This document shows, piece by piece, positions 1-64,000 of a stretch of DNA of 64,000 bases. The notes under the pieces are model-generated. The model did not search any database and was not told where the DNA came from. It was given only the letters and a program-made list of their open reading frames with translations. The position numbers and the translations under genes are program-made. The DNA is from Cryobacterium algoricola. Lineage in GTDB: Bacteria; Actinomycetota; Actinomycetes; Actinomycetales; Microbacteriaceae. Where the stretch lies: the NCBI RefSeq assembly GCF_004402485.1, contig NZ_SOFG01000024.1, positions 1-64,000 on the forward strand. The letters are read 5' to 3'. Each line of letters begins with the position of its first letter. Position 1 is the stretch's first letter.

Positions 1-38
1 GAGCTGACCGGTACTAATAAGCCAATAATTTGATAACA
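1..38 (+). rRNA. 23S rRNA, 3' end (partial)
   Basis: The first bases match the conserved 3' end of bacterial 23S rRNA, with the motif GACCGGTACTAATA. The gene enters from the left edge, so only its last few dozen bases are present. The exact 3' end is estimated by comparison with the E. coli end, about 25 bases after ACTAAT. The 5S gene follows in the same direction. Confidence 0.85.
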
Positions 39-74
39 CACCAGTTTGAATAAGCTGCAAGCGTCCACTATGTG

Positions 75-116
75 GTTCTCGACGTACGGTCGAGAACAAA
101 CCCCTTCTAGGAGGGG
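75..116 (+). other. 23S-5S spacer processing hairpins
   Basis: The spacer contains a perfect 9-bp hairpin (GTTCTCGAC at 75-83, loop, GTCGAGAAC at 89-97) and a short C/G hairpin (CCCCT at 101-105 with AGGGG at 112-116). Such stems in rRNA spacers are usually RNase processing sites. The processing role is inferred. Confidence 0.5.
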
Positions 117-155
117 TCTATAACTAAAAAGTATAGAATCGATCCATCGAACGAT

Positions 156-273
156 GTTTCGGCGGCTATAGCGAGAGGGAAACGCCCGGTCACATTCCGA
201 ACCCGGAAGCTAAGACTCTCAGCGCCGATGGTACTGCAGGGGGGACCCTGTGGGAGAGTAGGACACCGCCGGA
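156..273 (+). rRNA. rrf: 5S rRNA
   Basis: This is a typical actinobacterial 5S rRNA of about 118 nt. It has the conserved CCGAACCCGGAAGCTAAG segment, GGGGACCCTGTGGGAGAGTAGG near the 3' side, and complementary ends (TTCGGCGG against CCGCCGGA). It lies in the standard position after 23S and is followed by a strong terminator. The ends are good to a few bases. Confidence 0.95.
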
Positions 274-299
274 CTTAACTTAGAAACACCAGAAGTACA

Positions 300-330
300 C
301 AAAATGGCCACCTAACGGGTGGCCATTTTG
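300..330 (+). terminator. rRNA operon terminator
   Basis: There is a perfect 12-bp stem, AAAATGGCCACC / GGTGGCCATTTT, with a 5-base loop. The 3' arm ends in TTTT, as in an intrinsic terminator. It lies 27 bases after the 5S gene and ends the rRNA operon. Confidence 0.9.
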
Positions 331-389
331 CGTTAAGCCGTAGGCTTGACGAGTCTGCCTTCGAGGCAACCAATTACACAGGAGACACA

Positions 390-2561
390 GTGAGCCCTTC
401 AGGAACTAACGGTAATGACGCACGCGACGGCGGACGCCCGCCCGGGGCTCGCGGCAACAGTGGATCCGGCGGCTATCAGGGCCGCTCCGACCGTCCCCAG
501 CGCGACGGTGACCGTCCTCCTTATAAGGGCACCAACGACCGTTCGCAGGGCGGCGAGCGTGCGCCGTACCGCGGGAACAATGACCGCCCCCAGGGCGACC
601 GTCCCCAGTATGGTGACCGACCCGCCTATCGCGGCAACACCGACCGCCCGCAGAGCGGCGAGCGTGCCCCGTACCGTGGCAATTCCGATCGTCCGCAGTC
701 GGGGGAGCGTGCCCCGTACCGTGGTAACTCCGATCGTCCGCAGCGCGACGGTGAGCGTCCTCCGTACCGCGGTAACAATGACCGCCCGCAGAGCGGCGAG
801 CGTGCCCCGTATCGCGGCAATTCCGATCGTCCGCAGTCGGGGGAGCGTGCCCCGTACCGCGGTAGCTCCGACCGTCCGCAGCGCGACGGTGAGCGTCCCC
901 CATATCGTGGTAATTCCGATCGTCCGCAGTCGGGCGAGCGTGCCCCGTACCGTGGCAACTCTGAGCGTCCGCAGGGCGACCGTGCCCCGTACCGTGGTAA
1001 TTCCGATCGCCCGCAGTCGGGGGAGCGTGCCCCGTACCGTGGTAATTCCGATCGTCCGCAGTCGGGCGAGCGTGCCCCGTACCGTGGCAACTCTGAGCGT
1101 CCGCAGGGCGACCGTGCCCCGTACCGTGGTAACTCCGATCGCCCGCAGTCGGGCGAGCGTGCCCCGTACCGCGGCAATTCCGAGCGCCCCCAGCGCGACG
1201 GTGAGCGTCCTCCGTACCGTGGCAATTCCGATCGCCCGCAGTCCGGTGAGCGTGCCCCGTACCGCGGCAACTCCGATCGTCCCCAGACCGGTGAGCGCAA
1301 GCCCTGGTCGAAGGACGCACCGCGCACCGACCGTCCGCAGCGTGACGGCGAACGTCCCGCATACCGGGGCAATTCCGATCGTCCCCAGACCGGTGAGCGC
1401 AAGCCCTGGTCCAAGGACGCACCGCGCACCGAGCGTCCGCAGTCCGGTGGCGACCGCAAGCCCTGGGCGAACGCGACCCAGCGCGGCGGCTCGGCGACCC
1501 GCGCAGGAGCACCGCGCGGCGACGCCGGCAAGAAGCTCTGGACCCGCGACGGCGCCCCTGCCCGCGGCGACCGTGATGCGCGCGCCGTCGAAGAGGAAAT
1601 GACCGAAGAGCAGCGGATGCAGCGCGAGCTGCGTTCGGTGCGCCCGCGCCACGACGACCCCGAACTCCCCGACGATATTTCGTCGGCGGACCTCGACCGG
1701 CTCGCGCGGAACGAACTCAAGACCCTGACCAAGGACAACGCCGAGGCCGTCGGCGCCCACCTCGCCATGGCCGCACGAGTCATCGACGAGGACCCCGAGC
1801 TCGCCCACCGGCACGTGATGAGCGCCGCCCGCCGCGCCGGCCGCATCGCGGTCGTGCGGGAGAGCCTCGCGATCACCGCGTACGCCACGGGCGACTTCGC
1901 CCTGGCCCTGCGCGAACTCCGCACCTACCGCCGCATCTCCGGGTCCAACTCGCAGCTGCCGCTCATGGTCGACAGCGAACGCGGCGTCGGTCGCCCCGAC
2001 CGTGCCCTCGAGCTCGGCCGTTCCGTCGACCGCTCGACCCTGCCCGCCGGCGTGCAGGTGGCCCTCGCGATCGCGATGTCGGGTGCCCGTCTCGACCTCG
2101 GTGAAACCGAAGCCGCACTTGCCGAGCTCGACATCCCGCAGCTCGACCCGAAGACCGCGTTCTCCTACAGTGCCGAGCTGTTCTCGGCCTACGCCGAGGT
2201 GCTCGAGGAACTCGGTCGCGTCGACGAGGCCGCGCAGTGGAACGAGCGCGCCGACCGTGCCGACGCCGCACAGGCATCCGCTGCCGACATCGACGAGACC
2301 ATCGAGATTCTCGAGATCGACGAAGAGGACACCGACGACGAGTACTTCGACGTCGATGACAGCAATGACGACGACGAAGACGGCGACGAGCCCGAAATCG
2401 ACGAGCCGGCTGCTGAGATCGAGGAGTCCGAGGAGTCCGACGAGATCGACGAGCTCGAGGTCGCCGACGAGGTCATCGATGTGGTGCTGACGGACTCCGG
2501 AGTGGACCCGGCGACGGGAACCGACGAGGAGTCCGATGCTCAGGCGCCGACGCATGAGTGA
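390..2561 (+). CDS. Repeat-rich RG/Pro protein with TPR-like and acidic C-terminal parts
   Basis: This 723-aa protein has three parts. Residues about 30-360 are about twenty degenerate copies of a 15-residue unit of the type NSDRPQSGERAPYRG, which is basic, rich in Arg, Gly and Pro, and certainly disordered. Residues about 395-620 are an alpha-helical region with TPR-like helix pairs (for example RVDEAAQWNERADRAD). The last 100 residues are very acidic (runs of D and E). A GTG start at 390 is preceded by CAGGAGAC. Homologues of the helical part commonly precede the HAD/tlyA/recN block in related actinobacteria, but no function is known to me. The basic head and acidic tail might mediate RNA binding or self-association; that is inference. 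Its stop overlaps the next gene. Confidence 0.85.
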   Translation: MSPSGTNGNDARDGGRPPGARGNSGSGGYQGRSDRPQRDGDRPPYKGTNDRSQGGERAPYRGNNDRPQGDRPQYGDRPAYRGNTDRPQSGERAPYRGNSDRPQSGERAPYRGNSDRPQRDGERPPYRGNNDRPQSGERAPYRGNSDRPQSGERAPYRGSSDRPQRDGERPPYRGNSDRPQSGERAPYRGNSERPQGDRAPYRGNSDRPQSGERAPYRGNSDRPQSGERAPYRGNSERPQGDRAPYRGNSDRPQSGERAPYRGNSERPQRDGERPPYRGNSDRPQSGERAPYRGNSDRPQTGERKPWSKDAPRTDRPQRDGERPAYRGNSDRPQTGERKPWSKDAPRTERPQSGGDRKPWANATQRGGSATRAGAPRGDAGKKLWTRDGAPARGDRDARAVEEEMTEEQRMQRELRSVRPRHDDPELPDDISSADLDRLARNELKTLTKDNAEAVGAHLAMAARVIDEDPELAHRHVMSAARRAGRIAVVRESLAITAYATGDFALALRELRTYRRISGSNSQLPLMVDSERGVGRPDRALELGRSVDRSTLPAGVQVALAIAMSGARLDLGETEAALAELDIPQLDPKTAFSYSAELFSAYAEVLEELGRVDEAAQWNERADRADAAQASAADIDETIEILEIDEEDTDDEYFDVDDSNDDDEDGDEPEIDEPAAEIEESEESDEIDELEVADEVIDVVLTDSGVDPATGTDEESDAQAPTHE
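480..1470 (+). repeat. Coding minisatellite, 45-bp unit
   Basis: The N-terminal half of the preceding gene is an in-frame array of units near 45 bp (15 codons), with some shorter variants (12-14 codons) such as the GDRAPYRG versions. Neighbouring units are nearly identical in DNA (TCCGATCGTCCGCAGTCGG recurs), which suggests recent slippage or unequal exchange. The repeat keeps several other frames open, creating long spurious ORFs on both strands. Confidence 0.9.
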
Positions 2562-3567
2562 CGCGGCGACGCCGCTCACCGGCGTCGACGTGGTGCTCGC
2601 CGACCTCGACGGCGTCGTGTACCAGGGACCGCACGCGATCCCGTTCGCGATCGACAGCCTGAACAAGGCCGCGGAGACCGTGCGGGTCGGCTACCTCACC
2701 AACAACGCCTCCCGCACCGACCAGACCGTCGCGGACCACCTCACCGAACTCGGGCTGCACGCCCGCGCCGAAGATGTCGTCACCTCACCGCAGGCCGCCG
2801 TCCGGCTGCTCGCCCAGGAGGTGCCAGCCGGCGCGCGCATCCTCGTCATCGGGGGAGCCGGCCTCGTGAAAGAGGTCGAGAAGGGCGGGTTCGAGATCAC
2901 CCGCTCCGCCGACGACCACCCCGCCGCCGTGATCCAGGGCTTCACGCCCGAACTCGGCTGGAAGGACCTCGCCGAGGCCGCTTTCGCGCTGCACCCGAAC
3001 GAAGACGGCATCGAGATCCCCTGGGTCGCGACGAACACCGACTGGACGATCCCCGTCGCCCGCGGCATCGCGCCCGGAAACGGCACCCTCGTCGCCGCAG
3101 TGCACAGCGCCGTCGGCCGGCTCCCGATCGTGGCCGGCAAGCCGGAGGTCGCGATCTTCGACGAGGCCATGAGCCGCTTCGAGGCGAAGCACGCGCTCTT
3201 CATCGGCGACCGGCTCGACACCGACATCCTCGGAGCCAACCGGGCCGGCATCCCCGCGGTGCTCGTGCTCACCGGCATCGACAAGGCCAAGCAGGCCCTC
3301 GCCGCCGCCGAGAACGAACGCCCCCGCTACATCCTCGACGACCTGCGCCAGCTGCATGAGCCCTACCCGGAGACCGCGTTCTCCAAGGACCGGGCCACCG
3401 CGACCGTCGCCGGCGCGAGCGTGCGCATCAGCGGCGCCGACGTCGAGATCGTCGCGGAGGGCGACGGCGGGATCAACCTGCTCCGCGCCGCGTGCGCCGT
3501 GATCTGGGCGTCCGGCCGGCCGATCTACGGGCTGAATGTTCCGGAGCGACTGTATCTCAGACGGTAA
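2554..3567 (+). CDS. HAD-IIA family sugar/nucleotide phosphatase
   Basis: This 337-aa HAD hydrolase is of the NagD/PGP type. Motif I is LADLDGVVYQG (nucleophile and acid/base Asp), motif II is YLTNNAS, and the C-terminal motif is IGDRLDTDILGANRAGIP, which binds Mg. The family dephosphorylates small sugar or nucleotide phosphates; the substrate cannot be read from sequence. The start is placed at ATG 2554, which overlaps the previous stop (MSDAATPL). An in-frame ATG at 2536 is possible but extends further into the upstream gene. It is the second gene of the plus-strand block and is followed at once by a small ORF and tlyA. Confidence 0.88.
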   Translation: MSDAATPLTGVDVVLADLDGVVYQGPHAIPFAIDSLNKAAETVRVGYLTNNASRTDQTVADHLTELGLHARAEDVVTSPQAAVRLLAQEVPAGARILVIGGAGLVKEVEKGGFEITRSADDHPAAVIQGFTPELGWKDLAEAAFALHPNEDGIEIPWVATNTDWTIPVARGIAPGNGTLVAAVHSAVGRLPIVAGKPEVAIFDEAMSRFEAKHALFIGDRLDTDILGANRAGIPAVLVLTGIDKAKQALAAAENERPRYILDDLRQLHEPYPETAFSKDRATATVAGASVRISGADVEIVAEGDGGINLLRAACAVIWASGRPIYGLNVPERLYLRR

Positions 3568-3577
3568 CGTGGAGAGG

Positions 3578-3766
3578 GTGCAGCAGAACCCAGCGGACAT
3601 CCCCCAGGGCGGCAGCCCCGACAATGTTGCCATCGCGGACGAACTCCTGTCCCGGCTCGGCGACATCGGCGACCTGCCCCTCGAAGACCGCGCGGCGGCC
3701 TACGCGCAGCTGCACGACGAGCTGCGCACCCACCTCGAGGGCGGCGACAGTGCACCCCGGCCCTGA
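3578..3766 (+). CDS. Small conserved hypothetical protein
   Basis: This acidic protein of about 62 aa (VQQNPADIPQGGS onward) lies between the HAD phosphatase and tlyA. It is predicted to be helical, with no Cys pairs or membrane segment. GTG 3578 is taken as the start; GTG 3569 and ATG 3536 are in frame alternatives, the last overlapping the HAD gene. Its 3' end overlaps the proposed tlyA start. A small protein in this place is usual in related actinobacteria, and its function is unknown. Confidence 0.65.
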   Translation: MQQNPADIPQGGSPDNVAIADELLSRLGDIGDLPLEDRAAAYAQLHDELRTHLEGGDSAPRP

Positions 3767-4625
3767 GGCGAACGCGGGCGCTGAGCCGAGCCCCGAGTCC
3801 GTGTCCGAGCCCGTCGCCGAGCGGATGCCCGACCAGCGCCTCGACACGGCCCTCGCCGACCGCGGGCTCGTGCGTTCGCGCACGGTAGCGGCGCAGGTGA
3901 TCGCCGGAGGTCTCGTGACCGTCGACGGCCACCCCGTCGTCAAGGCGTCCACCAAGGTGCGCGCCGACCAGGTGCTCGCGGTCGCGCCGACCGACCACTA
4001 CGTCAGCCGCGGCGCCCACAAGCTCATCGCCGCGCTCGACGCCTTCGACATTCCCGTCGCGGGCCGCACCGTGCTCGATGCGGGCGCCTCGACCGGCGGC
4101 TTCAGCCAGGTACTCCTCGAACGCGGCGCCGCTCAGGTGCTCGCCGTCGACGTCGGCCACGGCCAGCTCGCCCCCGAGCTCGCCCATGAACCGCGCCTCG
4201 CCGTCGTCGAGGGGTTCAACCTGCGTTACGCGACCCCGGAAACGCTCGCCGCGGCATCCGGTATCGACACCCGCCCCGACCTCGTCGTCGGCGACCTGTC
4301 GTTCATCTCACTCCCGACCGTGCTGCCGGCCCTCGTGGCGACGGCCGCAGAGGGCGCCGATTTCGTGCTGCTGATCAAGCCGCAGTTCGAGGTCGGAAAG
4401 GAGAGCATCCGCGAGGGCGTCGTGCACCGGCCCGCACTCCGCGCCGACGCGATCGCCGGCGTGCTCTGGGCTGGCTGGGACCTCGGCCTCCGCACAAACG
4501 GCCTGATCGCGTCCCCGATCGTCGGAGCGGCGGGTAATCAGGAGTATCTGTGCTGGATGAGCGCCCGGGTGGGCAGCAATCCGACAGAATGGATCGACCG
4601 CACAACGGACCTGGTGGGAGCGTGA
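3750..4625 (+). CDS. tlyA: TlyA family rRNA 2'-O-methyltransferase
   Basis: This protein pairs an S4 RNA-binding domain (RLDTALADRGLVRSRTVAA onward) with an FtsJ-like SAM methyltransferase domain. The SAM loop is LDAGASTGGFSQVLL, followed by VGDLSFISL and LLIKPQFEVGKE, which carry the catalytic Lys/Asp/Lys residues. Mycobacterial TlyA methylates the ribose of 16S and 23S rRNA and affects capreomycin sensitivity; the older name haemolysin is misleading. GTG 3750 has GAGGG eight bases upstream and overlaps the preceding gene. ATG 3825 (MPDQRLDTAL) would give 266 aa, closer to the usual length, and is a real alternative. nadK follows after four bases. Confidence 0.9.
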   Translation: MHPGPEANAGAEPSPESVSEPVAERMPDQRLDTALADRGLVRSRTVAAQVIAGGLVTVDGHPVVKASTKVRADQVLAVAPTDHYVSRGAHKLIAALDAFDIPVAGRTVLDAGASTGGFSQVLLERGAAQVLAVDVGHGQLAPELAHEPRLAVVEGFNLRYATPETLAAASGIDTRPDLVVGDLSFISLPTVLPALVATAAEGADFVLLIKPQFEVGKESIREGVVHRPALRADAIAGVLWAGWDLGLRTNGLIASPIVGAAGNQEYLCWMSARVGSNPTEWIDRTTDLVGA

Positions 4626-4629
4626 CGAG

Positions 4630-5550
4630 ATGACTGCATCACCCCGGCACATCCTTGTCGTCGCGCACACCGGGCGTAAGGACTCGCTCCAGGCTGCCGT
4701 GACCGTCTGCCAGCAACTGCTCGCCGCCGACGCGACCCCCGTGCTCGCACCGACCGAGCTCACCGACATCCTCGCCTACTGCCCCGAGCTCGACGGCCGC
4801 CTCGCGATCCTCGGCGACACCGTGCAGGCGACCGAGCTCGAGCTCGTCATCATCCTCGGCGGGGACGGCACCATCCTGCGCGCCGCCGAGATCGTGCGCG
4901 GCTGCTCCGCGCCCCTGCTCGGCATCAACCTCGGCCACGTCGGCTTCCTCGCCGAAAGCGAACGCGACGACCTCGGCGAAGCCGTGCGCCGCGCGCTCCT
5001 CCGCGACTATCTCGTCGAAGAACGCATGGCCCTTGCCGTCCGGGTCAAACTCGGCGACGAGGTCATCTACGAAACCTGGGCGCTCAACGAGGCCACGGTC
5101 GAAAAGGCGAGCCGTGAGCGGATGCTCGAAGTCGTCGTCGAGGTCGACGGCCGGCCGCTCTCCTCCTTCGGCTGCGACGGCATCGTGATGTCCACCCCGA
5201 CCGGATCGACCGCGTACGCCTTCTCGGCGGGCGGCCCGATCGTCTGGCCGAGCCTCGACGCGCTCCTGCTCGTGCCGCTCAGCGCCCACGCGCTCTTCTC
5301 CCGCCCGCTCGTCGTCGGCCCGGACTCGTCGCTCGCCGTCGAGGTGCTCGCGCACTACGGCGGAGCCGCGGTGCTCTGCGCCGACGGTCGCCGGGTGCAC
5401 GACCTCCCTGCCGGATCCCGCGTGATCGTGCGCCGCTCCCCGGTGCCGGTGCGCCTCGCCCGGCTGCACTCCGGCCCGTTCACCGACCGTCTGGTGAACA
5501 AGTTCAACCTGCCCGTCACGGGCTGGCGCGGACCGGTCGGACGTGAGTGA
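4630..5550 (+). CDS. nadK: NAD kinase
   Basis: This 306-aa ATP- or polyphosphate-dependent NAD kinase makes NADP in the cytoplasm. It has the signature GGDGT (ILGGDGTILRAAEIVRG, residues about 75-92), NEATVEKA, and the glycine-rich STPTGSTAYAFSAGGPIV. Length is normal for actinobacteria. It starts four bases after tlyA and lies before recN, the classical tlyA-nadK-recN order. Confidence 0.97.
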   Translation: MTASPRHILVVAHTGRKDSLQAAVTVCQQLLAADATPVLAPTELTDILAYCPELDGRLAILGDTVQATELELVIILGGDGTILRAAEIVRGCSAPLLGINLGHVGFLAESERDDLGEAVRRALLRDYLVEERMALAVRVKLGDEVIYETWALNEATVEKASRERMLEVVVEVDGRPLSSFGCDGIVMSTPTGSTAYAFSAGGPIVWPSLDALLLVPLSAHALFSRPLVVGPDSSLAVEVLAHYGGAAVLCADGRRVHDLPAGSRVIVRRSPVPVRLARLHSGPFTDRLVNKFNLPVTGWRGPVGRE

Positions 5551-5628
5551 GCGCCGCGTGAGCGAGTCCGGGGCGCCTCGCACGAGTGAGCTGCGCGTGA
5601 CCGACCCCGTCGCGGGGGAGGCCCGCTC

Positions 5629-7341
5629 GTGATCGAGGAACTCGTCATCCGCGACCTCGGCGTGATCAAGGAGGCCACCCTCCCGCTCGGCCCCGGCTTC
5701 ACGGCCGTGACCGGTGAGACCGGCGCGGGCAAGACCATGGTCGTCACCGCGCTCGGCCTGCTGCTCGGCGCTCGCGCAGACCCCGGCCTCGTGCGCCACG
5801 GCGCCCAGCAGACCTGGGTCGAGGGCCGCTGGCAGGTCGAGGCGGACGGCACCGTCGCCGGTCGCGTCCGCGACGCCGGGGGAGACCTCGACGGCCCCGA
5901 ACTCATCCTCAGCCGTTCGGTCTCCGCGGAGGGCCGCAGCCGCGCCATCGTCGGCGGCCGCAGCGCCCCCGCGAGCGTGCTCGGCGACCTCGGCGGCGAC
6001 CTCGTCGTCGTGCACGGGCAGTCCGACCAGGTCCGGCTCCGCTCCGCCGGCGCCCAGCGCGCTGCCCTCGACCGCTACGCCGGCCCCGAACTCGGCCCGG
6101 TGCTCGCGGACTTCGAGACCCACTACCACCGCTGGCAGGACGACCGCGCCGAACTCGCCCGCCTCGTGACCGAGCAGGACGAGCGCACGAGCGAGGCCGC
6201 AGAGCTCCGCGCCGCCATCGACGAGATCGAGGCGATCGCCCCACAGCCCGGCGAAGACGACGAGCTCACCGCCCGCGCCGAACGGCTCGGCAACCTCGAA
6301 GAACTCCGCCTCGCCGCCGCCCAGACCCGTGAGCTCCTCTCCGCGGAAGAGAACCCCGACGACCTGCCGGATGCCGTCACCCTGCTCGACGCCGCCCGCC
6401 GGCAACTCGAGCGGGCCGGCGACCACGACCCCGCCCTGTCCGAGTTCGCGCAGAGCCTCGCCAATGCCGGCTTCCTGGTGGCGGATGTCGCCGCGCAGCT
6501 CTCGAGCTACCTCGCCGGCCTCGATGCCGACGGAGCCCGGGAACTCGAGATCGTGCAGGAACGCCGGGCCGTGCTCACCGGCCTGGCCCGCAAGTACGCC
6601 GGCGGCCTCGACGAGGCGATCGCCTTCCTCGACACCGGCAGCGCCCGCCTGCTCGAACTCGACGGGGACACCGACCGGATCGAGCAGCTTCGTGCCGACA
6701 CCGAAGCCGAGCTGCTCGTGGTCGAGGCGCTCGCCGACCGGCTCACCGTCATCCGCACTGCCGCCGCCGTGGACCTCGGCACCGCAGTCACCGAGGAACT
6801 CAGCGCGCTCGCGATGCCCGACGCCGCCCTGGTGGTCGAGGTCGACAGCGGGGGAGAGCTCACTGCTCACGGCCGCGACCAGGTCGGCATCCTGCTGCGC
6901 CCGCACGCGGGCGCCGAACCGCGCACCCTCGCCCGCGGCGCCTCCGGCGGCGAACTGTCCCGGGTGATGCTCGCCATCGAAGTCGTGATCAACGCGACAG
7001 ACCCGGTTGCGACCTTCGTCTTCGACGAGGTCGACGCCGGCGTGGGCGGCGCCGCCGCGATCGAGATCGGCAGACGGCTCGCCCGGCTTGCCGAGACCGC
7101 CCAGGTCATCGTGGTGACCCACCTCGCGCAGGTCGCGGCCTTCGCGGGCAACCACCTGAGCGTCGTCAAGAACAGCGACGGCTCGGTCACCGAGTCGAGT
7201 GTCCGCCAGCTGACCGGCGACGATCGCGCCGCCGAAATGGCCCGGCTGCTGTCCGGCCTGCCCGACTCCGTGAGCGGGCTCGAACACGCCCGCGAACTGA
7301 TGAACCTCGCGAGTGCTGGCGGATCCACGAAGATCCGATGA
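5629..7341 (+). CDS. recN: DNA repair protein RecN
   Basis: This is a 570-aa SMC-like repair ATPase. Walker A is [14 protein letters not shown] near residue 35, there is a long coiled-coil middle, and the C-terminal half has the ABC signature [12 protein letters not shown] and Walker [14 protein letters not shown]. RecN acts early at double-strand breaks. GTG 5629 is preceded by GGGGGAGG. The stop overlaps the pyrG start (ATGA), so the two genes are probably translationally coupled. Confidence 0.97.
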
Positions 7342-9086
7342 TAGAGTCGAAGCCCGTGGTGGAAAATAGAAACGCGGACAATTCAGACGGCACAACCAAG
7401 CACATCTTTGTGACTGGTGGTGTCGTTTCTTCATTAGGCAAGGGCCTGACGGCGGCAAGCCTCGGCAATCTCCTGACGGCCAGCGGCTTACGCGTCGTCA
7501 TGCAGAAGCTCGACCCCTACCTCAACGTGGACCCGGGAACGATGAACCCGTTCCAGCACGGTGAGGTCTTCGTCACGGACGACGGCGCGGAGACCGATCT
7601 CGACATCGGCCACTACGAACGCTTCCTCGACATCAACCTCAACCAGGCCGCGAACGTCACCACCGGCCAGGTCTACTCGCAGGTCATCGCCAAGGAACGC
7701 CGCGGCGAGTACCTCGGCGACACCGTGCAGGTCATCCCGCACATCACCGACGAGATCAAGCGCCGGATGCGCCTCCAGGCCGACGACGCGCTGCGCCCCG
7801 ACGTGATCATCTCCGAAATCGGCGGCACCGTCGGCGACATCGAGTCCCAGCCGTTCCTCGAGGCCGCCCGCCAGGTGCGCCACGAACTCGGCCGCCAGAA
7901 CGTGTTCTTCGTGCACGTCTCCCTCGTGCCCTTCCTCGGTGCGGCCGGCGAGCAGAAGACCAAGCCCACCCAGCACTCCGTCGCCGCGCTCCGCTCGATC
8001 GGTATCCAGCCCGACGCGCTCGTGCTGCGCAGCGACCGCCCCGTCTCCGACGCGAACAAGCGCAAGATCGCGCTGATGTGCGACGTCGACGAAGACGCCG
8101 TGGTCAACTGCATCGACGTGCCCAGCATCTACGAGATCCCCGCCGTGCTGCACGAGCAGGGCCTCGACAGGTACATCACCGACCACCTCGGACTGCCCGT
8201 CACGAGCGTCGACTGGACCGGCTGGCAGAAGGTGCTCGACGCCGTGCGCGAGCCCAAGCACGAGGTCACGATCGGCCTCGTCGGCAAGTACATCGACCTG
8301 CCCGACGCCTACCTCTCCGTCACGGAGGCCCTCCGCGCCGGCGGCTTCGCCCACAAGACCAAGGTCCAGGTCCGCTGGATCGCCTCCGACGAGTGCGAGA
8401 CCGAGGAAGGCGCCACCCGCCTCCTCGGAGACCTCGACGGCATCTGCGTCCCCGGCGGCTTCGGCGTGCGCGGCATCGAGGGCAAGCTCGGGGCTCTCCG
8501 CTTCGCCCGCGAGAACGGCATCCCCGTGCTCGGCCTCTGCCTCGGCCTGCAGTGCATGGTCATCGAGTACGCCCGCAACAAGGCCGGCCTCACCGGGGCG
8601 TCCTCCTCCGAGTTCGACCCGGACACCGAGTTCCCGGTCATCGCGACCATGGAAGAGCAGGTCGAGATCATCGCCGGCGGCGACCTCGGCGGCACCATGC
8701 GCCTCGGCCTCTACCCGGCAGACCTCGCCGCGGGCTCTCTCGTCGCCGAACTCTACGGAGCCCCCTCGGCCTCCGAACGTCACCGCCACCGCTACGAGGT
8801 CAACAACGCGTTCCGTGAGCAGATCGCGGATGCCGGCATGTGGTTCTCCGGGACCTCTCCCGACGGCCACCTGGTCGAGTACGTCGAGCTGCCCCGCGCC
8901 GAGCACCCGTTCTACGTGGGCACCCAGGCGCACCCGGAGCTCCGCTCCCGCCCGAGCCACGCGCATCCGTTGTTCCGCGGCCTGATCGGCGCAGCACTCG
9001 ACCGCCAGCAGGCCAGCCGCCTGTTCGAGGTCAACGAGGGCAACGACACCGTCGACGTTGCAGACGTCGTCGGCGCCGAGGCCTGA
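7338..9086 (+). CDS. pyrG: CTP synthase
   Basis: This 582-aa enzyme converts UTP, ATP and glutamine to CTP. The N-terminal synthetase domain opens with [19 protein letters not shown]. The C-terminal class I glutamine amidotransferase has the oxyanion loop VPGGFGVRG, the nucleophile Cys in [13 protein letters not shown], and the His/Glu pair in [14 protein letters not shown] 7338 overlaps the recN stop. A start a few codons later at a GTG is possible, since conservation begins at about residue 20. Confidence 0.97.
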
Positions 9087-9089
9087 GCC

Positions 9090-9728
9090 GTGACCGAACT
9101 CCTCGAGGATGAGGTCGCCTCCGCGGTGGTCTCCGAGTCCGACGTGGTCTTCGCCGGCCACGTCTGGGACATCCGCACGGACACCTTCCGCTACGGTGAC
9201 TCCGACATCGTGCGCGACTACGTCGACCACACCGGCGCCGTCGCCATTTTCGCCCTCGACGAGCACGACCGGGTGCTGCTGATCAAGCAGTACCGGCACC
9301 CCGTCGGCATGCGCGAGTGGGAGCTGCCCGCCGGCCTCCTCGACGAAGCCAACGAGCATCCGGTCGAGGCGGCCAAGCGCGAGCTTGCCGAGGAGACCGA
9401 CTACGTCGCCGCGGAGTGGAACGTGCTGAGCGAGTTCTACACCTCGCCGGGCGGCAGCAACGAAGCCCTGCGCATCTACCTCGCCCGCGGCCTCACCGCC
9501 GCGCCGGAGGTCTTCGCCCGCACCGAAGAGGAAGCCGACATGGAGATCCGCTGGGTCCCCTTCGCCGACTGCCTCGACGCCGTGCTCGCGCGCCGCGTGC
9601 AGAACCCCTCGCTCGTGATCGCGGTGCTCGCCGCCTTCGCCGCGAAGGAGCGCGACTGGAGCAGCCTCGGCGCCGCCGACCTGCCCTGGCCGCGGCACCC
9701 GAACAATTGGGCCCACACCGGCCGATGA
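9090..9728 (+). CDS. NUDIX hydrolase, ADP-ribose pyrophosphatase type
   Basis: This 212-aa protein has a complete NUDIX box (G-x5-E-x7-REL-x2-E, in LLDEANEHPVEAAKRELAEE). The preceding ELPAGLLDE and the position beside pyrG match the ADP-ribose diphosphatase group (NudF-like, DR/Rv1700 type), which recycles ADP-ribose to AMP and ribose 5-phosphate. It starts with GTG four bases after pyrG, and its stop overlaps the xerD start. Confidence 0.9.
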   Translation: MTELLEDEVASAVVSESDVVFAGHVWDIRTDTFRYGDSDIVRDYVDHTGAVAIFALDEHDRVLLIKQYRHPVGMREWELPAGLLDEANEHPVEAAKRELAEETDYVAAEWNVLSEFYTSPGGSNEALRIYLARGLTAAPEVFARTEEEADMEIRWVPFADCLDAVLARRVQNPSLVIAVLAAFAAKERDWSSLGAADLPWPRHPNNWAHTGR

Positions 9729-10630
9729 CGGTCGCGGCGGCGATCGAAGCGTTCCTGCGGCACGTCGCGATCGAGCGCGGGCTCAGCGCGAACACCGTGG
9801 CCGCCTACCGGCGCGACCTCGTGGTCTACGCAGGCTGGCTCGACACCGAGGGCATCACCGAACCCGGGCAGGTGACCGCGCTGCACGTCTCCGCGTTCGT
9901 ACGGCACCTCGCGACCCGCGCGGAGTCACCGCTGACGGCCGCGTCGATCGCACGGATGCTGTCGACCGTGCGCGGACTGCACCGGTTCCTGCTCGAGGAG
10001 TCCTTCGTCGACGCCGACGTTGCCCACGACGTCAAACCGCCCAAGCTCGCCACCCGGCTGCCCAAGGCCATCAGCATCGAACAGGTGACCCAGCTCCTCG
10101 CCGCGACCGACGGCGAGGACGTGCAGCAACTGCGCGACAAGGCGCTCCTCGAACTGCTCTACGCGACCGGGGCCCGCATCTCGGAGGCCGTCGACCTCAA
10201 CGTGGACGACGTGCTCGACCTCGACGTCGTACGGCTGACCGGCAAGGGGAACAAGCAACGCCTGGTTCCGGTCGGCAGCTTCGCCCGTGCGGCCGTTGAG
10301 GCCTACCTGGTGCGGGGGAGGCCCGTGCTCTCCGCACGCGGCACGGCGACGCCCGCGCTCTTCCTCGGCCTGCGCGGCAAGCGCCTCGGCCGGCAGAACG
10401 CCTGGCTGCTGATCCGCGCCGCGGCCGAGCGCGCCGGCCTCGAGGGCCACGTCTCGCCGCACACGCTCCGGCACTCCTTCGCGACGCACCTCCTCGCCGG
10501 CGGCGCCGACGTGCGCGTCGTGCAGGAACTCCTCGGGCACTCCTCCGTCGCGACGACCCAGCTGTACACCCTCGTCACGGCGGACACCCTCCGTGACATG
10601 TACACGACCGCGCACCCGCGCGCCCGCTGA
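9725..10630 (+). CDS. xerD: Tyrosine recombinase XerD
   Basis: This 301-aa site-specific recombinase resolves chromosome dimers at dif, with XerC. It has an N-terminal SAM-like domain (AFLRHVAIERGLSANTVAAY) and a catalytic domain with Arg in YATGARISEAV, HTLRHSFATHLL, LLGHSSVATTQLYT and the nucleophile Tyr. ATG 9725 overlaps the NUDIX stop. XerD rather than XerC is chosen because it sits next to parA/scpA/scpB, as in other actinobacteria. Confidence 0.95.
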   Translation: MTVAAAIEAFLRHVAIERGLSANTVAAYRRDLVVYAGWLDTEGITEPGQVTALHVSAFVRHLATRAESPLTAASIARMLSTVRGLHRFLLEESFVDADVAHDVKPPKLATRLPKAISIEQVTQLLAATDGEDVQQLRDKALLELLYATGARISEAVDLNVDDVLDLDVVRLTGKGNKQRLVPVGSFARAAVEAYLVRGRPVLSARGTATPALFLGLRGKRLGRQNAWLLIRAAAERAGLEGHVSPHTLRHSFATHLLAGGADVRVVQELLGHSSVATTQLYTLVTADTLRDMYTTAHPRAR

Positions 10631-10631
10631 G

Positions 10632-10657
10632 GCCGCCGGAATCACTGAATCGGCGGC
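10632..10657 (+). terminator. Possible terminator after xerD
   Basis: A 7-bp GC stem (GCCGCCG / CGGCGGC) with a 12-base loop lies just after the xerD stop. There is no T run, so termination is a guess. It marks the only real gap (about 110 bases) between recN and der. Confidence 0.35.
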
Positions 10658-10742
10658 ATCCGTTTCACCCGGCGGATGCGGAACCGCGGCTTTCCGGCGA
10701 TCCTTGCGAATGGGCGCCGATCCGCTCGGTACACTCGACTGA

Positions 10743-11663
10743 GTGATGGGTGCAGGACGGAACGAGGACACCGGAGTGAAGCGCGAAAAGGCTGACCGGA
10801 CACTACTCCCCGGATTCGAGGACGTGGTCGTCGGTGCGACCGGACGGCCGAAACACGAATTCGACGAACCCGCGCCGCTGGCCAGCCACGGCCCCGCGCG
10901 CATCATCTCGCTCTGCAACCAGAAGGGCGGCGTCGGCAAGACGACGACCACCATCAACCTGGGTGCCGCACTCGCCGGGTACGGCCGCCGCGTGCTCGCG
11001 ATCGACTTCGATCCCCAGGGCGCCCTGTCCGCGGGCCTCGGCATCCCCACCCACGACCTGCCGACGGTCTACGACCTGTTGCTCGGCAACAAGTACACCC
11101 CGGCCGAGGTCATCCAGAAGACCGCCGTCGAGAACCTCGACATCATGCCCGCGAACATCGACCTCTCCGCCGCCGAGGTGCACCTCGTCAACGAGGTCGC
11201 CCGCGAGCAGATCCTCGCCCGGGTGCTCCGCAAGGTGTCCGCCGACTACGACGTCATCCTGATCGACTGCCAGCCCTCGCTCGGCATCCTCACCGTCAAC
11301 GCCCTGACCGCGAGCCACGGCGTGCTCATCCCGCTCGAGTGCGAATTCTTCGCCCTGCGCGGCGTCGCCCTCCTGATCGAGACCATCGACAAGGTGCGCG
11401 ACCGCCTCAACCCCGCGATCGAACTCGACGGCATCCTGGCGACCATGTTCGACTCGCGCACCCTGCACTCCCGTGAGGTCCTCGAGCGCGTCGTCGACGC
11501 GTTCGGCGACAGCGTGCTCGAGACCGTCATCGGCCGCACCGTGAAGTTCCCAGACGCGAGCGTCGCCGGGGTGCCGATCACCGAGTTCGCGCCCGAACAC
11601 GCGGCGGCCAAGGCCTACCGCCAGGCGGCGCGGGAACTGATCCAGCGTGGCGCTGTCGCCTGA
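10743..11663 (+). CDS. ParA family chromosome-partitioning ATPase
   Basis: This is a Walker-type ATPase of about 300 aa with the deviant Walker A KGGVGKTTTTINLGAAL, Walker A' LAIDFDPQGALSAGL and IDCQPSLGILTVNAL. It is the ParA paralogue linked to scpA and scpB, not the origin-proximal parA. Start is uncertain: GTG 10743 would be nearly leaderless behind a -10-like TACACT (10730-10735), while GTG 10776 has GAGGA seven bases upstream. The stop overlaps the scpA start. Confidence 0.92.
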   Translation: MMGAGRNEDTGVKREKADRTLLPGFEDVVVGATGRPKHEFDEPAPLASHGPARIISLCNQKGGVGKTTTTINLGAALAGYGRRVLAIDFDPQGALSAGLGIPTHDLPTVYDLLLGNKYTPAEVIQKTAVENLDIMPANIDLSAAEVHLVNEVAREQILARVLRKVSADYDVILIDCQPSLGILTVNALTASHGVLIPLECEFFALRGVALLIETIDKVRDRLNPAIELDGILATMFDSRTLHSREVLERVVDAFGDSVLETVIGRTVKFPDASVAGVPITEFAPEHAAAKAYRQAARELIQRGAVA

Positions 11664-12471
11664 CACCGTCCCGACGCGGACATTCTCGGTCGCCCTGGGC
11701 AACTTCGAGGGCCCGTTCGACCTGCTGCTCTCCCTGATCAGCAAGCACGAACTCGACATCACCGAGGTGTCGCTCAGCAGGGTCACCGACGAGTTCATCG
11801 CCCACCTCAAGGGACTCGACCAGGCCGAGGAACTCGACCAGGCGAGCGAATTCCTCGTCGTCGCCGCGACCCTGCTCGACCTCAAGGTCGCCGGGCTCCT
11901 GCCCCAGGGCGAACTCGTCGACGCCGAGGATGCGGCGCTGCTCGAGGCCAGGGACCTGCTCTTCGCCCGCCTGCTGCAGTACCGCGCCTTCAAGACCGCG
12001 TCGGCGTGGTTCCTCGGCCGGATCGAGGTCGAGTCCGCCCGGCACGTGCGGTCCGTGCGCCTCGAGGACAAGTTCCGGCAGCAGACCCCTGAACTCGTCT
12101 GGACGCTCTCGCTCGCCGACTTCGCCGCCCTCGCCACCCGGGCGCTCACCCCGCGCGAGGTGCCCACCGTGGGACTGGACCACCTGCACGCGCCGCTGGT
12201 CAGCATCCGTGAGCAGGCGGCCTGGCTCGTCGGGATGCTGCGCTCCGGCGACACCCTCACCTTCCGTGAACTGATCGCCGACGTCGAACTGACCGGCGTG
12301 ATCATCGCCCGGTTCCTCGCCGTGCTCGAGCTCTACCGGCGCGGCTTCCTTTCCTTCGACCAGCTCGAACCCCTCGGCGACCTGAGCCTGCACTGGAGCG
12401 CCGCGGCGTCTCCGGACGACGACTGGTCGGACGACACCCTCGCGAACCTCGGAGCGGACTATGACAACTGA
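11647..12471 (+). CDS. scpA: Segregation and condensation protein A
   Basis: This 274-aa kleisin subunit bridges SMC heads and works with ScpB in chromosome compaction. The N-terminal motif NFEGPFDLLLSLISKHELDI is diagnostic, and the C-terminus has the winged-helix end (FLAVLELYRRGFLSFDQ). The GTG start lies inside the end of parA (17-base overlap), and the stop overlaps scpB, so the three are co-expressed. Confidence 0.96.
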   Translation: MALSPDTVPTRTFSVALGNFEGPFDLLLSLISKHELDITEVSLSRVTDEFIAHLKGLDQAEELDQASEFLVVAATLLDLKVAGLLPQGELVDAEDAALLEARDLLFARLLQYRAFKTASAWFLGRIEVESARHVRSVRLEDKFRQQTPELVWTLSLADFAALATRALTPREVPTVGLDHLHAPLVSIREQAAWLVGMLRSGDTLTFRELIADVELTGVIIARFLAVLELYRRGFLSFDQLEPLGDLSLHWSAAASPDDDWSDDTLANLGADYDN

Positions 12472-13111
12472 CACCCTGGCCGGCCCCGGTGCGACCCGCA
12501 CGCCCGGCACGACTCGCACGCCCGCAGCCGGCGCGCCCGGCAGCGCACTCGCCGCGGAGGCCGCCGCCCTCGACCGTTCCCTCGAGGCGATCCTGATGGT
12601 CGCCGACGAACCGCAGAGTCTGCTGCACCTCGGCACCGCGCTCCGCCGGCCGCTGAGCGACGTGCGTCGCTCGATCGCCCGGCTCGTCGCCGACTTCGAC
12701 GGCCGGGACGGCACCGTGCGGCGCGGCTTCGAACTGCGCGAGGTCGCCGGCGGCTGGCGCATCTACGTGCGCCCGGAACACGACGTCATCGTCGCCGACT
12801 TCGTGCTCACCCAGAACCCGAGCAAACTGTCCCAGGCCGCCCTCGAGACCCTCGCCGTGATCGCATACAAGCAACCGATCAGCCGCGGGGCGGTAGCCTC
12901 AATCAGGGCCGTTAACGTGGACTCGGTCGTACGCACCCTCGTGGGGCGCGGCCTGATCACCGAGGTCTTCACCGATAGTGAGACCGGTGCGATCAACTAC
13001 GGCACCACGGACTTGCTGCTCACACAGCTGGGAATCAACTCGCTCGACGAGTTGCCCTACTTATCGCCCCTGCTCGCAGACGGCGCAAATGGATTTGAGG
13101 ATTCACCATGA
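12461..13111 (+). CDS. scpB: Segregation and condensation protein B
   Basis: This 216-aa protein has two winged-helix domains (ALDRSLEAILMVADEPQS, then LSQAALETLAVIAYKQPISR). It dimerizes on the ScpA kleisin in the SMC-ScpAB complex. The first 30 residues are low-complexity Thr/Pro/Gly. It overlaps scpA by 11 bases, and its TGA overlaps the ATG of the pseudouridine synthase. Confidence 0.95.
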   Translation: MTTDTLAGPGATRTPGTTRTPAAGAPGSALAAEAAALDRSLEAILMVADEPQSLLHLGTALRRPLSDVRRSIARLVADFDGRDGTVRRGFELREVAGGWRIYVRPEHDVIVADFVLTQNPSKLSQAALETLAVIAYKQPISRGAVASIRAVNVDSVVRTLVGRGLITEVFTDSETGAINYGTTDLLLTQLGINSLDELPYLSPLLADGANGFEDSP

Positions 13112-13896
13112 CGATCGACCCCCAGGGCACGCCCACCAACCCGGAAGCCGCCGCAGACGGCGTGCGCCTGCAGAAGGTGATGGCCTCAGCGGGGGTCGCC
13201 TCCCGCCGGGTCTCCGAAGACCTCATCGCCGCGGGCCGGGTGCGCGTGAACGGCAAGGTCGTCACCGAACTCGGGCGGCGCATCCACCCCGACCACGACC
13301 AGATCATGGTCGACAACGTCGCCATCCAGCTCGACACCAGCCGCCGCTACGTGATGCTGAACAAGCCCGTCGGCGTCGTCTCCTCGATGCAGGACGAGAG
13401 CGGCCGCCCCGACCTGCGCGAATTCACCGAGCAGTTCGAGGAGCGCCTCTTCAACGTCGGCCGCCTCGACGCCATGACGAGCGGCCTGCTCATCCTGACG
13501 AACGACGGCGACCTCGCTCACATCCTCGCGCACCCCTCCTTCGGCGTGATGAAGACCTATATCGCCAAGGTCGAGGGTCGCGTCACCGCGCAGACCATCC
13601 AGTTGCTGCAGACCGGCATCGAACTCGACGACGGCCCGATCAACGCCGACAAGGCCCGCATCCTGACGAGCCCTCCCGGCGACGGCTTCAGCCTCGTCGA
13701 GCTCACCCTGCACTCCGGCCGCAACCGCATCGTGCGCCGGATGATGGAAGCCGTCGGCCACCCCGTCGTCGACCTCGTGCGCCGCCAGTTCGGGCCGCTG
13801 CACCTCGGCACCCTGCGGGCCGGTGACCTGCGCGACTTGACTAAGGTTGAACTCGGTCAGCTGCTCACGATTTCGCGGGCGGACACCGAATACTAG
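13108..13896 (+). CDS. rluB: 23S rRNA pseudouridine synthase, RluB/RsuA family
   Basis: This 262-aa enzyme has an N-terminal S4 domain (VRLQKVMASAGVASRR) and the RsuA/RluB/RluE catalytic domain with the essential Asp in VGRLDAMTSGLLILTNDG and NRIVRRMMEAVGHPV near the end. The family makes single pseudouridines in rRNA. The scpB neighbour is typical. The exact rRNA site is inferred from the family. Confidence 0.93.
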   Translation: MTIDPQGTPTNPEAAADGVRLQKVMASAGVASRRVSEDLIAAGRVRVNGKVVTELGRRIHPDHDQIMVDNVAIQLDTSRRYVMLNKPVGVVSSMQDESGRPDLREFTEQFEERLFNVGRLDAMTSGLLILTNDGDLAHILAHPSFGVMKTYIAKVEGRVTAQTIQLLQTGIELDDGPINADKARILTSPPGDGFSLVELTLHSGRNRIVRRMMEAVGHPVVDLVRRQFGPLHLGTLRAGDLRDLTKVELGQLLTISRADTEY

Positions 13897-13928
13897 AGGC
13901 ACAACCCGCACGAAGTCAGGAGACACCC

Positions 13929-15011
13929 GTGGTCGAAAGTCGCCTGATCGGGCCCGTGCGCGTCGTCGGCACCGGGCTGCTCGGCACGAGCATCGGACTC
14001 GGCCTCCGCGCCCGCGGCATCGAGGTCATCCTCGCCGACGCCTCGCCGACGAACCTCAGCATCGCGATCGACTACGGCGCCGGTCGGGCCGCCCTCACCG
14101 GCGACCGGCCGCAGCTCATCGTCGTGTGCGTGCCGCCGGACGTGACCGCCGAGATCGTCGCCCGCGAACTCGAGTCCTTCCCCGACGCGATCGTGACGGA
14201 TGTCGCGAGCGTCAAGCTCGCGCCCCTCGCCGAACTGCGGGCGCGCGGCGCCGACGTGTCCCGGTACATCGGCTCGCACCCGCTCGCCGGCCGCGAACGC
14301 GGGGGACCCCTCGCCGGCCGCGCCGACCTCTTCCTCGGCCGGCCCTGGGTCGTCGCCGCCCACGACGGCATCAGCTATCAGCAGGCCACCGCGATCGACG
14401 ACCTCATCCTCGACCTCGGCGCGACCCTCGTCGAGATGAGCCCGGAGGACCACGACCGCAGCGTCGCGCTCGTCTCCCACGTGCCCCAGGTCGTCTCGAC
14501 ACTGATGGCCCGGCGGCTGACGGATGCCCCCGCCGCTTCCCTGAACCTCGCCGGCCAGGGCCTCCGCGACGTGACCCGCGTCGCCGCGAGCGACCCCGAA
14601 CTGTGGGTGCAGATCCTCGGCGCGAACGCGGCCCCGGTGCGCGAGATCCTCGTGGCGTACCGCGACGACCTCGACCGCTTCATCGAGGCCCTGGCCGAAC
14701 CGGCGGCTCCCGGCGCCCGCCGCCGCGTCGCCGAAGAACTCGCCGGCGGCAACGCCGGCGTCTCCCGGCTCCCCGGCAAGCACGGCCACGACCGCCGCTT
14801 CGTATCGCTGACCGTGATGGTCGACGACACGCCCGGCCAGATCGCCCGGCTCCTCAACGAGATCGGCGCCCTCGGCGTCAACGTCGAGGACCTCCGGCTC
14901 GAGCACTCACCCGGCGCGGAACTCGGCCTCGCCGAGATCTCCGTGCTCCCCGAGGCCGTCACCCGCCTCACCGAAGAGCTGGCCGCACGCGGCTGGCGGA
15001 TTGCCGGCTAG
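13929..15011 (+). CDS. tyrA: Prephenate dehydrogenase with ACT domain
   Basis: This 360-aa NAD-dependent enzyme takes prephenate to 4-hydroxyphenylpyruvate in tyrosine synthesis. A Rossmann motif VVGTGLLGTSIGLGLRARG lies at the N-terminus. The catalytic His is in GSHPLAGRERGG. The C-terminal 70 residues form an ACT domain (LTVMVDDTPGQIARLLNEIG), which usually gives feedback control by tyrosine. The GTG start is preceded by CAGGAGA. cmk begins three bases after the stop. Confidence 0.94.
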   Translation: MVESRLIGPVRVVGTGLLGTSIGLGLRARGIEVILADASPTNLSIAIDYGAGRAALTGDRPQLIVVCVPPDVTAEIVARELESFPDAIVTDVASVKLAPLAELRARGADVSRYIGSHPLAGRERGGPLAGRADLFLGRPWVVAAHDGISYQQATAIDDLILDLGATLVEMSPEDHDRSVALVSHVPQVVSTLMARRLTDAPAASLNLAGQGLRDVTRVAASDPELWVQILGANAAPVREILVAYRDDLDRFIEALAEPAAPGARRRVAEELAGGNAGVSRLPGKHGHDRRFVSLTVMVDDTPGQIARLLNEIGALGVNVEDLRLEHSPGAELGLAEISVLPEAVTRLTEELAARGWRIAG

Positions 15012-15014
15012 CAC

Positions 15015-15707
15015 ATGACTGAATCCACGCATCCGCTCGTCGTCGCCATCGACGGACCGGCCGGAAGCGGCAAGTCGAGCGTCAGCCGCGCCGTCGCCCG
15101 CCGCCTCGGCTACAGCTACCTCGACACCGGCGCCGCCTACCGGGCCCTCGCCTGGTACGTGCGCGACCGGGCCATCGACCCCGCAGACCCGGATGCCGTC
15201 ATCGGCGCCCTGCCCGCCTTCGACTACTCGATCGGCACAGACCCCGACGACCCGGCCGTGCGCGTCGGCGCCGACGACGTCACCGAGGCCATCCGCGAGC
15301 CGGCCGTATCGGCGATCGTGAGCGCCGTCGCCCGCATCCCCGCCGTGCGCGCCCACCTCACCGCGCTGTTCCGCAGCATCGCAGCCGGGGTCGACCGGCC
15401 CGGAATCGTGGTCGAAGGACGGGACATCACGACCGTCGTCGCACCGGAGGCGGAAGTCCGGATCCTGCTCACGGCATCCGAACAAGCTAGAATGGCTAGG
15501 CGCTCTGCGGAAATATCGACTCAATCGGCTCAAACCGTGGCAGATCAGTTGCGATCGAGGGATCGCGCCGACTCACAGGTCGTCGAATTCATGAGCGCCG
15601 CAGACGGTGTGAACACCGTCGACTCCACCCATCTCGACTTCGAACAGACCATTGGCGCGGTCATCGAGGTCATCAACACACGTACCGCGAGGACCTCGCA
15701 TGACTAA
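15015..15707 (+). CDS. cmk: Cytidylate kinase
   Basis: This 230-aa enzyme phosphorylates CMP and dCMP. The P-loop is [18 protein letters not shown], followed by [12 protein letters not shown] and [17 protein letters not shown], the CMP-binding region. Length is normal. It overlaps der by 8 bases, and the tyrA-cmk-der order is conserved in actinobacteria. Confidence 0.96.
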
Positions 15708-17211
15708 CGAATACGACGAAACACTTCCCGATCTCGACCCCGACCTCGGGGCGAGGCTGGACGATCTCGACGACGACCTGGCGACACAGCGCGCCGCCGC
15801 CCTCCGCACCGGGCTCAACGACTACGACCTCGACGACGAGGACTTCGATGTCCTCGACTCGGTGACGGAAGACCCCGACGCGATCACCTACCTCCCGGCC
15901 CTGCCGGTCATCGCCATCGTCGGCCGCCCGAACGTGGGCAAGTCGGCGCTCGTCAACCGCATCCTCGGCCGCCGTGAGGCCGTCGTGGAGAACACCCCCG
16001 GCGTCACCCGCGACCGCGTCACGTACAAGGGCGAATGGCACGAACGCAAGTTCAGCATCGTCGACACCGGCGGCTGGGAGCCCGACGCCAAGGGCATCGA
16101 CGCCTCCGTCGCCATGCAGGCCGAACTCGCTATTGAGCTGTGCGACGTCGTCATGTTCGTCGTCGACTCCAACGTCGGCCCGACCTCGACCGATGAAGCC
16201 GTCGTGCGCCTGCTCCGCAAGGCCGGCAAGCCGGTCTTCCTCGTCGCCAACAAGGTCGACGACGTGCGCCAGGAACCCGAATCCGCCAACCTGTGGTCGC
16301 TCGGCCTCGGCCAGCCGTGGCCCGTCTCCGCCCTGCACGGCCGCGGCGTCGCCGACCTGCTCGACGCGATCCTCGAGAAGCTTCCCGAGATCTCCGCCGT
16401 CGCCAAGCAGGAAGTCGGCGGACCGCGCCGCGTCGCCATCCTCGGCCGCCCGAACGTCGGCAAGTCCAGCCTCCTGAACAAGGTCGTCGGCGAAGAGCGC
16501 GTTGTCGTCAACGAGCTCGCCGGCACCACCCGCGACCCGGTCGACGAGCAGGTCGAGCTCGGCGGCAAGGTCTGGCGCTTCGTCGACACCGCCGGCATCC
16601 GTCGTCGTGTGCACCTCTCCCAGGGCGCCGACTTCTACGCCTCCCTCCGCACGAGCGCCGCGCTCGAAAAGGCCGAGGTCGCCGTCGTGCTCATCGACGT
16701 GACCGAGGTCATCTCCGAGCAGGACGTGCGCGTCATCGACCTCGTGCTCGAATCCGGCCGCGCCCTCGTGCTCGCCTTCAACAAGTGGGACCAGATCGAC
16801 GACGACCGTCGCCGCTACCTCGAGCGCGAGATCGAGCTCGACCTCGCCCACGTGGCCTGGGCCCCGCGGGTGAACATCTCCGCGAAGACCGGCCGCCACA
16901 TGGAGAAGCTCGTCCCCGCCCTCGAGGTCGCCCTCGAGTCGTGGGACACCCGCGTCGCCACCGGCAAGTTCAACGCGTTCCTCGCCGAACTCGCCGCGGA
17001 GCACCCGCACCCCGTGCGCAGCGGCAAGCAGCCGCGCATCCTGTTCGGCACCCAGGCCTCGAGCCGCCCGCCGACCTTCGTCATCTTCACCACCGGGTTC
17101 CTCGACCCGGGCTACCGTCGCTTCATCCAGCGTCGCCTGCGTGAGGTCTACGGCTTCGAGGGCAGCCCGATCAACATCAGCATGCGCGTCCGCGAGAAGC
17201 GCAAGCGCTAA
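15700..17211 (+). CDS. der: Ribosome biogenesis GTPase Der (EngA)
   Basis: This 503-aa double GTPase acts in 50S subunit assembly. There are two G domains: [14 protein letters not shown] with DTGGW and NKVD, then [14 protein letters not shown] with DTAGI and NKWD. A C-terminal KH-like domain follows ([20 protein letters not shown]). The first 65 residues are acidic and variable, as usual in actinobacteria. ATG 15700 is chosen because it overlaps the cmk stop; the open frame extends upstream but into cmk. Confidence 0.96.
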
Positions 17212-17238
17212 GCAGGCGCTCCACGCTCCACCAGACGC

Positions 17239-17274
17239 ATGCGTCGCCATCCCCGGTCCGGGGAGGCGGCGCAT
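17239..17274 (+). terminator. Long hairpin after der
   Basis: ATGCGTCGCC (17239-17248) pairs with GGCGGCGCAT (17265-17274), and an inner CCCC/GGGG stem continues it. There is no T run, but the stem is very stable. It ends the xerD/parA-to-der gene train. Confidence 0.55.
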
Positions 17275-17463
17275 CCGTCGGTTAAGGGCCTGTTTCGGCG
17301 GTCGTGCCGGCAGACGGCAGCGGATGCGCCTCGCCCCGAAGCGGGGACTGTCGCCACCCGGCCAGCTGTTCTACATTCGGGCTAATGCACCAGTAGTGCC
17401 ACAGATGCCGGATCACCGCCCGAATCGGGGATTCTGCGTTCAAGCCTTACCCGAGGATTCACC

Positions 17464-19038
17464 ATGCACACGAAGTTGTCTGCTTCGCCGACCCGAAAAC
17501 GTGCCGCCGGTCGAACGGTGTCGTCCGCCGCCCGGTCGTCGCTCCGACGCGCCCCGGAGCTCGCCCGCGGCCGGGCCGCCATCGTCGCCGTCGCGCTCGG
17601 CTGGACGGCCTGGCTCGCCGTCGTGATCCTCCGCCAGACGGGCATCGACGGCGCCGCCTGGTCGGTCCTCGACCGTGCGCTGTCCCTCGGCGGCTCGACC
17701 CTGTGTGCGATCGCGCTCCTCTGCTACCTCGCCGCCCGCCAGGGCGCCCTGATCCGCCTGAACGAGCACGTGAGGGTTCCCCACCGGGAACTGGAGCGCC
17801 ACTTCGCCGCTCGCCAGGAAGCCCTGACCGTCGTCGCCGCCGCGGGCGACAGCGCCGGCGCCCGGTCCGGGTCGAATGCCCTGCGGGCGTCGCTCTGGTC
17901 CGCCGCCCTGCAGGAATACCCGACCCTGCGGGTCGTGCTGCTGCTCGACGAGCGCTCGGAGCCGAGTGCCCAGGCCGAGGCCCTCACGATCGTGCGTCAG
18001 CTCACCGACGCCCTCGCCGAACCGCGCGCCCGGTTCGAGGACGCCCTGTTCGTGCTCGAGCTCGAACTCGCCGCCGACCACGACGTGACCGACGGCCTCG
18101 CGGTCTCCGAAGACCTCATCGACGCCCTCGCCGCCGACTACCGCTGGGCCGTCGCCTGGCTGGCCCGGCAGCGCCTGGCCGAGGCCGTCAGCGACCGGTC
18201 GAGCGCCGTCTTCAGCACGCACACCCTCGGCGGCCCCGCCGCGGGCTTCGCGCGTATCGCCGCGGACCTCGACCGTGCCATCGCCGACCGGATCCCGCAG
18301 CGCCCCGAGCGGATGCTGCGCCTCCAGCGCCGCCTCGCTTGGACCTTCTCCGCCGACCTGGAGATCTTCGATGGCAGCCTCGCCGGCTACGTGGACCTGA
18401 TCGGTGCCGCCGGGCCCGGCGACGCCGCCGAGACGGACTACCTGCTCACCCTCGGGCCGGAGGCCCAGCTCCTCAGCGACTACTGCCTGCGCTCGATTTA
18501 CTTTCTGGACGAACCGGAGCACGGCGGCGTCGCCGTGCTCCAGACCCCGTCGTTCCCGCAGGGCGGACCGCGCACCGGGGGAGCCTCCTCGGGGCTCCGT
18601 GGCCTGCTGCACCGCAGCGCGTCCCGGTATGGGGCCTCCTTCTGGGTCGGGTCCACCGCGCTCATCCGCACGAGCGCCCTCGGCGACTTCCGGGTCGGCG
18701 AACCCGGGGGAGTGGCGGCCGTGCCGACCGAAGCGGATGTGCCCCGCGGCCTGGCCGCGCCGGCCCGCGCCGGGTCCGGGCCGGCCTCGCCTCCGGTTCC
18801 CGGCTCGATCTCCGCGGTCGACCTGGGCGTGCGCGGTTGGACCCTCGCCAACTTTCCGGAGCGCCTCAGCTTCAGCCCCGCGCTGCCCGGCTTCGGTTCG
18901 GTGGTCGTGCAGCACCGCCGCCCTCTCCTCGGCGACGCCGTGCTGCTGCCCCGGATCTGGCGGCAGCTATGCCGCGAGTTCGGGGCCGGGCGGTCCGCTG
19001 GCGAGAGCGGTCGTGCGCCCCGACGGACGCCGCGTTGA
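17464..19038 (+). CDS. Degenerate cellulose-synthase-like family 2 glycosyltransferase
   Basis: This 524-aa protein has two N-terminal membrane segments (about residues 37-55 and 72-92). Its cytoplasmic part follows the outline of GT2 cellulose/exopolysaccharide synthases: VLLLDERSE where the first Asp motif belongs, IYFLDEPEHGGVAVLQTPSF, and YGASFWVGSTALIRTSAL. The QxxRW position reads VQHRRPLLGDAVLLPRIW, so Trp is replaced by Pro. The central DxD is not clear. The protein stops soon after, without the C-terminal membrane bundle that forms the export channel. I therefore see a shortened, probably inactive or repurposed synthase; the assignment rests on motif order and is not certain. It ends 113 bases before tRNA-Pro. 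Confidence 0.6.
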   Translation: MHTKLSASPTRKRAAGRTVSSAARSSLRRAPELARGRAAIVAVALGWTAWLAVVILRQTGIDGAAWSVLDRALSLGGSTLCAIALLCYLAARQGALIRLNEHVRVPHRELERHFAARQEALTVVAAAGDSAGARSGSNALRASLWSAALQEYPTLRVVLLLDERSEPSAQAEALTIVRQLTDALAEPRARFEDALFVLELELAADHDVTDGLAVSEDLIDALAADYRWAVAWLARQRLAEAVSDRSSAVFSTHTLGGPAAGFARIAADLDRAIADRIPQRPERMLRLQRRLAWTFSADLEIFDGSLAGYVDLIGAAGPGDAAETDYLLTLGPEAQLLSDYCLRSIYFLDEPEHGGVAVLQTPSFPQGGPRTGGASSGLRGLLHRSASRYGASFWVGSTALIRTSALGDFRVGEPGGVAAVPTEADVPRGLAAPARAGSGPASPPVPGSISAVDLGVRGWTLANFPERLSFSPALPGFGSVVVQHRRPLLGDAVLLPRIWRQLCREFGAGRSAGESGRAPRRTPR

Positions 19039-19151
19039 CGGACGGGCGGAGCCGGGCATCCGTTGTGCACACAAGAGGTCGCCGGAGGCGGTAAGCTTTC
19101 TAAGTTGTCTCCTGCAGAATGCGCTTCTCGAAGCGTGTTAGCGGAGGGTGA

Positions 19152-19228
19152 CGGGCTGTAGCGCAGCTTGGTAGCGCACCTGACTGGGGGTCAGGGGGTC
19201 GCAGGTTCAAATCCTGTCAGCCCGACCA
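19152..19228 (+). tRNA. tRNA-Pro(GGG)
   Basis: This is a full 77-nt cloverleaf with encoded CCA. The acceptor is CGGGCTG/CAGCCCG, the D stem GCGC/GCGC, the anticodon stem CCTGA/TCAGG with loop CTGGGGG (anticodon GGG), and the T stem GCAGG/CCTGT. Its 3' half is the left attachment site of the element that follows. Confidence 0.97.
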
Positions 19229-19270
19229 AATGTCCCGGAAACTCAAGGGTTTCCGGGACTTTTTGGTTAA
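19191..19270 (+). repeat. Left attachment repeat (att)
   Basis: This 80-bp direct repeat starts in the anticodon arm of tRNA-Pro and ends at GGTTAA after the terminator. It pairs with 37184-37263, with 6 mismatches. It restores an intact tRNA, so the crossover lies within the identical stretch. Confidence 0.9.
19232..19264 (+). terminator. tRNA-Pro terminator
   Basis: An 11-bp stem (GTCCCGGAAAC / GTTTCCGGGAC), a 6-base loop and TTTTT follow three bases after the tRNA CCA. It is part of the 80-bp direct repeat. The other copy carries a compensated variant of the same hairpin. Confidence 0.92.
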
Positions 19271-19405
19271 GAGAATTGACTACCCCATCACAAACTCACC
19301 ATTTACCCCTCTCCGGAGCCGCTGAGGCGGCCCTCCCGTGCGAGGTGCCGACGTCCTCCTCGGTCCATCCCGATTGTGCGGGAATGTGGCGTGCACCTTC
19401 TGGGT

Positions 19406-19660
19406 ATGAGCATCCACGACGAGTACCCAACTTCCCCTCCCACCGACGCCTGGGGTATGGAACCCCTGATGGACGTTGCCGAGTTGGCGTCCTACCTGGG
19501 CATACCGATCTCCACGGTCTACGACTGGCGCGTGCACGGCAAAGGTCCGACGGCCTACCGGTTCGGCAAGCACCTGAAGTTCGCCGTCTCCGATGTGCGG
19601 GCCTGGATCGCCCAGCAGCGCGACCCCTCCACCCCGCCCAGGCGCACCGATCGGCGGTGA
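19406..19660 (+). CDS. Excisionase-like helix-turn-helix protein
   Basis: This 84-aa protein has a MerR/excisionase-type winged helix: MDVAELASYLGIPISTVYDW followed by AYRFGKHLKFAVSDVRAWI. Such proteins direct excision together with the integrase or regulate it, and this one stands 6 bases before the integrase gene. Starts at 19376, 19406 and 19457 are in frame; none has a strong ribosome site, and the domain begins near residue 23 of the chosen start. Confidence 0.85.
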   Translation: MSIHDEYPTSPPTDAWGMEPLMDVAELASYLGIPISTVYDWRVHGKGPTAYRFGKHLKFAVSDVRAWIAQQRDPSTPPRRTDRR

Positions 19661-19666
19661 GCTGAC

Positions 19667-20854
19667 GTGCCCCGGCAACGGTTGAGCATCGGCACCTTCG
19701 GCGACATCAGCACCCGCAAGTCGCCGACTGGCCGGTACCTGTCGCGGACCCGCTACCGCGACTGGGACGGCCACGCGCGTCTGGTGCAGGCCAGCGGTGC
19801 CACCGCCAAGGCTGCAGAACGGGCACTGAAGAGCAAGCTCGCCAACCGGGATCTGTTCCAACCGGCGGACACGACTCTCAGCCCGGACAGCCTGTTCAGT
19901 GACCTGGTGAGCTACTGGTTGGAGGACATCGACCTCGAGGGCCGGATCTCAAGGACCACCCGGAACCTCTACGAGCGCAACATGCGCACCCTGGTCTCCC
20001 CGGCGTTCGACAACCTCGCCCTGCGGGAGATCGGCGTCGCCCGGTGCGACAAGTTCATCAAACAGCTCGCGAAGATCTCCTACAATCGCGCAAAGCAGGC
20101 CCGGGTGGTTCTGCGGCTCGCCCTGGAGCTGGCGGTGCGGCACGAGGTTCTGCCTCGTAACCCGATGGACCACGTCGCCCGCCTCCACCGCGAGCCGCAC
20201 ATCCCCGCCGCGCTCATGGCGCCGGAGGTCAACGTGATCCGTGCCGCGATCGCCCAGTGGGAAAGCGCCGCCGACCACACGTCCGGCCCCAAACCCGACG
20301 GACAGCTCGGCGCGATCATTGAGGTGATGCTCGGCACCTCGGCCCGGATTGGTGAGGTCCTCGCCATCCGCCGCCGGGACATCGACATCACCAGCCCCGT
20401 GCCGTCCATTCGCCTGGCCGTTACCATCGTCAGCCGCAAGGGGGAGCAGACCTTCCGGCAGGACCACCCCAAGACCGCCAAGTCCACTCGGGTTGTCGCC
20501 ATCCCCACCTTCACTGCCGACGCCGTCCGCCGGCGACTCGCCAAGTTCGGGAGCATGGGCTTGGATGACCTGCTGTTCCAGTCCCGGGACGGCACCCCGC
20601 TGACGACCGCGAACGTGCGCAGGCAACTCCGACAGGTGCTCGAGGGAGCCGGCATCAACGGAGTGACCCCACACATGTTCCGCCGCACGGTCGCGACCGC
20701 GGTTCACGACAACGCCAGCATCGAACTCGCCGCAGAACTCCTCGGCCACACCGACACGAGGGTCACGGTGATGCACTACATTCAACGCAGCGAACTAGTA
20801 AACCCGGCGACCGCAGCGCTCCTCGACCGGGCCTTCGCGAAAGACAAAGACTGA
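19667..20854 (+). CDS. Tyrosine integrase of the element
   Basis: This 395-aa phage-type integrase has an arm-binding AP2-like N-terminus, a SAM-like core-binding domain (residues about 75-170) and a catalytic domain with Arg in GTSARIGEVLAIR, MFRRTVATAV preceded by His, LLGHTDTRVTVMHY, and the nucleophile Tyr in that last motif. It catalyses recombination between the element and the 3' end of tRNA-Pro. The start is GTG, six bases after the excisionase stop, so the two are co-transcribed. Confidence 0.95.
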   Translation: MPRQRLSIGTFGDISTRKSPTGRYLSRTRYRDWDGHARLVQASGATAKAAERALKSKLANRDLFQPADTTLSPDSLFSDLVSYWLEDIDLEGRISRTTRNLYERNMRTLVSPAFDNLALREIGVARCDKFIKQLAKISYNRAKQARVVLRLALELAVRHEVLPRNPMDHVARLHREPHIPAALMAPEVNVIRAAIAQWESAADHTSGPKPDGQLGAIIEVMLGTSARIGEVLAIRRRDIDITSPVPSIRLAVTIVSRKGEQTFRQDHPKTAKSTRVVAIPTFTADAVRRRLAKFGSMGLDDLLFQSRDGTPLTTANVRRQLRQVLEGAGINGVTPHMFRRTVATAVHDNASIELAAELLGHTDTRVTVMHYIQRSELVNPATAALLDRAFAKDKD

Positions 20855-20858
20855 ACAC

Positions 20859-20881
20859 GGTGCCGCGACGGTGGCGGCACC
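20859..20881 (+). terminator. Terminator after integrase
   Basis: A perfect 8-bp stem GGTGCCGC / GCGGCACC with a 7-base loop lies four bases after the integrase stop. There is no T run. It is probably the end of the xis-int transcript. Confidence 0.6.
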
Positions 20882-21220
20882 ATCTCATCGGGTATTTCAC
20901 TGCAGCACTCGTACGTGGCCGGGTGGGCAAGATGTTGAGAAGAGTAATTGCGTCCCTTGGAATTCTAAGGAGATCGGCAAGAGCGGCACCCCGAATCCGT
21001 GCAGGGACGGCGCCACCAAACGACGCCTCGTGGAGGCTATCGGAAGCCGTGACCGGCCGGGCAAGCCCCGAGAGAGCTGCGTTCGGCTACAAGCCGGTCT
21101 TCGCCATCGTCGCCAGCCTGCCTCAGCCTCCGCCCAAAAGATAGCCAACATTCGGTGTGGAAATTCTAGGCGTCTTGGTCTCGCTCTCGATTTGCGCCCC
21201 CAAAGTCGGCTGCTAACGGG
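20882..21220. other. Non-coding stretch of the element
   Basis: Apart from short open frames without ribosome sites, I see no gene in this stretch of about 340 bases. It lies between the integrase terminator and the terminator of the minus-strand tRNA. Integrase arm sites could lie here, but I cannot define them. Confidence 0.5.
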
Positions 21221-21249
21221 AAAAAACCACGTCATCGTCGACGTGGTTT
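21221..21249 (-). terminator. Terminator of the minus-strand tRNA
   Basis: On the minus strand, AAACCACGTC / GACGTGGTTT form a 10-bp stem with a 6-base loop, followed by TTTTTT counting the arm end. It lies four bases beyond the tRNA-like gene at 21253-21325 and supports that gene as a transcription unit. Confidence 0.85.
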
Positions 21250-21252
21250 CCC

Positions 21253-21325
21253 AATACCCAGCGGGGATTGAACCCGCAACCTCCAGAGTATCAATCCGGC
21301 GCTCTACCAATTGAGCTATGGGCCC
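21253..21325 (-). tRNA. tRNA-Ile(GAT)-like gene carried by the element
   Basis: The minus strand folds as a 73-nt cloverleaf: D stem GCTC/GAGC, anticodon stem CCGGA/TCTGG with loop TTGATAC (anticodon GAT), T arm GCGGG-TTCAATC-CCCGC. The acceptor stem is poor: GGGCCCA against TGGGTAT gives four good pairs, two G-T pairs and one G/A mismatch. No CCA is encoded. It has its own terminator. Either a divergent functional tRNA or a decaying one. Confidence 0.7.
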
Positions 21326-21582
21326 ATGCAGCGGATCTCTCCGTCATGGTGGTCTGGATCGAACATACCGCACCCCCGGGCCTCAATCGGGCTTCCAGAG
21401 GAGGAACCCCTAATATTGGGGTGCTGCAACAGCCTCGTCGTGAGGCCCATCGACACAAGCGTGGGCGCTATGGGACCCAGGTGGCGCCGTCATTGTGCCG
21501 AGAAACTTCGGCACTCGTCCGCCACCATGAGCCTGTCAGCGGTCCATGATGTACTTGAAAATGACCGAAGGGAGGTCCGCCG

Positions 21583-21771
21583 ATGACCGCACTGAATCCC
21601 ACGTATGTGCGCAACGCGACCGCGCCTTCGCCGAATGCGTGCAGGTGGTGTGGTCGCGATGATCGGCGCCACTCGATCGAGTGGGCTAAGTCTGTCGGCT
21701 ACCACAGCTGGGCCGAGCCGACCCTGGCCCAACGACGCGCCCGCATGCTCGCCCGTCGGTCGCGTCAGTAA
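21583..21771 (+). CDS. Small CxxC protein of the element
   Basis: This 62-aa basic protein has one CRWCG pair and a His-rich stretch (RDDRRHSIEW), perhaps a half zinc ribbon, and ends in Arg-rich RRARMLARRSRQ. AGGGAGG seven bases before ATG 21583 is a strong ribosome site, which is why I accept so short a gene. Similar small proteins occur in actinobacterial phages and integrated elements as far as I recall. It converges on and slightly overlaps the OLD nuclease gene. Function unknown. Confidence 0.7.
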   Translation: MTALNPTYVRNATAPSPNACRWCGRDDRRHSIEWAKSVGYHSWAEPTLAQRRARMLARRSRQ

Positions 21772-23531
21772 GCTGCACGAGCAATCAATAGCTCGAAGAC
21801 TTCGCGCAGCTTCTCCGGAACCTCCTCGCGGGACCGAAGCCCCAGCGCCAACGCCGACATGATCTCGGGCTTGCCGCTGACCTCGATCGTGCTGTTGTCG
21901 CGAATCATCCGCTCGACGTCCCTGCTGAATTTGCCCGAGCGGTAAAGGGTGAAGTCAGCTGGTACCCATTCTCGACCATCCGTTCGTGGCCACTCTCGGT
22001 TGGCGCACGCGGCCCATTGAACATCCGTGAACGTGTCTTCGAACTCTCGGACCCCGACTGTAAGGACGTCGGTTCCAAGAGTCAGCTCATGCACTGAGAG
22101 TCGTGGCTCGGAGAACATCCTCAGATCGCGGGAATCCTCGTCAACTACAAGCAGGACATCTCTGTTGTGGGCTTTCAAATATTGAGCGAAACGAAGAGCT
22201 CCATCATTATTGTCGCAAGGCCAAATGGCGATTCCGCACGCCTGCAGTTGACGACCGGTGGCCAGTTTGAACAGCACCGGAAATGCCCTACTCTCCGTAG
22301 CTCCTTCCACACCGACGAACAGTCGTTCATGTAGTAGCACGGTATTCCTAAGCCCAAGAGAAGCAGCAATCGCTCCTAAATGCGCGCCGACTTCGCTGTC
22401 GTCGGCAATCTCGTCCGCGGTGGTCCGGCTTGTAACGTGTCGCAGGTGGACCACCTTGGAGATGTCGACCCCGTCTATAAGGTTCATCGAGTGAGTGGCC
22501 ACGACGATGCGGACATTGGGAAGTACTGCCTGCTCATCGAGCAGGTTCATGAATCCTCGCTGGTTGCTGTAGTCCAGGTGGGTATCCGGCTCGTCGTAGA
22601 GAAGGACAGTGTCCTCGTTCGATCCGCTCAGAAGGCCAGCATTGAACTCCCACACCGCTAGTGCGATGCGTCGAGAACGCCCAGTGCCCGATTGTCCTAG
22701 GTGGACCTGTTCGCCTCGCGCGTTGACCGCACTCACTTCAATAGATTTCAGCCCGCTGTCGAGTCGTACGACGGGGTGGATTTCAATCTCACCGATGTCC
22801 GAACATTGGCGTTTGATGTGAGCGCGAAGGTCTTCGGCGTCACTTGTTACGCGCTGCTGAAGGACCCTTGTGAGACCCGTGATGTCGCCCTTGATTGTGT
22901 CGTCCTCCGTGTGTGTGGTGTAGGACGTGCGAAGAGTTGTCAGAATGGCGTCCTCGGGGTTCTGGGTCGATGTAGCATCGAAACGCTGCACACGGGGTAG
23001 CGACCGCTTCAAGTCGGTTGTCGCCGGGATCCACTTATCTATCTTGTCCGCGTCCGGAATTAGATCCTCAAGTCGCGCCACCAAGTCTGGCTTGAGTCCG
23101 GCCTCTGATAGACCGAGTCCGCTGAGTCGGAACTTCAAGGTCTTAACATCTTGACCCGCCACATCTTGCAATCGCTCATCGATGGGAACGGCGGTCAGGA
23201 CCTCAAGATTTGTCCCGCTTTCCCTATACGCGCGGCGCACCCTCACGAGGCGAGGTAGTCCTAGCAGTGTTATTTCCTCAGGTCGCAACAAGAACTGTCC
23301 CTCAACGACGGTTTCGGACACTCGAGAGGGAGCGCCGTCCGGACCCGGCTCTCCGTAGGTCCGGTCTCGATCGCTTAGCTTGATTGCATCCAACAGAAAC
23401 GCGATCGCGTCCAAAACTGCGCTCTTGCCGGCATCGTTGTGCCCGGCCAGAATGGTCGGCGAACCGACGGCAATTGTTAGGTCCGACTCGATGGAGCGAA
23501 ATCCTCGGATTGTGATGTTGTCAAGCAGCAT
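21765..23531 (-). CDS. OLD-family ATP-dependent nuclease (AAA/ABC ATPase plus TOPRIM)
   Basis: This 588-aa protein has an SMC/ABC-type ATPase in its first 370 residues: Walker A GHNDAGKSAVLDAI near residue 30, signature-like LGQSGTGRSRRIALA, Walker B TVLLYDEPDTHLD, and the His switch in VVATHSMNL. Residues about 400-500 form a TOPRIM domain, with the Glu in FVGVEGATES and the Asp pair in LLVVDEDSRD, that should bind metal for DNA cleavage. OLD nucleases include P2 Old and the GajA subunit of Gabija. No helicase partner of the GajB type is next to it, so it is a single-gene (class 1) type. Defence against phage or rival elements is likely from family and place, not shown. Confidence 0.88.
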   Translation of the reverse strand: MLLDNITIRGFRSIESDLTIAVGSPTILAGHNDAGKSAVLDAIAFLLDAIKLSDRDRTYGEPGPDGAPSRVSETVVEGQFLLRPEEITLLGLPRLVRVRRAYRESGTNLEVLTAVPIDERLQDVAGQDVKTLKFRLSGLGLSEAGLKPDLVARLEDLIPDADKIDKWIPATTDLKRSLPRVQRFDATSTQNPEDAILTTLRTSYTTHTEDDTIKGDITGLTRVLQQRVTSDAEDLRAHIKRQCSDIGEIEIHPVVRLDSGLKSIEVSAVNARGEQVHLGQSGTGRSRRIALAVWEFNAGLLSGSNEDTVLLYDEPDTHLDYSNQRGFMNLLDEQAVLPNVRIVVATHSMNLIDGVDISKVVHLRHVTSRTTADEIADDSEVGAHLGAIAASLGLRNTVLLHERLFVGVEGATESRAFPVLFKLATGRQLQACGIAIWPCDNNDGALRFAQYLKAHNRDVLLVVDEDSRDLRMFSEPRLSVHELTLGTDVLTVGVREFEDTFTDVQWAACANREWPRTDGREWVPADFTLYRSGKFSRDVERMIRDNSTIEVSGKPEIMSALALGLRSREEVPEKLREVFELLIARAAY

Positions 23532-23650
23532 GTACTCGTCCAGCCCTCTGTTCGCGGAGCACGAAGTGCCAGGCCAGCAAGCACACTGCGCTTGATGTGA
23601 TCGACACTGTTCACTCTCGTATCGCCTCGAACTCTACTGGAGCAATGCCT

Positions 23651-23667
23651 CGTGTTCTGTTAACACG
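23651..23667. repeat. Inverted repeat upstream of relaxase, candidate oriT stem
   Basis: CGTGTT-CTGTT-AACACG forms a 6-bp stem with a 5-base loop in the 266-base gap between the divergent OLD and relaxase genes. MobF relaxases nick near such hairpins, usually close to their own gene. Nothing else identifies a nick site. Confidence 0.3.
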
Positions 23668-23797
23668 CACCAAGACGAATCCAGGTTTGCCGAGAAATTG
23701 CGCTTCCGCGCGACTGCCCCGAGTCCCCGTCTTGACCTGCCACGCCTCTTGCAGATCGAGGCGGCGCACCTCCTAAGCGAGAGGGGAGGAGTGCCGG

Positions 23798-26700
23798 GTG
23801 ACGGTGTCAATGAGGGTGATGAGCGCCGGCGATGGCTACAAGTACCTGCTGCGCACCGTCGCTGCCGGCGACGGGCAGCGGTCGCTGTCCACGCCATTGA
23901 CCCGGTACTACAGCGCGAAGGGCACGCCCCCGGGCCGGTGGATGGGAAGCGGTCTCCCCGGCCTCGGCTCCGGTCACATCGTCGAGGGTGCCGAAATTAC
24001 GGAAACCCAGCTGCAGCGATTGATCGGGTTGGGGCGCGACCCTGTCGATGGCAAACCTCTCGGCCGCGCCTATCCCGTGTATCGAAGCTCAGTAGAATCG
24101 GCGCCGACCGGCCGTGGCCCGGAGCCGGTTACTCGACGGCGCGCCGTCGCCGGGTACGACTTCACCTTCTCGATTCCGAAGTCGGCGAGCATTCTCTGGG
24201 GCGTGGCAGATGCGGCGACACAGTCGCGGATCGTGCAGGCGCATCATGCCGCGGTTTCTGAGGTGATCGCGTACATGGAGCGCGAGGTCGCGGCGACGCG
24301 GACCGGGGCCACGGCTCACGACGGGGCCGTTGCGCAGGTCGAAGTGACGGGCCTGATCGCGACGGCGTTCGACCACTTTGACAGCCGGGCCGGCGACCCG
24401 CACCTGCACACGCACGTCGTGATCAGCAACAAGGTGCAGACCGTACTCGACGGCAAGTGGCGCTCGCTCGACGGCCGCCCGATGCACGCGGCCGTCGTCG
24501 CACTCTCCGAGCTGCACGAGTCCTTGTTCGCCGACGCTCTGACGCGATCACTGGGCGTGCGGTGGGAGATGCGGGAGCGGGGGAGGGATCGCCACCCCGC
24601 CTTGTCGATCAGTTCCGTTCCGGAGACGCTCGTCGCGGAGTTCTCAACCCGGTCGCGGCACATCGACATCGCGGCGGACGCGCTGATCGACGCGTACCTG
24701 ACCAGGCAAGGCCGCAGACCAGGCCCAGTAGCGATTATGAAGCTTCGGGCCCAGGCAACGCTCACCACCCGGCCCGCGAAGAAAGTGCACTCGCTTGCCG
24801 AACTCGCCGCGGCCTGGCGCGAACGAGCGGAGCGAGTGCTCGGAGACGACGCAACGGAGTGGGCGACCGCGTCGGCCAGTAACTCTCGGGCGCCGATGTT
24901 GCGTGCCGAGGATGTGCCGCGCAAGGCGATCGATGCGCTCGGGTTGGGCGTGATGACGTCGGTGAGTGAGAAACGCACGACCTGGCGGCATTGGAATCTC
25001 GCCGCCGAGGCCGCACGTCAGATGATGCAGCACCGCTTCGCATCTGCGTCTGATCGTGAAGAAGTCATCAGCCTCGTCGTGGCTGCCGCCGAGCGGGCCT
25101 CGTTGCGGATCACGCCACCCGAGCTCGCGCCGAGCCCCGTCGCGTTCCAGCGAACCGACGGCACGTCGGTCTTTCGCCCGAAACACACCACGCTCTTCAC
25201 CTCGACACAACTGCTTGACGCGGAATCTAGGCTGCTGGAACGCGCGGCGGACTCGACCGGGCCGCGAGTTGCGGCGGCGATGCTCAGCGCAACCTCGCGC
25301 ACGCGGCTGCCGGGTGGCGCAATGCTTGCCGACGACCAGCTCGCGGCCCTCACTGCGATCGTCGATTCCGGGCGGGTAGTTGATGTGCTGGTGGGGCCGG
25401 CCGGTGCGGGCAAGACGACGGCGATGAACGCGCTGCGGCGTGCGTGGGAGGCGGAGCATGGTACGGGGTCGGTGGTGGGGCTCGCTCCGTCGGCCGCCGC
25501 CGCCCAAGTGCTGGCGGAGGACCTCGGCATCACGACCGAGAACCTGGCGAAGTGGTGGCACAACCACCTCGACCACGGAGCGACGTTTGACGCCGGCCAG
25601 CTCGTGATCGTCGACGAAGCCTCCCTGGCGGGCACGCTGTCCTTGGATCGGATCACCGCGCTCGCCGCGAACGCCGGCGCCAAGGTTCTGCTTGTCGGCG
25701 ACTACGCGCAGCTCCAGTCGGTGGACGCCGGCGGCGCGTTCTCCTTGTTGGTCCACCGCCGGGTGGATGCCCCCCGAGCTCGTCGACGTGCACCGCTTCA
25801 CACATGAGTGGGAGAAGACGGCCTCCCTCGGACTGCGCCAGGGCGACCCCGACGCGATCGACCACTACATCATGCACGACAGGGTGAGCGGCGGTATCAC
25901 CGAGTCGATGGCGGATGCCGCCTACTCGGCCTGGTGCGCGGACGCTCGAGCCGGCAAAGTGACGGTCCTGATCAGCGACTCGAACGAGACAGTCGCATCC
26001 CTGAATGCGCGCGCCCGCACGGGACTCATCCTCGAGGGTCGCGTCAACTCGGTTCGCGAAGTCGCTCTCCATGACGGAAACCGTGCGGCCGTCGGCGACG
26101 CGGTGATCACCCGCCGGAACGACCGGCAGCTGCGCAGCGCCCGGTCCTGGGTGCGCAACGGCGATCGGTGGACCGTGGTCGGAGTGAACCAGAACGGCTC
26201 GGTCGACGTTCGCCCGCAAGGCCACCGGTGGGGGAGCGCGGTGCTGCTTCCCGCGGACTACGTCAAGGACCACCTCGAACTCGGCTATGCCGTCACGTCG
26301 CACCGCGCGCAGGGCCTGACGACCGATACCGCGCACGTCGTCGTGACCACGGGCATGACGCGCGAGAACCTCTACGTCGCGATGACGCGAGGTCGCGAGG
26401 CGAACACCGCCTACGTCGCCGTCGACCGACCCGATGTCGCCCACGTCGGGCCGCAGCCGGGTGGCGACCAGGCCGCGACGACACGCGGCGTCCTCTGTGG
26501 GGTTCTTCAGCACATCGGTGCCGAACTCTCCGCGCACGAGACGATCGTGGCGCAGCAGGATGCCTTGGGTTCGGTGGCGCAACTTGCGGCGGAGTACGAG
26601 ACCATCGCGGCGGCCGCACAACGCGACAGATGGGCGGCATTGGTACGCGGCAGCGAGCTCCCACCCGGCCAGGCCGAGGAGGCCATCAAGTCGCCTGCAT

Positions 26701-27296
26701 TCGGGGCGCTGGCGTCGGAACTCCGGCGAGCCGAAGCCCACCATCTCGACATCGAGAGCCTGCTTACTCGAACGGTGGCAGCACGCGGGTTGGACGATGC
26801 CCAGGATGTTTCGGCCGTTCTGTGCTCCCGAATAGCGACGGCGGTCGCGCGTGACGCCCAAGCGGTCCGCCCGCGCCGGATGCCGCGACTGATCGTCGGG
26901 CTCATCCCGGAGGCAACTGGACCAATGACCACGGCGATGCGCCAGGCTCTCAATGAGCGCCGTGATCTGATCGAAGCGCGAGCGAGCGCCGTCCTCGACA
27001 GGGCTCTGCTCGGGGGAGCCAAGTGGACTCGGGAACTCGGAGCCGTCCCAGGACGACAGATGACGAGCAGTTGGAGACAGCAGGCGCGCACGGTGGCGGC
27101 ATTCCGGGACCGCTACGCAATAGTCGGTATGAGAGTGCTCGGCCCCGCCCCACAGACGGAGACCGAGCGACGCGATACCGCTCGAGCTCGTACCGCGCTG
27201 GAGGCCGCGAAGCGGATCTCGAACGGACGAGACGCCTTTGCGACACGGTTCCTGGGCCGCACGACGCGGCCTTCGCCAGTTCGTATCCGATTTTGA
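23798..27296 (+). pseudogene. MobF-type conjugative relaxase/helicase, frameshifted
   Basis: This should be one protein of about 1165 aa. The first part (23798-25807) has the N-terminal tyrosine region GDGYKYLLRTV, the HUH metal motif GDPHLHTHVV near residue 200, and the helicase Walker A VGPAGAGKTTAMNAL with Walker B QLVIVDEASLAG. The second part, in the next frame up to 27296, continues with ELVDVHRFTHEWEKTASL, helicase motif SHRAQGLTTDTAHVV, VAMTRGREANTAYVA and a helical tail. The break lies at 25770-25775, where a run of six C (five would restore the frame) separates VDAP from PELVDV. GTG 23798 has GAGGGGAGGA before it. Nicks and unwinds oriT in conjugation when intact; could also be a sequencing error. 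Confidence 0.88.
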
Positions 27297-27325
27297 TATC
27301 CAGCCGCCGACAACTCCCCACGGAG

Positions 27326-27787
27326 CTACGGCGTCCACTCGATCAGTGGCGCATCGGCGCGCACGTAAAGCGGATACCTGGGGTGCCCGTTCTTTGAAAC
27401 GCCCAACGCGTGAAGTCGCGGCAGCAGCGCCAGTGCGCGGGTCACGCGGGCTGGGTCGGCGTTCGTGCCCCACCCAGCGACAACGGTGCCCGTGACGTCG
27501 GCAAGCACGCGATCATTGTCCGGCCCAACCGGGTCGGCCGCGGCCATCATCACTTTCGGGTCCTTGGTCCGGAACGCGTACAGATTGAGGATCACCATAC
27601 CGCCGTACCCATCGCGCTTCGCGAAACCGATGCACCGCCGCAGGGTTGGATCGAGTTGCACCGCGTCGGCGGTGCTCGGGTTGAGCAGCACGAACGTGAT
27701 CATCGGCAGCGCCGCATCCCAAACACGAGTCAGCCTGTAGCGGTACTCGCCATGTATCTCTGCGGTGGCGGAAATAAACTCAGGCAT
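27326..27787 (-). CDS. DUF1643 domain protein
   Basis: This 153-aa protein matches the DUF1643 pattern: YRYRLTRVWD, FVLLNPSTADA followed by DPTLRRCIGFAKRDGYGG, VILNLYAFR, and VVAGWGTNA near the end. The family is common in phages and mobile elements, and its biochemical role is unknown to me. It is convergent with the relaxase gene, 29 bases apart, and near full family length. Confidence 0.85.
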   Translation of the reverse strand: MPEFISATAEIHGEYRYRLTRVWDAALPMITFVLLNPSTADAVQLDPTLRRCIGFAKRDGYGGMVILNLYAFRTKDPKVMMAAADPVGPDNDRVLADVTGTVVAGWGTNADPARVTRALALLPRLHALGVSKNGHPRYPLYVRADAPLIEWTP

Positions 27788-28396
27788 CGGGCCTCCTCCC
27801 GCCAGAACATATCGTCAGGCAGATACTGAGCCTAGCCGTGCGCGTTAACCCGTCGGTGTCCGTTCGCCTTGGACTCTCGAACCACCATTGCGAACGAGCG
27901 GGCGCGGGCCCGGGGTTCGTCCGATCGCGCGGACGGGGCAGCTGGAAGCCTCAGGGCTTTCCCTCTGGTCCCCGTTGAAAGCATTCCGATGAGGCAGTAG
28001 TCGTATCTGTTGTTGCCACTGAATGGGGGGAGAGGTACATGAGCCGGTGCTGCAGACCCGCGCTGAACATAGTGCGATGCGCCAAAGCGCGTCGACGGCA
28101 GAGTGTGCGCCCGCCAATTTGGAGTACGCTCCATCAGGCTGTCAGGAGCCGCGTCTTACGTCGTAAATGGGGTTGAATTCGGATTCCTTGATAGGACTAC
28201 CGCTAGCCCAGGAGTCAAACCAGGCACTACTGCGACGACGCACTTCGGACAGGTCAAAAGAAAGGCCAAGTTGCGAGACACTTAGTAGGCCCGTCCGCAG
28301 TCGACGCGATCGGGTCAATCTCGCTATGCCACGTTTGTCATTGAATTTCATTGCCACGGCTTACGGCAGGCACTGCCGACTGGGGGAGAACCAATC
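27788..28396. other. Gene-poor stretch
   Basis: I see no convincing gene in these 609 bases. Short open frames exist on both strands but lack ribosome sites and sensible composition. The stretch holds the promoters for the minus-strand DUF1643 gene and the plus-strand gene at 28397. Confidence 0.5.
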
Positions 28397-29758
28397 ATGA
28401 CCGCCAACAACAGCAATGCGATCGTGCCTGTGTGGACACTCGCCACTGAAGAAGTCAGCCTTCCGAACCTCTTCGGCGAGGGGAACCTCACGCCCGCCCG
28501 TCTCGCTGAGCTGCGGACAGTCCTCGCGTCCCTTGCGGTGAGCCCGATCGCGACGCTGGAAGTCCACACGAAGGCGGACAGGCGCGCTCGGAGTGGTGGT
28601 ATCCGGCTCCACGCGGCGAGCCCGCTTGCTAATCAACTTTCTCAGCTCGTCTCCCAGACAGTGAAGTCTGGGGCAACAGCAAAGTCGGTTTCGCCGGCTC
28701 TAGACGCCGCTGCCGCCGGTGATGTTCTCTACCGGATGGTAGTTCCGGCCAAGGTCGCCGCACAGTTCGGTCAGGGGCTCGTCAAGCCGATGATTGCCAA
28801 AGGTGTGCCGGGAGGTATCTACGGCGGTTTACGTGATGCCGCCTCAATTGTCGGGAATGCCGCTTTCGTACCGGTCGCTGGGAAGGCCGCAACTGCCGGC
28901 GCTGGTGCGGCAGCAGCAGGCGCCGGCGGAGCAGTTGGAGCGGCGGGAGCCGCGGGTGGAGCAGTTGCGACTGCCGGAGTTATCACTGTGGCAGCGCCGC
29001 TCGTACTGATGGCCGTCGCCGTCGGTGTGAGCGCCTACGCCGAGCATGAGCGCCAGCAAGCCATTGAGCGAATAACAGATCTACTCCAGCAGCTGCACGA
29101 CAACGACCTTGAGAAAGAACGAAGCGAGCTCGACGGTTGCCGTGACGCGATCGACAAAGCCACCGCGGTCCTGCTCGACCAGGGGCGCATCGGCCCCGCG
29201 CTCGGCCTCGATTCTGCCGTTCACGCGATTAGTAAGTCGTTGGAATTGACTCGCCGTCGTCTATCGAAGTGGCAGGCGTCTTTGGCAAGTCTCCCGGAAG
29301 GTCCGGTTGAGCTTACGGCCCTCACAAAGGAATTCCCCGGCATCCACGAGGAGGGGGGAATCTTTCGTGCGCATCTCGAGCTCGCAAGGCTCACGATCGC
29401 TCTCAAGCGACGAGTGCTCGTGCTTCAAGCAGTCGAACAGGCCCAGATGGACGGTGGGAGTAACCCGTTCGCCAACTTCGTAAGCGCCCTTCAGGAAGAT
29501 GAGCGTCGCGTCAACGAACTGGAGTCCGCGCTCAGCTCAATACTTCTCCACCTGTCGACGCTCGAGCTCAGGCGCCACACTGGTTTGTTCCATCCTGTGT
29601 CCACGCCGGGAGAAGTGGACGCTCTTCTCCGCGCGGTGTACCGCCTACGCAATTTTGCCAATGATCTGAGTGTCGGCGGTACTCACGCCGACGTTGCCAT
29701 TGAGATCGAACGAAGCAATGACGGATCGCTAGTCGTGTTTCCCGCTGAAGCTGTTTGA
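28397..29758 (+). CDS. Protein with Gly/Ala hydrophobic core between helical domains
   Basis: I do not recognise this 453-aa protein. Residues about 150-215 form a long Gly/Ala-rich hydrophobic stretch (AGAGAAAAGAGGAVGAAGAA, then VITVAAPLVLMAVAVGVSA), like a glycine zipper able to enter a membrane. Charged, probably coiled-coil helices follow (about 216-400: ERITDLLQQLHDNDLEKERS, REDERRVNELESALSS-like). The start ATG has GGGGGAGAA before it, and a hairpin terminator follows. The plan (helices, Gly-rich hairpin, helices) recalls alpha-helical pore-forming proteins or membrane-remodelling proteins; this is a guess. It stands alone between defence-type genes. Confidence 0.75.
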   Translation: MTANNSNAIVPVWTLATEEVSLPNLFGEGNLTPARLAELRTVLASLAVSPIATLEVHTKADRRARSGGIRLHAASPLANQLSQLVSQTVKSGATAKSVSPALDAAAAGDVLYRMVVPAKVAAQFGQGLVKPMIAKGVPGGIYGGLRDAASIVGNAAFVPVAGKAATAGAGAAAAGAGGAVGAAGAAGGAVATAGVITVAAPLVLMAVAVGVSAYAEHERQQAIERITDLLQQLHDNDLEKERSELDGCRDAIDKATAVLLDQGRIGPALGLDSAVHAISKSLELTRRRLSKWQASLASLPEGPVELTALTKEFPGIHEEGGIFRAHLELARLTIALKRRVLVLQAVEQAQMDGGSNPFANFVSALQEDERRVNELESALSSILLHLSTLELRRHTGLFHPVSTPGEVDALLRAVYRLRNFANDLSVGGTHADVAIEIERSNDGSLVVFPAEAV

Positions 29759-29776
29759 GTATTGTCAGCGCTCTTT

Positions 29777-29814
29777 GAAAAATAGGCCAGTTTCGCGCAA
29801 ACGGCCTACTTTTC
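29777..29814 (+). terminator. Terminator after the 453-aa gene
   Basis: GAAAA-TAGGCC-GTTT pairs with AAAC-GGCCTA-TTTTC with one bulge and one mismatch, around CGCGC. The long stem ending in TTTTC lies 18 bases after the stop. Confidence 0.7.
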
Positions 29815-30004
29815 AACGAGCGTCGACGAGTATCCGTTCCAAGTCATGAGCTGTCTGGTGGGGGACCAACCGCCACCAAGGCGAACGACGAAGGACCCGA
29901 GGGCTGCCGCCTCGTATCGGAAGGACCATCGGTCAGAGATCACCGTCCCGATGCCGGCGTCGGAAGGATGGGGCAGTGTCGCAGGTCGGGTCTAACCTTT
30001 TGCC

Positions 30005-30184
30005 ATGGACATCAATGTTGGTCAGCTCTTTCTTCAGTCCTTTATCGACGGCTTCGCTCTCGTCGCTCACGCGGGTTGGCAGATGATGGTGGACAACCCT
30101 TGGATGTTCCTGCTCTTGCCTGGCATTCTCCTGCTCGGGCTCGTCCCCAGGCGCGTCAAGCGCCGTCCGCGTCGCAGCTTTTGA
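30005..30184 (+). CDS. Small single-span membrane protein
   Basis: Reading from ATG 30005 gives 59 aa: MDINVGQLFLQSFIDGFALV, then a hydrophobic span PWMFLLLPGILLLGLV and a basic tail RRVKRRPRRSF. The positive tail after the span suggests a cytoplasmic C-terminus. Its TGA overlaps the TTG proposed as the start of the next gene, so the two would be coupled. No good ribosome site is seen. Function unknown; a membrane partner for the two HNH-like proteins downstream is possible. Confidence 0.55.
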   Translation: MDINVGQLFLQSFIDGFALVAHAGWQMMVDNPWMFLLLPGILLLGLVPRRVKRRPRRSF

Positions 30185-31140
30185 GCACCTCCAATCCCGG
30201 CGAGGTACGCGCCGCGGGTGAGGCCGACTCGCCTGCTCGACACGATCGCGCCGAGTCGAAGCAAATCGGAAAGTCGGGTTTCATCAGCTCCGTTGTTCGT
30301 CGGGGCGCTGCCCGAGGTATCCCTGAGGTCTATCAGGCCACGTTCACGATGGACGATGGCTCAATCCTTGAAACTCGAATGCCCACATTGAACGGGGTTG
30401 AGGCCACTGGCCATCATCTCCCTATGGAAATCGGCTACCTCGAATTCGGCGAGTGCCCAATCTGTCTTGAGACCACTCCCGGAACCAGAGAGCACGTTCC
30501 GCCGCAGTCCATAGGTGGCAATGTCATGACCCGAACCTGCGAACCCTGCAACAGCAAGTTCGGCAGCCTGTACGAACCGCATCTTCAGACTTGGTATAAC
30601 GGCTCGACGGGCCATATTCGGATCTCGAGCGGTGATGTACTCGGTCGCCGACACGGGGGCGAGTATCTCGTTCGGGAGACAGTGGATGGCAAGCCCGTGC
30701 TTTTCTCCACTGGATACGTCGATCCTTCGTTTCAGCAGATGCTGCTGAAAGGAAAATTTGAGATTACCTACCCCCTCTTTGATGATGTGGCATTTCGTTT
30801 GGCTGCGATAAAAACTGCCTATCTCGCGGCCTGCCTTTTCCTGAAGATGGTCCCGCGTACCGATAATGCGGACGCCCTCCGCGCCGAGTTGGTTGCTGCA
30901 CGCGATCACCCAGGGGACGGAGTATTCGCTCTGAGTCCGTTTCTGGAGTCGATCCGCGTCAGGCGAACCGCGGCAAATCCAGTACCAGGCGAAATTGCCT
31001 TTGTGCAGATGCTCCATGCTGACGACTCGATTACCTACGCGATAAGTTTCAACCGAGTCTTCTCGGTTGACTGGCCGCTGGATCCGATCCTTCTCGTGCC
31101 ACCCGGACAACCCGACAACCTCTCGGAGACCTCGAAATGA
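30181..31140 (+). CDS. HNH-like zinc protein 1 of a tandem pair
   Basis: This protein of about 319 aa has an HNH-type motif: CPICLETTPGTREHVPPQSI, then CEPCNSKFGSLYEPHL (CxxC...EH...CxxCN). This fits the treble-clef fold of HNH nucleases; EHVPP is the catalytic strand. The rest has no domain I recognise. The start is uncertain: TTG 30181 overlaps the previous stop, and ATG 30349 would also keep the motif. The open frame reaches back to 29968, but that part is not protein-like and contains the small membrane gene in another frame. The stop overlaps the next start (ATGA). Confidence 0.75.
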   Translation: MSTSNPGEVRAAGEADSPARHDRAESKQIGKSGFISSVVRRGAARGIPEVYQATFTMDDGSILETRMPTLNGVEATGHHLPMEIGYLEFGECPICLETTPGTREHVPPQSIGGNVMTRTCEPCNSKFGSLYEPHLQTWYNGSTGHIRISSGDVLGRRHGGEYLVRETVDGKPVLFSTGYVDPSFQQMLLKGKFEITYPLFDDVAFRLAAIKTAYLAACLFLKMVPRTDNADALRAELVAARDHPGDGVFALSPFLESIRVRRTAANPVPGEIAFVQMLHADDSITYAISFNRVFSVDWPLDPILLVPPGQPDNLSETSK

Positions 31141-32234
31141 CCGGTGGACGCGCCTGCGTGTTCTGCGGCAGTACCGGCACCCTCACCCGCGAGCATGTAT
31201 TTGGTGATTGGTTGAGCAAAATCGGGCTCGAAGACGTTCCTGTTCAGAGCGTCGCGGGCTCCCTCAATCAGATCGGGAAACGGATGGGGGAGTCGCGTCC
31301 GTTCCAGACCAAGGTGAAGAACGTCTGCGGCACCTGCAACAACGGTTGGATGAGCAGGCTAGAAACAGTTGCTCAACGCGTTCTCACTCCTCTAGCCCTC
31401 GGACAGCCGGGTCTCATAGAAGTCGCGGACCAGGCGCCGCTTGCTATGTGGATTCATAAGACAGCTTTGATGGCGATGTACCTGTCGTCTGCCGCGGACA
31501 GGGAGGCCGGCCACGGTGTACCGCCGTCCGAATACGCGTCGTTGTATCAACAGCGCGCAAGCATGGAACCGCTACCCAATTCCAGGTTTTGGATAGCTCG
31601 TTACACAGGTCGGCTGAGACTTGGAACGGTATGGGTTACTCCGGTGGCCGTCAACCAGGGCCTACCTGAGCCGGACTTCCCGCACGGCTACGCAATGACG
31701 ATAGCTGTTGGCGCAATTCTGCTTCATGGCGTCCGTTTCACCGATCTACCCTTCGCCGTGGATGTCGCGACTCAACGCACGCTAAGTGAGATTTGGCCTG
31801 CGAGCGACGATGTCGAATGGCCCGTCAGTATCGACGTCTCCGACGATGATTTCTTAGGTCTCGCCCAGGGCCGGGAGTTCGTCCTTGCGGAGAGAGAAAT
31901 GAGTCTCCGGCCGATGTCGTTCCTGATGGACTCGCCACAAAGCGAGCTCGTCGGGTTGATGGTTGAGATGCCGACCCCGTGTGGACAGGGACACACCATC
32001 TACTTCCCATCGGCGTTGGCTGAGGAGGGGATGCGGGGCAAGTTCCATTGGTTCAAGACCGAGTGTAAGTGTGGCATCGCGTACTTGGTGCACACCGAGC
32101 GAACAGGTGCCCATGTCAAGTCTGCAGGCGAGCCCGTGCGAATCGCTGTGGAGTACGACACGCTGGCTGGTTCTGAGCTCATTTACCGTGACTCTAGTTT
32201 CGAGTTCGGATTCAAGGAAGATGCCTCGCCGTGA
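31137..32234 (+). CDS. HNH-like zinc protein 2 of a tandem pair
   Basis: This 365-aa protein begins with CVFCGSTGTLTREHVFGDWL and continues with VCGTCNNGWMSRLE, the same CxxC...EH...CxxCN layout as the protein before it, though the rest of the sequence is different. A second Cys cluster near the end (CGQGH, ECKCGIAYLVH) may bind another zinc. The ATG overlaps the previous TGA. Two different HNH-like proteins made in fixed ratio suggest a two-subunit nuclease or a restriction-type defence; the target is unknown. Confidence 0.82.
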   Translation: MTGGRACVFCGSTGTLTREHVFGDWLSKIGLEDVPVQSVAGSLNQIGKRMGESRPFQTKVKNVCGTCNNGWMSRLETVAQRVLTPLALGQPGLIEVADQAPLAMWIHKTALMAMYLSSAADREAGHGVPPSEYASLYQQRASMEPLPNSRFWIARYTGRLRLGTVWVTPVAVNQGLPEPDFPHGYAMTIAVGAILLHGVRFTDLPFAVDVATQRTLSEIWPASDDVEWPVSIDVSDDDFLGLAQGREFVLAEREMSLRPMSFLMDSPQSELVGLMVEMPTPCGQGHTIYFPSALAEEGMRGKFHWFKTECKCGIAYLVHTERTGAHVKSAGEPVRIAVEYDTLAGSELIYRDSSFEFGFKEDASP

Positions 32235-32430
32235 CGATTGAGTCCTAAACGCAGAGCGAGACCTATCTAGCGAAGTGGGTGCGGCTCTGCCACGAGGAGC
32301 TCATTTTCGTCGTCGATTGTGAGGAGTCATCATGATTCCGCGCTATGCGCCCGCCCGGACTCGTACGTCCGGCCTTACATCGTGATCGAAACCATACAGA
32401 TCGTCACATTGGGGTTCAGCCTTCCTCGAA

Positions 32431-33153
32431 CTACTCTCGCGACTCCGCCTCCAAGTCGACCCTCATGTCGAAGTCGGCTTCCTCCAAGCGATACTGACGA
32501 CGTTCCTCCGCTTCCTCGCGCGCCAGGCGTTCCCGTTCGCGCTGCGCGCGCTCTTGCGCTTGACGCTCTAGAAATGCATCCCATGTACTCAGCGTCTGCT
32601 TCAACGAATCAAACTGCTGAGCGTGTCCGCTTTCGGGTTGTTGCCCCCGCGAGATTGCTAAGGCAAGCTCTGCTCCAAGCAGAAACGCATCGTCAACGAA
32701 TCGCCGGGTGCTAATCGACCCGCTGAACGGCGCCAAGGGCTGGTAGTCCAGGAGTGAATCAACGATGGCAATGAGGCGGCTTCGGGCCTCATTGTCCCGC
32801 ACCCGCCCCACCTTCATTCGAATCTGCTCCTGAAGCTCGGTGTCCCACTTGCGGTCGAAATAGGCATTGAATTCGGATTCGCCGCCCTCACCGAACTGCA
32901 GCACATGACGCCGGCTCTCGAAGAACAACGCTGCGATCTCTGTGCCGATTACAGCATCCGCCTCACGTGCTTCCGTTTCTTTGGACTCTTCCGTGGCTTC
33001 GTCTTCACGTTGGGCCCGTGCTGCCTCTCGAATAGCTTCTGCGTCACGTCGTTGCCGCTCCGTCCTTGCCAAGAGCAGCCCGCTAAGCGAAGCACCGAGG
33101 AGAGTTCCGACTATTGCAATGCTGGCGGTGATAATCGGCATCCAGTCGTCCAT
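32431..33153 (-). CDS. Membrane-anchored coiled-coil protein
   Basis: This 240-aa protein has an N-terminal membrane span (IITASIAIVGTLLGASLSGLL), then a charged coiled coil (RTERQRRDAEAIREAARAQR), a helical middle, and a second Arg/Glu-rich coiled coil at the end. Single-span proteins with a charged cytoplasmic helix domain occur in several phage-defence loci, but I do not recognise the family. It stands alone on the minus strand, about 200 bases from the convergent HNH pair. Confidence 0.75.
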   Translation of the reverse strand: MDDWMPIITASIAIVGTLLGASLSGLLLARTERQRRDAEAIREAARAQREDEATEESKETEAREADAVIGTEIAALFFESRRHVLQFGEGGESEFNAYFDRKWDTELQEQIRMKVGRVRDNEARSRLIAIVDSLLDYQPLAPFSGSISTRRFVDDAFLLGAELALAISRGQQPESGHAQQFDSLKQTLSTWDAFLERQAQERAQRERERLAREEAEERRQYRLEEADFDMRVDLEAESRE

Positions 33154-33543
33154 GCACCTGAGCGTATCGGTAGAGATCCGCCCGACCTGCCACCTTTTTC
33201 ATCTGAGACGGGGAGCACGTTCCGCGGTGGGAACCGGATCTGGGTCGCGTTGCTCCGCCCACTCGCGTAAACAAGAAGTGATCAGCAGTGGGGTCATGAA
33301 GCGTCACATGCGACTGAGCATTGTCGTCTCGACAAAGTAACGGGGGCTTGCAGTGGAGGTCAGCGTCACCAGGCTTGCTACGCTGCGCAGCGGGCGTAAA
33401 ACGCTCCGCGCTGTCGGCTTGGCATGAATCCCGATGAGCGTCGGCTACTCGAGTACGTCAGGGGCGAGACACGCGGGTGCTAGTCGACACTGTGCGGTTA
33501 GAGAGTGCTCGCAAGAACCCGTCTGTCAGCAACCACAAATGGC
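33154..33543. other. Intergenic stretch
   Basis: No gene is supported in these 390 bases. They hold the upstream region of the minus-strand coiled-coil gene and the 3' flank of the HEPN/Abi-like gene. A weak inverted pattern around CTGCGCAGCGGGCG near 33384 is all I notice. Confidence 0.45.
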
Positions 33544-34575
33544 TCAGAACGGCGTGTCGTCTCCATGCTGGCCGAGTCGCTCCCACGGGTCCTGCTCTTG
33601 GGACGGCACTGCGGCTGTCTGCGCCTCGCGTTCGAGGCGCACGCCCTCTTCGCGTGCAGCCGCGGTGTCGGCCTCGCGCCTTTCGCGCGCGGCCACGATG
33701 TCGCGTGGCTCCCGGTTCGATAGCCGCACCATGAGCGCACCGACGACGTGCATCATGAGCCAAGCGTCCGCCTTCGTCACATCGCCCTCGCGATGACGGT
33801 GGGCGTTTCCACGGTCGGACCTGTCTGCGTTTACCCAACCAATTAGGGGCTTCATGAGAGAGCGATCGGCGGGACTAATGACCTTCTGGCGTTGCGCGTT
33901 GTCGAGCTGGTCGGAAACCGAGTTTCCTTCGACGCCGAGCGCCCGGAAGAACTCCTGAAGCGAGGTGGCCGCCTGCGTCAGCGCGACATCCGTCTCGCCC
34001 TTCGAAAGTCGCGTAAGCGCACTCTGGTATGCGTTGGACGCTGTGTTGAACACGGGGTCGTCGCCTAAGAGGATGGTCGCGGGCCGCAACACCTCGGAGT
34101 GCATTACGTAGTTCCCGCGCTCCTGGAATCGCCCGTCCTCGAAAAGCCAGTCGGCGCGGGCGTGCAGCAACCTGTCGTTGACAACCTCGATAAAAGCGTC
34201 GAGGTTGTACTCCGGCTCCACGTCGGGGCGGTTGCCGTACCCCGAGTCTTCCCACTCCTCGTCGTGGTCGGAGAGCCAGAGGAACGCGTTCACGACCGCG
34301 GCCAGAGCATCGAGTCGTTCGTAGTCGTCACCTTCACCACGCAGGCGGTTCGCGCTTACCCACACCTTCGAGTCGCGTTCACCTAGGCGCTTGTCGGCCA
34401 TGTCGAGCACCCGTCTCGGCATGTTCGTGAAGGTCTCCAGTGCGGCGATGACCTCGGCACCAACCGGGGTCGGACATCCGTCGAGCCAGGTGATGCCAGT
34501 CTCCAATTCCGCGACAGCTTGCTCACGGCGGCGGCGAAGCTCGGACGGCAGCGGGTCAAGGCGGGTATCTCGCAC
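33544..34575 (-). CDS. HEPN/Abi_C-like protein
   Basis: In this 343-aa protein residues about 180-300 resemble the Abi_C/HEPN type of helical domain: ALTQAATSLQEFFRALGVEG, a variable helix, then NADRSDRGNAHRH, where R-x6-H matches the HEPN RNase motif, and AWLMMHVVGALMVRLSN. The N-terminal 150 residues are helical and acidic without a known domain, and the C-terminus is a charged coiled coil. HEPN proteins of this sort act in abortive infection or as toxins. RNase activity is inferred from the motif alone. The gene is divergent from the M41-like gene, 123 bases apart. Confidence 0.72.
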   Translation of the reverse strand: MRDTRLDPLPSELRRRREQAVAELETGITWLDGCPTPVGAEVIAALETFTNMPRRVLDMADKRLGERDSKVWVSANRLRGEGDDYERLDALAAVVNAFLWLSDHDEEWEDSGYGNRPDVEPEYNLDAFIEVVNDRLLHARADWLFEDGRFQERGNYVMHSEVLRPATILLGDDPVFNTASNAYQSALTRLSKGETDVALTQAATSLQEFFRALGVEGNSVSDQLDNAQRQKVISPADRSLMKPLIGWVNADRSDRGNAHRHREGDVTKADAWLMMHVVGALMVRLSNREPRDIVAARERREADTAAAREEGVRLEREAQTAAVPSQEQDPWERLGQHGDDTPF

Positions 34576-34698
34576 GCAGTCAGTGTATCGAGCCGCATAC
34601 GTCAGCAGGGCGGGTCAGCGAACGGGGCGAGAGAATGCGCAGTGCGGTGAACGAGAGGTCGGCCATGACGCCCACAGTATCTGCGCTACCTCGAAAGA

Positions 34699-35178
34699 AT
34701 GGTTCTCGACCTGCTCACCTGCCAGGACCGCGCCTTCCTCCATCACTTTGCGACGCACCAAGGCGGCCATACGTCCGCGGCAGTCATCCTCGGCTTCGAG
34801 TTCGTTCACGTGACTATCGCGCCTCCCGCTGAGACGCTCGTGGGCTTGCTTGGCGGGAAGGCGGGCGAGGCAGGTGGGGTTCTCATGCCGACGGAGAGAC
34901 GAATCGAGTGGGTGGGGCCGCGTCCAGACGACGCGCTGACGTCCGTGCTCGCCGGAAGCACTTCGGAGGAACTGCTTCTTGGCCACGCTCTGCCGAGGGG
35001 ATTCGCAGGTGACGTCGCCATCTGGGAGCGAGGTACCGAACGGTTCGAGGGCATACCGCCAGAGGAGGTGCCGCTGATGCCCGCGCTGCGTTCGTCGGAC
35101 GTTCCTCAGAGGATTGCCTGGGCCCTTTGTCATCGACGTCCTAAATCGCGCCCAGTGTATAGCGCCGTCGTGATGTGA
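34699..35178 (+). CDS. M41 peptidase-like protein with altered HExxH (HQGGH)
   Basis: This 159-aa protein follows the FtsH-type M41 peptidase outline without the AAA domain. FATHQGGHTSAAVILGFEFV aligns with the M41 helix (HEAGHAVAA) and is followed by VTIAP. Further on, VLAGSTSEELLLGHALPRGF aligns with the third-ligand helix (GGRAAEELVFG). The catalytic Glu of HExxH is Gln here (codon CAA; GAA would give Glu), so it should bind zinc but not cleave. Adaptor, sensor or decayed peptidase are all possible. The start ATG 34699 has GAAAG just before it. Confidence 0.65.
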   Translation: MVLDLLTCQDRAFLHHFATHQGGHTSAAVILGFEFVHVTIAPPAETLVGLLGGKAGEAGGVLMPTERRIEWVGPRPDDALTSVLAGSTSEELLLGHALPRGFAGDVAIWERGTERFEGIPPEEVPLMPALRSSDVPQRIAWALCHRRPKSRPVYSAVVM

Positions 35179-35354
35179 ACCAGACCGTGGACCGAGGGCA
35201 CGACCGAACGCCAATACCGGCCATGCTCGATCACCGGCGGCCGCTTGCGGGGGTGAGGTTAGGAGGGCTCGTAGGACCCCTCAAGGCGGTTCAGAAGCTC
35301 GGGAGTTGAGCGCGCCCGTGGCATAGTCTGAAGGTCGACGACAAGGAGGTCTAT

Positions 35355-35573
35355 ATGGCCACGCGCAAGACAACGGGTCACCCGATTCTGCCCGCCCGCC
35401 TGTTCGATGAGATCAACCAGATCTGGGGCGAGGAGGCCGCAGTCGAGACTCTCGACAAGGTGCAGGTCGGTGAGATGACTGTCGAACAAGTCCAGACTGG
35501 ACTGCGCCGCCCCGATATCGAGCCGGAGGACTGGCAACGATTCGAGGAGGGGTGGCGTCCAGACAACTGGTGA
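35355..35573 (+). CDS. Small acidic hypothetical protein
   Basis: This 72-aa protein (LPARLFDEINQIWGEEAAVE, then EDWQRFEEGWRPDNW) is acidic and helical, without Cys or membrane span. AAGGAGG six bases before the ATG is the best ribosome site in the element, so I take the gene as real and well translated. Small acidic proteins with strong translation in such elements include antitoxins and anti-defence proteins; nothing in the sequence decides this. Confidence 0.7.
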   Translation: MATRKTTGHPILPARLFDEINQIWGEEAAVETLDKVQVGEMTVEQVQTGLRRPDIEPEDWQRFEEGWRPDNW

Positions 35574-35771
35574 CCATTCATACACCGCGGATCTCGGTCC
35601 CAACTGCCGGCGTGTCGGCTGAGGCCGGCACATGCCAGTCGTAGGCGACCGCGAACCCAAAGGGCAATCGGGCGGTCCCGCCTCACAACCGACCCGGAGC
35701 GAGCAATTGCCCGAAACCAAGGTCGTGTATTGCTCTGGGGCGGAGGTGATCGTGATGCTGTGATTCGCCGT

Positions 35772-36017
35772 TCAACTCTTATAAGGCGCTGTAAGCGGCG
35801 AGCTGACGACCGTTGTCACCGAACCGCTCTCCGCCTTTCGGGCTTGCTCTTCGGACTCTTTGGTAGAGGAGGCTGCGATCTTCAAGTTGATGGCGACGAG
35901 GCAGACGATGCCGGCCATGACCATGTAGCCAGTCAGCGATTTTTCCGCGCCGGCGCTGCGGTAGAGGTGTCGCAGGTTGAGAAGGACCGAAAGATTCCCA
36001 ACATCGCTGACGAGCAC
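35772..36017 (-). pseudogene. Possible remnant of a membrane protein
   Basis: The minus strand encodes about 81 aa with two hydrophobic parts, VLVSDVGNLSVLLNLRHLYR and GYMVMAGIVCLVAINLKIA. The first weakly recalls the last helix of heavy-metal P-type ATPases (DVGxxLVVLNALRLLR). There is no upstream start with a ribosome site. I take it as a gene fragment at most. Confidence 0.3.
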
Positions 36018-36170
36018 GGCGCTGAGTGTCTGAACTTATTCGATGTGATGCGCGACCAGGGCTGGCGCTTCTTGTCGGACAATGAGGCTTTCGGGCGTAG
36101 TGGCGTCAGGAGCGGCTCGAGGCGGCCGAGCCTTCGATGCCTCGGCGACACCGAGCGCTAGAGTCGGGTC

Positions 36171-36701
36171 ATGGAATTCTGGGCTGCGTTATGCGGCGCG
36201 TTGGTCGGCGGGGCGGCCTCGGCTGTGACGGCTTGGCGAGTCCTAGTGGCGGAGGCGAGTCGTCGGGAACGCGAACGCTTCACGGCTCTGCGGCGTGAGC
36301 TGACTGTATCACTTGCTCGGGATCTGATAGATCTCCAGGCGTGCGTCGCGAATCCGTCCATGAACAGCGGCCGATTTGGTGAGGTTGAGTCGTCTGCCGA
36401 ATCGAGCCTCGCGCTCTTTCAAGCGCACCTCGACCTCCCTGATGAAGTCGCGGTAGCTGAGTTCGCACTCCGGGTAAGGCATTCAGTCCGATTTGCGACT
36501 GCACTTGGTTCCGTTTGGGGCGACGCGCGCTTTGTCCGCACAAGAGCCGTCGAACCATTGCTGCGGTGGTCAACCGGCGATGAAACCTATCCTGACGCTT
36601 GGTTCAGGGCGCGCGTCTCAATTAGCCCCGAAGCTTTTAGCACCACGAATTACGACATTGAACCTGCCGCGACACGAATGGCGATGAGAATAGCCAGCTA
36701 G
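36171..36701 (+). CDS. Membrane-anchored hypothetical protein
   Basis: This 176-aa protein has an N-terminal span (FWAALCGALVGGAASAVTAW) followed by a charged helix (RRERERFTALRRELTVSLAR) and a soluble helical domain with several Trp and Arg. The layout resembles the coiled-coil protein at 32431-33153, but sequence similarity is not evident. The start ATG 36171 has only a weak GGGTC before it. It is the last gene before the right attachment repeat. Unknown function. Confidence 0.6.
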   Translation: MEFWAALCGALVGGAASAVTAWRVLVAEASRRERERFTALRRELTVSLARDLIDLQACVANPSMNSGRFGEVESSAESSLALFQAHLDLPDEVAVAEFALRVRHSVRFATALGSVWGDARFVRTRAVEPLLRWSTGDETYPDAWFRARVSISPEAFSTTNYDIEPAATRMAMRIAS

Positions 36702-37183
36702 CGTCGCGCTCGTTGAAGCCGCTGCGCCCAGTCGCCCAAATCGGGTGCGGCGGCACAATGAAACCGCAGGCGTCTGGAGAGCTACTGGTTCAATACAAGC
36801 TCTTGACGCTCTGGATTGCCTCGGCCCGAATGGCGGCACTGTCGGAATTGAGTTGGTCGTGTATTCGCCCGGGCGGCCAGGAGCAGTAGCCGTACAGGCC
36901 AAGACGGTCGAGAGAGCGATGCCCGCAGACGGAACCGCCAAGAGCCTACGACCGATCCTCGTCACTGGACATGCACAATCACGAGCTGCGGCGTGCGGGG
37001 GAGGCTCGTGGAGCCGCTCGATGCGCTTCTCAAAGTCATCATTTACTCATCTAATTCATCCCTATTTGACCCAAAACGATGACCTACAATTGGAAGCAGC
37101 GAACCGCCCGGTTCCCTGTAAACACAAGGGAATCCGAGGGTTTTCGGAGACATTCGGTAACGACCAAAATATGGCCAGAACCT
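36702..37183. other. Right end of the element, no gene seen
   Basis: An open frame crosses this stretch and the attachment repeat, but its translation lacks a ribosome site and ends in the tRNA remnant. I see nothing else apart from an AT-richer patch near 37030-37080. Confidence 0.5.
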
Positions 37184-37263
37184 TCAGGGGGTCGCCGGTT
37201 CAAATCCAGTCAGCCCGACCAAATGTCCCGGAATCTCAAGGGATTCCGGGGCTTCTTGGTTAA
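37184..37263 (+). repeat. Right attachment repeat (att), tRNA-Pro remnant
   Basis: This is the second copy of the 80-bp repeat. The T arm reads GCCGG...CCAGT, with a C/A mismatch, so it is not a functional tRNA part. The hairpin has two compensating changes (GGAAT...ATTCC instead of GGAAA...TTTCC) and a CTTCTT tail. Confidence 0.9.
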
Positions 37264-37657
37264 AGGATCTGACGAGAGCCCCCGCGCTACGCGAGCGTGC
37301 TAATCGAGGCACCCGGCGAAAACCGTAAAGCCCTACTGAACGTCTAGGCTCCTGAGGTCATCCGGGCGGTCGTGTCGAAGGTCTCGTGGACCTCTAGTTC
37401 GGCCGCGACGGGCAGCGTTAGAACTCACACCCGCGTGGGAGCGGAGTACGTCCGTGTCGAGAGCGGCATACGGGGTTCCCGGGGGCGAGCATCTCTTCGC
37501 TTCCCGAGTCGTCTGCGCTCACCATGAACGGCCGTAGCCTCGTGATTGCTGGGATGCCCGTTCCCCCACCCGTTTCGAACGGCCGCGGGGTTGAACGCTG
37601 CTCTTTCCAGCAATCCAAAACCTCCATCGAAACCGGGGGTGATACTACTGTTGCCGT
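37264..37657. other. Intergenic stretch after the element
   Basis: No gene or clear fragment is supported in these 394 bases. They separate the right attachment repeat from the histidine phosphatase gene and should carry its promoter. Confidence 0.5.
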
Positions 37658-38314
37658 ATGTTCATGAACGAGCCGCTGCCCAGCCACCCCGCTCCGGATA
37701 ACCCGTCAGGGAAGCTGATTCTCTTGCGCCATGGAGAGACGGAGTGGTCGAAGGATGGCAAACACACTGGGCTCACGGATGTTCCGCTCACCGACCGGGG
37801 AGAGGAACTAGCCCGCGGCGCGGGCAGGTTAGTGGCCGGTTACGATTTCTCCCTCGTGCTGACCTCGCCGCTGCAGCGTGCCCGACGCACTGCTGAGCTC
37901 GCTGGCCTTCAAGCGGACGTTGATCCGCTTCTCGTTGAGTGGGACTACGGCGGGTACGAGGGGCGTACGACGCGCGATATCCGCAGCGAGCTCGGCTACA
38001 ACTGGAGCGCATTCACCCACGGCGTGATTCGTGGTAGCACGCCCGGTGAGACGGTGGAGGAGGTCGCCGCCCGCGCGTCGCGGGTGCTCACGCGGGTGCT
38101 GCCTGCCATGGAGGAGGGAAATGTCGCCCTGATCGCGCACGGCCATTTCCTGCGCATTCTCACCGCCGTGTACCTGAGGATGGCCCCTCGATTCGGTGCT
38201 CAAATCACCCTGGATGCTGGATCGGTCTCCGTGCTCAGCTTCTACCGTGAGCAGCCGGCCATCGTGTCGTGGAACTACGGAGCCGAACTGCCCTTGGTGC
38301 CCTCAGAGTCCTAA
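37658..38314 (+). CDS. Histidine phosphatase family protein
   Basis: This 218-aa protein of the phosphoglycerate-mutase/acid-phosphatase fold has the phospho-acceptor motif LILLRHGETEWS at residue about 20, SPLQRARRTAEL, LVEWDYGGYEGRT, and the second His in LIAHGHFLRIL. Cofactor-dependent phosphatase with unknown substrate; sugar phosphates are usual. It ends tail to tail with the ABC transporter gene, overlapping by 3-4 bases. Confidence 0.9.
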   Translation: MFMNEPLPSHPAPDNPSGKLILLRHGETEWSKDGKHTGLTDVPLTDRGEELARGAGRLVAGYDFSLVLTSPLQRARRTAELAGLQADVDPLLVEWDYGGYEGRTTRDIRSELGYNWSAFTHGVIRGSTPGETVEEVAARASRVLTRVLPAMEEGNVALIAHGHFLRILTAVYLRMAPRFGAQITLDAGSVSVLSFYREQPAIVSWNYGAELPLVPSES

Positions 38315-40230
38315 GTCGTGACCCAAGCTGCTGTGCGGCTCAGCGCTTCCTCATCGGCCGCAACATTTTTCTGCACGGCGAACTGGGTCCGGTGCAATTC
38401 CTCGTACCGCCCACCCGCAGCCAGCAGCTCCTCGTGCGTACCGCGCTCCACGATCGAGCCGTCCTCAACCACGAGGATCAGGTCCGCGTTGCGGATGGTG
38501 GAGAGGCGGTGGGCGATCACCATCGCCGTCCGTCCCTTGAGCGCCTCGCTGAGGGCCGCCTGTACGGCGGCCTCCGACGTCGAGTCCAGCGCCGCCGTCG
38601 CCTCGTCGAGGATAACGACGCGCGGCTGGGCGAGCAGGAGCCTCGCGATGGTCATCCGCTGGCGCTCACCCCCGGACAGCCGGTAGCCGCGCTCTCCCAC
38701 CATGGTGTCCAGCTGGTCCGGCAGCGACCGGATGAGCGGCTCGAGCCGCGCGCGGCGGACGGCGTCCCACACCTCGTCGTCGGTGGCCTCCGGCCTCGCG
38801 AGGCGCAGATTGGAGAGGATGGTCTCGTGGAACAGGTGGCCGTCCTGCGTCACCATGCCCAGGCTGTGCCGCATGGACACGAACGTGACGTCGCGGACAT
38901 CCGTCCCCGCGAGGCGCACGGCACCGCTGTCGACGTCATACAGGCGCGAGAGGAGCTGCGCAATTGTGGACTTGCCCGCACCGGATGAACCCACGAGGGC
39001 AACGGTCTGCCCCGGCTCGATCCTGAAGGACACGCCGTGCAGCACCTCGTCGCCGCCGCGGGTGTCCAGCGTAGAAACCTCCTCGAGAGAGGCGAGGGAG
39101 ACTTTGTCCGCGGACGGGTAGGCGAAGCGGACGTTGTCGAACTCGACGGCCACTGGGCCTTCGGGGATGGCGATGGCGTCGGGCTTCTCCTGGATGAGCG
39201 GGTCGAGGTCCAGTACCTCGAAGACGCGCTCGAAGCTGACCACCGCGCTCATGATCTCCACCCGTGCGTTTGCCAGGCCGGTGAGCGGCGCGTAGAGGCG
39301 GGTGAGGAGGAGCGCCAGGGTGACCACGTCACCGGTATTCAGCTGGCCGGCGAGTGCGAGGGCGCCGCCGAGCCCGTACACGAGAGCGAGGGCGAGGGCG
39401 GAGACGAGCATCAGTGCGGTGAAGAAGACGAACTGCAGCATCGCGGTCCGGACCCCGATGTCGCGGACACGGGCGGCGCGGACGCGGAACTCCTCGGCCT
39501 CCTCGTCGGGCCGACCGAATAGCTTGACGAGGGTGGCGCCGGGCGCCGAGAAGCGCTCGGTCATCTGCGTGCTCATGGCGGAATTGTGATCGGCGGCTTC
39601 GCGTCGTAGCGCGGCGAGGCGACTGCCCATGCGGCGCGCGGGTACCAGGAAGATGGGGAGCATGATCACGGCGAGAACCGTCACGAGCCAGGACGTGCTG
39701 AGCATGACGATCAGGGTGAGGGTCAGCGCCACGAGGTTCGTGACCACGCCGGACAGCGTGCCGCTGAAGGCCTGCTGGGCGCCGATCACATCGTTGTTGA
39801 GGCGGCTTACGAGGGCGCCCGTCCGCGTGCGGGTGAAGAACGCGATCGGCATCTTCTGCACGTGGTTGAAGACGGCGGTGCGGAGGTCCAGGATTACGCC
39901 TTCGCCGATCCGCGCCGAGTACCAGCGCGTCACGAGTGACACGGCGGCGTCGGCCACGGCCACGAGGGCGATGACCACTGCGATCCACACGATCGTGGTG
40001 ACCTCGCCCTGGGCGACGATGACGTCGACCACCTTGCCGGCGAGTACCGGCGTCGCGACCGCGAGGAAAGCTCCCACGATGGAGAGGGTGATGAAGACCA
40101 GCAGCTTGGACCGGTAAGGCACGGCGAACGTCATGATCCGCCGAACGGACTCACGGGAGAAGCCGTGCTTGCCGTCCCTGGCGGTGGAAATCTTGTGCAG
40201 CGAGCTCCAGGCCGCGCTTTCCATGCTCAT
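38311..40230 (-). CDS. ABC transporter, fused permease and ATPase
   Basis: This half-transporter of about 639 aa, of the MsbA/LmrA exporter type, has six membrane helices in residues about 45-340, then Walker A ALVGSSGAGKSTIAQLL, signature RLSGGERQRMTIARLL and Walker B RVVILDEATAALD. ATG 40230 is chosen because GGAAGGAA lies just upstream (GGAAGGAACCTCA); the frame stays open further back. It works as a homodimer unless a partner exists elsewhere. The substrate is unknown; drug or lipid export is the family theme. Confidence 0.93.
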   Translation of the reverse strand: MSMESAAWSSLHKISTARDGKHGFSRESVRRIMTFAVPYRSKLLVFITLSIVGAFLAVATPVLAGKVVDVIVAQGEVTTIVWIAVVIALVAVADAAVSLVTRWYSARIGEGVILDLRTAVFNHVQKMPIAFFTRTRTGALVSRLNNDVIGAQQAFSGTLSGVVTNLVALTLTLIVMLSTSWLVTVLAVIMLPIFLVPARRMGSRLAALRREAADHNSAMSTQMTERFSAPGATLVKLFGRPDEEAEEFRVRAARVRDIGVRTAMLQFVFFTALMLVSALALALVYGLGGALALAGQLNTGDVVTLALLLTRLYAPLTGLANARVEIMSAVVSFERVFEVLDLDPLIQEKPDAIAIPEGPVAVEFDNVRFAYPSADKVSLASLEEVSTLDTRGGDEVLHGVSFRIEPGQTVALVGSSGAGKSTIAQLLSRLYDVDSGAVRLAGTDVRDVTFVSMRHSLGMVTQDGHLFHETILSNLRLARPEATDDEVWDAVRRARLEPLIRSLPDQLDTMVGERGYRLSGGERQRMTIARLLLAQPRVVILDEATAALDSTSEAAVQAALSEALKGRTAMVIAHRLSTIRNADLILVVEDGSIVERGTHEELLAAGGRYEELHRTQFAVQKNVAADEEALSRTAAWVTT

Positions 40231-40338
40231 TGAGGTTCCTTCCGAGGGCAGAAGGCCTAGCTTAGATGGCGACGTGCCCGAGCTTTGCGAAGCGGTGTGA
40301 CGGCTGGAGCTAGCCAAGCTCGCGATGGATGCCGACTT

Positions 40339-40371
40339 GGCACGGTGCCGCCCCGGCGGCGGCACCGTGCC
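40339..40371 (-). terminator. Terminator of the GPH transporter gene
   Basis: A perfect 14-bp stem (GGCACGGTGCCGCC / GGCGGCACCGTGCC) with a 5-base loop lies between the two minus-strand genes, just after the GPH transporter stop. There is no T run. Confidence 0.75.
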
Positions 40372-40389
40372 ATCGAGCCGGTGTGCCGG

Positions 40390-41988
40390 TCAGCTCCCGT
40401 TGGAGACGGGCGTGACGGTCGGGGAGATCGCGTCCTCGGGCCAGGCCGACTCGTACGGGTGGCCGGTCAGTTTCTCGACGACCACACGGGCCTCGGAGGT
40501 GACGTCGTCCTTGGAGCCGCCGGCCTCGAGGCGGTCGATCTCGGTGCGCAGGACTGCGTGGCTCTGCGGGTCGAGGTACATGAACCGTGAGATGGCGAAC
40601 GCGATAGCGATGAGGAGGAGCGGCCCGAGGATGACGACGAGGGCGATGACGTGCTGGGTGCCGGTGCTCTGAACGAGGGGGCAGGAGGTGGTGCACGAGG
40701 CGTCGAGCTGCACGCCGCCCGCGCTGCCGGGCTTGAGGAAGCCACCCAGGTCCAGGAACCACGAGACGAGGAGGGTCGCGACCGCGCCTGTCGACTTGCG
40801 GCCGAAGGTCATCACCGCGGCATAGATTCCGGCGCGGTCCTGGCGGGTCATAATCCGGTCGACGTCGGGGATGAACGGGAAGACGTTCCACGGCGTGAAC
40901 TCGAGGAGGGCTCGTCCGGCCTGATATGCGAGGCCGACGATGACGAGCAGCACCATCGTCGAGGACGGCTGGATGAGGTAGATCGCGCCGAGGGCGAGCA
41001 GGCAGGCGATGATCACGGAGTAGGACATGGCGAACAAGTAGCGCGGGCCCTTGCGGATCATGAGGAATGCGGCGAGCACCGTGGCCGGCAGCCCGATGAT
41101 GGACAGCGCCTGGAGGGTGAGGCCGAACGACTCGCTGCCGTGCACGGCGTACACGACGAAGAACGTCAGCGCTGTGGCGAAGATGTCCTTGCCCGTAAAG
41201 GAGAAGAGATAGATCGCCAGGTGCTTGCGGAAGCTCGAGTTCTTGAACGTCGAGCCGAAGTCCTTGAGGTTGTCGGTAATGAGCTTTCCGACGGGCACCT
41301 TGGGCTGGGCGTCGAGCTCCGCGAGGAACTCCGGGGTGAGCTTGCGCTCCCAGGTGGTGAAGTACGTCGTGATGACGGCGCCGGCAAACAGCACGGAGAA
41401 GATGAGACCGGTGATGAGGTAGGCGTTCGGGCTGTTCGTCGCCTTGATCTGGGCCGGGATGAAGAAGACGAGGAAGGTGCCCGTGGCCGACAGGAACATG
41501 CGGGTTGAGCTGAGCTTGGTCCGCAGCTTGTAGTTGTCCGTCATCTCAGTGGGCAGGGTCTCCCACGGGATGAGAATCATCGCCATGATCATCTCGACAG
41601 CCAGGTAGACGATCAGGTAGTACCAGAAGCCCTGTTGCGAGATCCACAGCAGGGGGAAGACGACGAGGAGTAAGGGTGCGCCGATGAGCAGGAAGAAGTG
41701 GCGGCGGCCGAACTTCTTGCCCAGGCGGGTCCGATAGAAGTTGTCGGTCAGCGGGCCGATGATGAGGCTGACGACCGCGTCGACGATGCGGGCGATAAAG
41801 AGGATCGTGCCGGCTTGGACGGCGCTGACATCCCCGTAGGTCGTGAAGAAGTACAGCATCAGGCCGCTGATGATGGTGTTCCAGCCGCCGCCCATGAGGT
41901 CCAGGACGCCGAAGCCAATGCTCCGGGCAAGCGTAATGGGTCGGGCCGTGTACACGCGTGGGGTCGATTTATCGATGAGGGGGCTCAC
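40390..41988 (-). CDS. GPH family (MelB-like) sugar:cation symporter
   Basis: This 532-aa transporter has about 12 membrane helices. The start GFGVLDLMGGGWNTIISGLM and the loop RIVDAVVSLIIGPLTDNFYR, with RLGKKFGRRHFF, fit the glycoside-pentoside-hexuronide family. It imports a glycoside or uronide with Na or H. A large loop near residues 455-480 (with CTTSCPL) is unusual. GTG start. It is divergent from the sugar porter at 42415 and lies behind a shared upstream region, so both may serve the same sugar response. Confidence 0.88.
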   Translation of the reverse strand: MSPLIDKSTPRVYTARPITLARSIGFGVLDLMGGGWNTIISGLMLYFFTTYGDVSAVQAGTILFIARIVDAVVSLIIGPLTDNFYRTRLGKKFGRRHFFLLIGAPLLLVVFPLLWISQQGFWYYLIVYLAVEMIMAMILIPWETLPTEMTDNYKLRTKLSSTRMFLSATGTFLVFFIPAQIKATNSPNAYLITGLIFSVLFAGAVITTYFTTWERKLTPEFLAELDAQPKVPVGKLITDNLKDFGSTFKNSSFRKHLAIYLFSFTGKDIFATALTFFVVYAVHGSESFGLTLQALSIIGLPATVLAAFLMIRKGPRYLFAMSYSVIIACLLALGAIYLIQPSSTMVLLVIVGLAYQAGRALLEFTPWNVFPFIPDVDRIMTRQDRAGIYAAVMTFGRKSTGAVATLLVSWFLDLGGFLKPGSAGGVQLDASCTTSCPLVQSTGTQHVIALVVILGPLLLIAIAFAISRFMYLDPQSHAVLRTEIDRLEAGGSKDDVTSEARVVVEKLTGHPYESAWPEDAISPTVTPVSNGS

Positions 41989-42414
41989 GTCTTTGTGCCT
42001 TCTGCTTCAGGGTCCCAGGCTCGTTCCGGGGATGTTTGCACACTACCATACAAGAACACATGCGTTTGTCGTCGAGGCATGAGCACAGTGATAGACGCCA
42101 TCCGTCATCTTTAGGATGCTGAAATTATGTGAGCTAGGCTAACTAAAAGCTTGATGTTAGCGATCACTTTCGGCCGAAGAGCCCACTGGCGTGGCATCCA
42201 AGTCCCATAGCCGGGAAGGGCATGCATCAGAGGCATGCGTCAGAGTGGACAGCTGCGATAGGGAATAGCTCAGCACACCACAATGTGCCGCGCTCCATTC
42301 CATCGCCGAAACCGCACTCATGGCACAACGGCATAGGCCCGAGACGACGTCCCGGCCGGCCATCCTTCCTAGTGATCAACCGGGGCTGAAACTAGTTCCT
42401 CACTCGGAGTGAAA
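41989..42414. promoter_or_regulatory. Divergent control region of two sugar transporters
   Basis: These 426 bases contain no supported gene. GCTAAC (42138-42143) and GTTAGC (42156-42161) form an inverted repeat with a 12-base centre in an AT-richer patch, a candidate operator. The regulator is not in the window as far as I can tell. Confidence 0.4.
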
Positions 42415-43812
42415 ATGGAAAAAGATAAAAAGATCGACAGTAAATTCATTTACTTCTTCGGATCCTTCGGAGGCATCCTTTTCGGCTACGACATCGGAGT
42501 CATGACTGGGGCGCTGCCGTTCCTGCAAAGCGACTGGGGCCTTGACGATGCCGCCGTCATCGGTTGGGTAACCTCTGGCGTGATGTTCGGCGCCATCTTC
42601 GGTGGCGCTGTGGCCGGACAGCTTTCCGATCGATTCGGACGGCGCAAGATGATTCTCGCCGCAGCGGTCGTCTTTATGCTCGGATCGGTCCTCTGCGGCC
42701 TGGCACCGGAGGGTGGCGTCACCTATCTGGTCATCGCCCGCATCTTCCTGGGCCTGGCGGTCGGTGCGGCCTCCGCATCGGTTCCCGCGTACATGTCCGA
42801 GCTTGCGCCCGCGCGGCTGCGCGGACGCTTGTCCGGCCTGAATCAGACGATGATCGTCTCCGGCATGCTGATCTCCTACATCCTGGATTTCCTGCTGAAG
42901 GATCTGCCGGAAGCGTGGGCGTGGCGAGTGATGCTCGCGACGGCCGCAGTGCCGGCCGTGATTTTGTATCTGGGCGTGTTGCGGTTGCCCGAATCGCCCC
43001 GGTTCCTGGTGAAAGTCGGCAAGGAAAACGAGGCACGCACGGTACTTCGCTACATTCGCCGCCCAGACGAGGTCGATGCCGAGCTCAGATCGATCCAGGA
43101 AACCGCCCAGGTCGAGAAGCAGACGGCTGGCAACACCTCACTTGCGACGTTGTTCGACAGTAAGTACCGGTATCTCGTCATTGCGGGTGTCGGTGTCGCC
43201 GCGTTCCAGCAGCTCCAGGGTGCCAACGCGATCTTTTACTACATCCCTCTGATCGTGGAAAAGGCCACCGGCAATGCGGCGAGTTCGGCGCTGATGTGGC
43301 CGATCATCCAGGGCGTGCTCCTCGTGCTCGGCTCATTGCTGTTCCTGGTGATCGCGGACAAGTTCAACCGACGCCTGTTGCTGACCGTGGGTGGCACGAT
43401 CATGGGCGTGTCCTTCCTGCTGCCCGCGATACTCAATACCGTGCTGGAGGACGCGAATCCGATGATGATCGTGGTGTTCCTGAGCATCTACGTGGCAGCC
43501 TATTCGTTCACGTGGGCCCCACTCACCTGGGTGATCGTCGGAGAGATCTTCCCCATGGCGATTCGCGGCAGGGCCTCGGGTGTCGCCTCGTCCTTCAACT
43601 GGATCGGATCGTTCGCTGTCGGTCTCTTGTTCCCGATCATGACCGCATTGATGAGCCAGGAGGCGGTGTTCGCGATCTTCGGTGCCATCTGCATTCTTGG
43701 TGTCGTCTTCATCCGGACTCGTGTCCCCGAAACTCGTGGCCGCACGCTGGAGGACATCGAAACCAAGAGTATTCCGACCCAGAAGGCTTTCGCCTCTCTC
43801 GAGAGGCGATGA
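42415..43812 (+). CDS. Sugar porter family MFS transporter
   Basis: This 465-aa proton-sugar symporter has 12 helices. Family motifs are GYDIGVMTGALPF, the loop GQLSDRFGRRKMI, PESPRFLVKVGK, GVAAFQQLQGANAIFYY, and VPETRGRTLEDIE at the C-terminus. This is the XylE/GalP/IolT group; the sugar cannot be fixed. ATG 42415 has GGAG five bases before it. GTG 42409, two codons earlier, is the alternative. Confidence 0.93.
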   Translation: MEKDKKIDSKFIYFFGSFGGILFGYDIGVMTGALPFLQSDWGLDDAAVIGWVTSGVMFGAIFGGAVAGQLSDRFGRRKMILAAAVVFMLGSVLCGLAPEGGVTYLVIARIFLGLAVGAASASVPAYMSELAPARLRGRLSGLNQTMIVSGMLISYILDFLLKDLPEAWAWRVMLATAAVPAVILYLGVLRLPESPRFLVKVGKENEARTVLRYIRRPDEVDAELRSIQETAQVEKQTAGNTSLATLFDSKYRYLVIAGVGVAAFQQLQGANAIFYYIPLIVEKATGNAASSALMWPIIQGVLLVLGSLLFLVIADKFNRRLLLTVGGTIMGVSFLLPAILNTVLEDANPMMIVVFLSIYVAAYSFTWAPLTWVIVGEIFPMAIRGRASGVASSFNWIGSFAVGLLFPIMTALMSQEAVFAIFGAICILGVVFIRTRVPETRGRTLEDIETKSIPTQKAFASLERR

Positions 43813-43897
43813 GTTCGTCAGCAGGAGGGGGACGATGTTCTCCGAAAATTCGGGGCGCTGCGTGCAAGACTTTCCGCGGATGCGACATATTCAGTAG

Positions 43898-44470
43898 GTG
43901 AGCATCGCCGACACCCCAGCCACCGCCGACACGAGCGGGGGAGCGGCGATGCCTGACAGCGAGGACCCGCCCAAGACGGCGGCCGATGTGGACTGGTTCA
44001 CCGTGATGGTCCGCGAGCACTCGACCGCGCTCGTGCGCTACTTCGTCCGCCGCGGGCCGCGTCAGGATGCCGAGGACCTCGCCGCCGAGGTCTTCGCGAC
44101 GGCCTGGCGTCGCCGCAACGACGTGCCACGGGAGGCCGTGCTGCCGTGGCTGTATCGTACGGCGGGGTTCACGCTCGCGAATTCGCGCAGGAAGCACCTC
44201 GATCTTCCCGTCGACGAGGTGCCGGAGTCCGGCGTGGCGCGAGTCGACGGCGATCCGGAGTTGAACATCCTCTTCGATGCGGAACTCCGGGGCGCGCTGG
44301 CCAGCGTGGGCGAGCGCGACCGGCAGATCCTTCTTCTGCACGCGTGGGAGGGTCTGGATGGAGCCGAGCTCGCCGAGGTGCTCGGTATCTCCCGATCCGG
44401 GGCGGAGGCCGCGCTGTCGCGCGCGCGCCAGCGATTGCGAGACGCCTGGGGCGAGCGGATGTCCTTCTAG
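43898..44470 (+). CDS. ECF-type RNA polymerase sigma factor
   Basis: This 190-aa sigma-70 family protein has region 2 (VRYFVRRGPRQDAEDLAAEVFATAWRR) and region 4 (GERDRQILLLHAWEGLDGAE, with HTH LAEVLGISRSGAEAALSRAR). It directs RNA polymerase to a small regulon, and is often held by a membrane anti-sigma protein. GTG start. The next gene, 68 bases on, encodes a membrane protein that fits that partner role. Confidence 0.93.
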   Translation: MSIADTPATADTSGGAAMPDSEDPPKTAADVDWFTVMVREHSTALVRYFVRRGPRQDAEDLAAEVFATAWRRRNDVPREAVLPWLYRTAGFTLANSRRKHLDLPVDEVPESGVARVDGDPELNILFDAELRGALASVGERDRQILLLHAWEGLDGAELAEVLGISRSGAEAALSRARQRLRDAWGERMSF

Positions 44471-44538
44471 GGCTTCTGCAAGATTCGGCACGCCCCGCAC
44501 ATATACCAGGTGAACCGAAAGCCCGGAGGCTGAGTGAC

Positions 44539-45834
44539 ATGAACGACGACGACACACAACACGACCCGCTCGCCCGGCTGCGTGCCGCCGACCCGGCGGG
44601 GGACATCGAAGCACGTCCCGGGTTCGCCGACGAGGTCATCGCGCAGATGACCGGCCCTGAGGCCGAACCGATGGCCGGATCGGTACCCGTGGCCGACCTG
44701 GACACAGCACGAGCACGCCGTCGGCCCCGCTGGCTTCCGTTCGTCGCGGTCGCGGCGTCGATCGCGATCGTCGGTGCTGCGGGATACGGGATCGGAGCGA
44801 CCACGGGCGGGCCGAAGAACCTCGCCGACGGCGCCGCTCCGCCCATCACTCTCCAATCCAATGGGCGCCCCGAGAGCGTCGCGCACGGCGGAATGGCGCC
44901 ATCCGTGGGCTCTGGCGCCGCTACCGACCAGAAGATGTCCTCCTCGACGTACCCGTACGGATCCGGCCGGAACGCCTTCAGCGCGTCCGGTCTCGGCACT
45001 CAGGCGGGCACGGCTCAGGCCTATGCCTACGACCCGCGTTCGGCATCCACCTCAGACACGGTCGCCGCGCTCGCCGCGGCGCTCGGCATCGGGGCACCGG
45101 TCGAGCTGCGGGACGGCAGCTGGATCGCCGGCCCGCAGGACGGCAGCGCCCCGAGCCTGTCCGTGAGCCTCGACGGCATGCTGTCCTTCTACTTCCAGAA
45201 CCCGCAGATAAACCCGTGGAAGTGCGAGGGTGACAGCGCCTGCGAGCCGACCGGCCAGCCGCCGAGCGAAGACGCTGCGATCGGAGCGCTTCGTGCGCTC
45301 CTCGTCGCCGCCGGCCAGGATCCCGCCACGTTCGAATTCAGCTCTCAGGTGTCGGAGGGCTCTCCCACACGCACCGCTGCGGCAAGGCCGGTCATCGACG
45401 GGCAGCAACTCGACCAGGGCTGGTCCGTGGACATGGCCGAAGGCGGTGTCGTCAACGCCAATGGCGCCCTCGCCGACATCGTCGCTTTGGGGACGTACCC
45501 GGTGGTCAGCGCGCACGAGGGCTTCGAACGACTCTCAGACCCGCGGTTCAGCGGAGCGGCCACGACTCTGCCGATCGCCCTCCGCGATCAGGCGTCGACG
45601 ACCGAGGAGTGGGTGGCACCGACGGAACCGCCGGCAGCACCCGTCGCCGGCACGGCGGTCTCCTGGCCGGTGAACAAGGTCGAGATCGTCAGCGCACGCC
45701 TGGGTCTCACCACCCAGTGGCAGCCGGACGGGAGCGTCCTGGTGGTTCCCGCGTTCGCGTTCACGGATTCAGAGGGCGGCACCTGGTCGGTTCTCGCCGT
45801 CGCGGATTCGATGCTGGACTTTCGGGCGTTCTAG
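44539..45834 (+). CDS. Membrane protein paired with the sigma factor, possible anti-sigma
   Basis: This 431-aa protein has about 55 cytoplasmic residues, one span (WLPFVAVAASIAIVGAAGYG) and a large extracytoplasmic part rich in Ser, Gly and Ala. The N-terminal LARLRAADPAGD and the span are typical of proteins encoded after ECF sigma factors in Microbacteriaceae; no zinc HxxxCxxC motif is present. ATG 44539 has CGGAGG before it. The external part could sense a signal. Anti-sigma function is inferred from position. Confidence 0.75.
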   Translation: MNDDDTQHDPLARLRAADPAGDIEARPGFADEVIAQMTGPEAEPMAGSVPVADLDTARARRRPRWLPFVAVAASIAIVGAAGYGIGATTGGPKNLADGAAPPITLQSNGRPESVAHGGMAPSVGSGAATDQKMSSSTYPYGSGRNAFSASGLGTQAGTAQAYAYDPRSASTSDTVAALAAALGIGAPVELRDGSWIAGPQDGSAPSLSVSLDGMLSFYFQNPQINPWKCEGDSACEPTGQPPSEDAAIGALRALLVAAGQDPATFEFSSQVSEGSPTRTAAARPVIDGQQLDQGWSVDMAEGGVVNANGALADIVALGTYPVVSAHEGFERLSDPRFSGAATTLPIALRDQASTTEEWVAPTEPPAAPVAGTAVSWPVNKVEIVSARLGLTTQWQPDGSVLVVPAFAFTDSEGGTWSVLAVADSMLDFRAF

Positions 45835-45953
45835 ACCAGGACAGTCGCTCGCACGCATCCTCTTGACGGCAGGCCGGCCGCCCTTCCACGTTCTCGTTGC
45901 CCGATAAATCGATCCCATCGAGGATCTTTCTCCTCGGCCCGTGATCGAGTAGG

Positions 45954-46256
45954 TCACTCCCGTTCCAGGTCCTCCGCGATCTGCTTGATCGTGGCCAGCC
46001 GGCGGTCCCACTGCGCCCCGATGAGGTCGAGCCGCCGGGCGGTCTCGGTGAGCTGGCTGCCCAGCACCCGGTACCGGACTTCGCGGCCCACCCGCACCGG
46101 CTCGACGAGTCCGACGTCCTGCAGCACCGCCAGGTGTTTGGCGATCGCTTGGCGGGGGACCGGCAGGACCTCGGCGAGGGCGGATGCTGAGGCATCCGCT
46201 CTGCCGAGGGCTGCCAGGATGCTCCAGCGCGTGTCATCGCCGAGGGCGGCGAACAC
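45954..46256 (-). CDS. ArsR family regulator, copy 1
   Basis: This 100-aa winged-helix regulator has FAALGDDTRWSILAALGRAD, HTH SALAEVLPVPRQAIAKHLAV, and the wing VGREVRYRVLGSQL. It is nearly identical to the copy at 52123-52449 but lacks the SRPBCC gene and the palindromic operators upstream. A GTG at 46256 is the only plausible start. It may be unexpressed because its upstream region has been replaced. Confidence 0.82.
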   Translation of the reverse strand: MFAALGDDTRWSILAALGRADASASALAEVLPVPRQAIAKHLAVLQDVGLVEPVRVGREVRYRVLGSQLTETARRLDLIGAQWDRRLATIKQIAEDLERE

Positions 46257-46277
46257 CCGAACGAGGGTGGATGCGGT
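45965..46277 (-). repeat. 313-bp duplication, copy 1
   Basis: This block matches 52134-52446 with about ten differences and no gaps (constant offset 6169). It covers nearly all of the ArsR gene. Confidence 0.9.
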
Positions 46278-46300
46278 GGCGTTGCTGTTCGCCCAGCGGT
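46262..46300 (-). pseudogene. Fragment of an SRPBCC gene
   Basis: The bases match 52628-52666, an internal part of the intact SRPBCC gene (encoding RWANSNATASTL), with one difference. Here it is joined directly to the ArsR gene through a 16-bp shared sequence, so the rest of the SRPBCC gene has been lost. Confidence 0.8.
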
Positions 46301-46355
46301 CGCTGTCTACGCCGTTGGCCCGCTATTGCAGCGCGAAGGGCACGCCACCTGGTGG
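46294..46355 (+). pseudogene. Fragment of a MobF relaxase gene
   Basis: The plus strand reads QRSLSTPLARYCSAKGTPPG, matching QRSLSTPLTRYYSAKGTPPG near the N-terminus of the relaxase at 23798. DNA identity is high over about 60 bases. It is a leftover of another mobile element, joined to the SRPBCC fragment at the shared bases CAGCGGT. Confidence 0.75.
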
Positions 46356-46374
46356 CTGATAAGCCGTGCGGTGA

Positions 46375-47010
46375 TCAGAGCTGTACCGCGTCCCCGTCCT
46401 CCAGGATGAGCAGCTCGATGCCGGTCAACGGATCGACGAACTGTGAAAAGAATTGTCTCCCGGCGGCGGTCAGCATCATGTCGTGAATCTGTATCGCCCG
46501 GTCGGGTTGCACAGCGCGGATGAAATCGACCGCGGCGTCGAGCTTTGCCCAGGGTCCCGACGTGGGGACCAGGAGCGTTTTCACGGGGAGCCCGGGCACG
46601 TGGTACGAGTCGCCCGGGTGATAGACGTCGTCGTCGATGACGTAGCCGACGTTGCCGGTTTCGGGCATGTCCGGATGGATCACCGCGTGGGTTCCTCCGA
46701 CGACATCCACCTGGAATCCATCGATATCAATACGGTCCCCGGGTGCGACGACCGTAACCCGGCCGTCGTCGTTGTGGAGCTGCGCCACGACGTCTGCCGG
46801 CGCCCAGATCCGGAGCTCTCGTTGGGACTCGAGTGCCGCGGAGAGCAGGTCGACGTCGAAGTGGTCGGGGTGGTCGTGTGTGATCAGGACGGCGGATGTC
46901 TCGCCGACGAGCCGAGGCGCAGCAGGTGTGAATGTCCCGGGGTCGATGAGGAGAGAGGAGCGTTCCTTGTGCAGGACAACCGTGGGATGGGTGTGCTTGT
47001 GGAGGATCAC
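46375..47010 (-). CDS. MBL-fold metal-dependent hydrolase
   Basis: This 211-aa UlaG-like metallo-beta-lactamase-fold protein has ITHDHPDHFDVDLL (HxHxDH-type metal motif), GGTHAVIHPDMP, and VYHPGDSYHVPG. Broad family of hydrolases acting on phosphodiesters or lactones; substrate unknown. The start is GTG 47010, which overlaps the stop of the MFS gene (GTGA), so the two genes form an operon. Confidence 0.88.
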   Translation of the reverse strand: MILHKHTHPTVVLHKERSSLLIDPGTFTPAAPRLVGETSAVLITHDHPDHFDVDLLSAALESQRELRIWAPADVVAQLHNDDGRVTVVAPGDRIDIDGFQVDVVGGTHAVIHPDMPETGNVGYVIDDDVYHPGDSYHVPGLPVKTLLVPTSGPWAKLDAAVDFIRAVQPDRAIQIHDMMLTAAGRQFFSQFVDPLTGIELLILEDGDAVQL

Positions 47011-48452
47011 GAGCGGGTTGTCGCCTGTTCTGCTTCGGAGTGGGCGTCGGGGTGTGCGTCGAGCGGTGACCCTGGCGCGCGCCGAGTGCCGACTCGTCGG
47101 AGGACGATGACGACCACCACGATGAATGCGGCGACGATGAGGGCATCGATGCCGATTCCAATGCGCAGGGCGAGGAGGCTGGTGAGGCCGCCGGCAGCGG
47201 TCGCGATCGCCGACACGATCGGGGTGCCGAGGGTCATGCCGACCTGCTGCGTCATGGTGACCAAGCCGGTCGCGAGGCCCTGCTGTCCCGGTTCGACACC
47301 GGATGTCGCGGCGACCAGGAAGGTGACGATAGCGACCATGTGACCGATCGCGGCGATGAAGCCGACCACGGAGTAGAGGGCGATCGATCCGGGGTGCTCG
47401 TTCACGGCGACGAGTGCGCCGGTGGCCAGTGCCTGGATTCCGAGGCCGAGGAGCATCGCCCCGCGGATACCCAGCCGTCCGACGACGCGGGGTCCGATGA
47501 CGCCGCCGACGACAGCGCCGACGCCTGTCAAGCCGATGATCAGACCGGTGATGAGCGGGTCGAGTTCCAGCACGTGCTGGAAGTACATCGTGGACAGGAA
47601 CACAAGGCCGGTCTCCATCGAGAGCGATGCGAAGCCGATGAGGTGACCGGCGAGGATATTCGGACGGGTCAGGAGCTTCAGGGGCACCAGCGGGGCGCTG
47701 TGGCGTCGCTCGGTGCGGATGAAGAAGACGATCAGGACAATGCTGGCGGCGAGACAGATCAGGCCGTTCGGGTCTGTGACGCCGTGCTCGCCGAAGCGGG
47801 ACATCGCGAAGACCAGGGTGATCAGCGCCGTGGTGATGAGCGCCGCACCGCGCACGTCAAGTCGGGCCTGCTTCTCTCTGGCTGGTTCGCGGATGATGAG
47901 GAGCGCCAGTACGACGACCGCGGCGGCGATCGGGACGTTGACGAGGAACGCTGCCCGCCAGGACAGGTAGTTCGTCAAGATCCCGCCGAACACCGCGCCA
48001 GCCGTGAATCCGAGCGAGGCGAGGACGCTGCTCATCCCGAGTGCCCGGCGTCGGAGCGGCCCCTCCGCGAAGATGGAGGTGATCAGCGCGAGCGCGGCGG
48101 GCATCGCGGCCGCCGTTGCCAAGCCTTGCAGCGCCCGCGCTATGAGCAGAACCACCGGAGAGCCGGCGAAGCCGCCCACGAGCGATGCTCCAGCGAGGAC
48201 TGCCATACCGATGACGAACATCCGGCGACGCCCGACCCAATCGCCCAGCCGCCCGAGCAACAACGTGAAGCCCGCCGCGCACAGCGCGAACGTCGTCGCG
48301 ACCCACTGCACATCGGCGGACGCAAACCCCAATGCCGACCCTATTTCCGGAAGTGCGACGTTCAGAATCGAAAAGTCCACCGAGAGCAGGAACTGTGAGG
48401 AAAGGAGGATCAGGAGTGCGACGAGTTGATGTCGGGTCATACGTGAGTGCAT
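47007..48452 (-). CDS. MFS drug exporter, DHA2-like
   Basis: This transporter of about 481 aa has SVDFSILNVALPEIGSALGF in helix 1, which is typical of DHA2 exporters, the loop GRLGDWVGRRRMF, and 12-14 helices. It probably pumps out antibiotics or other toxic compounds with a proton gradient. ATG 48452 is used, and ATG 48440 is also possible. It is divergent from an XRE regulator across 109 bases with an inverted repeat. Confidence 0.9.
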   Translation of the reverse strand: MHSRMTRHQLVALLILLSSQFLLSVDFSILNVALPEIGSALGFASADVQWVATTFALCAAGFTLLLGRLGDWVGRRRMFVIGMAVLAGASLVGGFAGSPVVLLIARALQGLATAAAMPAALALITSIFAEGPLRRRALGMSSVLASLGFTAGAVFGGILTNYLSWRAAFLVNVPIAAAVVVLALLIIREPAREKQARLDVRGAALITTALITLVFAMSRFGEHGVTDPNGLICLAASIVLIVFFIRTERRHSAPLVPLKLLTRPNILAGHLIGFASLSMETGLVFLSTMYFQHVLELDPLITGLIIGLTGVGAVVGGVIGPRVVGRLGIRGAMLLGLGIQALATGALVAVNEHPGSIALYSVVGFIAAIGHMVAIVTFLVAATSGVEPGQQGLATGLVTMTQQVGMTLGTPIVSAIATAAGGLTSLLALRIGIGIDALIVAAFIVVVVIVLRRVGTRRAPGSPLDAHPDAHSEAEQATTRS

Positions 48453-48493
48453 TTGCCCTAGCCTGTCATGGCCGGTGATGACCAGCCAGACCC

Positions 48494-48512
48494 CTGGTGT
48501 GCGTACCACCAG
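48494..48512. promoter_or_regulatory. Candidate operator between MFS and XRE genes
   Basis: CTGGTG-TGCGTAC-CACCAG is a 6-bp inverted repeat with a 7-base centre in the divergent intergenic region. It could be bound by the XRE regulator at 48562. Confidence 0.45.
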
Positions 48513-48561
48513 CAGGGTCAGGTTGATTGTCCCGACCGTTCGCTGCACCGCGCATACTGGA

Positions 48562-49398
48562 ATGATGTCAACTGAATTCGGGGACTTCCTTCGCAGCCGC
48601 CGAGCCGCACTCACTCCGGAAGCGGTCGGGGTGAGTGCCTATGGGGCGCGGCGTGTTCCCGGATTGCGGCGAGAAGAGATCGCTCAGCTGGTCGGCGTGA
48701 GCGTCGCCTATTACACCCGGCTCGAGCAGGCAGCGGATGCGGAGCGAGCATCTGATCAGGTGATCGAAGCCCTCATCCGCGCCATGCGGCTCGACCCCGA
48801 CGAAGCCCTCCACCTCCGACGCCTCGCGCGTCCCTCATACGCACGTGCGATCGGTGTCCCAGCCGAACGGCCGCGCCCGAGCATCTTGCGGCTCATCGCA
48901 GCCCTTCCCGGGCCTGTGATCGTCTTCGATCACGCCAACGACATCTACGCCTGGAACAGGCTCGGTCACCTACTGCTCGCCCACGACCTTCCCTTCGACG
49001 CGGCCGAGCGCGACGACATCCGTCCGAATTTCGCCCAGCGCTTCTTCCTCGGATGCGCCGGCCCCGAGCTGTTCGAGGATTCCGAGACCATGGCGCGGGA
49101 AGTCGTTGGGTTCCTCCGGTACTCGTCGAGCACCTGCCCCGACGATAAGCGACTCAGCGGAGTGATCGGTGAGCTCGCACAACGCAGCGACGCGTTCGCC
49201 AGGATCTGGGCCGAGCACCCCGTGCACGACCTCAGCTATGGCCAACACCTGTTCGCCCACCCCTTGGTCGGCCGTCTGACCCTCGACTTCGACGTCCTCC
49301 GGCCGGCCGAATCCAACCTGCGCGTCCTCACGTACCAGGCCCAGCCAGGAACCCCCGACGCCGACGCCTTACAACTCCTCGCTCAACTCGGCCAGTGA
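48562..49398 (+). CDS. XRE family regulator with MmyB-like ligand domain
   Basis: This protein of about 278 aa has an N-terminal HTH (RRVPGLRREEIAQLVGVSVA, then YYTRLEQ) and a C-terminal MmyB-like domain (PGPVIVFDHANDIYAWNRLG, FLRYSSSTCPDDKR, LTYQAQPGTPDAD). This group in actinobacteria often controls a neighbouring exporter or dehydrogenase gene. Two ATG codons in a row (48562, 48565) are possible starts. It probably represses the divergent DHA2 gene. Confidence 0.92.
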   Translation: MMSTEFGDFLRSRRAALTPEAVGVSAYGARRVPGLRREEIAQLVGVSVAYYTRLEQAADAERASDQVIEALIRAMRLDPDEALHLRRLARPSYARAIGVPAERPRPSILRLIAALPGPVIVFDHANDIYAWNRLGHLLLAHDLPFDAAERDDIRPNFAQRFFLGCAGPELFEDSETMAREVVGFLRYSSSTCPDDKRLSGVIGELAQRSDAFARIWAEHPVHDLSYGQHLFAHPLVGRLTLDFDVLRPAESNLRVLTYQAQPGTPDADALQLLAQLGQ

Positions 49399-49426
49399 CG
49401 GATGCGAGTGGGCACGTAGCATCGCT

Positions 49427-49532
49427 CCACTAGTCCGACGTCCTGCAGCAGTGCCAGGTGCTTCGCGATCGCCTGGCGCGAGACCGGGAGGACCTCGGCG
49501 AGGGCGGACGCCGAGGCATCCGCCCCACCGAC
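49427..49532 (-). pseudogene. ArsR gene fragment, copy 3
   Basis: The minus strand encodes DASASALAEVLPVSRQAIAK HLALLQDVGLVE, the HTH part of the ArsR copies, with more DNA differences than copies 1 and 2 have between them. Both ends are cut. It lies between the XRE gene and an MFS gene and has no start. Confidence 0.8.
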
Positions 49533-49555
49533 AAGAATCGCTGGGAGGGTTCGTG

Positions 49556-51013
49556 TCAACTCTCGATGGGGTACCGGGGCCGCATTCTGGCCGACCGTTT
49601 GCTTCCGATTGCGAGGCCAAGCGCGACCATGACGAGGGCTGCCGCCATCGCGAAAGCCCACCGGGTGCCGGTGGCGACGGCACCGGAATCTGCGGTGGTG
49701 ATGTCGGCCGCGCCTGACGCGAAGGCGAAGATGGCGCCCATCACGGACGCACCGGTGAGGAGCCCCAGATTGCGCGACAGGTTGAGCATCCCCGAGGTCA
49801 CGCCGCGCTGTTCGGCGAGGATGCCGGTCATGACGGTGGTGTTGTTAGCCGTCTGAAACAGTGCGTAGCCGGCCGTGATGACCACAAGCGAGAGGACATA
49901 TCCCGCGATTCCGAACGAGATCGGGACCAACGACATCGAAATCGACCCGATGACCGTGCCGATCAGTCCGATGACGAGAACGCGCTGGGCTCCCAGACGA
50001 TCGACCAGGCGGCCGCCCGGCACGCCAGTGAGCGCTGCGACGACGGGACCGGCCGACATCACGAGTCCGATCAGGGCGGGCTGGATTCCGAGGGCACGAG
50101 CGAGATGGAACGGGCCGACCACCAGCGTCGTCATCATGACCGTCGAGACGAGAACGCTCATTGCAAGGCCGGCGCTGAGTGCGGGGTCACGGAAATTCTT
50201 CAATCGAATCAGCGGTGACGACACTCGCCTCTCCGCAAGCAGGAACAGACCCAATCCCACGAGTGCGGCCACCAGCAGGGCCGTACTCAGGGATCCGAAA
50301 AAGCCATGCTCGAGGGTCACGGCCAGCGAGTAGGCGCCGAGCGTGAGGGCGAGGAGCAACGTCCCCACGTAGTCGAACCCGAGTCGCCCGGCCTTCCGCG
50401 TCGGCCCGTCGGCAGGCAGGTACCGGCGAGCGAGTACAAAGGTCAGAAGGCCCAGCGGTGCTGTGACGAGGAAGATCGCCCGCCAGCCGAAGCCTGCGAT
50501 CAGGAGGCCGCCGAGCGACGGCCCGAGGGCGGTCCCGATCGCGGACATCGTTCCGAGCAACCCCATGGCCCGTCCGATCCGTGGCTTGGGCACCGTCTCG
50601 GCAACGAACGCCATACTGAGCGCCATCATGCTGGCCGCGCCGATGCCTTGAGCCGCGCGGGCAGCAATCAGGAGCCACAGGGTCGGGGCAACGCCGGAGA
50701 GGAACGTGGCCGCGGTGAAGGTAGCGATTCCGACCAACAGCAGTCGCCGGCGTCCGGCGATGTCGCCGAGGCGCCCGACGCCGACGATCAGGGACGAGAT
50801 TGCGAGAAGGTAGGCCAGAACAATCCACTGGACTTGTTGAAAGGAGGCAGAGAATCCCTCCGCCATGCTCGGCAGGGCGACGTTGACGATGCTCGTGCTC
50901 AGCGCAGGCAGCAACATCGACAGGGAGAGAGTGAGGAGAGCTCCCCGGAACCCGGTCGCTCTGCCCGGCTTCGTGGCCGGTGGATTGTCTTGATTGACGT
51001 TCATTGGTGTCAT
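49556..51013 (-). CDS. MFS drug exporter, DHA2-like
   Basis: This transporter of about 485 aa has 14 likely helices, STSIVNVALPSMAEGFSASF in helix 1, GRLGDIAGRRRLL in the first loop, and GIGAASMMALSMAFVAETVP. Proton-driven export of toxic compounds. ATG 51013 (MTPMNV) is preferred; ATG 51004 is close and the open frame reaches 51145. It is divergent from a LysR gene, which is its likely regulator. Confidence 0.9.
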   Translation of the reverse strand: MTPMNVNQDNPPATKPGRATGFRGALLTLSLSMLLPALSTSIVNVALPSMAEGFSASFQQVQWIVLAYLLAISSLIVGVGRLGDIAGRRRLLLVGIATFTAATFLSGVAPTLWLLIAARAAQGIGAASMMALSMAFVAETVPKPRIGRAMGLLGTMSAIGTALGPSLGGLLIAGFGWRAIFLVTAPLGLLTFVLARRYLPADGPTRKAGRLGFDYVGTLLLALTLGAYSLAVTLEHGFFGSLSTALLVAALVGLGLFLLAERRVSSPLIRLKNFRDPALSAGLAMSVLVSTVMMTTLVVGPFHLARALGIQPALIGLVMSAGPVVAALTGVPGGRLVDRLGAQRVLVIGLIGTVIGSISMSLVPISFGIAGYVLSLVVITAGYALFQTANNTTVMTGILAEQRGVTSGMLNLSRNLGLLTGASVMGAIFAFASGAADITTADSGAVATGTRWAFAMAAALVMVALGLAIGSKRSARMRPRYPIES

Positions 51014-51093
51014 GGGTGAACCGTGCTTCCCTGCGGTCTCGGAGCGGACTTCCTCAGAGTAGAGGCGTCTTTGGGATGGCGGAAGGCGCATCA

Positions 51094-51106
51094 TTGTTAC
51101 ACAATC
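51094..51106. promoter_or_regulatory. Inverted repeat in MFS/LysR divergent region
   Basis: ATTGT-TAC-ACAAT is a 5-bp inverted repeat with a 3-base centre in the 139-base divergent region. It has the T-N11-A character of LysR-type sites and could control both genes. Confidence 0.45.
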
Positions 51107-51142
51107 AGTGCACCAGGCGCCATAGTCCGACGCGTCATGAGA

Positions 51143-51155
51143 CACTGGTCCAGTG
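51143..51155. promoter_or_regulatory. Palindrome overlapping the LysR start
   Basis: CACTGG-T-CCAGTG is a perfect palindrome that includes the GTG start codon of the LysR gene. It could be an autoregulatory operator or an mRNA hairpin that masks the start. Confidence 0.4.
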
Positions 51156-52079
51156 GCAAGACCTGACTTGAATCTTCTGGTTACCCTGGACGTGCTGCTT
51201 CAGGAGGGCAACGTCACCCGCGCGGCCGAACGGCTGCGGCTGAGCCCCTCCGCGATGAGCCGGGCACTTGCCCGGTTGCGTGAGACCACGGGTGACCCCC
51301 TGTTGGTCAGGGCCGGACGCGGTCTCGTGCGCACGCCGCACGCGCTTGAACTCGTCGAGCGCGTCAGCCGGCTCGTTCAGGATGCCGAGGCGTTACTCAG
51401 TCCGGCCGACACAGTCGACCTTGGTGCACTATCCAGGACATTCACCTTGCGGACCAGCGATGGCTTCGTCGAGAGCTTCGGACCGGATCTGATCAGCAGC
51501 GTCCTGGAGCAGGCACCAGGCGTGCGGCTGCGTTTCCTGCAGAAGACCAACACTGACGCCGCATCCCTGCGCGACGGCACCGTGGACCTCGAAATCGGCG
51601 TGGCCGGCGAGAACATCAGGGAGATTCACTCTGAGCCGGTGTTCCGGGACCGTTTTGTCGGCGTAGTCCGGATGGGGCACCCCGTGACGCACACCACGAT
51701 CACCCCGAAGCGATACGCATCCGGTGGTCATATCCGCGTGTCACGACGGGGTCTCGAAAGAGGACTCGTCGACCAGGCGCTCACGCTCGCTGGGCTGGAA
51801 CGGGAGATCGTCGTCGTGGTCGGCGGCTTCGCGGCCGCGCTCGCTCTGGCCCGGGCATCAGATCTGATCGCCACCGTGCCTGAACGACAGACCAGGAACC
51901 TGCGCAACGACCTGTGGACGTTCCCCCTCCCGATACCCACGCCAGAAGTCACCGTCTCGATGCTCTGGCATCCGAGACTCGACGTCGACCCAGCGCACCG
52001 ATGGCTGCGCACCTGCGTGAGGCGTCTATCCGGGGAGACCGACGAGACGGTGGAGCTCCCCGGTTCGGGCCTGGCGTGA
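51153..52079 (+). CDS. LysR family transcriptional regulator
   Basis: This 308-aa regulator begins with the HTH of the family (LNLLVTLDVLLQEGNVTRAA, ERLRLSPSAMSRALARLRET). A substrate-binding domain of the PBP2 type follows, NodD/NahR-like by its DPLLVRAGRGLVRTPHA. It probably responds to a small molecule and controls the divergent exporter. GTG start, no clear ribosome site; the transcript may be nearly leaderless. Confidence 0.93.
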   Translation: MARPDLNLLVTLDVLLQEGNVTRAAERLRLSPSAMSRALARLRETTGDPLLVRAGRGLVRTPHALELVERVSRLVQDAEALLSPADTVDLGALSRTFTLRTSDGFVESFGPDLISSVLEQAPGVRLRFLQKTNTDAASLRDGTVDLEIGVAGENIREIHSEPVFRDRFVGVVRMGHPVTHTTITPKRYASGGHIRVSRRGLERGLVDQALTLAGLEREIVVVVGGFAAALALARASDLIATVPERQTRNLRNDLWTFPLPIPTPEVTVSMLWHPRLDVDPAHRWLRTCVRRLSGETDETVELPGSGLA

Positions 52080-52122
52080 TTTGACGGGGGAGGGCCTCCG
52101 GTATCGAAGCGAGTAACCGCCC

Positions 52123-52449
52123 TCACTCGATTTCCAGGTCCTCCGCGATCTGCTTGATCGTGGCCAGCCGGCGGTCCCACTGCGCCCCGATGAGGTCGAG
52201 CCGCCGGGCGGTCTCGGTGAGCTGGCTGCCCAGCACCCGGTACCGGACTTCGCGGCCCACCCGCACCGGCTCGACGAGTCTGACGTCCTGCAGCACCGCC
52301 AGGTGCTTGGCGATCGCCTGGCGGGAGACCGGCAGGACCTCGGCGAGGGCGGATGCTGAGGCATCCGCCCTGCCGAGGGCTGCCAGGATGCTCCAGCGCG
52401 TGTCATCGCCCAGGGCGGCGAACACCGGAACGAGGGTGGATGCGGTCAC
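52123..52449 (-). CDS. ArsR family regulator, copy 2
   Basis: This 108-aa winged-helix repressor (GTG start, TASTLVPVFAALGDDTRW) overlaps the SRPBCC stop by four bases (GTGA). The operon SRPBCC-ArsR with ArsR second is a common arrangement. Two palindromes with TGCAAC half sites lie before the SRPBCC start, which suggests autoregulation. No metal-binding Cys are present, so the signal is not a classic metal. Confidence 0.92.
   Translation of the reverse strand: MTASTLVPVFAALGDDTRWSILAALGRADASASALAEVLPVSRQAIAKHLAVLQDVRLVEPVRVGREVRYRVLGSQLTETARRLDLIGAQWDRRLATIKQIAEDLEIE
52134..52446 (-). repeat. 313-bp duplication, copy 2
   Basis: This block matches 45965-46277 and covers the ArsR gene next to the SRPBCC gene. 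This copy has the normal gene context and is probably the parent type. Confidence 0.9.
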
Positions 52450-52919
52450 TCGGAGCCTTCGAGGTAGGCGACCAGCTCGTCCAGTTCGAAGTTCCAGCCG
52501 CCGCGGTTGCTGTCCATGCTCGCGGCGGGGTCGCGGAGGGCGTCGAAACCGGATTCGACGACCGTGAGTTGCGTGCCGGCATCCACTGGTTCCAGGGTGA
52601 AGCGGAAGACGGTTGTTTCTCCCGACTCGAGGGTGGATGCGGTGGCGTTGCTGTTTGCCCAGCGGTAGGCGATCATTCGGGGTGGGTCGAGCTCCTCGAT
52701 GCGGACCGGGAAATCGCCGTGGTCGGACCAGCCGAAGACGCCGGTGGTGCCGACCGCGAGGGGCGCCAGGGTGGCGTGCTCGGGAAACCAGCGGGCGATG
52801 TGCTGCGGCTCGGTGACGGCGGCCCAGACCTTCTCGATGGGGGCCGCGATCGTGATGGTTCGTGAGACGGTGAACTCGTCCGCATTGACGACGGACAACT
52901 CGTTGATCTTCGTGCTCAT
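52446..52919 (-). CDS. SRPBCC / AHSA1-like protein
   Basis: This 157-aa START-like fold protein has FTVSRTITIAAPIEKVWAAV, PQHIARWFPEH, TTVFRFTLEPVDAGTQLTVV and GWNFELDELVAYLEG. The family binds small hydrophobic ligands in a cavity; members next to ArsR regulators are frequent and poorly understood. It is the first gene of the two-gene operon with ArsR. Length is complete. Confidence 0.92.
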   Translation of the reverse strand: MSTKINELSVVNADEFTVSRTITIAAPIEKVWAAVTEPQHIARWFPEHATLAPLAVGTTGVFGWSDHGDFPVRIEELDPPRMIAYRWANSNATASTLESGETTVFRFTLEPVDAGTQLTVVESGFDALRDPAASMDSNRGGWNFELDELVAYLEGSE

Positions 52920-52959
52920 GATTCTTCATCCCTTCGGTTGATGAGTCTTTGGTTGTTGC

Positions 52960-53010
52960 TGCAACTTCAGGGTTGCACAAGAAGAAGCGAACTGCAACTA
53001 AAAAGTTGCA
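52960..53010 (-). promoter_or_regulatory. Two TGCAAC palindromes, likely ArsR operators
   Basis: TGCAAC-TTCAGG-GTTGCA (52960-52977) and TGCAACT-AAAA-AGTTGCA (52993-53010) lie 41 to 91 bases before the SRPBCC start. Equal half sites at a similar spacing fit a dimeric winged-helix repressor. They are absent upstream of ArsR copy 1. Confidence 0.7.
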
Positions 53011-53076
53011 ATCGAGCCTTGCGAAGATGCGCGCTTTGGATGCGCCAGACGGCGCCGACCGTCCGAGGGATATCGG

Positions 53077-53544
53077 TCATGATTCACCGGGGGAGGGCCG
53101 GCTCAGAGCGCGTCGGTCCCGAGCTCCGCGATGAGTCGTTTCTGCCGCGATGTCGCATTGGTCGATCACCTCCTCGTCAGCGAGGCTCCCCGCTGCATCG
53201 ACGATCACAAGGATGTGACGAAGCGTTGTCCATTGCTTGCAGGCAGCGATGGACACCTGGGCCTGGTGCCGAATAGCCGTTTTGAATGCCCGCCGTGTTG
53301 TGACGGAGGTGGCATTCAATCCGATCACCGCAGCCTCGGTATACCGCCCAGCGGTGTCGGTCGGCAGTAGAGCGGCTGGATCGAATTGCAGCGCACCGAG
53401 ACACTTGAGTGTGTCTCCGAGCACCACAATGCATCTGGTGTGTTTCTCGCCTTCGGCGGCAATGCTGCCACTGCCACTTCCACAGGCACAGCCAGATCCA
53501 CCGTCCGCCACTGGCACCGGCAAGGCAGGGCCGGACGTGGTCAC
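53077..53544 (-). CDS. Hypothetical protein after the DksA-like gene
   Basis: I do not recognise this 155-aa frame. It has a Gly/Ser/Cys-rich start (GGSGCACGSGSGS), then a more regular part (VIGLNATSVTTRRAFKTAIR, LRHILVIVDAAGSLADEEVI) that looks like alternating helices and strands. AGGGAG lies just before the GTG start. It lies 28 bases after the DksA-like gene in the same direction. Third-position GC is only moderate, so either a foreign gene or a chance frame. Confidence 0.5.
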   Translation of the reverse strand: MTTSGPALPVPVADGGSGCACGSGSGSIAAEGEKHTRCIVVLGDTLKCLGALQFDPAALLPTDTAGRYTEAAVIGLNATSVTTRRAFKTAIRHQAQVSIAACKQWTTLRHILVIVDAAGSLADEEVIDQCDIAAETTHRGARDRRALSRPSPGES

Positions 53545-53572
53545 GGTCTCCCTGACCTCAAGGCCGGATCAA

Positions 53573-53911
53573 TCACAGTCGTTGTTCTGCCAGGCCTTGA
53601 CATGTCACGCACAACTCGGCGTGCGGCACCACAGAGAGGCGGTCTTTCGCAATGGCTTCGAAGCATCCGGTGCAGATTCCGAAGGTGCCCGCGGCGATGC
53701 GGCCTAACGCCCGGGTGATTTGTGCAACGACTCGCTTGCTGGACTGAGTCGTGGACCAGGCCACGACATCCAGGTGCGGTGCCGCTCGGTGGTCCAGCTC
53801 ACCGATGAGGGCTTCCCGCTCGCGAAGTTGGATCTGAAGGATCCGACGGAATGCGTCTACGTCGATCCGGTGGCCTCGGGGCGCACGGGAAAGGGAAGGC
53901 TGAAAAGTCAT
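53573..53911 (-). CDS. DksA/TraR family zinc-finger protein
   Basis: This 112-aa protein has a helical N-terminal half (DAFRRILQIQLREREALIGE) and a C4 zinc finger GTFGICTGCFEAIAKDRLS...ELCVTCQ with four Cys in CxxC pairs. DksA-like proteins bind the RNA polymerase secondary channel and modulate initiation; short forms like this are common in actinobacteria and on elements. ATG 53911 has AGGAGC seven bases before it. A terminator-like hairpin lies just upstream in the leader. Confidence 0.9.
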   Translation of the reverse strand: MTFQPSLSRAPRGHRIDVDAFRRILQIQLREREALIGELDHRAAPHLDVVAWSTTQSSKRVVAQITRALGRIAAGTFGICTGCFEAIAKDRLSVVPHAELCVTCQGLAEQRL

Positions 53912-53932
53912 GAATGCTCCTACGCGTTAAAG

Positions 53933-53958
53933 AAAAAACGCGCCGCAACTGCGACGCG
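53933..53958 (-). terminator. Terminator-like hairpin in the DksA-like leader
   Basis: On the minus strand CGCGTCGC pairs with GCGGCGCG around a tight loop and is followed by TTTTTT (53933-53938). It ends about 20 bases before the DksA-like ATG. No gene on the minus strand ends just upstream, so an attenuator is possible. Confidence 0.55.
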
Positions 53959-53961
53959 CCA

Positions 53962-54407
53962 CTGCCAGCTGAACTGACCAAATATCTGGGGGTCAGTGCG
54001 GTGGAGCGCGCGTAAAGGAGCGGAAGGGCACAACACGTCCCGCGGAATTGAGGTGCCCACCGAGAGCGACCAAGCTGCGTCGAGCGCAGAGTGTGGTCAT
54101 TCGAGACGTGGACATAGCCTCACCATAGCCAGTGCCACAGGAAAGGCAAATCGGCAGCTCCTCGGGTGGCATTGCCGACTCTCAAAGGACTTGGTCCTAT
54201 TCAGCCCATGGTCGACTAGGTCTAGATGGCTCAACGACGTGAGATCCTCGCGGCCGAGCATTACCACGGTCATGTCTAGCGATCTATGGCGCTCGGTGAA
54301 GTCGCTGGCAGGACTAACTAGAGAGGGCCGCCCCGCTCGTGTCGCGGTCGAGGCCCACGGCTTTGTCTCCCGTCGCCATCGGGCCAGGAGCGACTCTTGT
54401 CATTGGG
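53962..54407. other. Intergenic stretch
   Basis: No gene is supported in about 445 bases. Short open frames on the plus strand have no ribosome site. The promoter for the DksA-like gene and the 3' flank of the membrane gene at 54408 must lie here. Confidence 0.45.
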
Positions 54408-54878
54408 TCAGAACTTGCCTACGCCAAACCTGCCCAAATTGTTCTTGACCCAGTTCGCGCTGGGATGTGGGACATACCGTCCCTCGGAGGAGACGCCCCG
54501 GGTGTGCATGAGGTTGTCGAACATCGTCGTATTCTTCAACGCCAGTCCGGGGAGTATTCGTTCACCCGTGCGCTGTGGAAGACGCAGGAAGATTGCAGCT
54601 TGATTGCAAGCTTTCGCTCGAAGACGCCACTGCCGCACCAGACCGGCGGCGTACCCCAGAATCGCGAAAGAAGCGATCCCGAGCGTCAGGTAATTGCGGA
54701 AGTCACTCCCCAGAGGAAGGGCCGCGCTCACGGGCATGACACCTCCAACCGTCACAAGCAGGAACCCGATGGCGACGAACAAGGCTCGGTTCGATCGACG
54801 CAGAGTGGCAGCGGCATCCACGCCGATTCGCACGGCCCAGGGATCGGTGTCACTGGTCTCGTTGAGTCGATTTGTCAT
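54408..54878 (-). CDS. Two-span membrane protein
   Basis: This 156-aa protein has two hydrophobic spans (ALFVAIGFLLVTVGGVMPVS and YLTLGIASFAILGYAAGLV) and a hydrophilic C-terminal third with basic and aromatic residues. Unknown family. Its ATG overlaps the stop of the preceding membrane gene by four bases, so the pair is translated together and may form a complex. Confidence 0.72.
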   Translation of the reverse strand: MTNRLNETSDTDPWAVRIGVDAAATLRRSNRALFVAIGFLLVTVGGVMPVSAALPLGSDFRNYLTLGIASFAILGYAAGLVRQWRLRAKACNQAAIFLRLPQRTGERILPGLALKNTTMFDNLMHTRGVSSEGRYVPHPSANWVKNNLGRFGVGKF

Positions 54879-55366
54879 CGGTCTTCCTCAGCGATGGGAC
54901 GTGGACCTGACACGCGAGAGTCATCGTGCTCGCCGTGCCGGGCGTTTCCGACATTGACAATGGTTTCCGACGTCAGGGCATTTCGGTCCAGCCATTCCTC
55001 GAAGAGGCGCGGATACTGCATCGGTGCCCTGCGATCGGTAGGGAAGCCCGCCCCCGCGAGGTCCTGTCGCATTTCCCGCCCGAAGGCGTACAGACCGTAA
55101 AATCCGACAGCAGTCGCCCCCAAGAAAAGGACGACGATGGTGACCAAGATGACGATGGTGACCCACGCCACGGGCACGAATGGGCTGTCGCGCAGTCCCA
55201 TGGCCAAGAACACCATCAGGAACAATCCGAAGAGGTAACTCAGGATGGAATAGGTGAATCGCCTCCGGACCGGCACTAGGGCGCGGGCATAGCCGGGACC
55301 AATCAGCGGCTCCCACGTTCTCCATGTTTGTGTCAATTCGGCCGGAGTGGCCATATCGTCCCCCAT
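54875..55366 (-). CDS. Membrane protein, first gene of a pair
   Basis: This 163-aa protein has a helical N-terminus (ELTQTWRTWEPLIGPGYARA), two spans (SILSYLFGLFLMVFLAMGL and VTIVILVTIVVLFLGATAVG) and an acidic C-terminus. Unknown family. The start is ATG 55366, or an ATG four codons later. It is divergent from the operon starting at 55497, which also encodes membrane proteins. Confidence 0.75.
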   Translation of the reverse strand: MGDDMATPAELTQTWRTWEPLIGPGYARALVPVRRRFTYSILSYLFGLFLMVFLAMGLRDSPFVPVAWVTIVILVTIVVLFLGATAVGFYGLYAFGREMRQDLAGAGFPTDRRAPMQYPRLFEEWLDRNALTSETIVNVGNARHGEHDDSRVSGPRPIAEEDR

Positions 55367-55496
55367 CTCCCTACCGTGCGTCCAGAGTCTATGACGGAGC
55401 CGTCATCCGAACCTCAATCCGGAAATTCGCGAACGATGTCGGTGTGCTGCCAGGCTACTAGGATCACAGAATGACCACTCAGTCAGCAAAAAAGAA

Positions 55497-56591
55497 ATGA
55501 GCGCCACTCTGCTCCGAGGCGTCTCTGCCTATCGGATATTGTGGGTCGGCCTCGGCAGTGCCGTTGTGTTTGTGGTGGCATTCGTGTCGCTTGTCGTAGT
55601 TCTGGTCTCGAGCACGTTCCTGCAGTCGCACACGGTCGCGGCGACATCCGCTTGGGTGGCCTGGGGCCTGTGCGTGATTACGGTCCCCGTGAGCCGGTTG
55701 TGGATGGCACTCGCCCGGGCGAGGGAGATTCGGGCCGGGTACACGACCCTGCCGCGCGAAGCGGTGTTCGTCGAGCGACTCGATCCCGTCACCGGGGCCG
55801 TTCTGCGTCCCGCGGGTTCCCCTATCGCGCCCGGGACCTTCATGCTGAAGTCAGCGCGTGCGTACGCGGCCAGGAACTACACCCTGCCGGATGCCTACAG
55901 TCCGATGGTTCCAGCGGACAGCTCTGCTGCACCGACCGTTCTTGATCGGATCGCGGTCCCGCCGGAATCCGTTCGGAGTGCTGGACCGTCGAAGTGGTGG
56001 TGGGCGCTGATCCTGCTTCTCGTTGTCGGCTTTGGCGTGCGCCTCGCGCTGATTGGCATTTCGGTTTTCGACGAGCCGGGGCCTGGCGGCGGCGCACAAG
56101 GAGCGACGGTGTTTCTCGCGATCGTGGTCGCGGTAGGGGCCTGCATCTGGGTGCCGCTGGGGATGCTTCGTGCGCGTGGTCGGCGCAGGAACGCGGCCGT
56201 CGCGGCTGCGTACCCATCCGCCCTTCTCGTGCCGGCCGGCCGGTCGGAAGAGCTCGTTGAGACGGCCCGGGAGCTGCAGCTGGCAGCCGTGCCCATCCAC
56301 ACCTATTTCGTGTGGGCCATCGACGATACGGGCATCGGGCTCTGGCAAGGAGGCGTGAAGCCCGTGCAAGCACTGCACCTGCCATGGTCACGATTGTCGT
56401 CGATTGAGGCAACAACGGTCGATAACGGCAGCCGTACGTTCAGTGCAGCTGCATTCACGACCATCGACGAGCACGGTCGAACACTGCGGTTACCGTTCCT
56501 CGTCAGCGGACGAATTCCCGCGTTCCCCGCCGGCGGCTCGGCGGTCGGGACGACCATCGGCGCCATTGAAACGAAGTGGCCCCACGGATAG
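55497..56591 (+). CDS. Membrane protein with PH-like C-terminal domain
   Basis: This 364-aa protein has two N-terminal spans, a loop of about 100 residues, two more spans (WWWALILLLVVGFGVRLALI and FLAIVVAVGACIWVPLGML), then a soluble part where YFVWAIDDTGIGLWQGG and WSRLSSIEATTVDNG suggest a PH-like beta sandwich. The end of the product of the gene at 57374 has the same layout. The function is unknown to me. First gene of a plus-strand set. Confidence 0.75.
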   Translation: MSATLLRGVSAYRILWVGLGSAVVFVVAFVSLVVVLVSSTFLQSHTVAATSAWVAWGLCVITVPVSRLWMALARAREIRAGYTTLPREAVFVERLDPVTGAVLRPAGSPIAPGTFMLKSARAYAARNYTLPDAYSPMVPADSSAAPTVLDRIAVPPESVRSAGPSKWWWALILLLVVGFGVRLALIGISVFDEPGPGGGAQGATVFLAIVVAVGACIWVPLGMLRARGRRRNAAVAAAYPSALLVPAGRSEELVETARELQLAAVPIHTYFVWAIDDTGIGLWQGGVKPVQALHLPWSRLSSIEATTVDNGSRTFSAAAFTTIDEHGRTLRLPFLVSGRIPAFPAGGSAVGTTIGAIETKWPHG

Positions 56592-56650
56592 GGCGCGTGT
56601 GGTTCAGGAGAAGCGCTGGCCTAGGCTGACGACAACGAAAGGAATGGTTG

Positions 56651-57367
56651 GTGAACGGCGATCAGTATTCCTCCATGGCGCCATGGGTTGGAACGGCCGC
56701 AGACCGACTGCGCACACGTGCACGTCGGTTTGTCCTGGTCGCCGTCCCGGGAACGTTCGTCGTTATGGCGATTGCCAACCTCGTGGCGATGGGAGTGCGT
56801 GCGCCCAAGGACGTGTTCATGTGGATCTTCGTGCTGTCACTGACGGTTGTATTGCCCGCAATGCTGACCTGCGTCCTGATTCATCTGGTACTCATGCGCC
56901 GAGCTGCACAGGCTGCGGGACAGTATCTCGAACTGGGCCGGTATCTCACGAGAACGTCGCTTCCACAGGCGATTCTGCGCGCGGGACCGAAGGCGGTTGA
57001 ACTCTTCCTCACAACAAACTCCATTCCGCGGCCCGGAGAAGTACGTACTTCCCGCGCTGCGGAAAGCCCGGAAGGACCGGATGACACTCAGCAAGTGATA
57101 AAGCGACCTGCATCGTCGGGGTGGCAACAGGTATCCTCCGCAGTTTCGCCGAAAGTCTGGAGGATCTCGTTGGTTGGATTCTGGCTCGTGCTCGGGGGAG
57201 TGGCGTGTGCCCTTCTGGCCGCGGGCGTCGCCCTTGTCGCGGTCGTCGAGGGGACTAGTCCTGGACCACTCTTTCCGGTCCTCGAGGCCGGCGCGGTTAT
57301 TCTCTTCGTGATCGGGACGCCGCTGATGTACACCTACGTGCGTCACATTGGAAAAACGAAGGACTGA
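56651..57367 (+). CDS. Membrane protein, middle gene of the set
   Basis: This protein of about 238 aa has four likely spans in two pairs (FVLVAVPGTFVVMAIANLVA, IFVLSLTVVLPAMLTCVLIH; then ISLVGFWLVLGGVACALLAA, LEAGAVILFVIGTPLMYTYV) separated by a polar loop. GTG 56651 has AAAGGA eight bases before it; a TTG directly ahead is less likely. The stop is six bases before the next start. Confidence 0.72.
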   Translation: MNGDQYSSMAPWVGTAADRLRTRARRFVLVAVPGTFVVMAIANLVAMGVRAPKDVFMWIFVLSLTVVLPAMLTCVLIHLVLMRRAAQAAGQYLELGRYLTRTSLPQAILRAGPKAVELFLTTNSIPRPGEVRTSRAAESPEGPDDTQQVIKRPASSGWQQVSSAVSPKVWRISLVGFWLVLGGVACALLAAGVALVAVVEGTSPGPLFPVLEAGAVILFVIGTPLMYTYVRHIGKTKD

Positions 57368-57373
57368 CCCACC

Positions 57374-57991
57374 ATGTTCTTGCGCGTCTTCGGCGGCCTG
57401 ACCGCCGCCTCTTTGGCCTTGTGTCTGGTGTGGTGGACAGTGCTCAAGGGGGACGAATCCAGTGTTCTTTCTGTGGCGCCGTTTGGGTTGATTGTCTTTG
57501 CTATTCCGGCTGCCACCTCGCTGGCGTTCTGGATCATCGCCCGTCGGACGGATCAGCGCACGGCAGTCGTGGCGCAGACGCATCCGAACGTTGCCCTCCA
57601 CCAGTTCATGGCCGATACCCCTGCGGTCCTGGCGCTGCGCCGCCTGGGATCCGAAAATGGCGGCCGTCGCATCCGGTCGTTGAACGGCGCGTACGTCACC
57701 GTTGTCGTGGACCGGGGTTCTCTGTGGATCTACGCCGGGGCCAGCGCATGGCTGGTGGCGAGGGTGGACACTGCGCGCGTCGCTCGAGTTGAACCGGCGC
57801 GGATCAGCACGACCCGAGGCGGCTGGTGGCCGGGAGTGAGATTTCAAATCGCTGACCAGGCAGGCTCTGCGCTGGTCATCGATGTTCTGCCCATTCGGGT
57901 TGCACGGGGCACGATGCGCAAGTCCCTTGATGTGGCTGGAGAACTGAGTTCAATCCGGAAAGAACTGGAGGCGAGCGCCGCGATCCAGTAG
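57374..57991 (+). CDS. Membrane protein with PH-like domain
   Basis: This 205-aa protein has two N-terminal spans (GLTAASLALCLVWWTVL and LIVFAIPAATSLAFWIIA) and a C-terminal soluble domain (TVVVDRGSLWIYAGASAWLV, VARVEPARIS, GVRFQIADQAGSALVIDVLP) that looks like a bacterial PH fold. It resembles the last third of the product at 55497. The three genes probably build one membrane assembly. Confidence 0.72.
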   Translation: MFLRVFGGLTAASLALCLVWWTVLKGDESSVLSVAPFGLIVFAIPAATSLAFWIIARRTDQRTAVVAQTHPNVALHQFMADTPAVLALRRLGSENGGRRIRSLNGAYVTVVVDRGSLWIYAGASAWLVARVDTARVARVEPARISTTRGGWWPGVRFQIADQAGSALVIDVLPIRVARGTMRKSLDVAGELSSIRKELEASAAIQ

Positions 57992-58108
57992 CGGCTCGAG
58001 GTGCTGGTGACTGACGGTACCTCGCCGCCAGCTCAGTAAAGTGAGTTCGTAAGTACCAACCAGGCGCAGTCGAAGGAACTCTCCGCGGGCGTGTGCCAAG
58101 GTGTTCAT

Positions 58109-58630
58109 ATGGCTTCTCCGCAGTCCCTGAGTGAACATGATCGTCGGGAGGTCGCGGCGTGGGCCGCGGACTGCGCCGAGAGAGTCCTGCCACTGTTCGA
58201 AGCGGAGGCGCCTGACGACGAACGTCCTCGGGACGCCATCGCGCGAGCTCGAGCGTTCGCTCTCGGTGAGCTGGATGTTGCCGGTGAGATTCGTCGCCGC
58301 TTCGTCGCGAGTCGGGCAGCGCACTCCGTGAGCTCACCCGCGGCCAAGGCAGCGGCGTGGGCCGCCGGGCAGGCTGCGGCCGTTGCACACATGGGAGCGC
58401 ATGCTCTCGGCGCGGCGGGATACTCCGCGAAAGCGGCTGCGCTGGCGGCGCCGGACGACGGTGGCTCGAATGAGATCGCGTGGCAGCTCGAGCACATGAC
58501 CGAGCCTGTCCGGTTCGCGCTCCGACTGTTGCCGCTCCTCGGCACCGACACTTCAGGACCGTTGGGCACGGGGCTGCTCGCCTCGGGAATCCTTGGTGAG
58601 AACATTCGTGCCATCCAGGATGCTCTCTGA
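58109..58630 (+). CDS. Imm5-like immunity protein
   Basis: This 173-aa all-helical protein shows the Imm5 pattern: DRREVAAWAADCAERVLPLF, ERPRDAIARARAFALGELDV, AAWAAGQAAAVAHMGAHALG. Imm5 proteins were named as predicted immunity partners of polymorphic toxins; direct proof is scarce. No toxin gene is beside it. ATG 58109 has AAGG before it. It follows the membrane set by 117 bases. Confidence 0.82.
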   Translation: MASPQSLSEHDRREVAAWAADCAERVLPLFEAEAPDDERPRDAIARARAFALGELDVAGEIRRRFVASRAAHSVSSPAAKAAAWAAGQAAAVAHMGAHALGAAGYSAKAAALAAPDDGGSNEIAWQLEHMTEPVRFALRLLPLLGTDTSGPLGTGLLASGILGENIRAIQDAL

Positions 58631-58680
58631 CTCCAGCTCCGAACCACAGCGTCGGCGACGGGTGCTGCGACAGGCTTCAA

Positions 58681-59139
58681 CTACCTTGCCGCCGGGATAA
58701 ACGGGATCGCGATCTTTGGGTTTACAACACGGGTGTCTGCCGATGACACCCCGACAATGGACACGGCGAGGTGCGCTATCCAAGCCGCCCAGATCACTAG
58801 ATCCGCTACGAGAAGCAGCGGCGACATCCCCCCGCTGGTGCGTATGTCTCCAGTGAGGACGAGCCCGACAATCGCGTTGGAGACCACAAGGGCCGCCCCG
58901 ATTGCTGCGACGAGCGTCACGGTAATGGCCCAGTTCGCTGCCCACCGTGAATTCTCGCGCACCAGAGCGTCCGGGTGGCGGCGGTTCTGAGCAGCGAACA
59001 CACCGAGCAGAATCGGAGCAAGCACCGCGCCCAAGAACGGAACGAACCAGAGGAACCCGATCCCCCAAAAGCGGCGGCCCGACGCGTTCGCCACAGGTGA
59101 GTATTGGAGCGTCTGGTAGTCCGGAGGAAGGGAGGCCAT
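58681..59139 (-). CDS. DUF4870-like membrane protein
   Basis: This 152-aa protein has four likely spans. WFVPFLGAVLAPILLGVFAA, then HPDALVRENSRWAANWAITV fits the DUF4870 (Tic20-like) pattern, where a polar motif follows the first helix pair. The role is unknown. It converges on the Imm5-like gene. Confidence 0.7.
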   Translation of the reverse strand: MASLPPDYQTLQYSPVANASGRRFWGIGFLWFVPFLGAVLAPILLGVFAAQNRRHPDALVRENSRWAANWAITVTLVAAIGAALVVSNAIVGLVLTGDIRTSGGMSPLLLVADLVIWAAWIAHLAVSIVGVSSADTRVVNPKIAIPFIPAAR

Positions 59140-59225
59140 GGTGAATTCTATTCTTGTGACACCACAGCGCGTCGACCATTCCCCAATCGGGGCATCGATC
59201 TAGGCTTCGCCGCGTTGGGACGGCT

Positions 59226-60539
59226 TCAGGTCCGGGCGGCCCGGCGACGCCGAACCCAGCGGATGACTGTGGTGGGGAGCAGCCCCACGGCGACGGCGAG
59301 GAGGAGGCCCAGAGTCATGAGCAGTGGTGTTCGTGCCTGCGCGGCCAGGGGCGCCGTTTCCTGAGCGACCCGATAGATCGGATATTCGATCATCTTGCTC
59401 ACGGAAAGAACGACCGACGGGCTGCTGCTCTTCGATAGTTGTTCGAAGGCGGCGTCGAAGCCCTGTGCGCTGCCGGGCCGCCCGAGTTCGCCGGCAACCA
59501 CAGTGGCGGTCGCATCGCCCAGCAGTGAGGTCTTGATGACGAGGCCGTGCCTGGTCGTCACGAAACCGGTGGTCGACAGCGCGGTGGTGGTGGCCCCCTG
59601 CGAGTAGCTATAGACCTCCAAGATCGAGGCGGCATCGATCTCGTCTACACCGTCGCGCAGTTCGACGGCGATGTTCGGCCGTCCCCAGGGGAAGGCCGTG
59701 TTCATCAGGAACGCTGCGTCCTCGACTCCGAACCGGTGCACCGGCATCGCGGTCGGGGCTGTGATTGTCCATCCCGGGTAGCGGATGGATTCGCCGACGC
59801 GGATGGCTTCCGCGTCCCCAGCCATGTCGGCGATGACTTTGAGGGTGCCGGGGATGCTGGACGTGACGCCACCGGTCGTGGTGACGCGGCCGGCCTGCAC
59901 GTAGCGCTGCCCGGTGACCCAGGACACCTCGGGGTTGGATGCTGTGAGGGCGGCGATCCGGGACCAATGCGATGTCGCCTGGAGTCCGTCGAGTATCCCG
60001 GCGGCGGCGAGCAGCCGGGAGCCGGCGCAGATGCCGAGGATACGCGCGCCCGCGGCGTACTGCTGGACGATGAACTCTCGCGCCGCGGCTTCTTCGGGCC
60101 CGGCCGGACTGTTCACGGCCGGGACCACGACCAGGTCAGGGAGGGGTGCAGCACCCGAGGCTACTTCGGCGAACGTGTGGGCCGGTACGACCGACATCCC
60201 GCCGTCGACGGGGGCAGCATCGGCCGAGGCCGCGATCGTGTACACGAAGAAGTCGGGCGAGCTGGCGAGCAGGTCGTATGGGGCGAGTGCGTCGGCGGTA
60301 TCCGATCCCGACTGCCCGAGAACGACCGCGACGGTGAAGTGACCGTCCCGCGGCGTCTCGCGGGGGTTCGGCGAGACTGCCGCGCTGTTCGTTGCGGATG
60401 CCATCTCACCGCCGGAGCTGTACAGCCCGACGATGGCGATGACGGCGAAGGTGGCGACGGTGAGGCTGACGGCGAGCGCGACACTGCCGATGCGTCGGGC
60501 GATTCTTGCCACAGTGGTTTTCGATTGGAATGCGAGCAT
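59226..60539 (-). CDS. Extracytoplasmic DJ-1/PfpI protein with membrane spans at both ends
   Basis: This protein of about 437 aa has one N-terminal span (IGSVALAVSLTVATFAVIAI), a DJ-1/PfpI domain (HFTVAVVLGQSGSDTADALAPYDLL; nucleophile Cys in ILGICAGSRLLAAAGIL; TSHW), a further extracytoplasmic part, and a C-terminal span (LLMTLGLLLAVAVGLLPTTV) with a basic tail. So the domain sits outside the membrane, unlike most of the family. ATG 60539 is chosen; the open frame goes further into the divergent gene. Its neighbour is a GlxA-type regulator with the same fold. Confidence 0.85.
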   Translation of the reverse strand: MLAFQSKTTVARIARRIGSVALAVSLTVATFAVIAIVGLYSSGGEMASATNSAAVSPNPRETPRDGHFTVAVVLGQSGSDTADALAPYDLLASSPDFFVYTIAASADAAPVDGGMSVVPAHTFAEVASGAAPLPDLVVVPAVNSPAGPEEAAAREFIVQQYAAGARILGICAGSRLLAAAGILDGLQATSHWSRIAALTASNPEVSWVTGQRYVQAGRVTTTGGVTSSIPGTLKVIADMAGDAEAIRVGESIRYPGWTITAPTAMPVHRFGVEDAAFLMNTAFPWGRPNIAVELRDGVDEIDAASILEVYSYSQGATTTALSTTGFVTTRHGLVIKTSLLGDATATVVAGELGRPGSAQGFDAAFEQLSKSSSPSVVLSVSKMIEYPIYRVAQETAPLAAQARTPLLMTLGLLLAVAVGLLPTTVIRWVRRRRAART

Positions 60540-60613
60540 GTCTTCACGGTATTGTTCCCGTGCCGACGCACCTAGGACACGCTCTTGACGATCTCGGCCA
60601 TGGAGGGAAGGCA

Positions 60614-61573
60614 ATGAGCGAACCACGGATCGTGATCGTTGGTTTCCCGTCCGTGCAGATCCTCGACGTGACGGGGCCGCTTGAGGTGTTTTCCACCGCG
60701 TCGCGCTTCCTTCCGATCCGGCCGTACGTCACGCAGTTGGTGAGTGCCGCTGGTGGGCCGGTGCGATCGACGAGCGGCATGGAGTTCGCGACGGAACTGA
60801 TCAGCGACGTGGCCGGAGCCATCGACACACTTGTGGTCGCAGGCGGCAGCGACATGGATGCGGCCGCACGCGATCCGAGGCTGGTATCCGGCATCCGGCG
60901 ACTGGCTTCACAATCCCGACGGGTCACATCCGTGTGCTCCGGCGCGTTCCTGCTCGCGGCCGCCGGGCTCCTGGACGACCGGCGGGCGACCACCCACTGG
61001 GCCGAGTGCGACATGCTCGGGCGTGCCTACCCGACGGTCTCCGTCGAACCCGACGCCATCTATGTGCAGGACGGCAACATCTGGACCTCAGCCGGCGTCA
61101 CCGCCGGAATCGACCTGGCCCTGGCATTGGTGGCCGACGACCATGGGCGCGCGGCGGCCGCGACCGTCGCGCGGCGCCTCGTTGTCTATCTCCGCCGCTC
61201 GGGAGGCCAGGGGCAGTTCTCGGCGCTGTTGGCAGCGCAGTCCGCGAACGAGGAGCCGATTCGCGATGTTCTGGCCTGGGTCCCCGACAACTTGACCGCC
61301 GACCTGTCCATTCCGGCGATGGCAGCTCGCGCCCACCTATCCGTGCGCCAGTTCAGCCGCGTGTTCAGGTCCGAGGTCGGCATCACGCCGGCCGAACATG
61401 TGGAGGCGGTGCGGATGGAGGCAGCATGCCACCTCCTCGAAACAACGCTGATGGCGGTTGAGGAGATCGCGCGAACATGCGGGTTCGGAGCTCCGGAGAC
61501 CATGAACCGAACGTTCCGACGCCGCCTCAACACCACCCCGGGCAACCATCGAGCCCATTTCGGCGTCGCCTGA
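60614..61573 (+). CDS. GlxA family AraC-type regulator
   Basis: This 319-aa regulator has an N-terminal DJ-1/PfpI-like domain (IVIVGFPSVQILDVTGPLEV, SVCSGAFLLAAAGLLDDRRA TTHW) and a C-terminal AraC HTH (SIPAMAARAHLSVRQFSRVF, EEIARTCGFGAPETMNRTFR). The Cys in SVCSGAFLL is kept. GGAGGG lies before the ATG. Divergent from the membrane DJ-1 gene by 74 bases, which it may control. Confidence 0.93.
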   Translation: MSEPRIVIVGFPSVQILDVTGPLEVFSTASRFLPIRPYVTQLVSAAGGPVRSTSGMEFATELISDVAGAIDTLVVAGGSDMDAAARDPRLVSGIRRLASQSRRVTSVCSGAFLLAAAGLLDDRRATTHWAECDMLGRAYPTVSVEPDAIYVQDGNIWTSAGVTAGIDLALALVADDHGRAAAATVARRLVVYLRRSGGQGQFSALLAAQSANEEPIRDVLAWVPDNLTADLSIPAMAARAHLSVRQFSRVFRSEVGITPAEHVEAVRMEAACHLLETTLMAVEEIARTCGFGAPETMNRTFRRRLNTTPGNHRAHFGVA

Positions 61574-61579
61574 AGCAGA

Positions 61580-61695
61580 ATGAACATCACCGGGTAGTGC
61601 CAGACCGCCCAGACAAGCCCCCTCCGGGCGGCGTTCCAGAAGGTCCGTTCGTGGCGACGCAGCTCCGGATGCAGGTACCCACGCCAGCCGGTCAA
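61580..61695 (-). pseudogene. Remnant of a CPBP intramembrane protease gene
   Basis: The minus strand encodes LTGWRGYLHPELRRHERTFW and ARRGLVWAVWHYPVMFIL, which match the CPBP motif EExxWRGYL...GLxWxxWHxPL. The upstream Glu pair and both ends are missing. It is a fragment between the AraC gene and pdxY. Confidence 0.6.
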
Positions 61696-61706
61696 GTGGG
61701 CGTGGG
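61678..61706. terminator. Hairpin between AraC and pdxY genes
   Basis: CCCACGCC / GGCGTGGG form an 8-bp stem with a 13-base loop between the convergent regulator and pdxY genes. It may end transcription from either side. Confidence 0.45.
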
Positions 61707-61728
61707 ACCATCGGGAGTGTGACAGCGG

Positions 61729-62580
61729 TTATCGCACGCGCCGGGCGGTGAACTGCATGCGCGGGTGTGCATAGGATTCTTGCGCCTGCACGAGCTGCAG
61801 TTCTCGCTCACCTGACTGGTAGGTCAGCTCGAGGAGATCGAAGACGCTGGACACGGTCCGTTCCAACGCCACCGCGGCATCACCCGTCGCGCGGTAGTGC
61901 GCCGAGAAGAGCGCCGCGGTGACGTCACCCGATCCGTTCGCTTTGAAAGGCAGATGGGGAGTCTGCACGATCCACGCGCCGGCAGCATCCACTGCGAGCA
62001 TCTCGATGGTGCCGGGTTCGCGGTCGGGGCGTTCCACGCTGGTCACGAGCACGGTGCCCGGTCCCATCGCCCGGGCAATGTCGACGGATGCGAGTGTGGA
62101 GTCCAGGGTCGAGGGCTCGGTTCCGGTGAGGAATCCCAGCTCGAACTGGTTCGGAGTGATGATGTCGGCCACCGGGACGACGCGATCCCGAAGCAGGTGG
62201 GGGATCTCGGGCGCCACGAAGCACCCGGACTTCGCGTTACCCATCACGGGGTCGCACGCGTAGATGGCCGAGGGGTTCGCCGCCTTCACCCGCTGCACGG
62301 CATCCACGATGACGTCGCCGATCCCGGTGCCGCCCTGGTATCCCGAGAGCACGACGTCGATCTGGGAGAGCACACCACGTTCTTCGATACCGAGGATGAC
62401 ATCGTGCACATCGTCGGGTGCGATGAGGGATCCGCGCCACGCGCCATATCCCGTGTGGTTGGAGAAGTTCACCGTGTTGACCGGCAGCACTTCGACCCCG
62501 ATGCGCTGGAGGGGGAACACAGCTGCGGAGTTGCCAACGTGGCCATATGCGACGGCCGACTGAATCGAGAGAATCTTCAC
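61729..62580 (-). CDS. pdxY: Pyridoxal kinase
   Basis: This 283-aa ribokinase-fold enzyme phosphorylates pyridoxal to PLP in vitamin B6 salvage. It has ILSIQSAVAYGHVGNSAAVF, GYQGGTGIGDVIVDAV, YACDPVMGN, DIITPNQFELGFLTG and the catalytic FKANGSGDVTAALFSAHY. GTG 62580 has GAGGAAG upstream, and the length fits PdxY. The longer open frame upstream is not protein-like. Confidence 0.94.
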   Translation of the reverse strand: MKILSIQSAVAYGHVGNSAAVFPLQRIGVEVLPVNTVNFSNHTGYGAWRGSLIAPDDVHDVILGIEERGVLSQIDVVLSGYQGGTGIGDVIVDAVQRVKAANPSAIYACDPVMGNAKSGCFVAPEIPHLLRDRVVPVADIITPNQFELGFLTGTEPSTLDSTLASVDIARAMGPGTVLVTSVERPDREPGTIEMLAVDAAGAWIVQTPHLPFKANGSGDVTAALFSAHYRATGDAAVALERTVSSVFDLLELTYQSGERELQLVQAQESYAHPRMQFTARRVR

Positions 62581-62639
62581 GACATCAATCTTCCTCTCTT
62601 CGAGAAGCCGGCGCCGTCGAGGAGGTGCTCGCTTGATGG

Positions 62640-63134
62640 CTAGAGGGTGATGCCCCTCACGCGCAACCGTCGAGGCGGTGGAGTCGTCGAGGTGTGCGTG
62701 TTGGCTCGGGCGGACATCAACCCGAAGGCGGAAACCATGACGAATGCGAGGAGGCCAGCCACTCCAACAGGATAAAGAGTCGCCGTTTGGCCGATGAAGG
62801 CGAACATCCCGAGCCCCGCGAGGCCCGCACCGATGCCGGCGATGCCTCCTTGGACGAAGCGGGAATACCGCAAACGATGGTCGGTCAGGCCCAGCGCCAC
62901 AGCGGCACCAACGAGGGCGGCCAGGCTGAACAACAAGCCACCGACCGTCGCGAAAATGAGTTCGAGTACGAGGCTGGACGAAGCTACGCCGGGGTTGGCG
63001 ATGATATGCAGCGCATGTGCTCCGACGGCCAGAACTACCGACGAGATCAGGCCGAGGACTACCCCGAGTACCATCGTCACGGCGACCGCTCCGGGATTGC
63101 AGAAGGTTGCTTCTCTTTCGCTGACAGTCCCCAT
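62640..63134 (-). CDS. Four-span membrane protein
   Basis: This protein of about 164 aa has four hydrophobic spans (VAVTMVLGVVLGLISSVVLA, LIFATVGGLLFSLAALVGAA, GGIAGIGAGLAGLGMFAFIG, VGVAGLLAFVMVSAFGLM) and a short basic tail. No family recognised; actinobacterial genomes carry many such hypothetical integral membrane proteins. Same direction as pdxY and 59 bases upstream of it. Confidence 0.7.
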   Translation of the reverse strand: MGTVSEREATFCNPGAVAVTMVLGVVLGLISSVVLAVGAHALHIIANPGVASSSLVLELIFATVGGLLFSLAALVGAAVALGLTDHRLRYSRFVQGGIAGIGAGLAGLGMFAFIGQTATLYPVGVAGLLAFVMVSAFGLMSARANTHTSTTPPPRRLRVRGITL

Positions 63135-63374
63135 GCGAGACAGCCTCCCACGCGCGCACCCGCTTGTCAGCATCAGGAATCCCCTATGAGATCCAGACCG
63201 AAATTTCAACCCAGGAATAGCCGAGCGAGATGTGGGTGCGTGTTCGACAGGATGTCGTCGTCCGTGAGCGTGGACGGTCGTTCCCGCGTCCACGTAATCG
63301 GGGCTAGGGTCTTGCCAGCAGAAGTCGCTAGTCCGTCGACGGCGGCGTCACCCGGAGCCAAGAGCATTTATGGG

Positions 63375-63572
63375 ATGCGCATTCGCATGGGTACAACGGA
63401 AGGTAAGTTTGGCCCTGTCTTTGTGATTGTCGCCTTCGCGGTGGTCGGCGTCATGTGGATCCTGTTCGCAAGCTCCTTCTTTGTGGGAGCTGCGTTCATC
63501 GCCTTGTCGCCCGGCTGCCTCGTCTACGAGACTGTCAAGGCGAGTCAGGATCTGAAGCGACCACGACCGTAG
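63375..63572 (+). CDS. Small two-span membrane protein
   Basis: This 65-aa protein (or 61 aa from ATG 63387) has a Gly/Lys start, two close hydrophobic spans (FVIVAFAVVGVMWILFA and FFVGAAFIALSPGCLVY) and a basic end. No clear ribosome site for either ATG. Accepted because the composition is that of a real membrane protein. Unknown function. Confidence 0.5.
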   Translation: MRIRMGTTEGKFGPVFVIVAFAVVGVMWILFASSFFVGAAFIALSPGCLVYETVKASQDLKRPRP

Positions 63573-63712
63573 CCAACGTCACGCCTGGGTGCACGGCGGT
63601 GTCTGGGGGAAGAATCTTCATCGTCCCGAGTTAAGAAGCGCCTTCGAACAGACATGTAGTGAATGAAGACAGAATTCGGGTGCCGAGCTCGGGGGAGGGG
63701 AGAGGTGGAGAG

Positions 63713-64000
63713 GTGGACGACGTCGATCTCAGTGCGGCCTTGGAGCAGGCGGATCCATTCTCAGAGGCCGAAGTATCACTAGTAGCGCCGTCCCTCCAGC
63801 GTCTGGTGCGGTCGGTCGCTGCGCTCGACCACGCAGCTCGGCGACGGCGCCATCGTCGTTTCGTCATCGGGGGTATCGGCGTTGGCGTTGTGTTGCTCGC
63901 TGGCACCGGAGCTTCCGCGCTTCCGGGGATTATCGAGTGGGCCCCGTGGGCTCCTGACGTCGTGTTGGATCGGGCGTTCCCTATTTCGGACGGTACCGGT
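63713..64000 (+). CDS. Single-span membrane protein, cut by the window end
   Basis: From GTG 63713 the frame is open to the last base (96 codons). It begins DDVDLSAALEQADPFSEAEV, then about 30 helical residues, an Arg-rich segment (AARRRRHRRF), one span (VIGGIGVGVVLLAGTGASAL) and the start of an external part. GAGAGGTGGAG lies before the start. This layout is common for proteins co-encoded with ECF sigma factors in actinobacteria, but no sigma gene is visible directly upstream. Confidence 0.7.
   Translation, partial: MDDVDLSAALEQADPFSEAEVSLVAPSLQRLVRSVAALDHAARRRRHRRFVIGGIGVGVVLLAGTGASALPGIIEWAPWAPDVVLDRAFPISDGTG

Follow-up and report, generated by a model that had tools for sequence, protein, structure and literature searches.

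The window analysed here is a 64,000-nt stretch of a Cryobacterium algoricola contig (NZ_SOFG01000024.1, positions 1 to 64,000), within which a direct repeat of 90 nt (89% identical), including the 3′ end of a tRNA-Pro(GGG) gene, bounds a region of approximately 18 kb (Table 1). Downstream of a relaxase gene split between two frames is a gene encoding a DUF1643 protein, followed by three open reading frames that encode a 59-aa protein and two proteins with HNH-like motifs, here called HNH-A and HNH-B. The tRNA-Pro repeats, together with an integrase gene, bear out the proposal of an earlier note on this DNA that the three genes are cargo of an integrative element.

Table 1. Features of the integrative element and its HNH genes (positions in the window).
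Feature	Position	Strand	Remarks
attL-like repeat	19191-19280	+	tRNA-Pro(GGG) 3′ part and downstream
HTH_17 protein, excisionase-like	19391-19660	+	Pfam HTH_17 1.5e-11
Tyrosine integrase	19682-20854	+	Pfam Phage_integrase 2.4e-18
OLD-like AAA ATPase with TOPRIM	21765-23531	-	Pfam OLD-like_TOPRIM 7.9e-8; PADLOC Old 4.9e-22
TrwC/MobF relaxase, apparently broken	23816-27296	+	two overlapping frames, 23816-25807 and 25692-27296; Pfam
TANNNT candidate -10 box (TAACCT)	29993-29998	+	6 nt upstream of the 59-aa ORF ATG
59-aa ORF	30005-30184	+	hydrophobic stretch and basic tail; GC3 0.75
HNH-A, 319 aa	30181-31140	+	TTG start inferred; HNH_5 core at residues 92-139
HNH-B, 365 aa	31137-32234	+	N-terminal zinc/EH core at residues 7-76, beta-rich body, second Cys/His cluster C282, H286, C310, C312
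attR-like repeat	37184-37273	+	90 nt, 89% identical to 19191-19280

The N- and C-terminal parts of the window relaxase are 66-67% and 55-61% identical, respectively, to relaxases of 1184-1188 aa that are encoded in one frame and adjoin HNH-B orthologues in three other loci (L025, L028, and L030). Compared with these single-frame homologues, the window relaxase is divided between two frames, and the element may have lost the capacity for self-transfer. A tRNA-Ile(GAT) gene is also found inside the element (21253-21325, minus strand), the five other matches to it in the genome being partial and 75-89% identical. A 27-nt direct repeat (81%) at 28160-28186 and 32854-32880 flanks the three genes and a gene for a 453-aa protein, and both of its copies encode a similar short peptide on the minus strand, perhaps the remnant of a duplicated gene. 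The 453-aa protein (28397-29758, plus strand) matches PADLOC LeoBC weakly (E 6e-4), and a 343-aa protein (33544-34575, minus strand) has a weak match, below cut-off, to STM4504/CBY_0614 (E 4e-4); both represent possible defence-type cargo.

The arrangement of three overlapping reading frames, with the 59-aa ORF ending where HNH-A begins, was confirmed. Both junctions consist of a 4-base overlap; at the first (TTGA) the stop codon of the 59-aa ORF (TGA, 30182-30184) overlaps the TTG of HNH-A at 30181, and at the second (ATGA) the TGA of HNH-A overlaps the ATG of HNH-B at 31137. The HNH-A frame is open upstream to at least 29968, and its start is placed at TTG 30181 because GC3 in this frame is low upstream of that codon (0.42 over 29968-30181, versus 0.75 in the 59-aa frame and 0.62-0.68 within HNH-A). 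Overlapping starts of this kind suggest coupled translation, a frequent feature of compact cargo operons that does not in itself demonstrate a complex. A leaderless transcript may begin at the 59-aa ORF (30005), since a TANNNT box lies 6 nt before its ATG and such a spacing is rare among the ATG codons of the element (a box 5-8 nt ahead in 2 of 223 on the plus strand); this is a hint only.

The 59-aa ORF encodes one clearly hydrophobic stretch (residues 29-47; best 19-residue Kyte-Doolittle mean 1.7) followed by the basic tail, and a weaker one at residues 3-21 (mean 1.33). Its match to Pfam DUF7649 is weak (E 0.0062; 17 bits against a cut-off of 27). No homologue was detected on plasmids at E ≤ 1, and a search of 246 genomes returned weak matches in 13 others, the best at E 0.004. 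Eight of these were inspected (L100-L107) and rejected as counterparts, being short local matches within longer frames, matches running across a stop codon or, in L105, a match of 18 residues. The plasmid and genome searches thus gave no credible homologue of the 59-aa ORF. A membrane-linked double nuclease is not supported, the membrane link raised as a possibility in the earlier note depending on this ORF.

HNH-A matches the Pfam family HNH_5 (PF14279) with 34.7 bits, above the gathering cut-off of 27.5, and is, as classified by this match, a rare HNH_5 gene. Counting its own genome each time, it was detected in 1 of 57 genomes of the genus, 2 of 229 of the family, 1 of 396 of the order and 4 of 296 of the phylum, one of these last four being spurious (L017, a weak match inside a sensor-kinase-like gene). 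The single occurrence among the genus genomes, its own, suggests that HNH-A is probably recently acquired cargo. The relative in the other family genome (L167) is 35% identical over about 156 residues, and more distant relatives are represented by L016, in which the EH of the motif reads ED, and L018. A profile built from three HNH-A sequences matched 40 of 246 phylum genomes, the matches beyond the three built-in rows being partial, mostly limited to the zinc core, and left out of the count of relatives; L114 (E 1e-9) is possibly a genuine relative among them and has no HNH partner within the 1.8 kb examined. HNH-A was not found on plasmids or, at E ≤ 0.01, in 50,697 phage records, and no match in viral contigs was confirmed. 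Its structure model (pLDDT 32.7) is too poor for use.

HNH-B, in contrast to HNH-A, has no match to PF14279 up to E 1, and gave nothing above cut-off in Pfam and nothing up to E 1 in NCBIfam and PADLOC. Its residues 4-111 match PHROG 38451, a phage family of unknown function, at E 2.5e-8. A family profile run against the genome collection detected 163 relatives, of which the best 80 were analysed. Twenty of these 80 share 38-56% identity with HNH-B in the best segment (18 near-full-length and two partial), and the remainder, which align with HNH-B in its N-terminal part, belong by record title to many phyla. Residues C7, C10, E19, H20, C64, C67, N68, and W71 are invariant across 30 aligned relatives, and in 16 aligned orthologues (15 genome copies and the plasmid copy L010) C282, H286, and C310 are invariant and C312 is nearly so, a conservation from which a second metal site may be inferred. 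Classical HNH motifs have a middle Asn, which, as read by eye from the alignment, is not conserved among HNH-B orthologues. Among the 91 family loci in which the motif could be read, seven (L076, L082, L085, L086, L087, L094, and L095) have ED in place of the EH pair; these variants, together with that in the HNH-A relative L016, indicate that the presumed catalytic His is not shared by all relatives. HNH-B was detected in 7 of 72,556 plasmid records and, at E ≤ 1e-3, in 1 of 50,697 phage records.

An AlphaFold2 model of HNH-B (pLDDT 90.7) retrieved no convincing relative from the PDB (Foldseek best E 0.1; VIA-align best Z 3.4), and the missing match is no evidence of a new fold. Sequence searches of solved structures returned chance-level rows only, and the literature searches listed no paper that could be tied to the HNH-B family. 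The conserved family of which HNH-B is a member has no model in the libraries searched (Pfam, NCBIfam, and PADLOC).

The two HNH proteins had been described as sharing only a CxxC-EH-CxxCN zinc layout, and this description holds: BLASTP detected no meaningful similarity between them (best 15 bits), and a profile-profile comparison with hhalign aligned 49 columns, covering the zinc/EH core only (probability 81%, E 1.3e-5). Their common core appears to reflect true homology of the HNH domain.

Whether the two genes travel together was examined in 93 HNH-B loci with flanks of up to 6 kb, 75 of which extended 1.5 kb or more in each direction; the figure of 93 slightly overstates the independent loci, L002 and L039 seeming to be one place fetched twice, and it includes a weak match resembling a chance frame (L007). 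In tblastn searches against 98 loci, neither HNH-A nor the 59-aa protein was found beside any HNH-B relative. A loose HNH-type pattern that detects both window motifs recovered the HNH-B motif in 91 of the 93 loci and an additional match in 14, of which 12 were by eye zinc-ribbon-like or chance frames, so that inspection left a true second HNH gene near HNH-B only in L012 and L092, at a distance of 2-3 kb. The HNH-A relatives examined (L016, L018, and L167) are lone genes, with no second HNH motif within 1.5 kb on each side of L016 and L018 or about 7 kb on each side of L167 (read as L174); the L167 genome also carries an HNH-B-type gene, on a separate contig. The small number of known HNH-A relatives gives a poor sample of its partner preference. 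On these results a cassette conserved across genomes was rejected, no homologue of HNH-A or the 59-aa protein having been found in the flanks examined of the 93 HNH-B loci and the HNH-A relatives examined having no HNH-B alongside. The earlier note had inferred a fixed three-gene cassette forming a fixed-ratio complex, for which there is no support, the pair or triple occurring in no other locus examined; in the samples examined the two HNH genes are rarely together elsewhere, an outcome that the note itself had named as counting against its proposal.

Proteins within two genes of HNH-B were compared with PADLOC models (2023 release) in 19 non-duplicate orthologue loci, L026 and L027 having been dropped as near-duplicates of L025, and matches at E ≤ 1e-30 were taken as strong. 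Gene starts were approximate (an in-house script served as gene caller), neighbours under about 70 aa were excluded, and the scan covered 66 of 67 neighbour proteins, omitting L034:5784-6089, which is part of the HNH-B orthologue itself. Strong matches were found in seven of the 19 loci, namely PprDinG and PprPIWI of pPIWI-RE (L020), a type II methylase (MTase_II) with PDC-S14, the latter separated from HNH-B by 3 bases (L022), PDC-S19 (L029), SduA of Shedu (L031), GajA of OLD/Gabija (L033), HmaC of Hma (L035), and PD-T4-7 (L036). The defence gene is located upstream on the same strand, directly or one gene apart, in L020, L022, L031, L033, and L035. At least 11 of the 66 neighbour proteins (a count that includes a generic kinase in L020, with 25 of the 28 protein families listed) had such a match, versus 3-4 of 74 proteins from 20 random loci in 20 genomes (Fisher p 0.013-0.03), a control unmatched for mobile elements in which all matches were to broad families (E1-E2, C3a206, and WYL models). 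By locus the difference is not significant (7/19 versus at most 3-4/20; p 0.12-0.21), and the enrichment of defence genes around HNH-B appears modest. Of the earlier note's reading, a defence-type neighbourhood is supported for part of the HNH-B relatives; in the window, proteins within two genes of HNH-B have no PADLOC match at that level.

Relaxase genes form a second recurrent neighbour. An intact MobF relaxase homologous to that of the window lies directly downstream of HNH-B in 5 of 21 orthologue loci, or three when near-identical copies are removed (L025, L028, and L030, with L026 and L027 near-identical to L025), and in L037 the orthologue is directly upstream of a relaxase fragment; the flanks examined in the other 15 loci contain no such relaxase. 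L025, L028, and L030 share about 77% nucleotide identity with each other. A segment of at least about 9.7 kb carrying the HNH-B orthologue and the relaxase is 99.6-99.98% identical between L025, L026, and L027, which are from Microbacterium oxydans, Microbacterium sp. H83, and Leucobacter chironomi records, reflecting either recent transfer between genera or assembly contamination.

On balance these observations favour, with some confidence, two independently spread and usually solitary HNH genes joined in the cargo of the element, with HNH-B a probable anti-invader nuclease acting solo or alongside defence genes. Two genes of the HNH superfamily that spread separately would have met behind a small hydrophobic ORF in an 18-kb element integrated at tRNA-Pro. 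The N-terminal HNH-like zinc core of HNH-B would be the probable cutting part and its long body, with the second Cys/His cluster, the probable target-recognizing part; the protein would most likely act alone, or beside an adjoining defence operon, attacking incoming DNA as a metal-dependent nuclease. HNH-A would most likely be similar in action, but of a separate HNH_5 lineage. HNH-B is accordingly read as probably a portable, anti-invader nuclease of mobile elements, a defence role being likely, with HNH-A and the 59-aa ORF best read as its local companions. Rather than a new defence system, the cassette probably represents closely spaced cargo genes that came together by chance.

The defence neighbours would also suit a more specific proposal, regarded as unlikely, in which HNH-B is an undescribed portable nuclease module placed directly behind varied defence operons (restriction-like PDC-S14 with a methylase, pPIWI-RE, Shedu, OLD, and Hma) and before MobF relaxases, where it would serve as a common DNA-cutting back-up, the 59-aa ORF and HNH-A constituting one more host operon. 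A true three-gene defence system, with the small protein anchoring or sensing at the membrane and HNH-A and HNH-B cutting incoming DNA as a fixed-ratio complex, could account for the overlapping starts, the candidate leaderless promoter at the first ORF, the location in element cargo and the defence neighbours of some HNH-B relatives. It is nevertheless decidedly unlikely given that the pair or triple recurs in no other examined locus and that the 59-aa ORF has no credible homologue, and HNH-B orthologues are retained without HNH-A, so that the pair is not obligatory.

Loss of nuclease activity, leaving HNH-derived zinc-binding regulators or toxins, is very unlikely; the unconserved middle Asn of HNH-B, the ED variants in 7 of 91 family loci and a confident model with no notable fold match in the PDB are consistent with it, but E19, H20, and N68 are invariant in the 30 aligned relatives. 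Slightly below this in probability is a role for HNH-B as an accessory to conjugative transfer that cooperates with the MobF relaxase, for instance on the strand being transferred, the window copy being a remnant beside a broken relaxase. The placement of HNH-B immediately ahead of an intact TrwC relaxase gene in L025, L028, and L030 and of a fragment in L037, and the homology of the window relaxase to these, point that way; however, 15 of 21 orthologue loci have no such relaxase in the flanks examined, the loci with a linked relaxase appear to represent a single lineage of relatives, and in the window the relaxase is on the other side of HNH-B, 3.8 kb off. Free-standing homing endonucleases spreading themselves between sites, the least probable of these readings, would share an HNH core, a patchy distribution and varied neighbours with HNH-A and HNH-B. 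Both proteins are, however, rare in phages (the single HNH-B record and no HNH-A), and HNH homing enzymes are compact, unlike HNH-B with its long conserved body and second Cys/His cluster. The reading of two separately spread HNH genes is retained and the double-HNH cassette set aside, leaving as a smaller lead the conserved HNH-B family. Its window member has no model in Pfam, NCBIfam or PADLOC, and its full-length members are repeatedly found next to known defence genes and relaxases in records of Actinomycetota and Bacillota.

That no named defence system has this make-up, as the earlier note supposed, agrees with the result that the 59-aa protein, HNH-A, and HNH-B match no PADLOC model up to E 1. 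HNH-type nucleases linked to defence include Septu PtuB, Zorya ZorE, and those of the GmrSD type, but no partner of these kinds was recognized among eight window proteins scanned around the three genes. The closest described family is HNH_5, with which HNH-A shares the CxxC-EH-CxxCN core and a score above the gathering threshold, whereas HNH-B falls short of it (its plasmid relative L010 scores 17.2 bits, also below the cut-off) and its core is related by profile comparison only; both proteins have long extra regions beyond the 56-column model. Likeness to PHROG 38451 is limited to the N-terminal part of HNH-B. Among defence systems, the arrangement in L020, where the DinG and PIWI genes are immediately followed by an HNH-B orthologue, can be set beside pPIWI-RE, described as a three-gene system with a restriction-fold enzyme encoded by a third gene placed first (PMC3702460), whereas in L020, examined from DinG onward, the additional gene is of the HNH type and is placed last.
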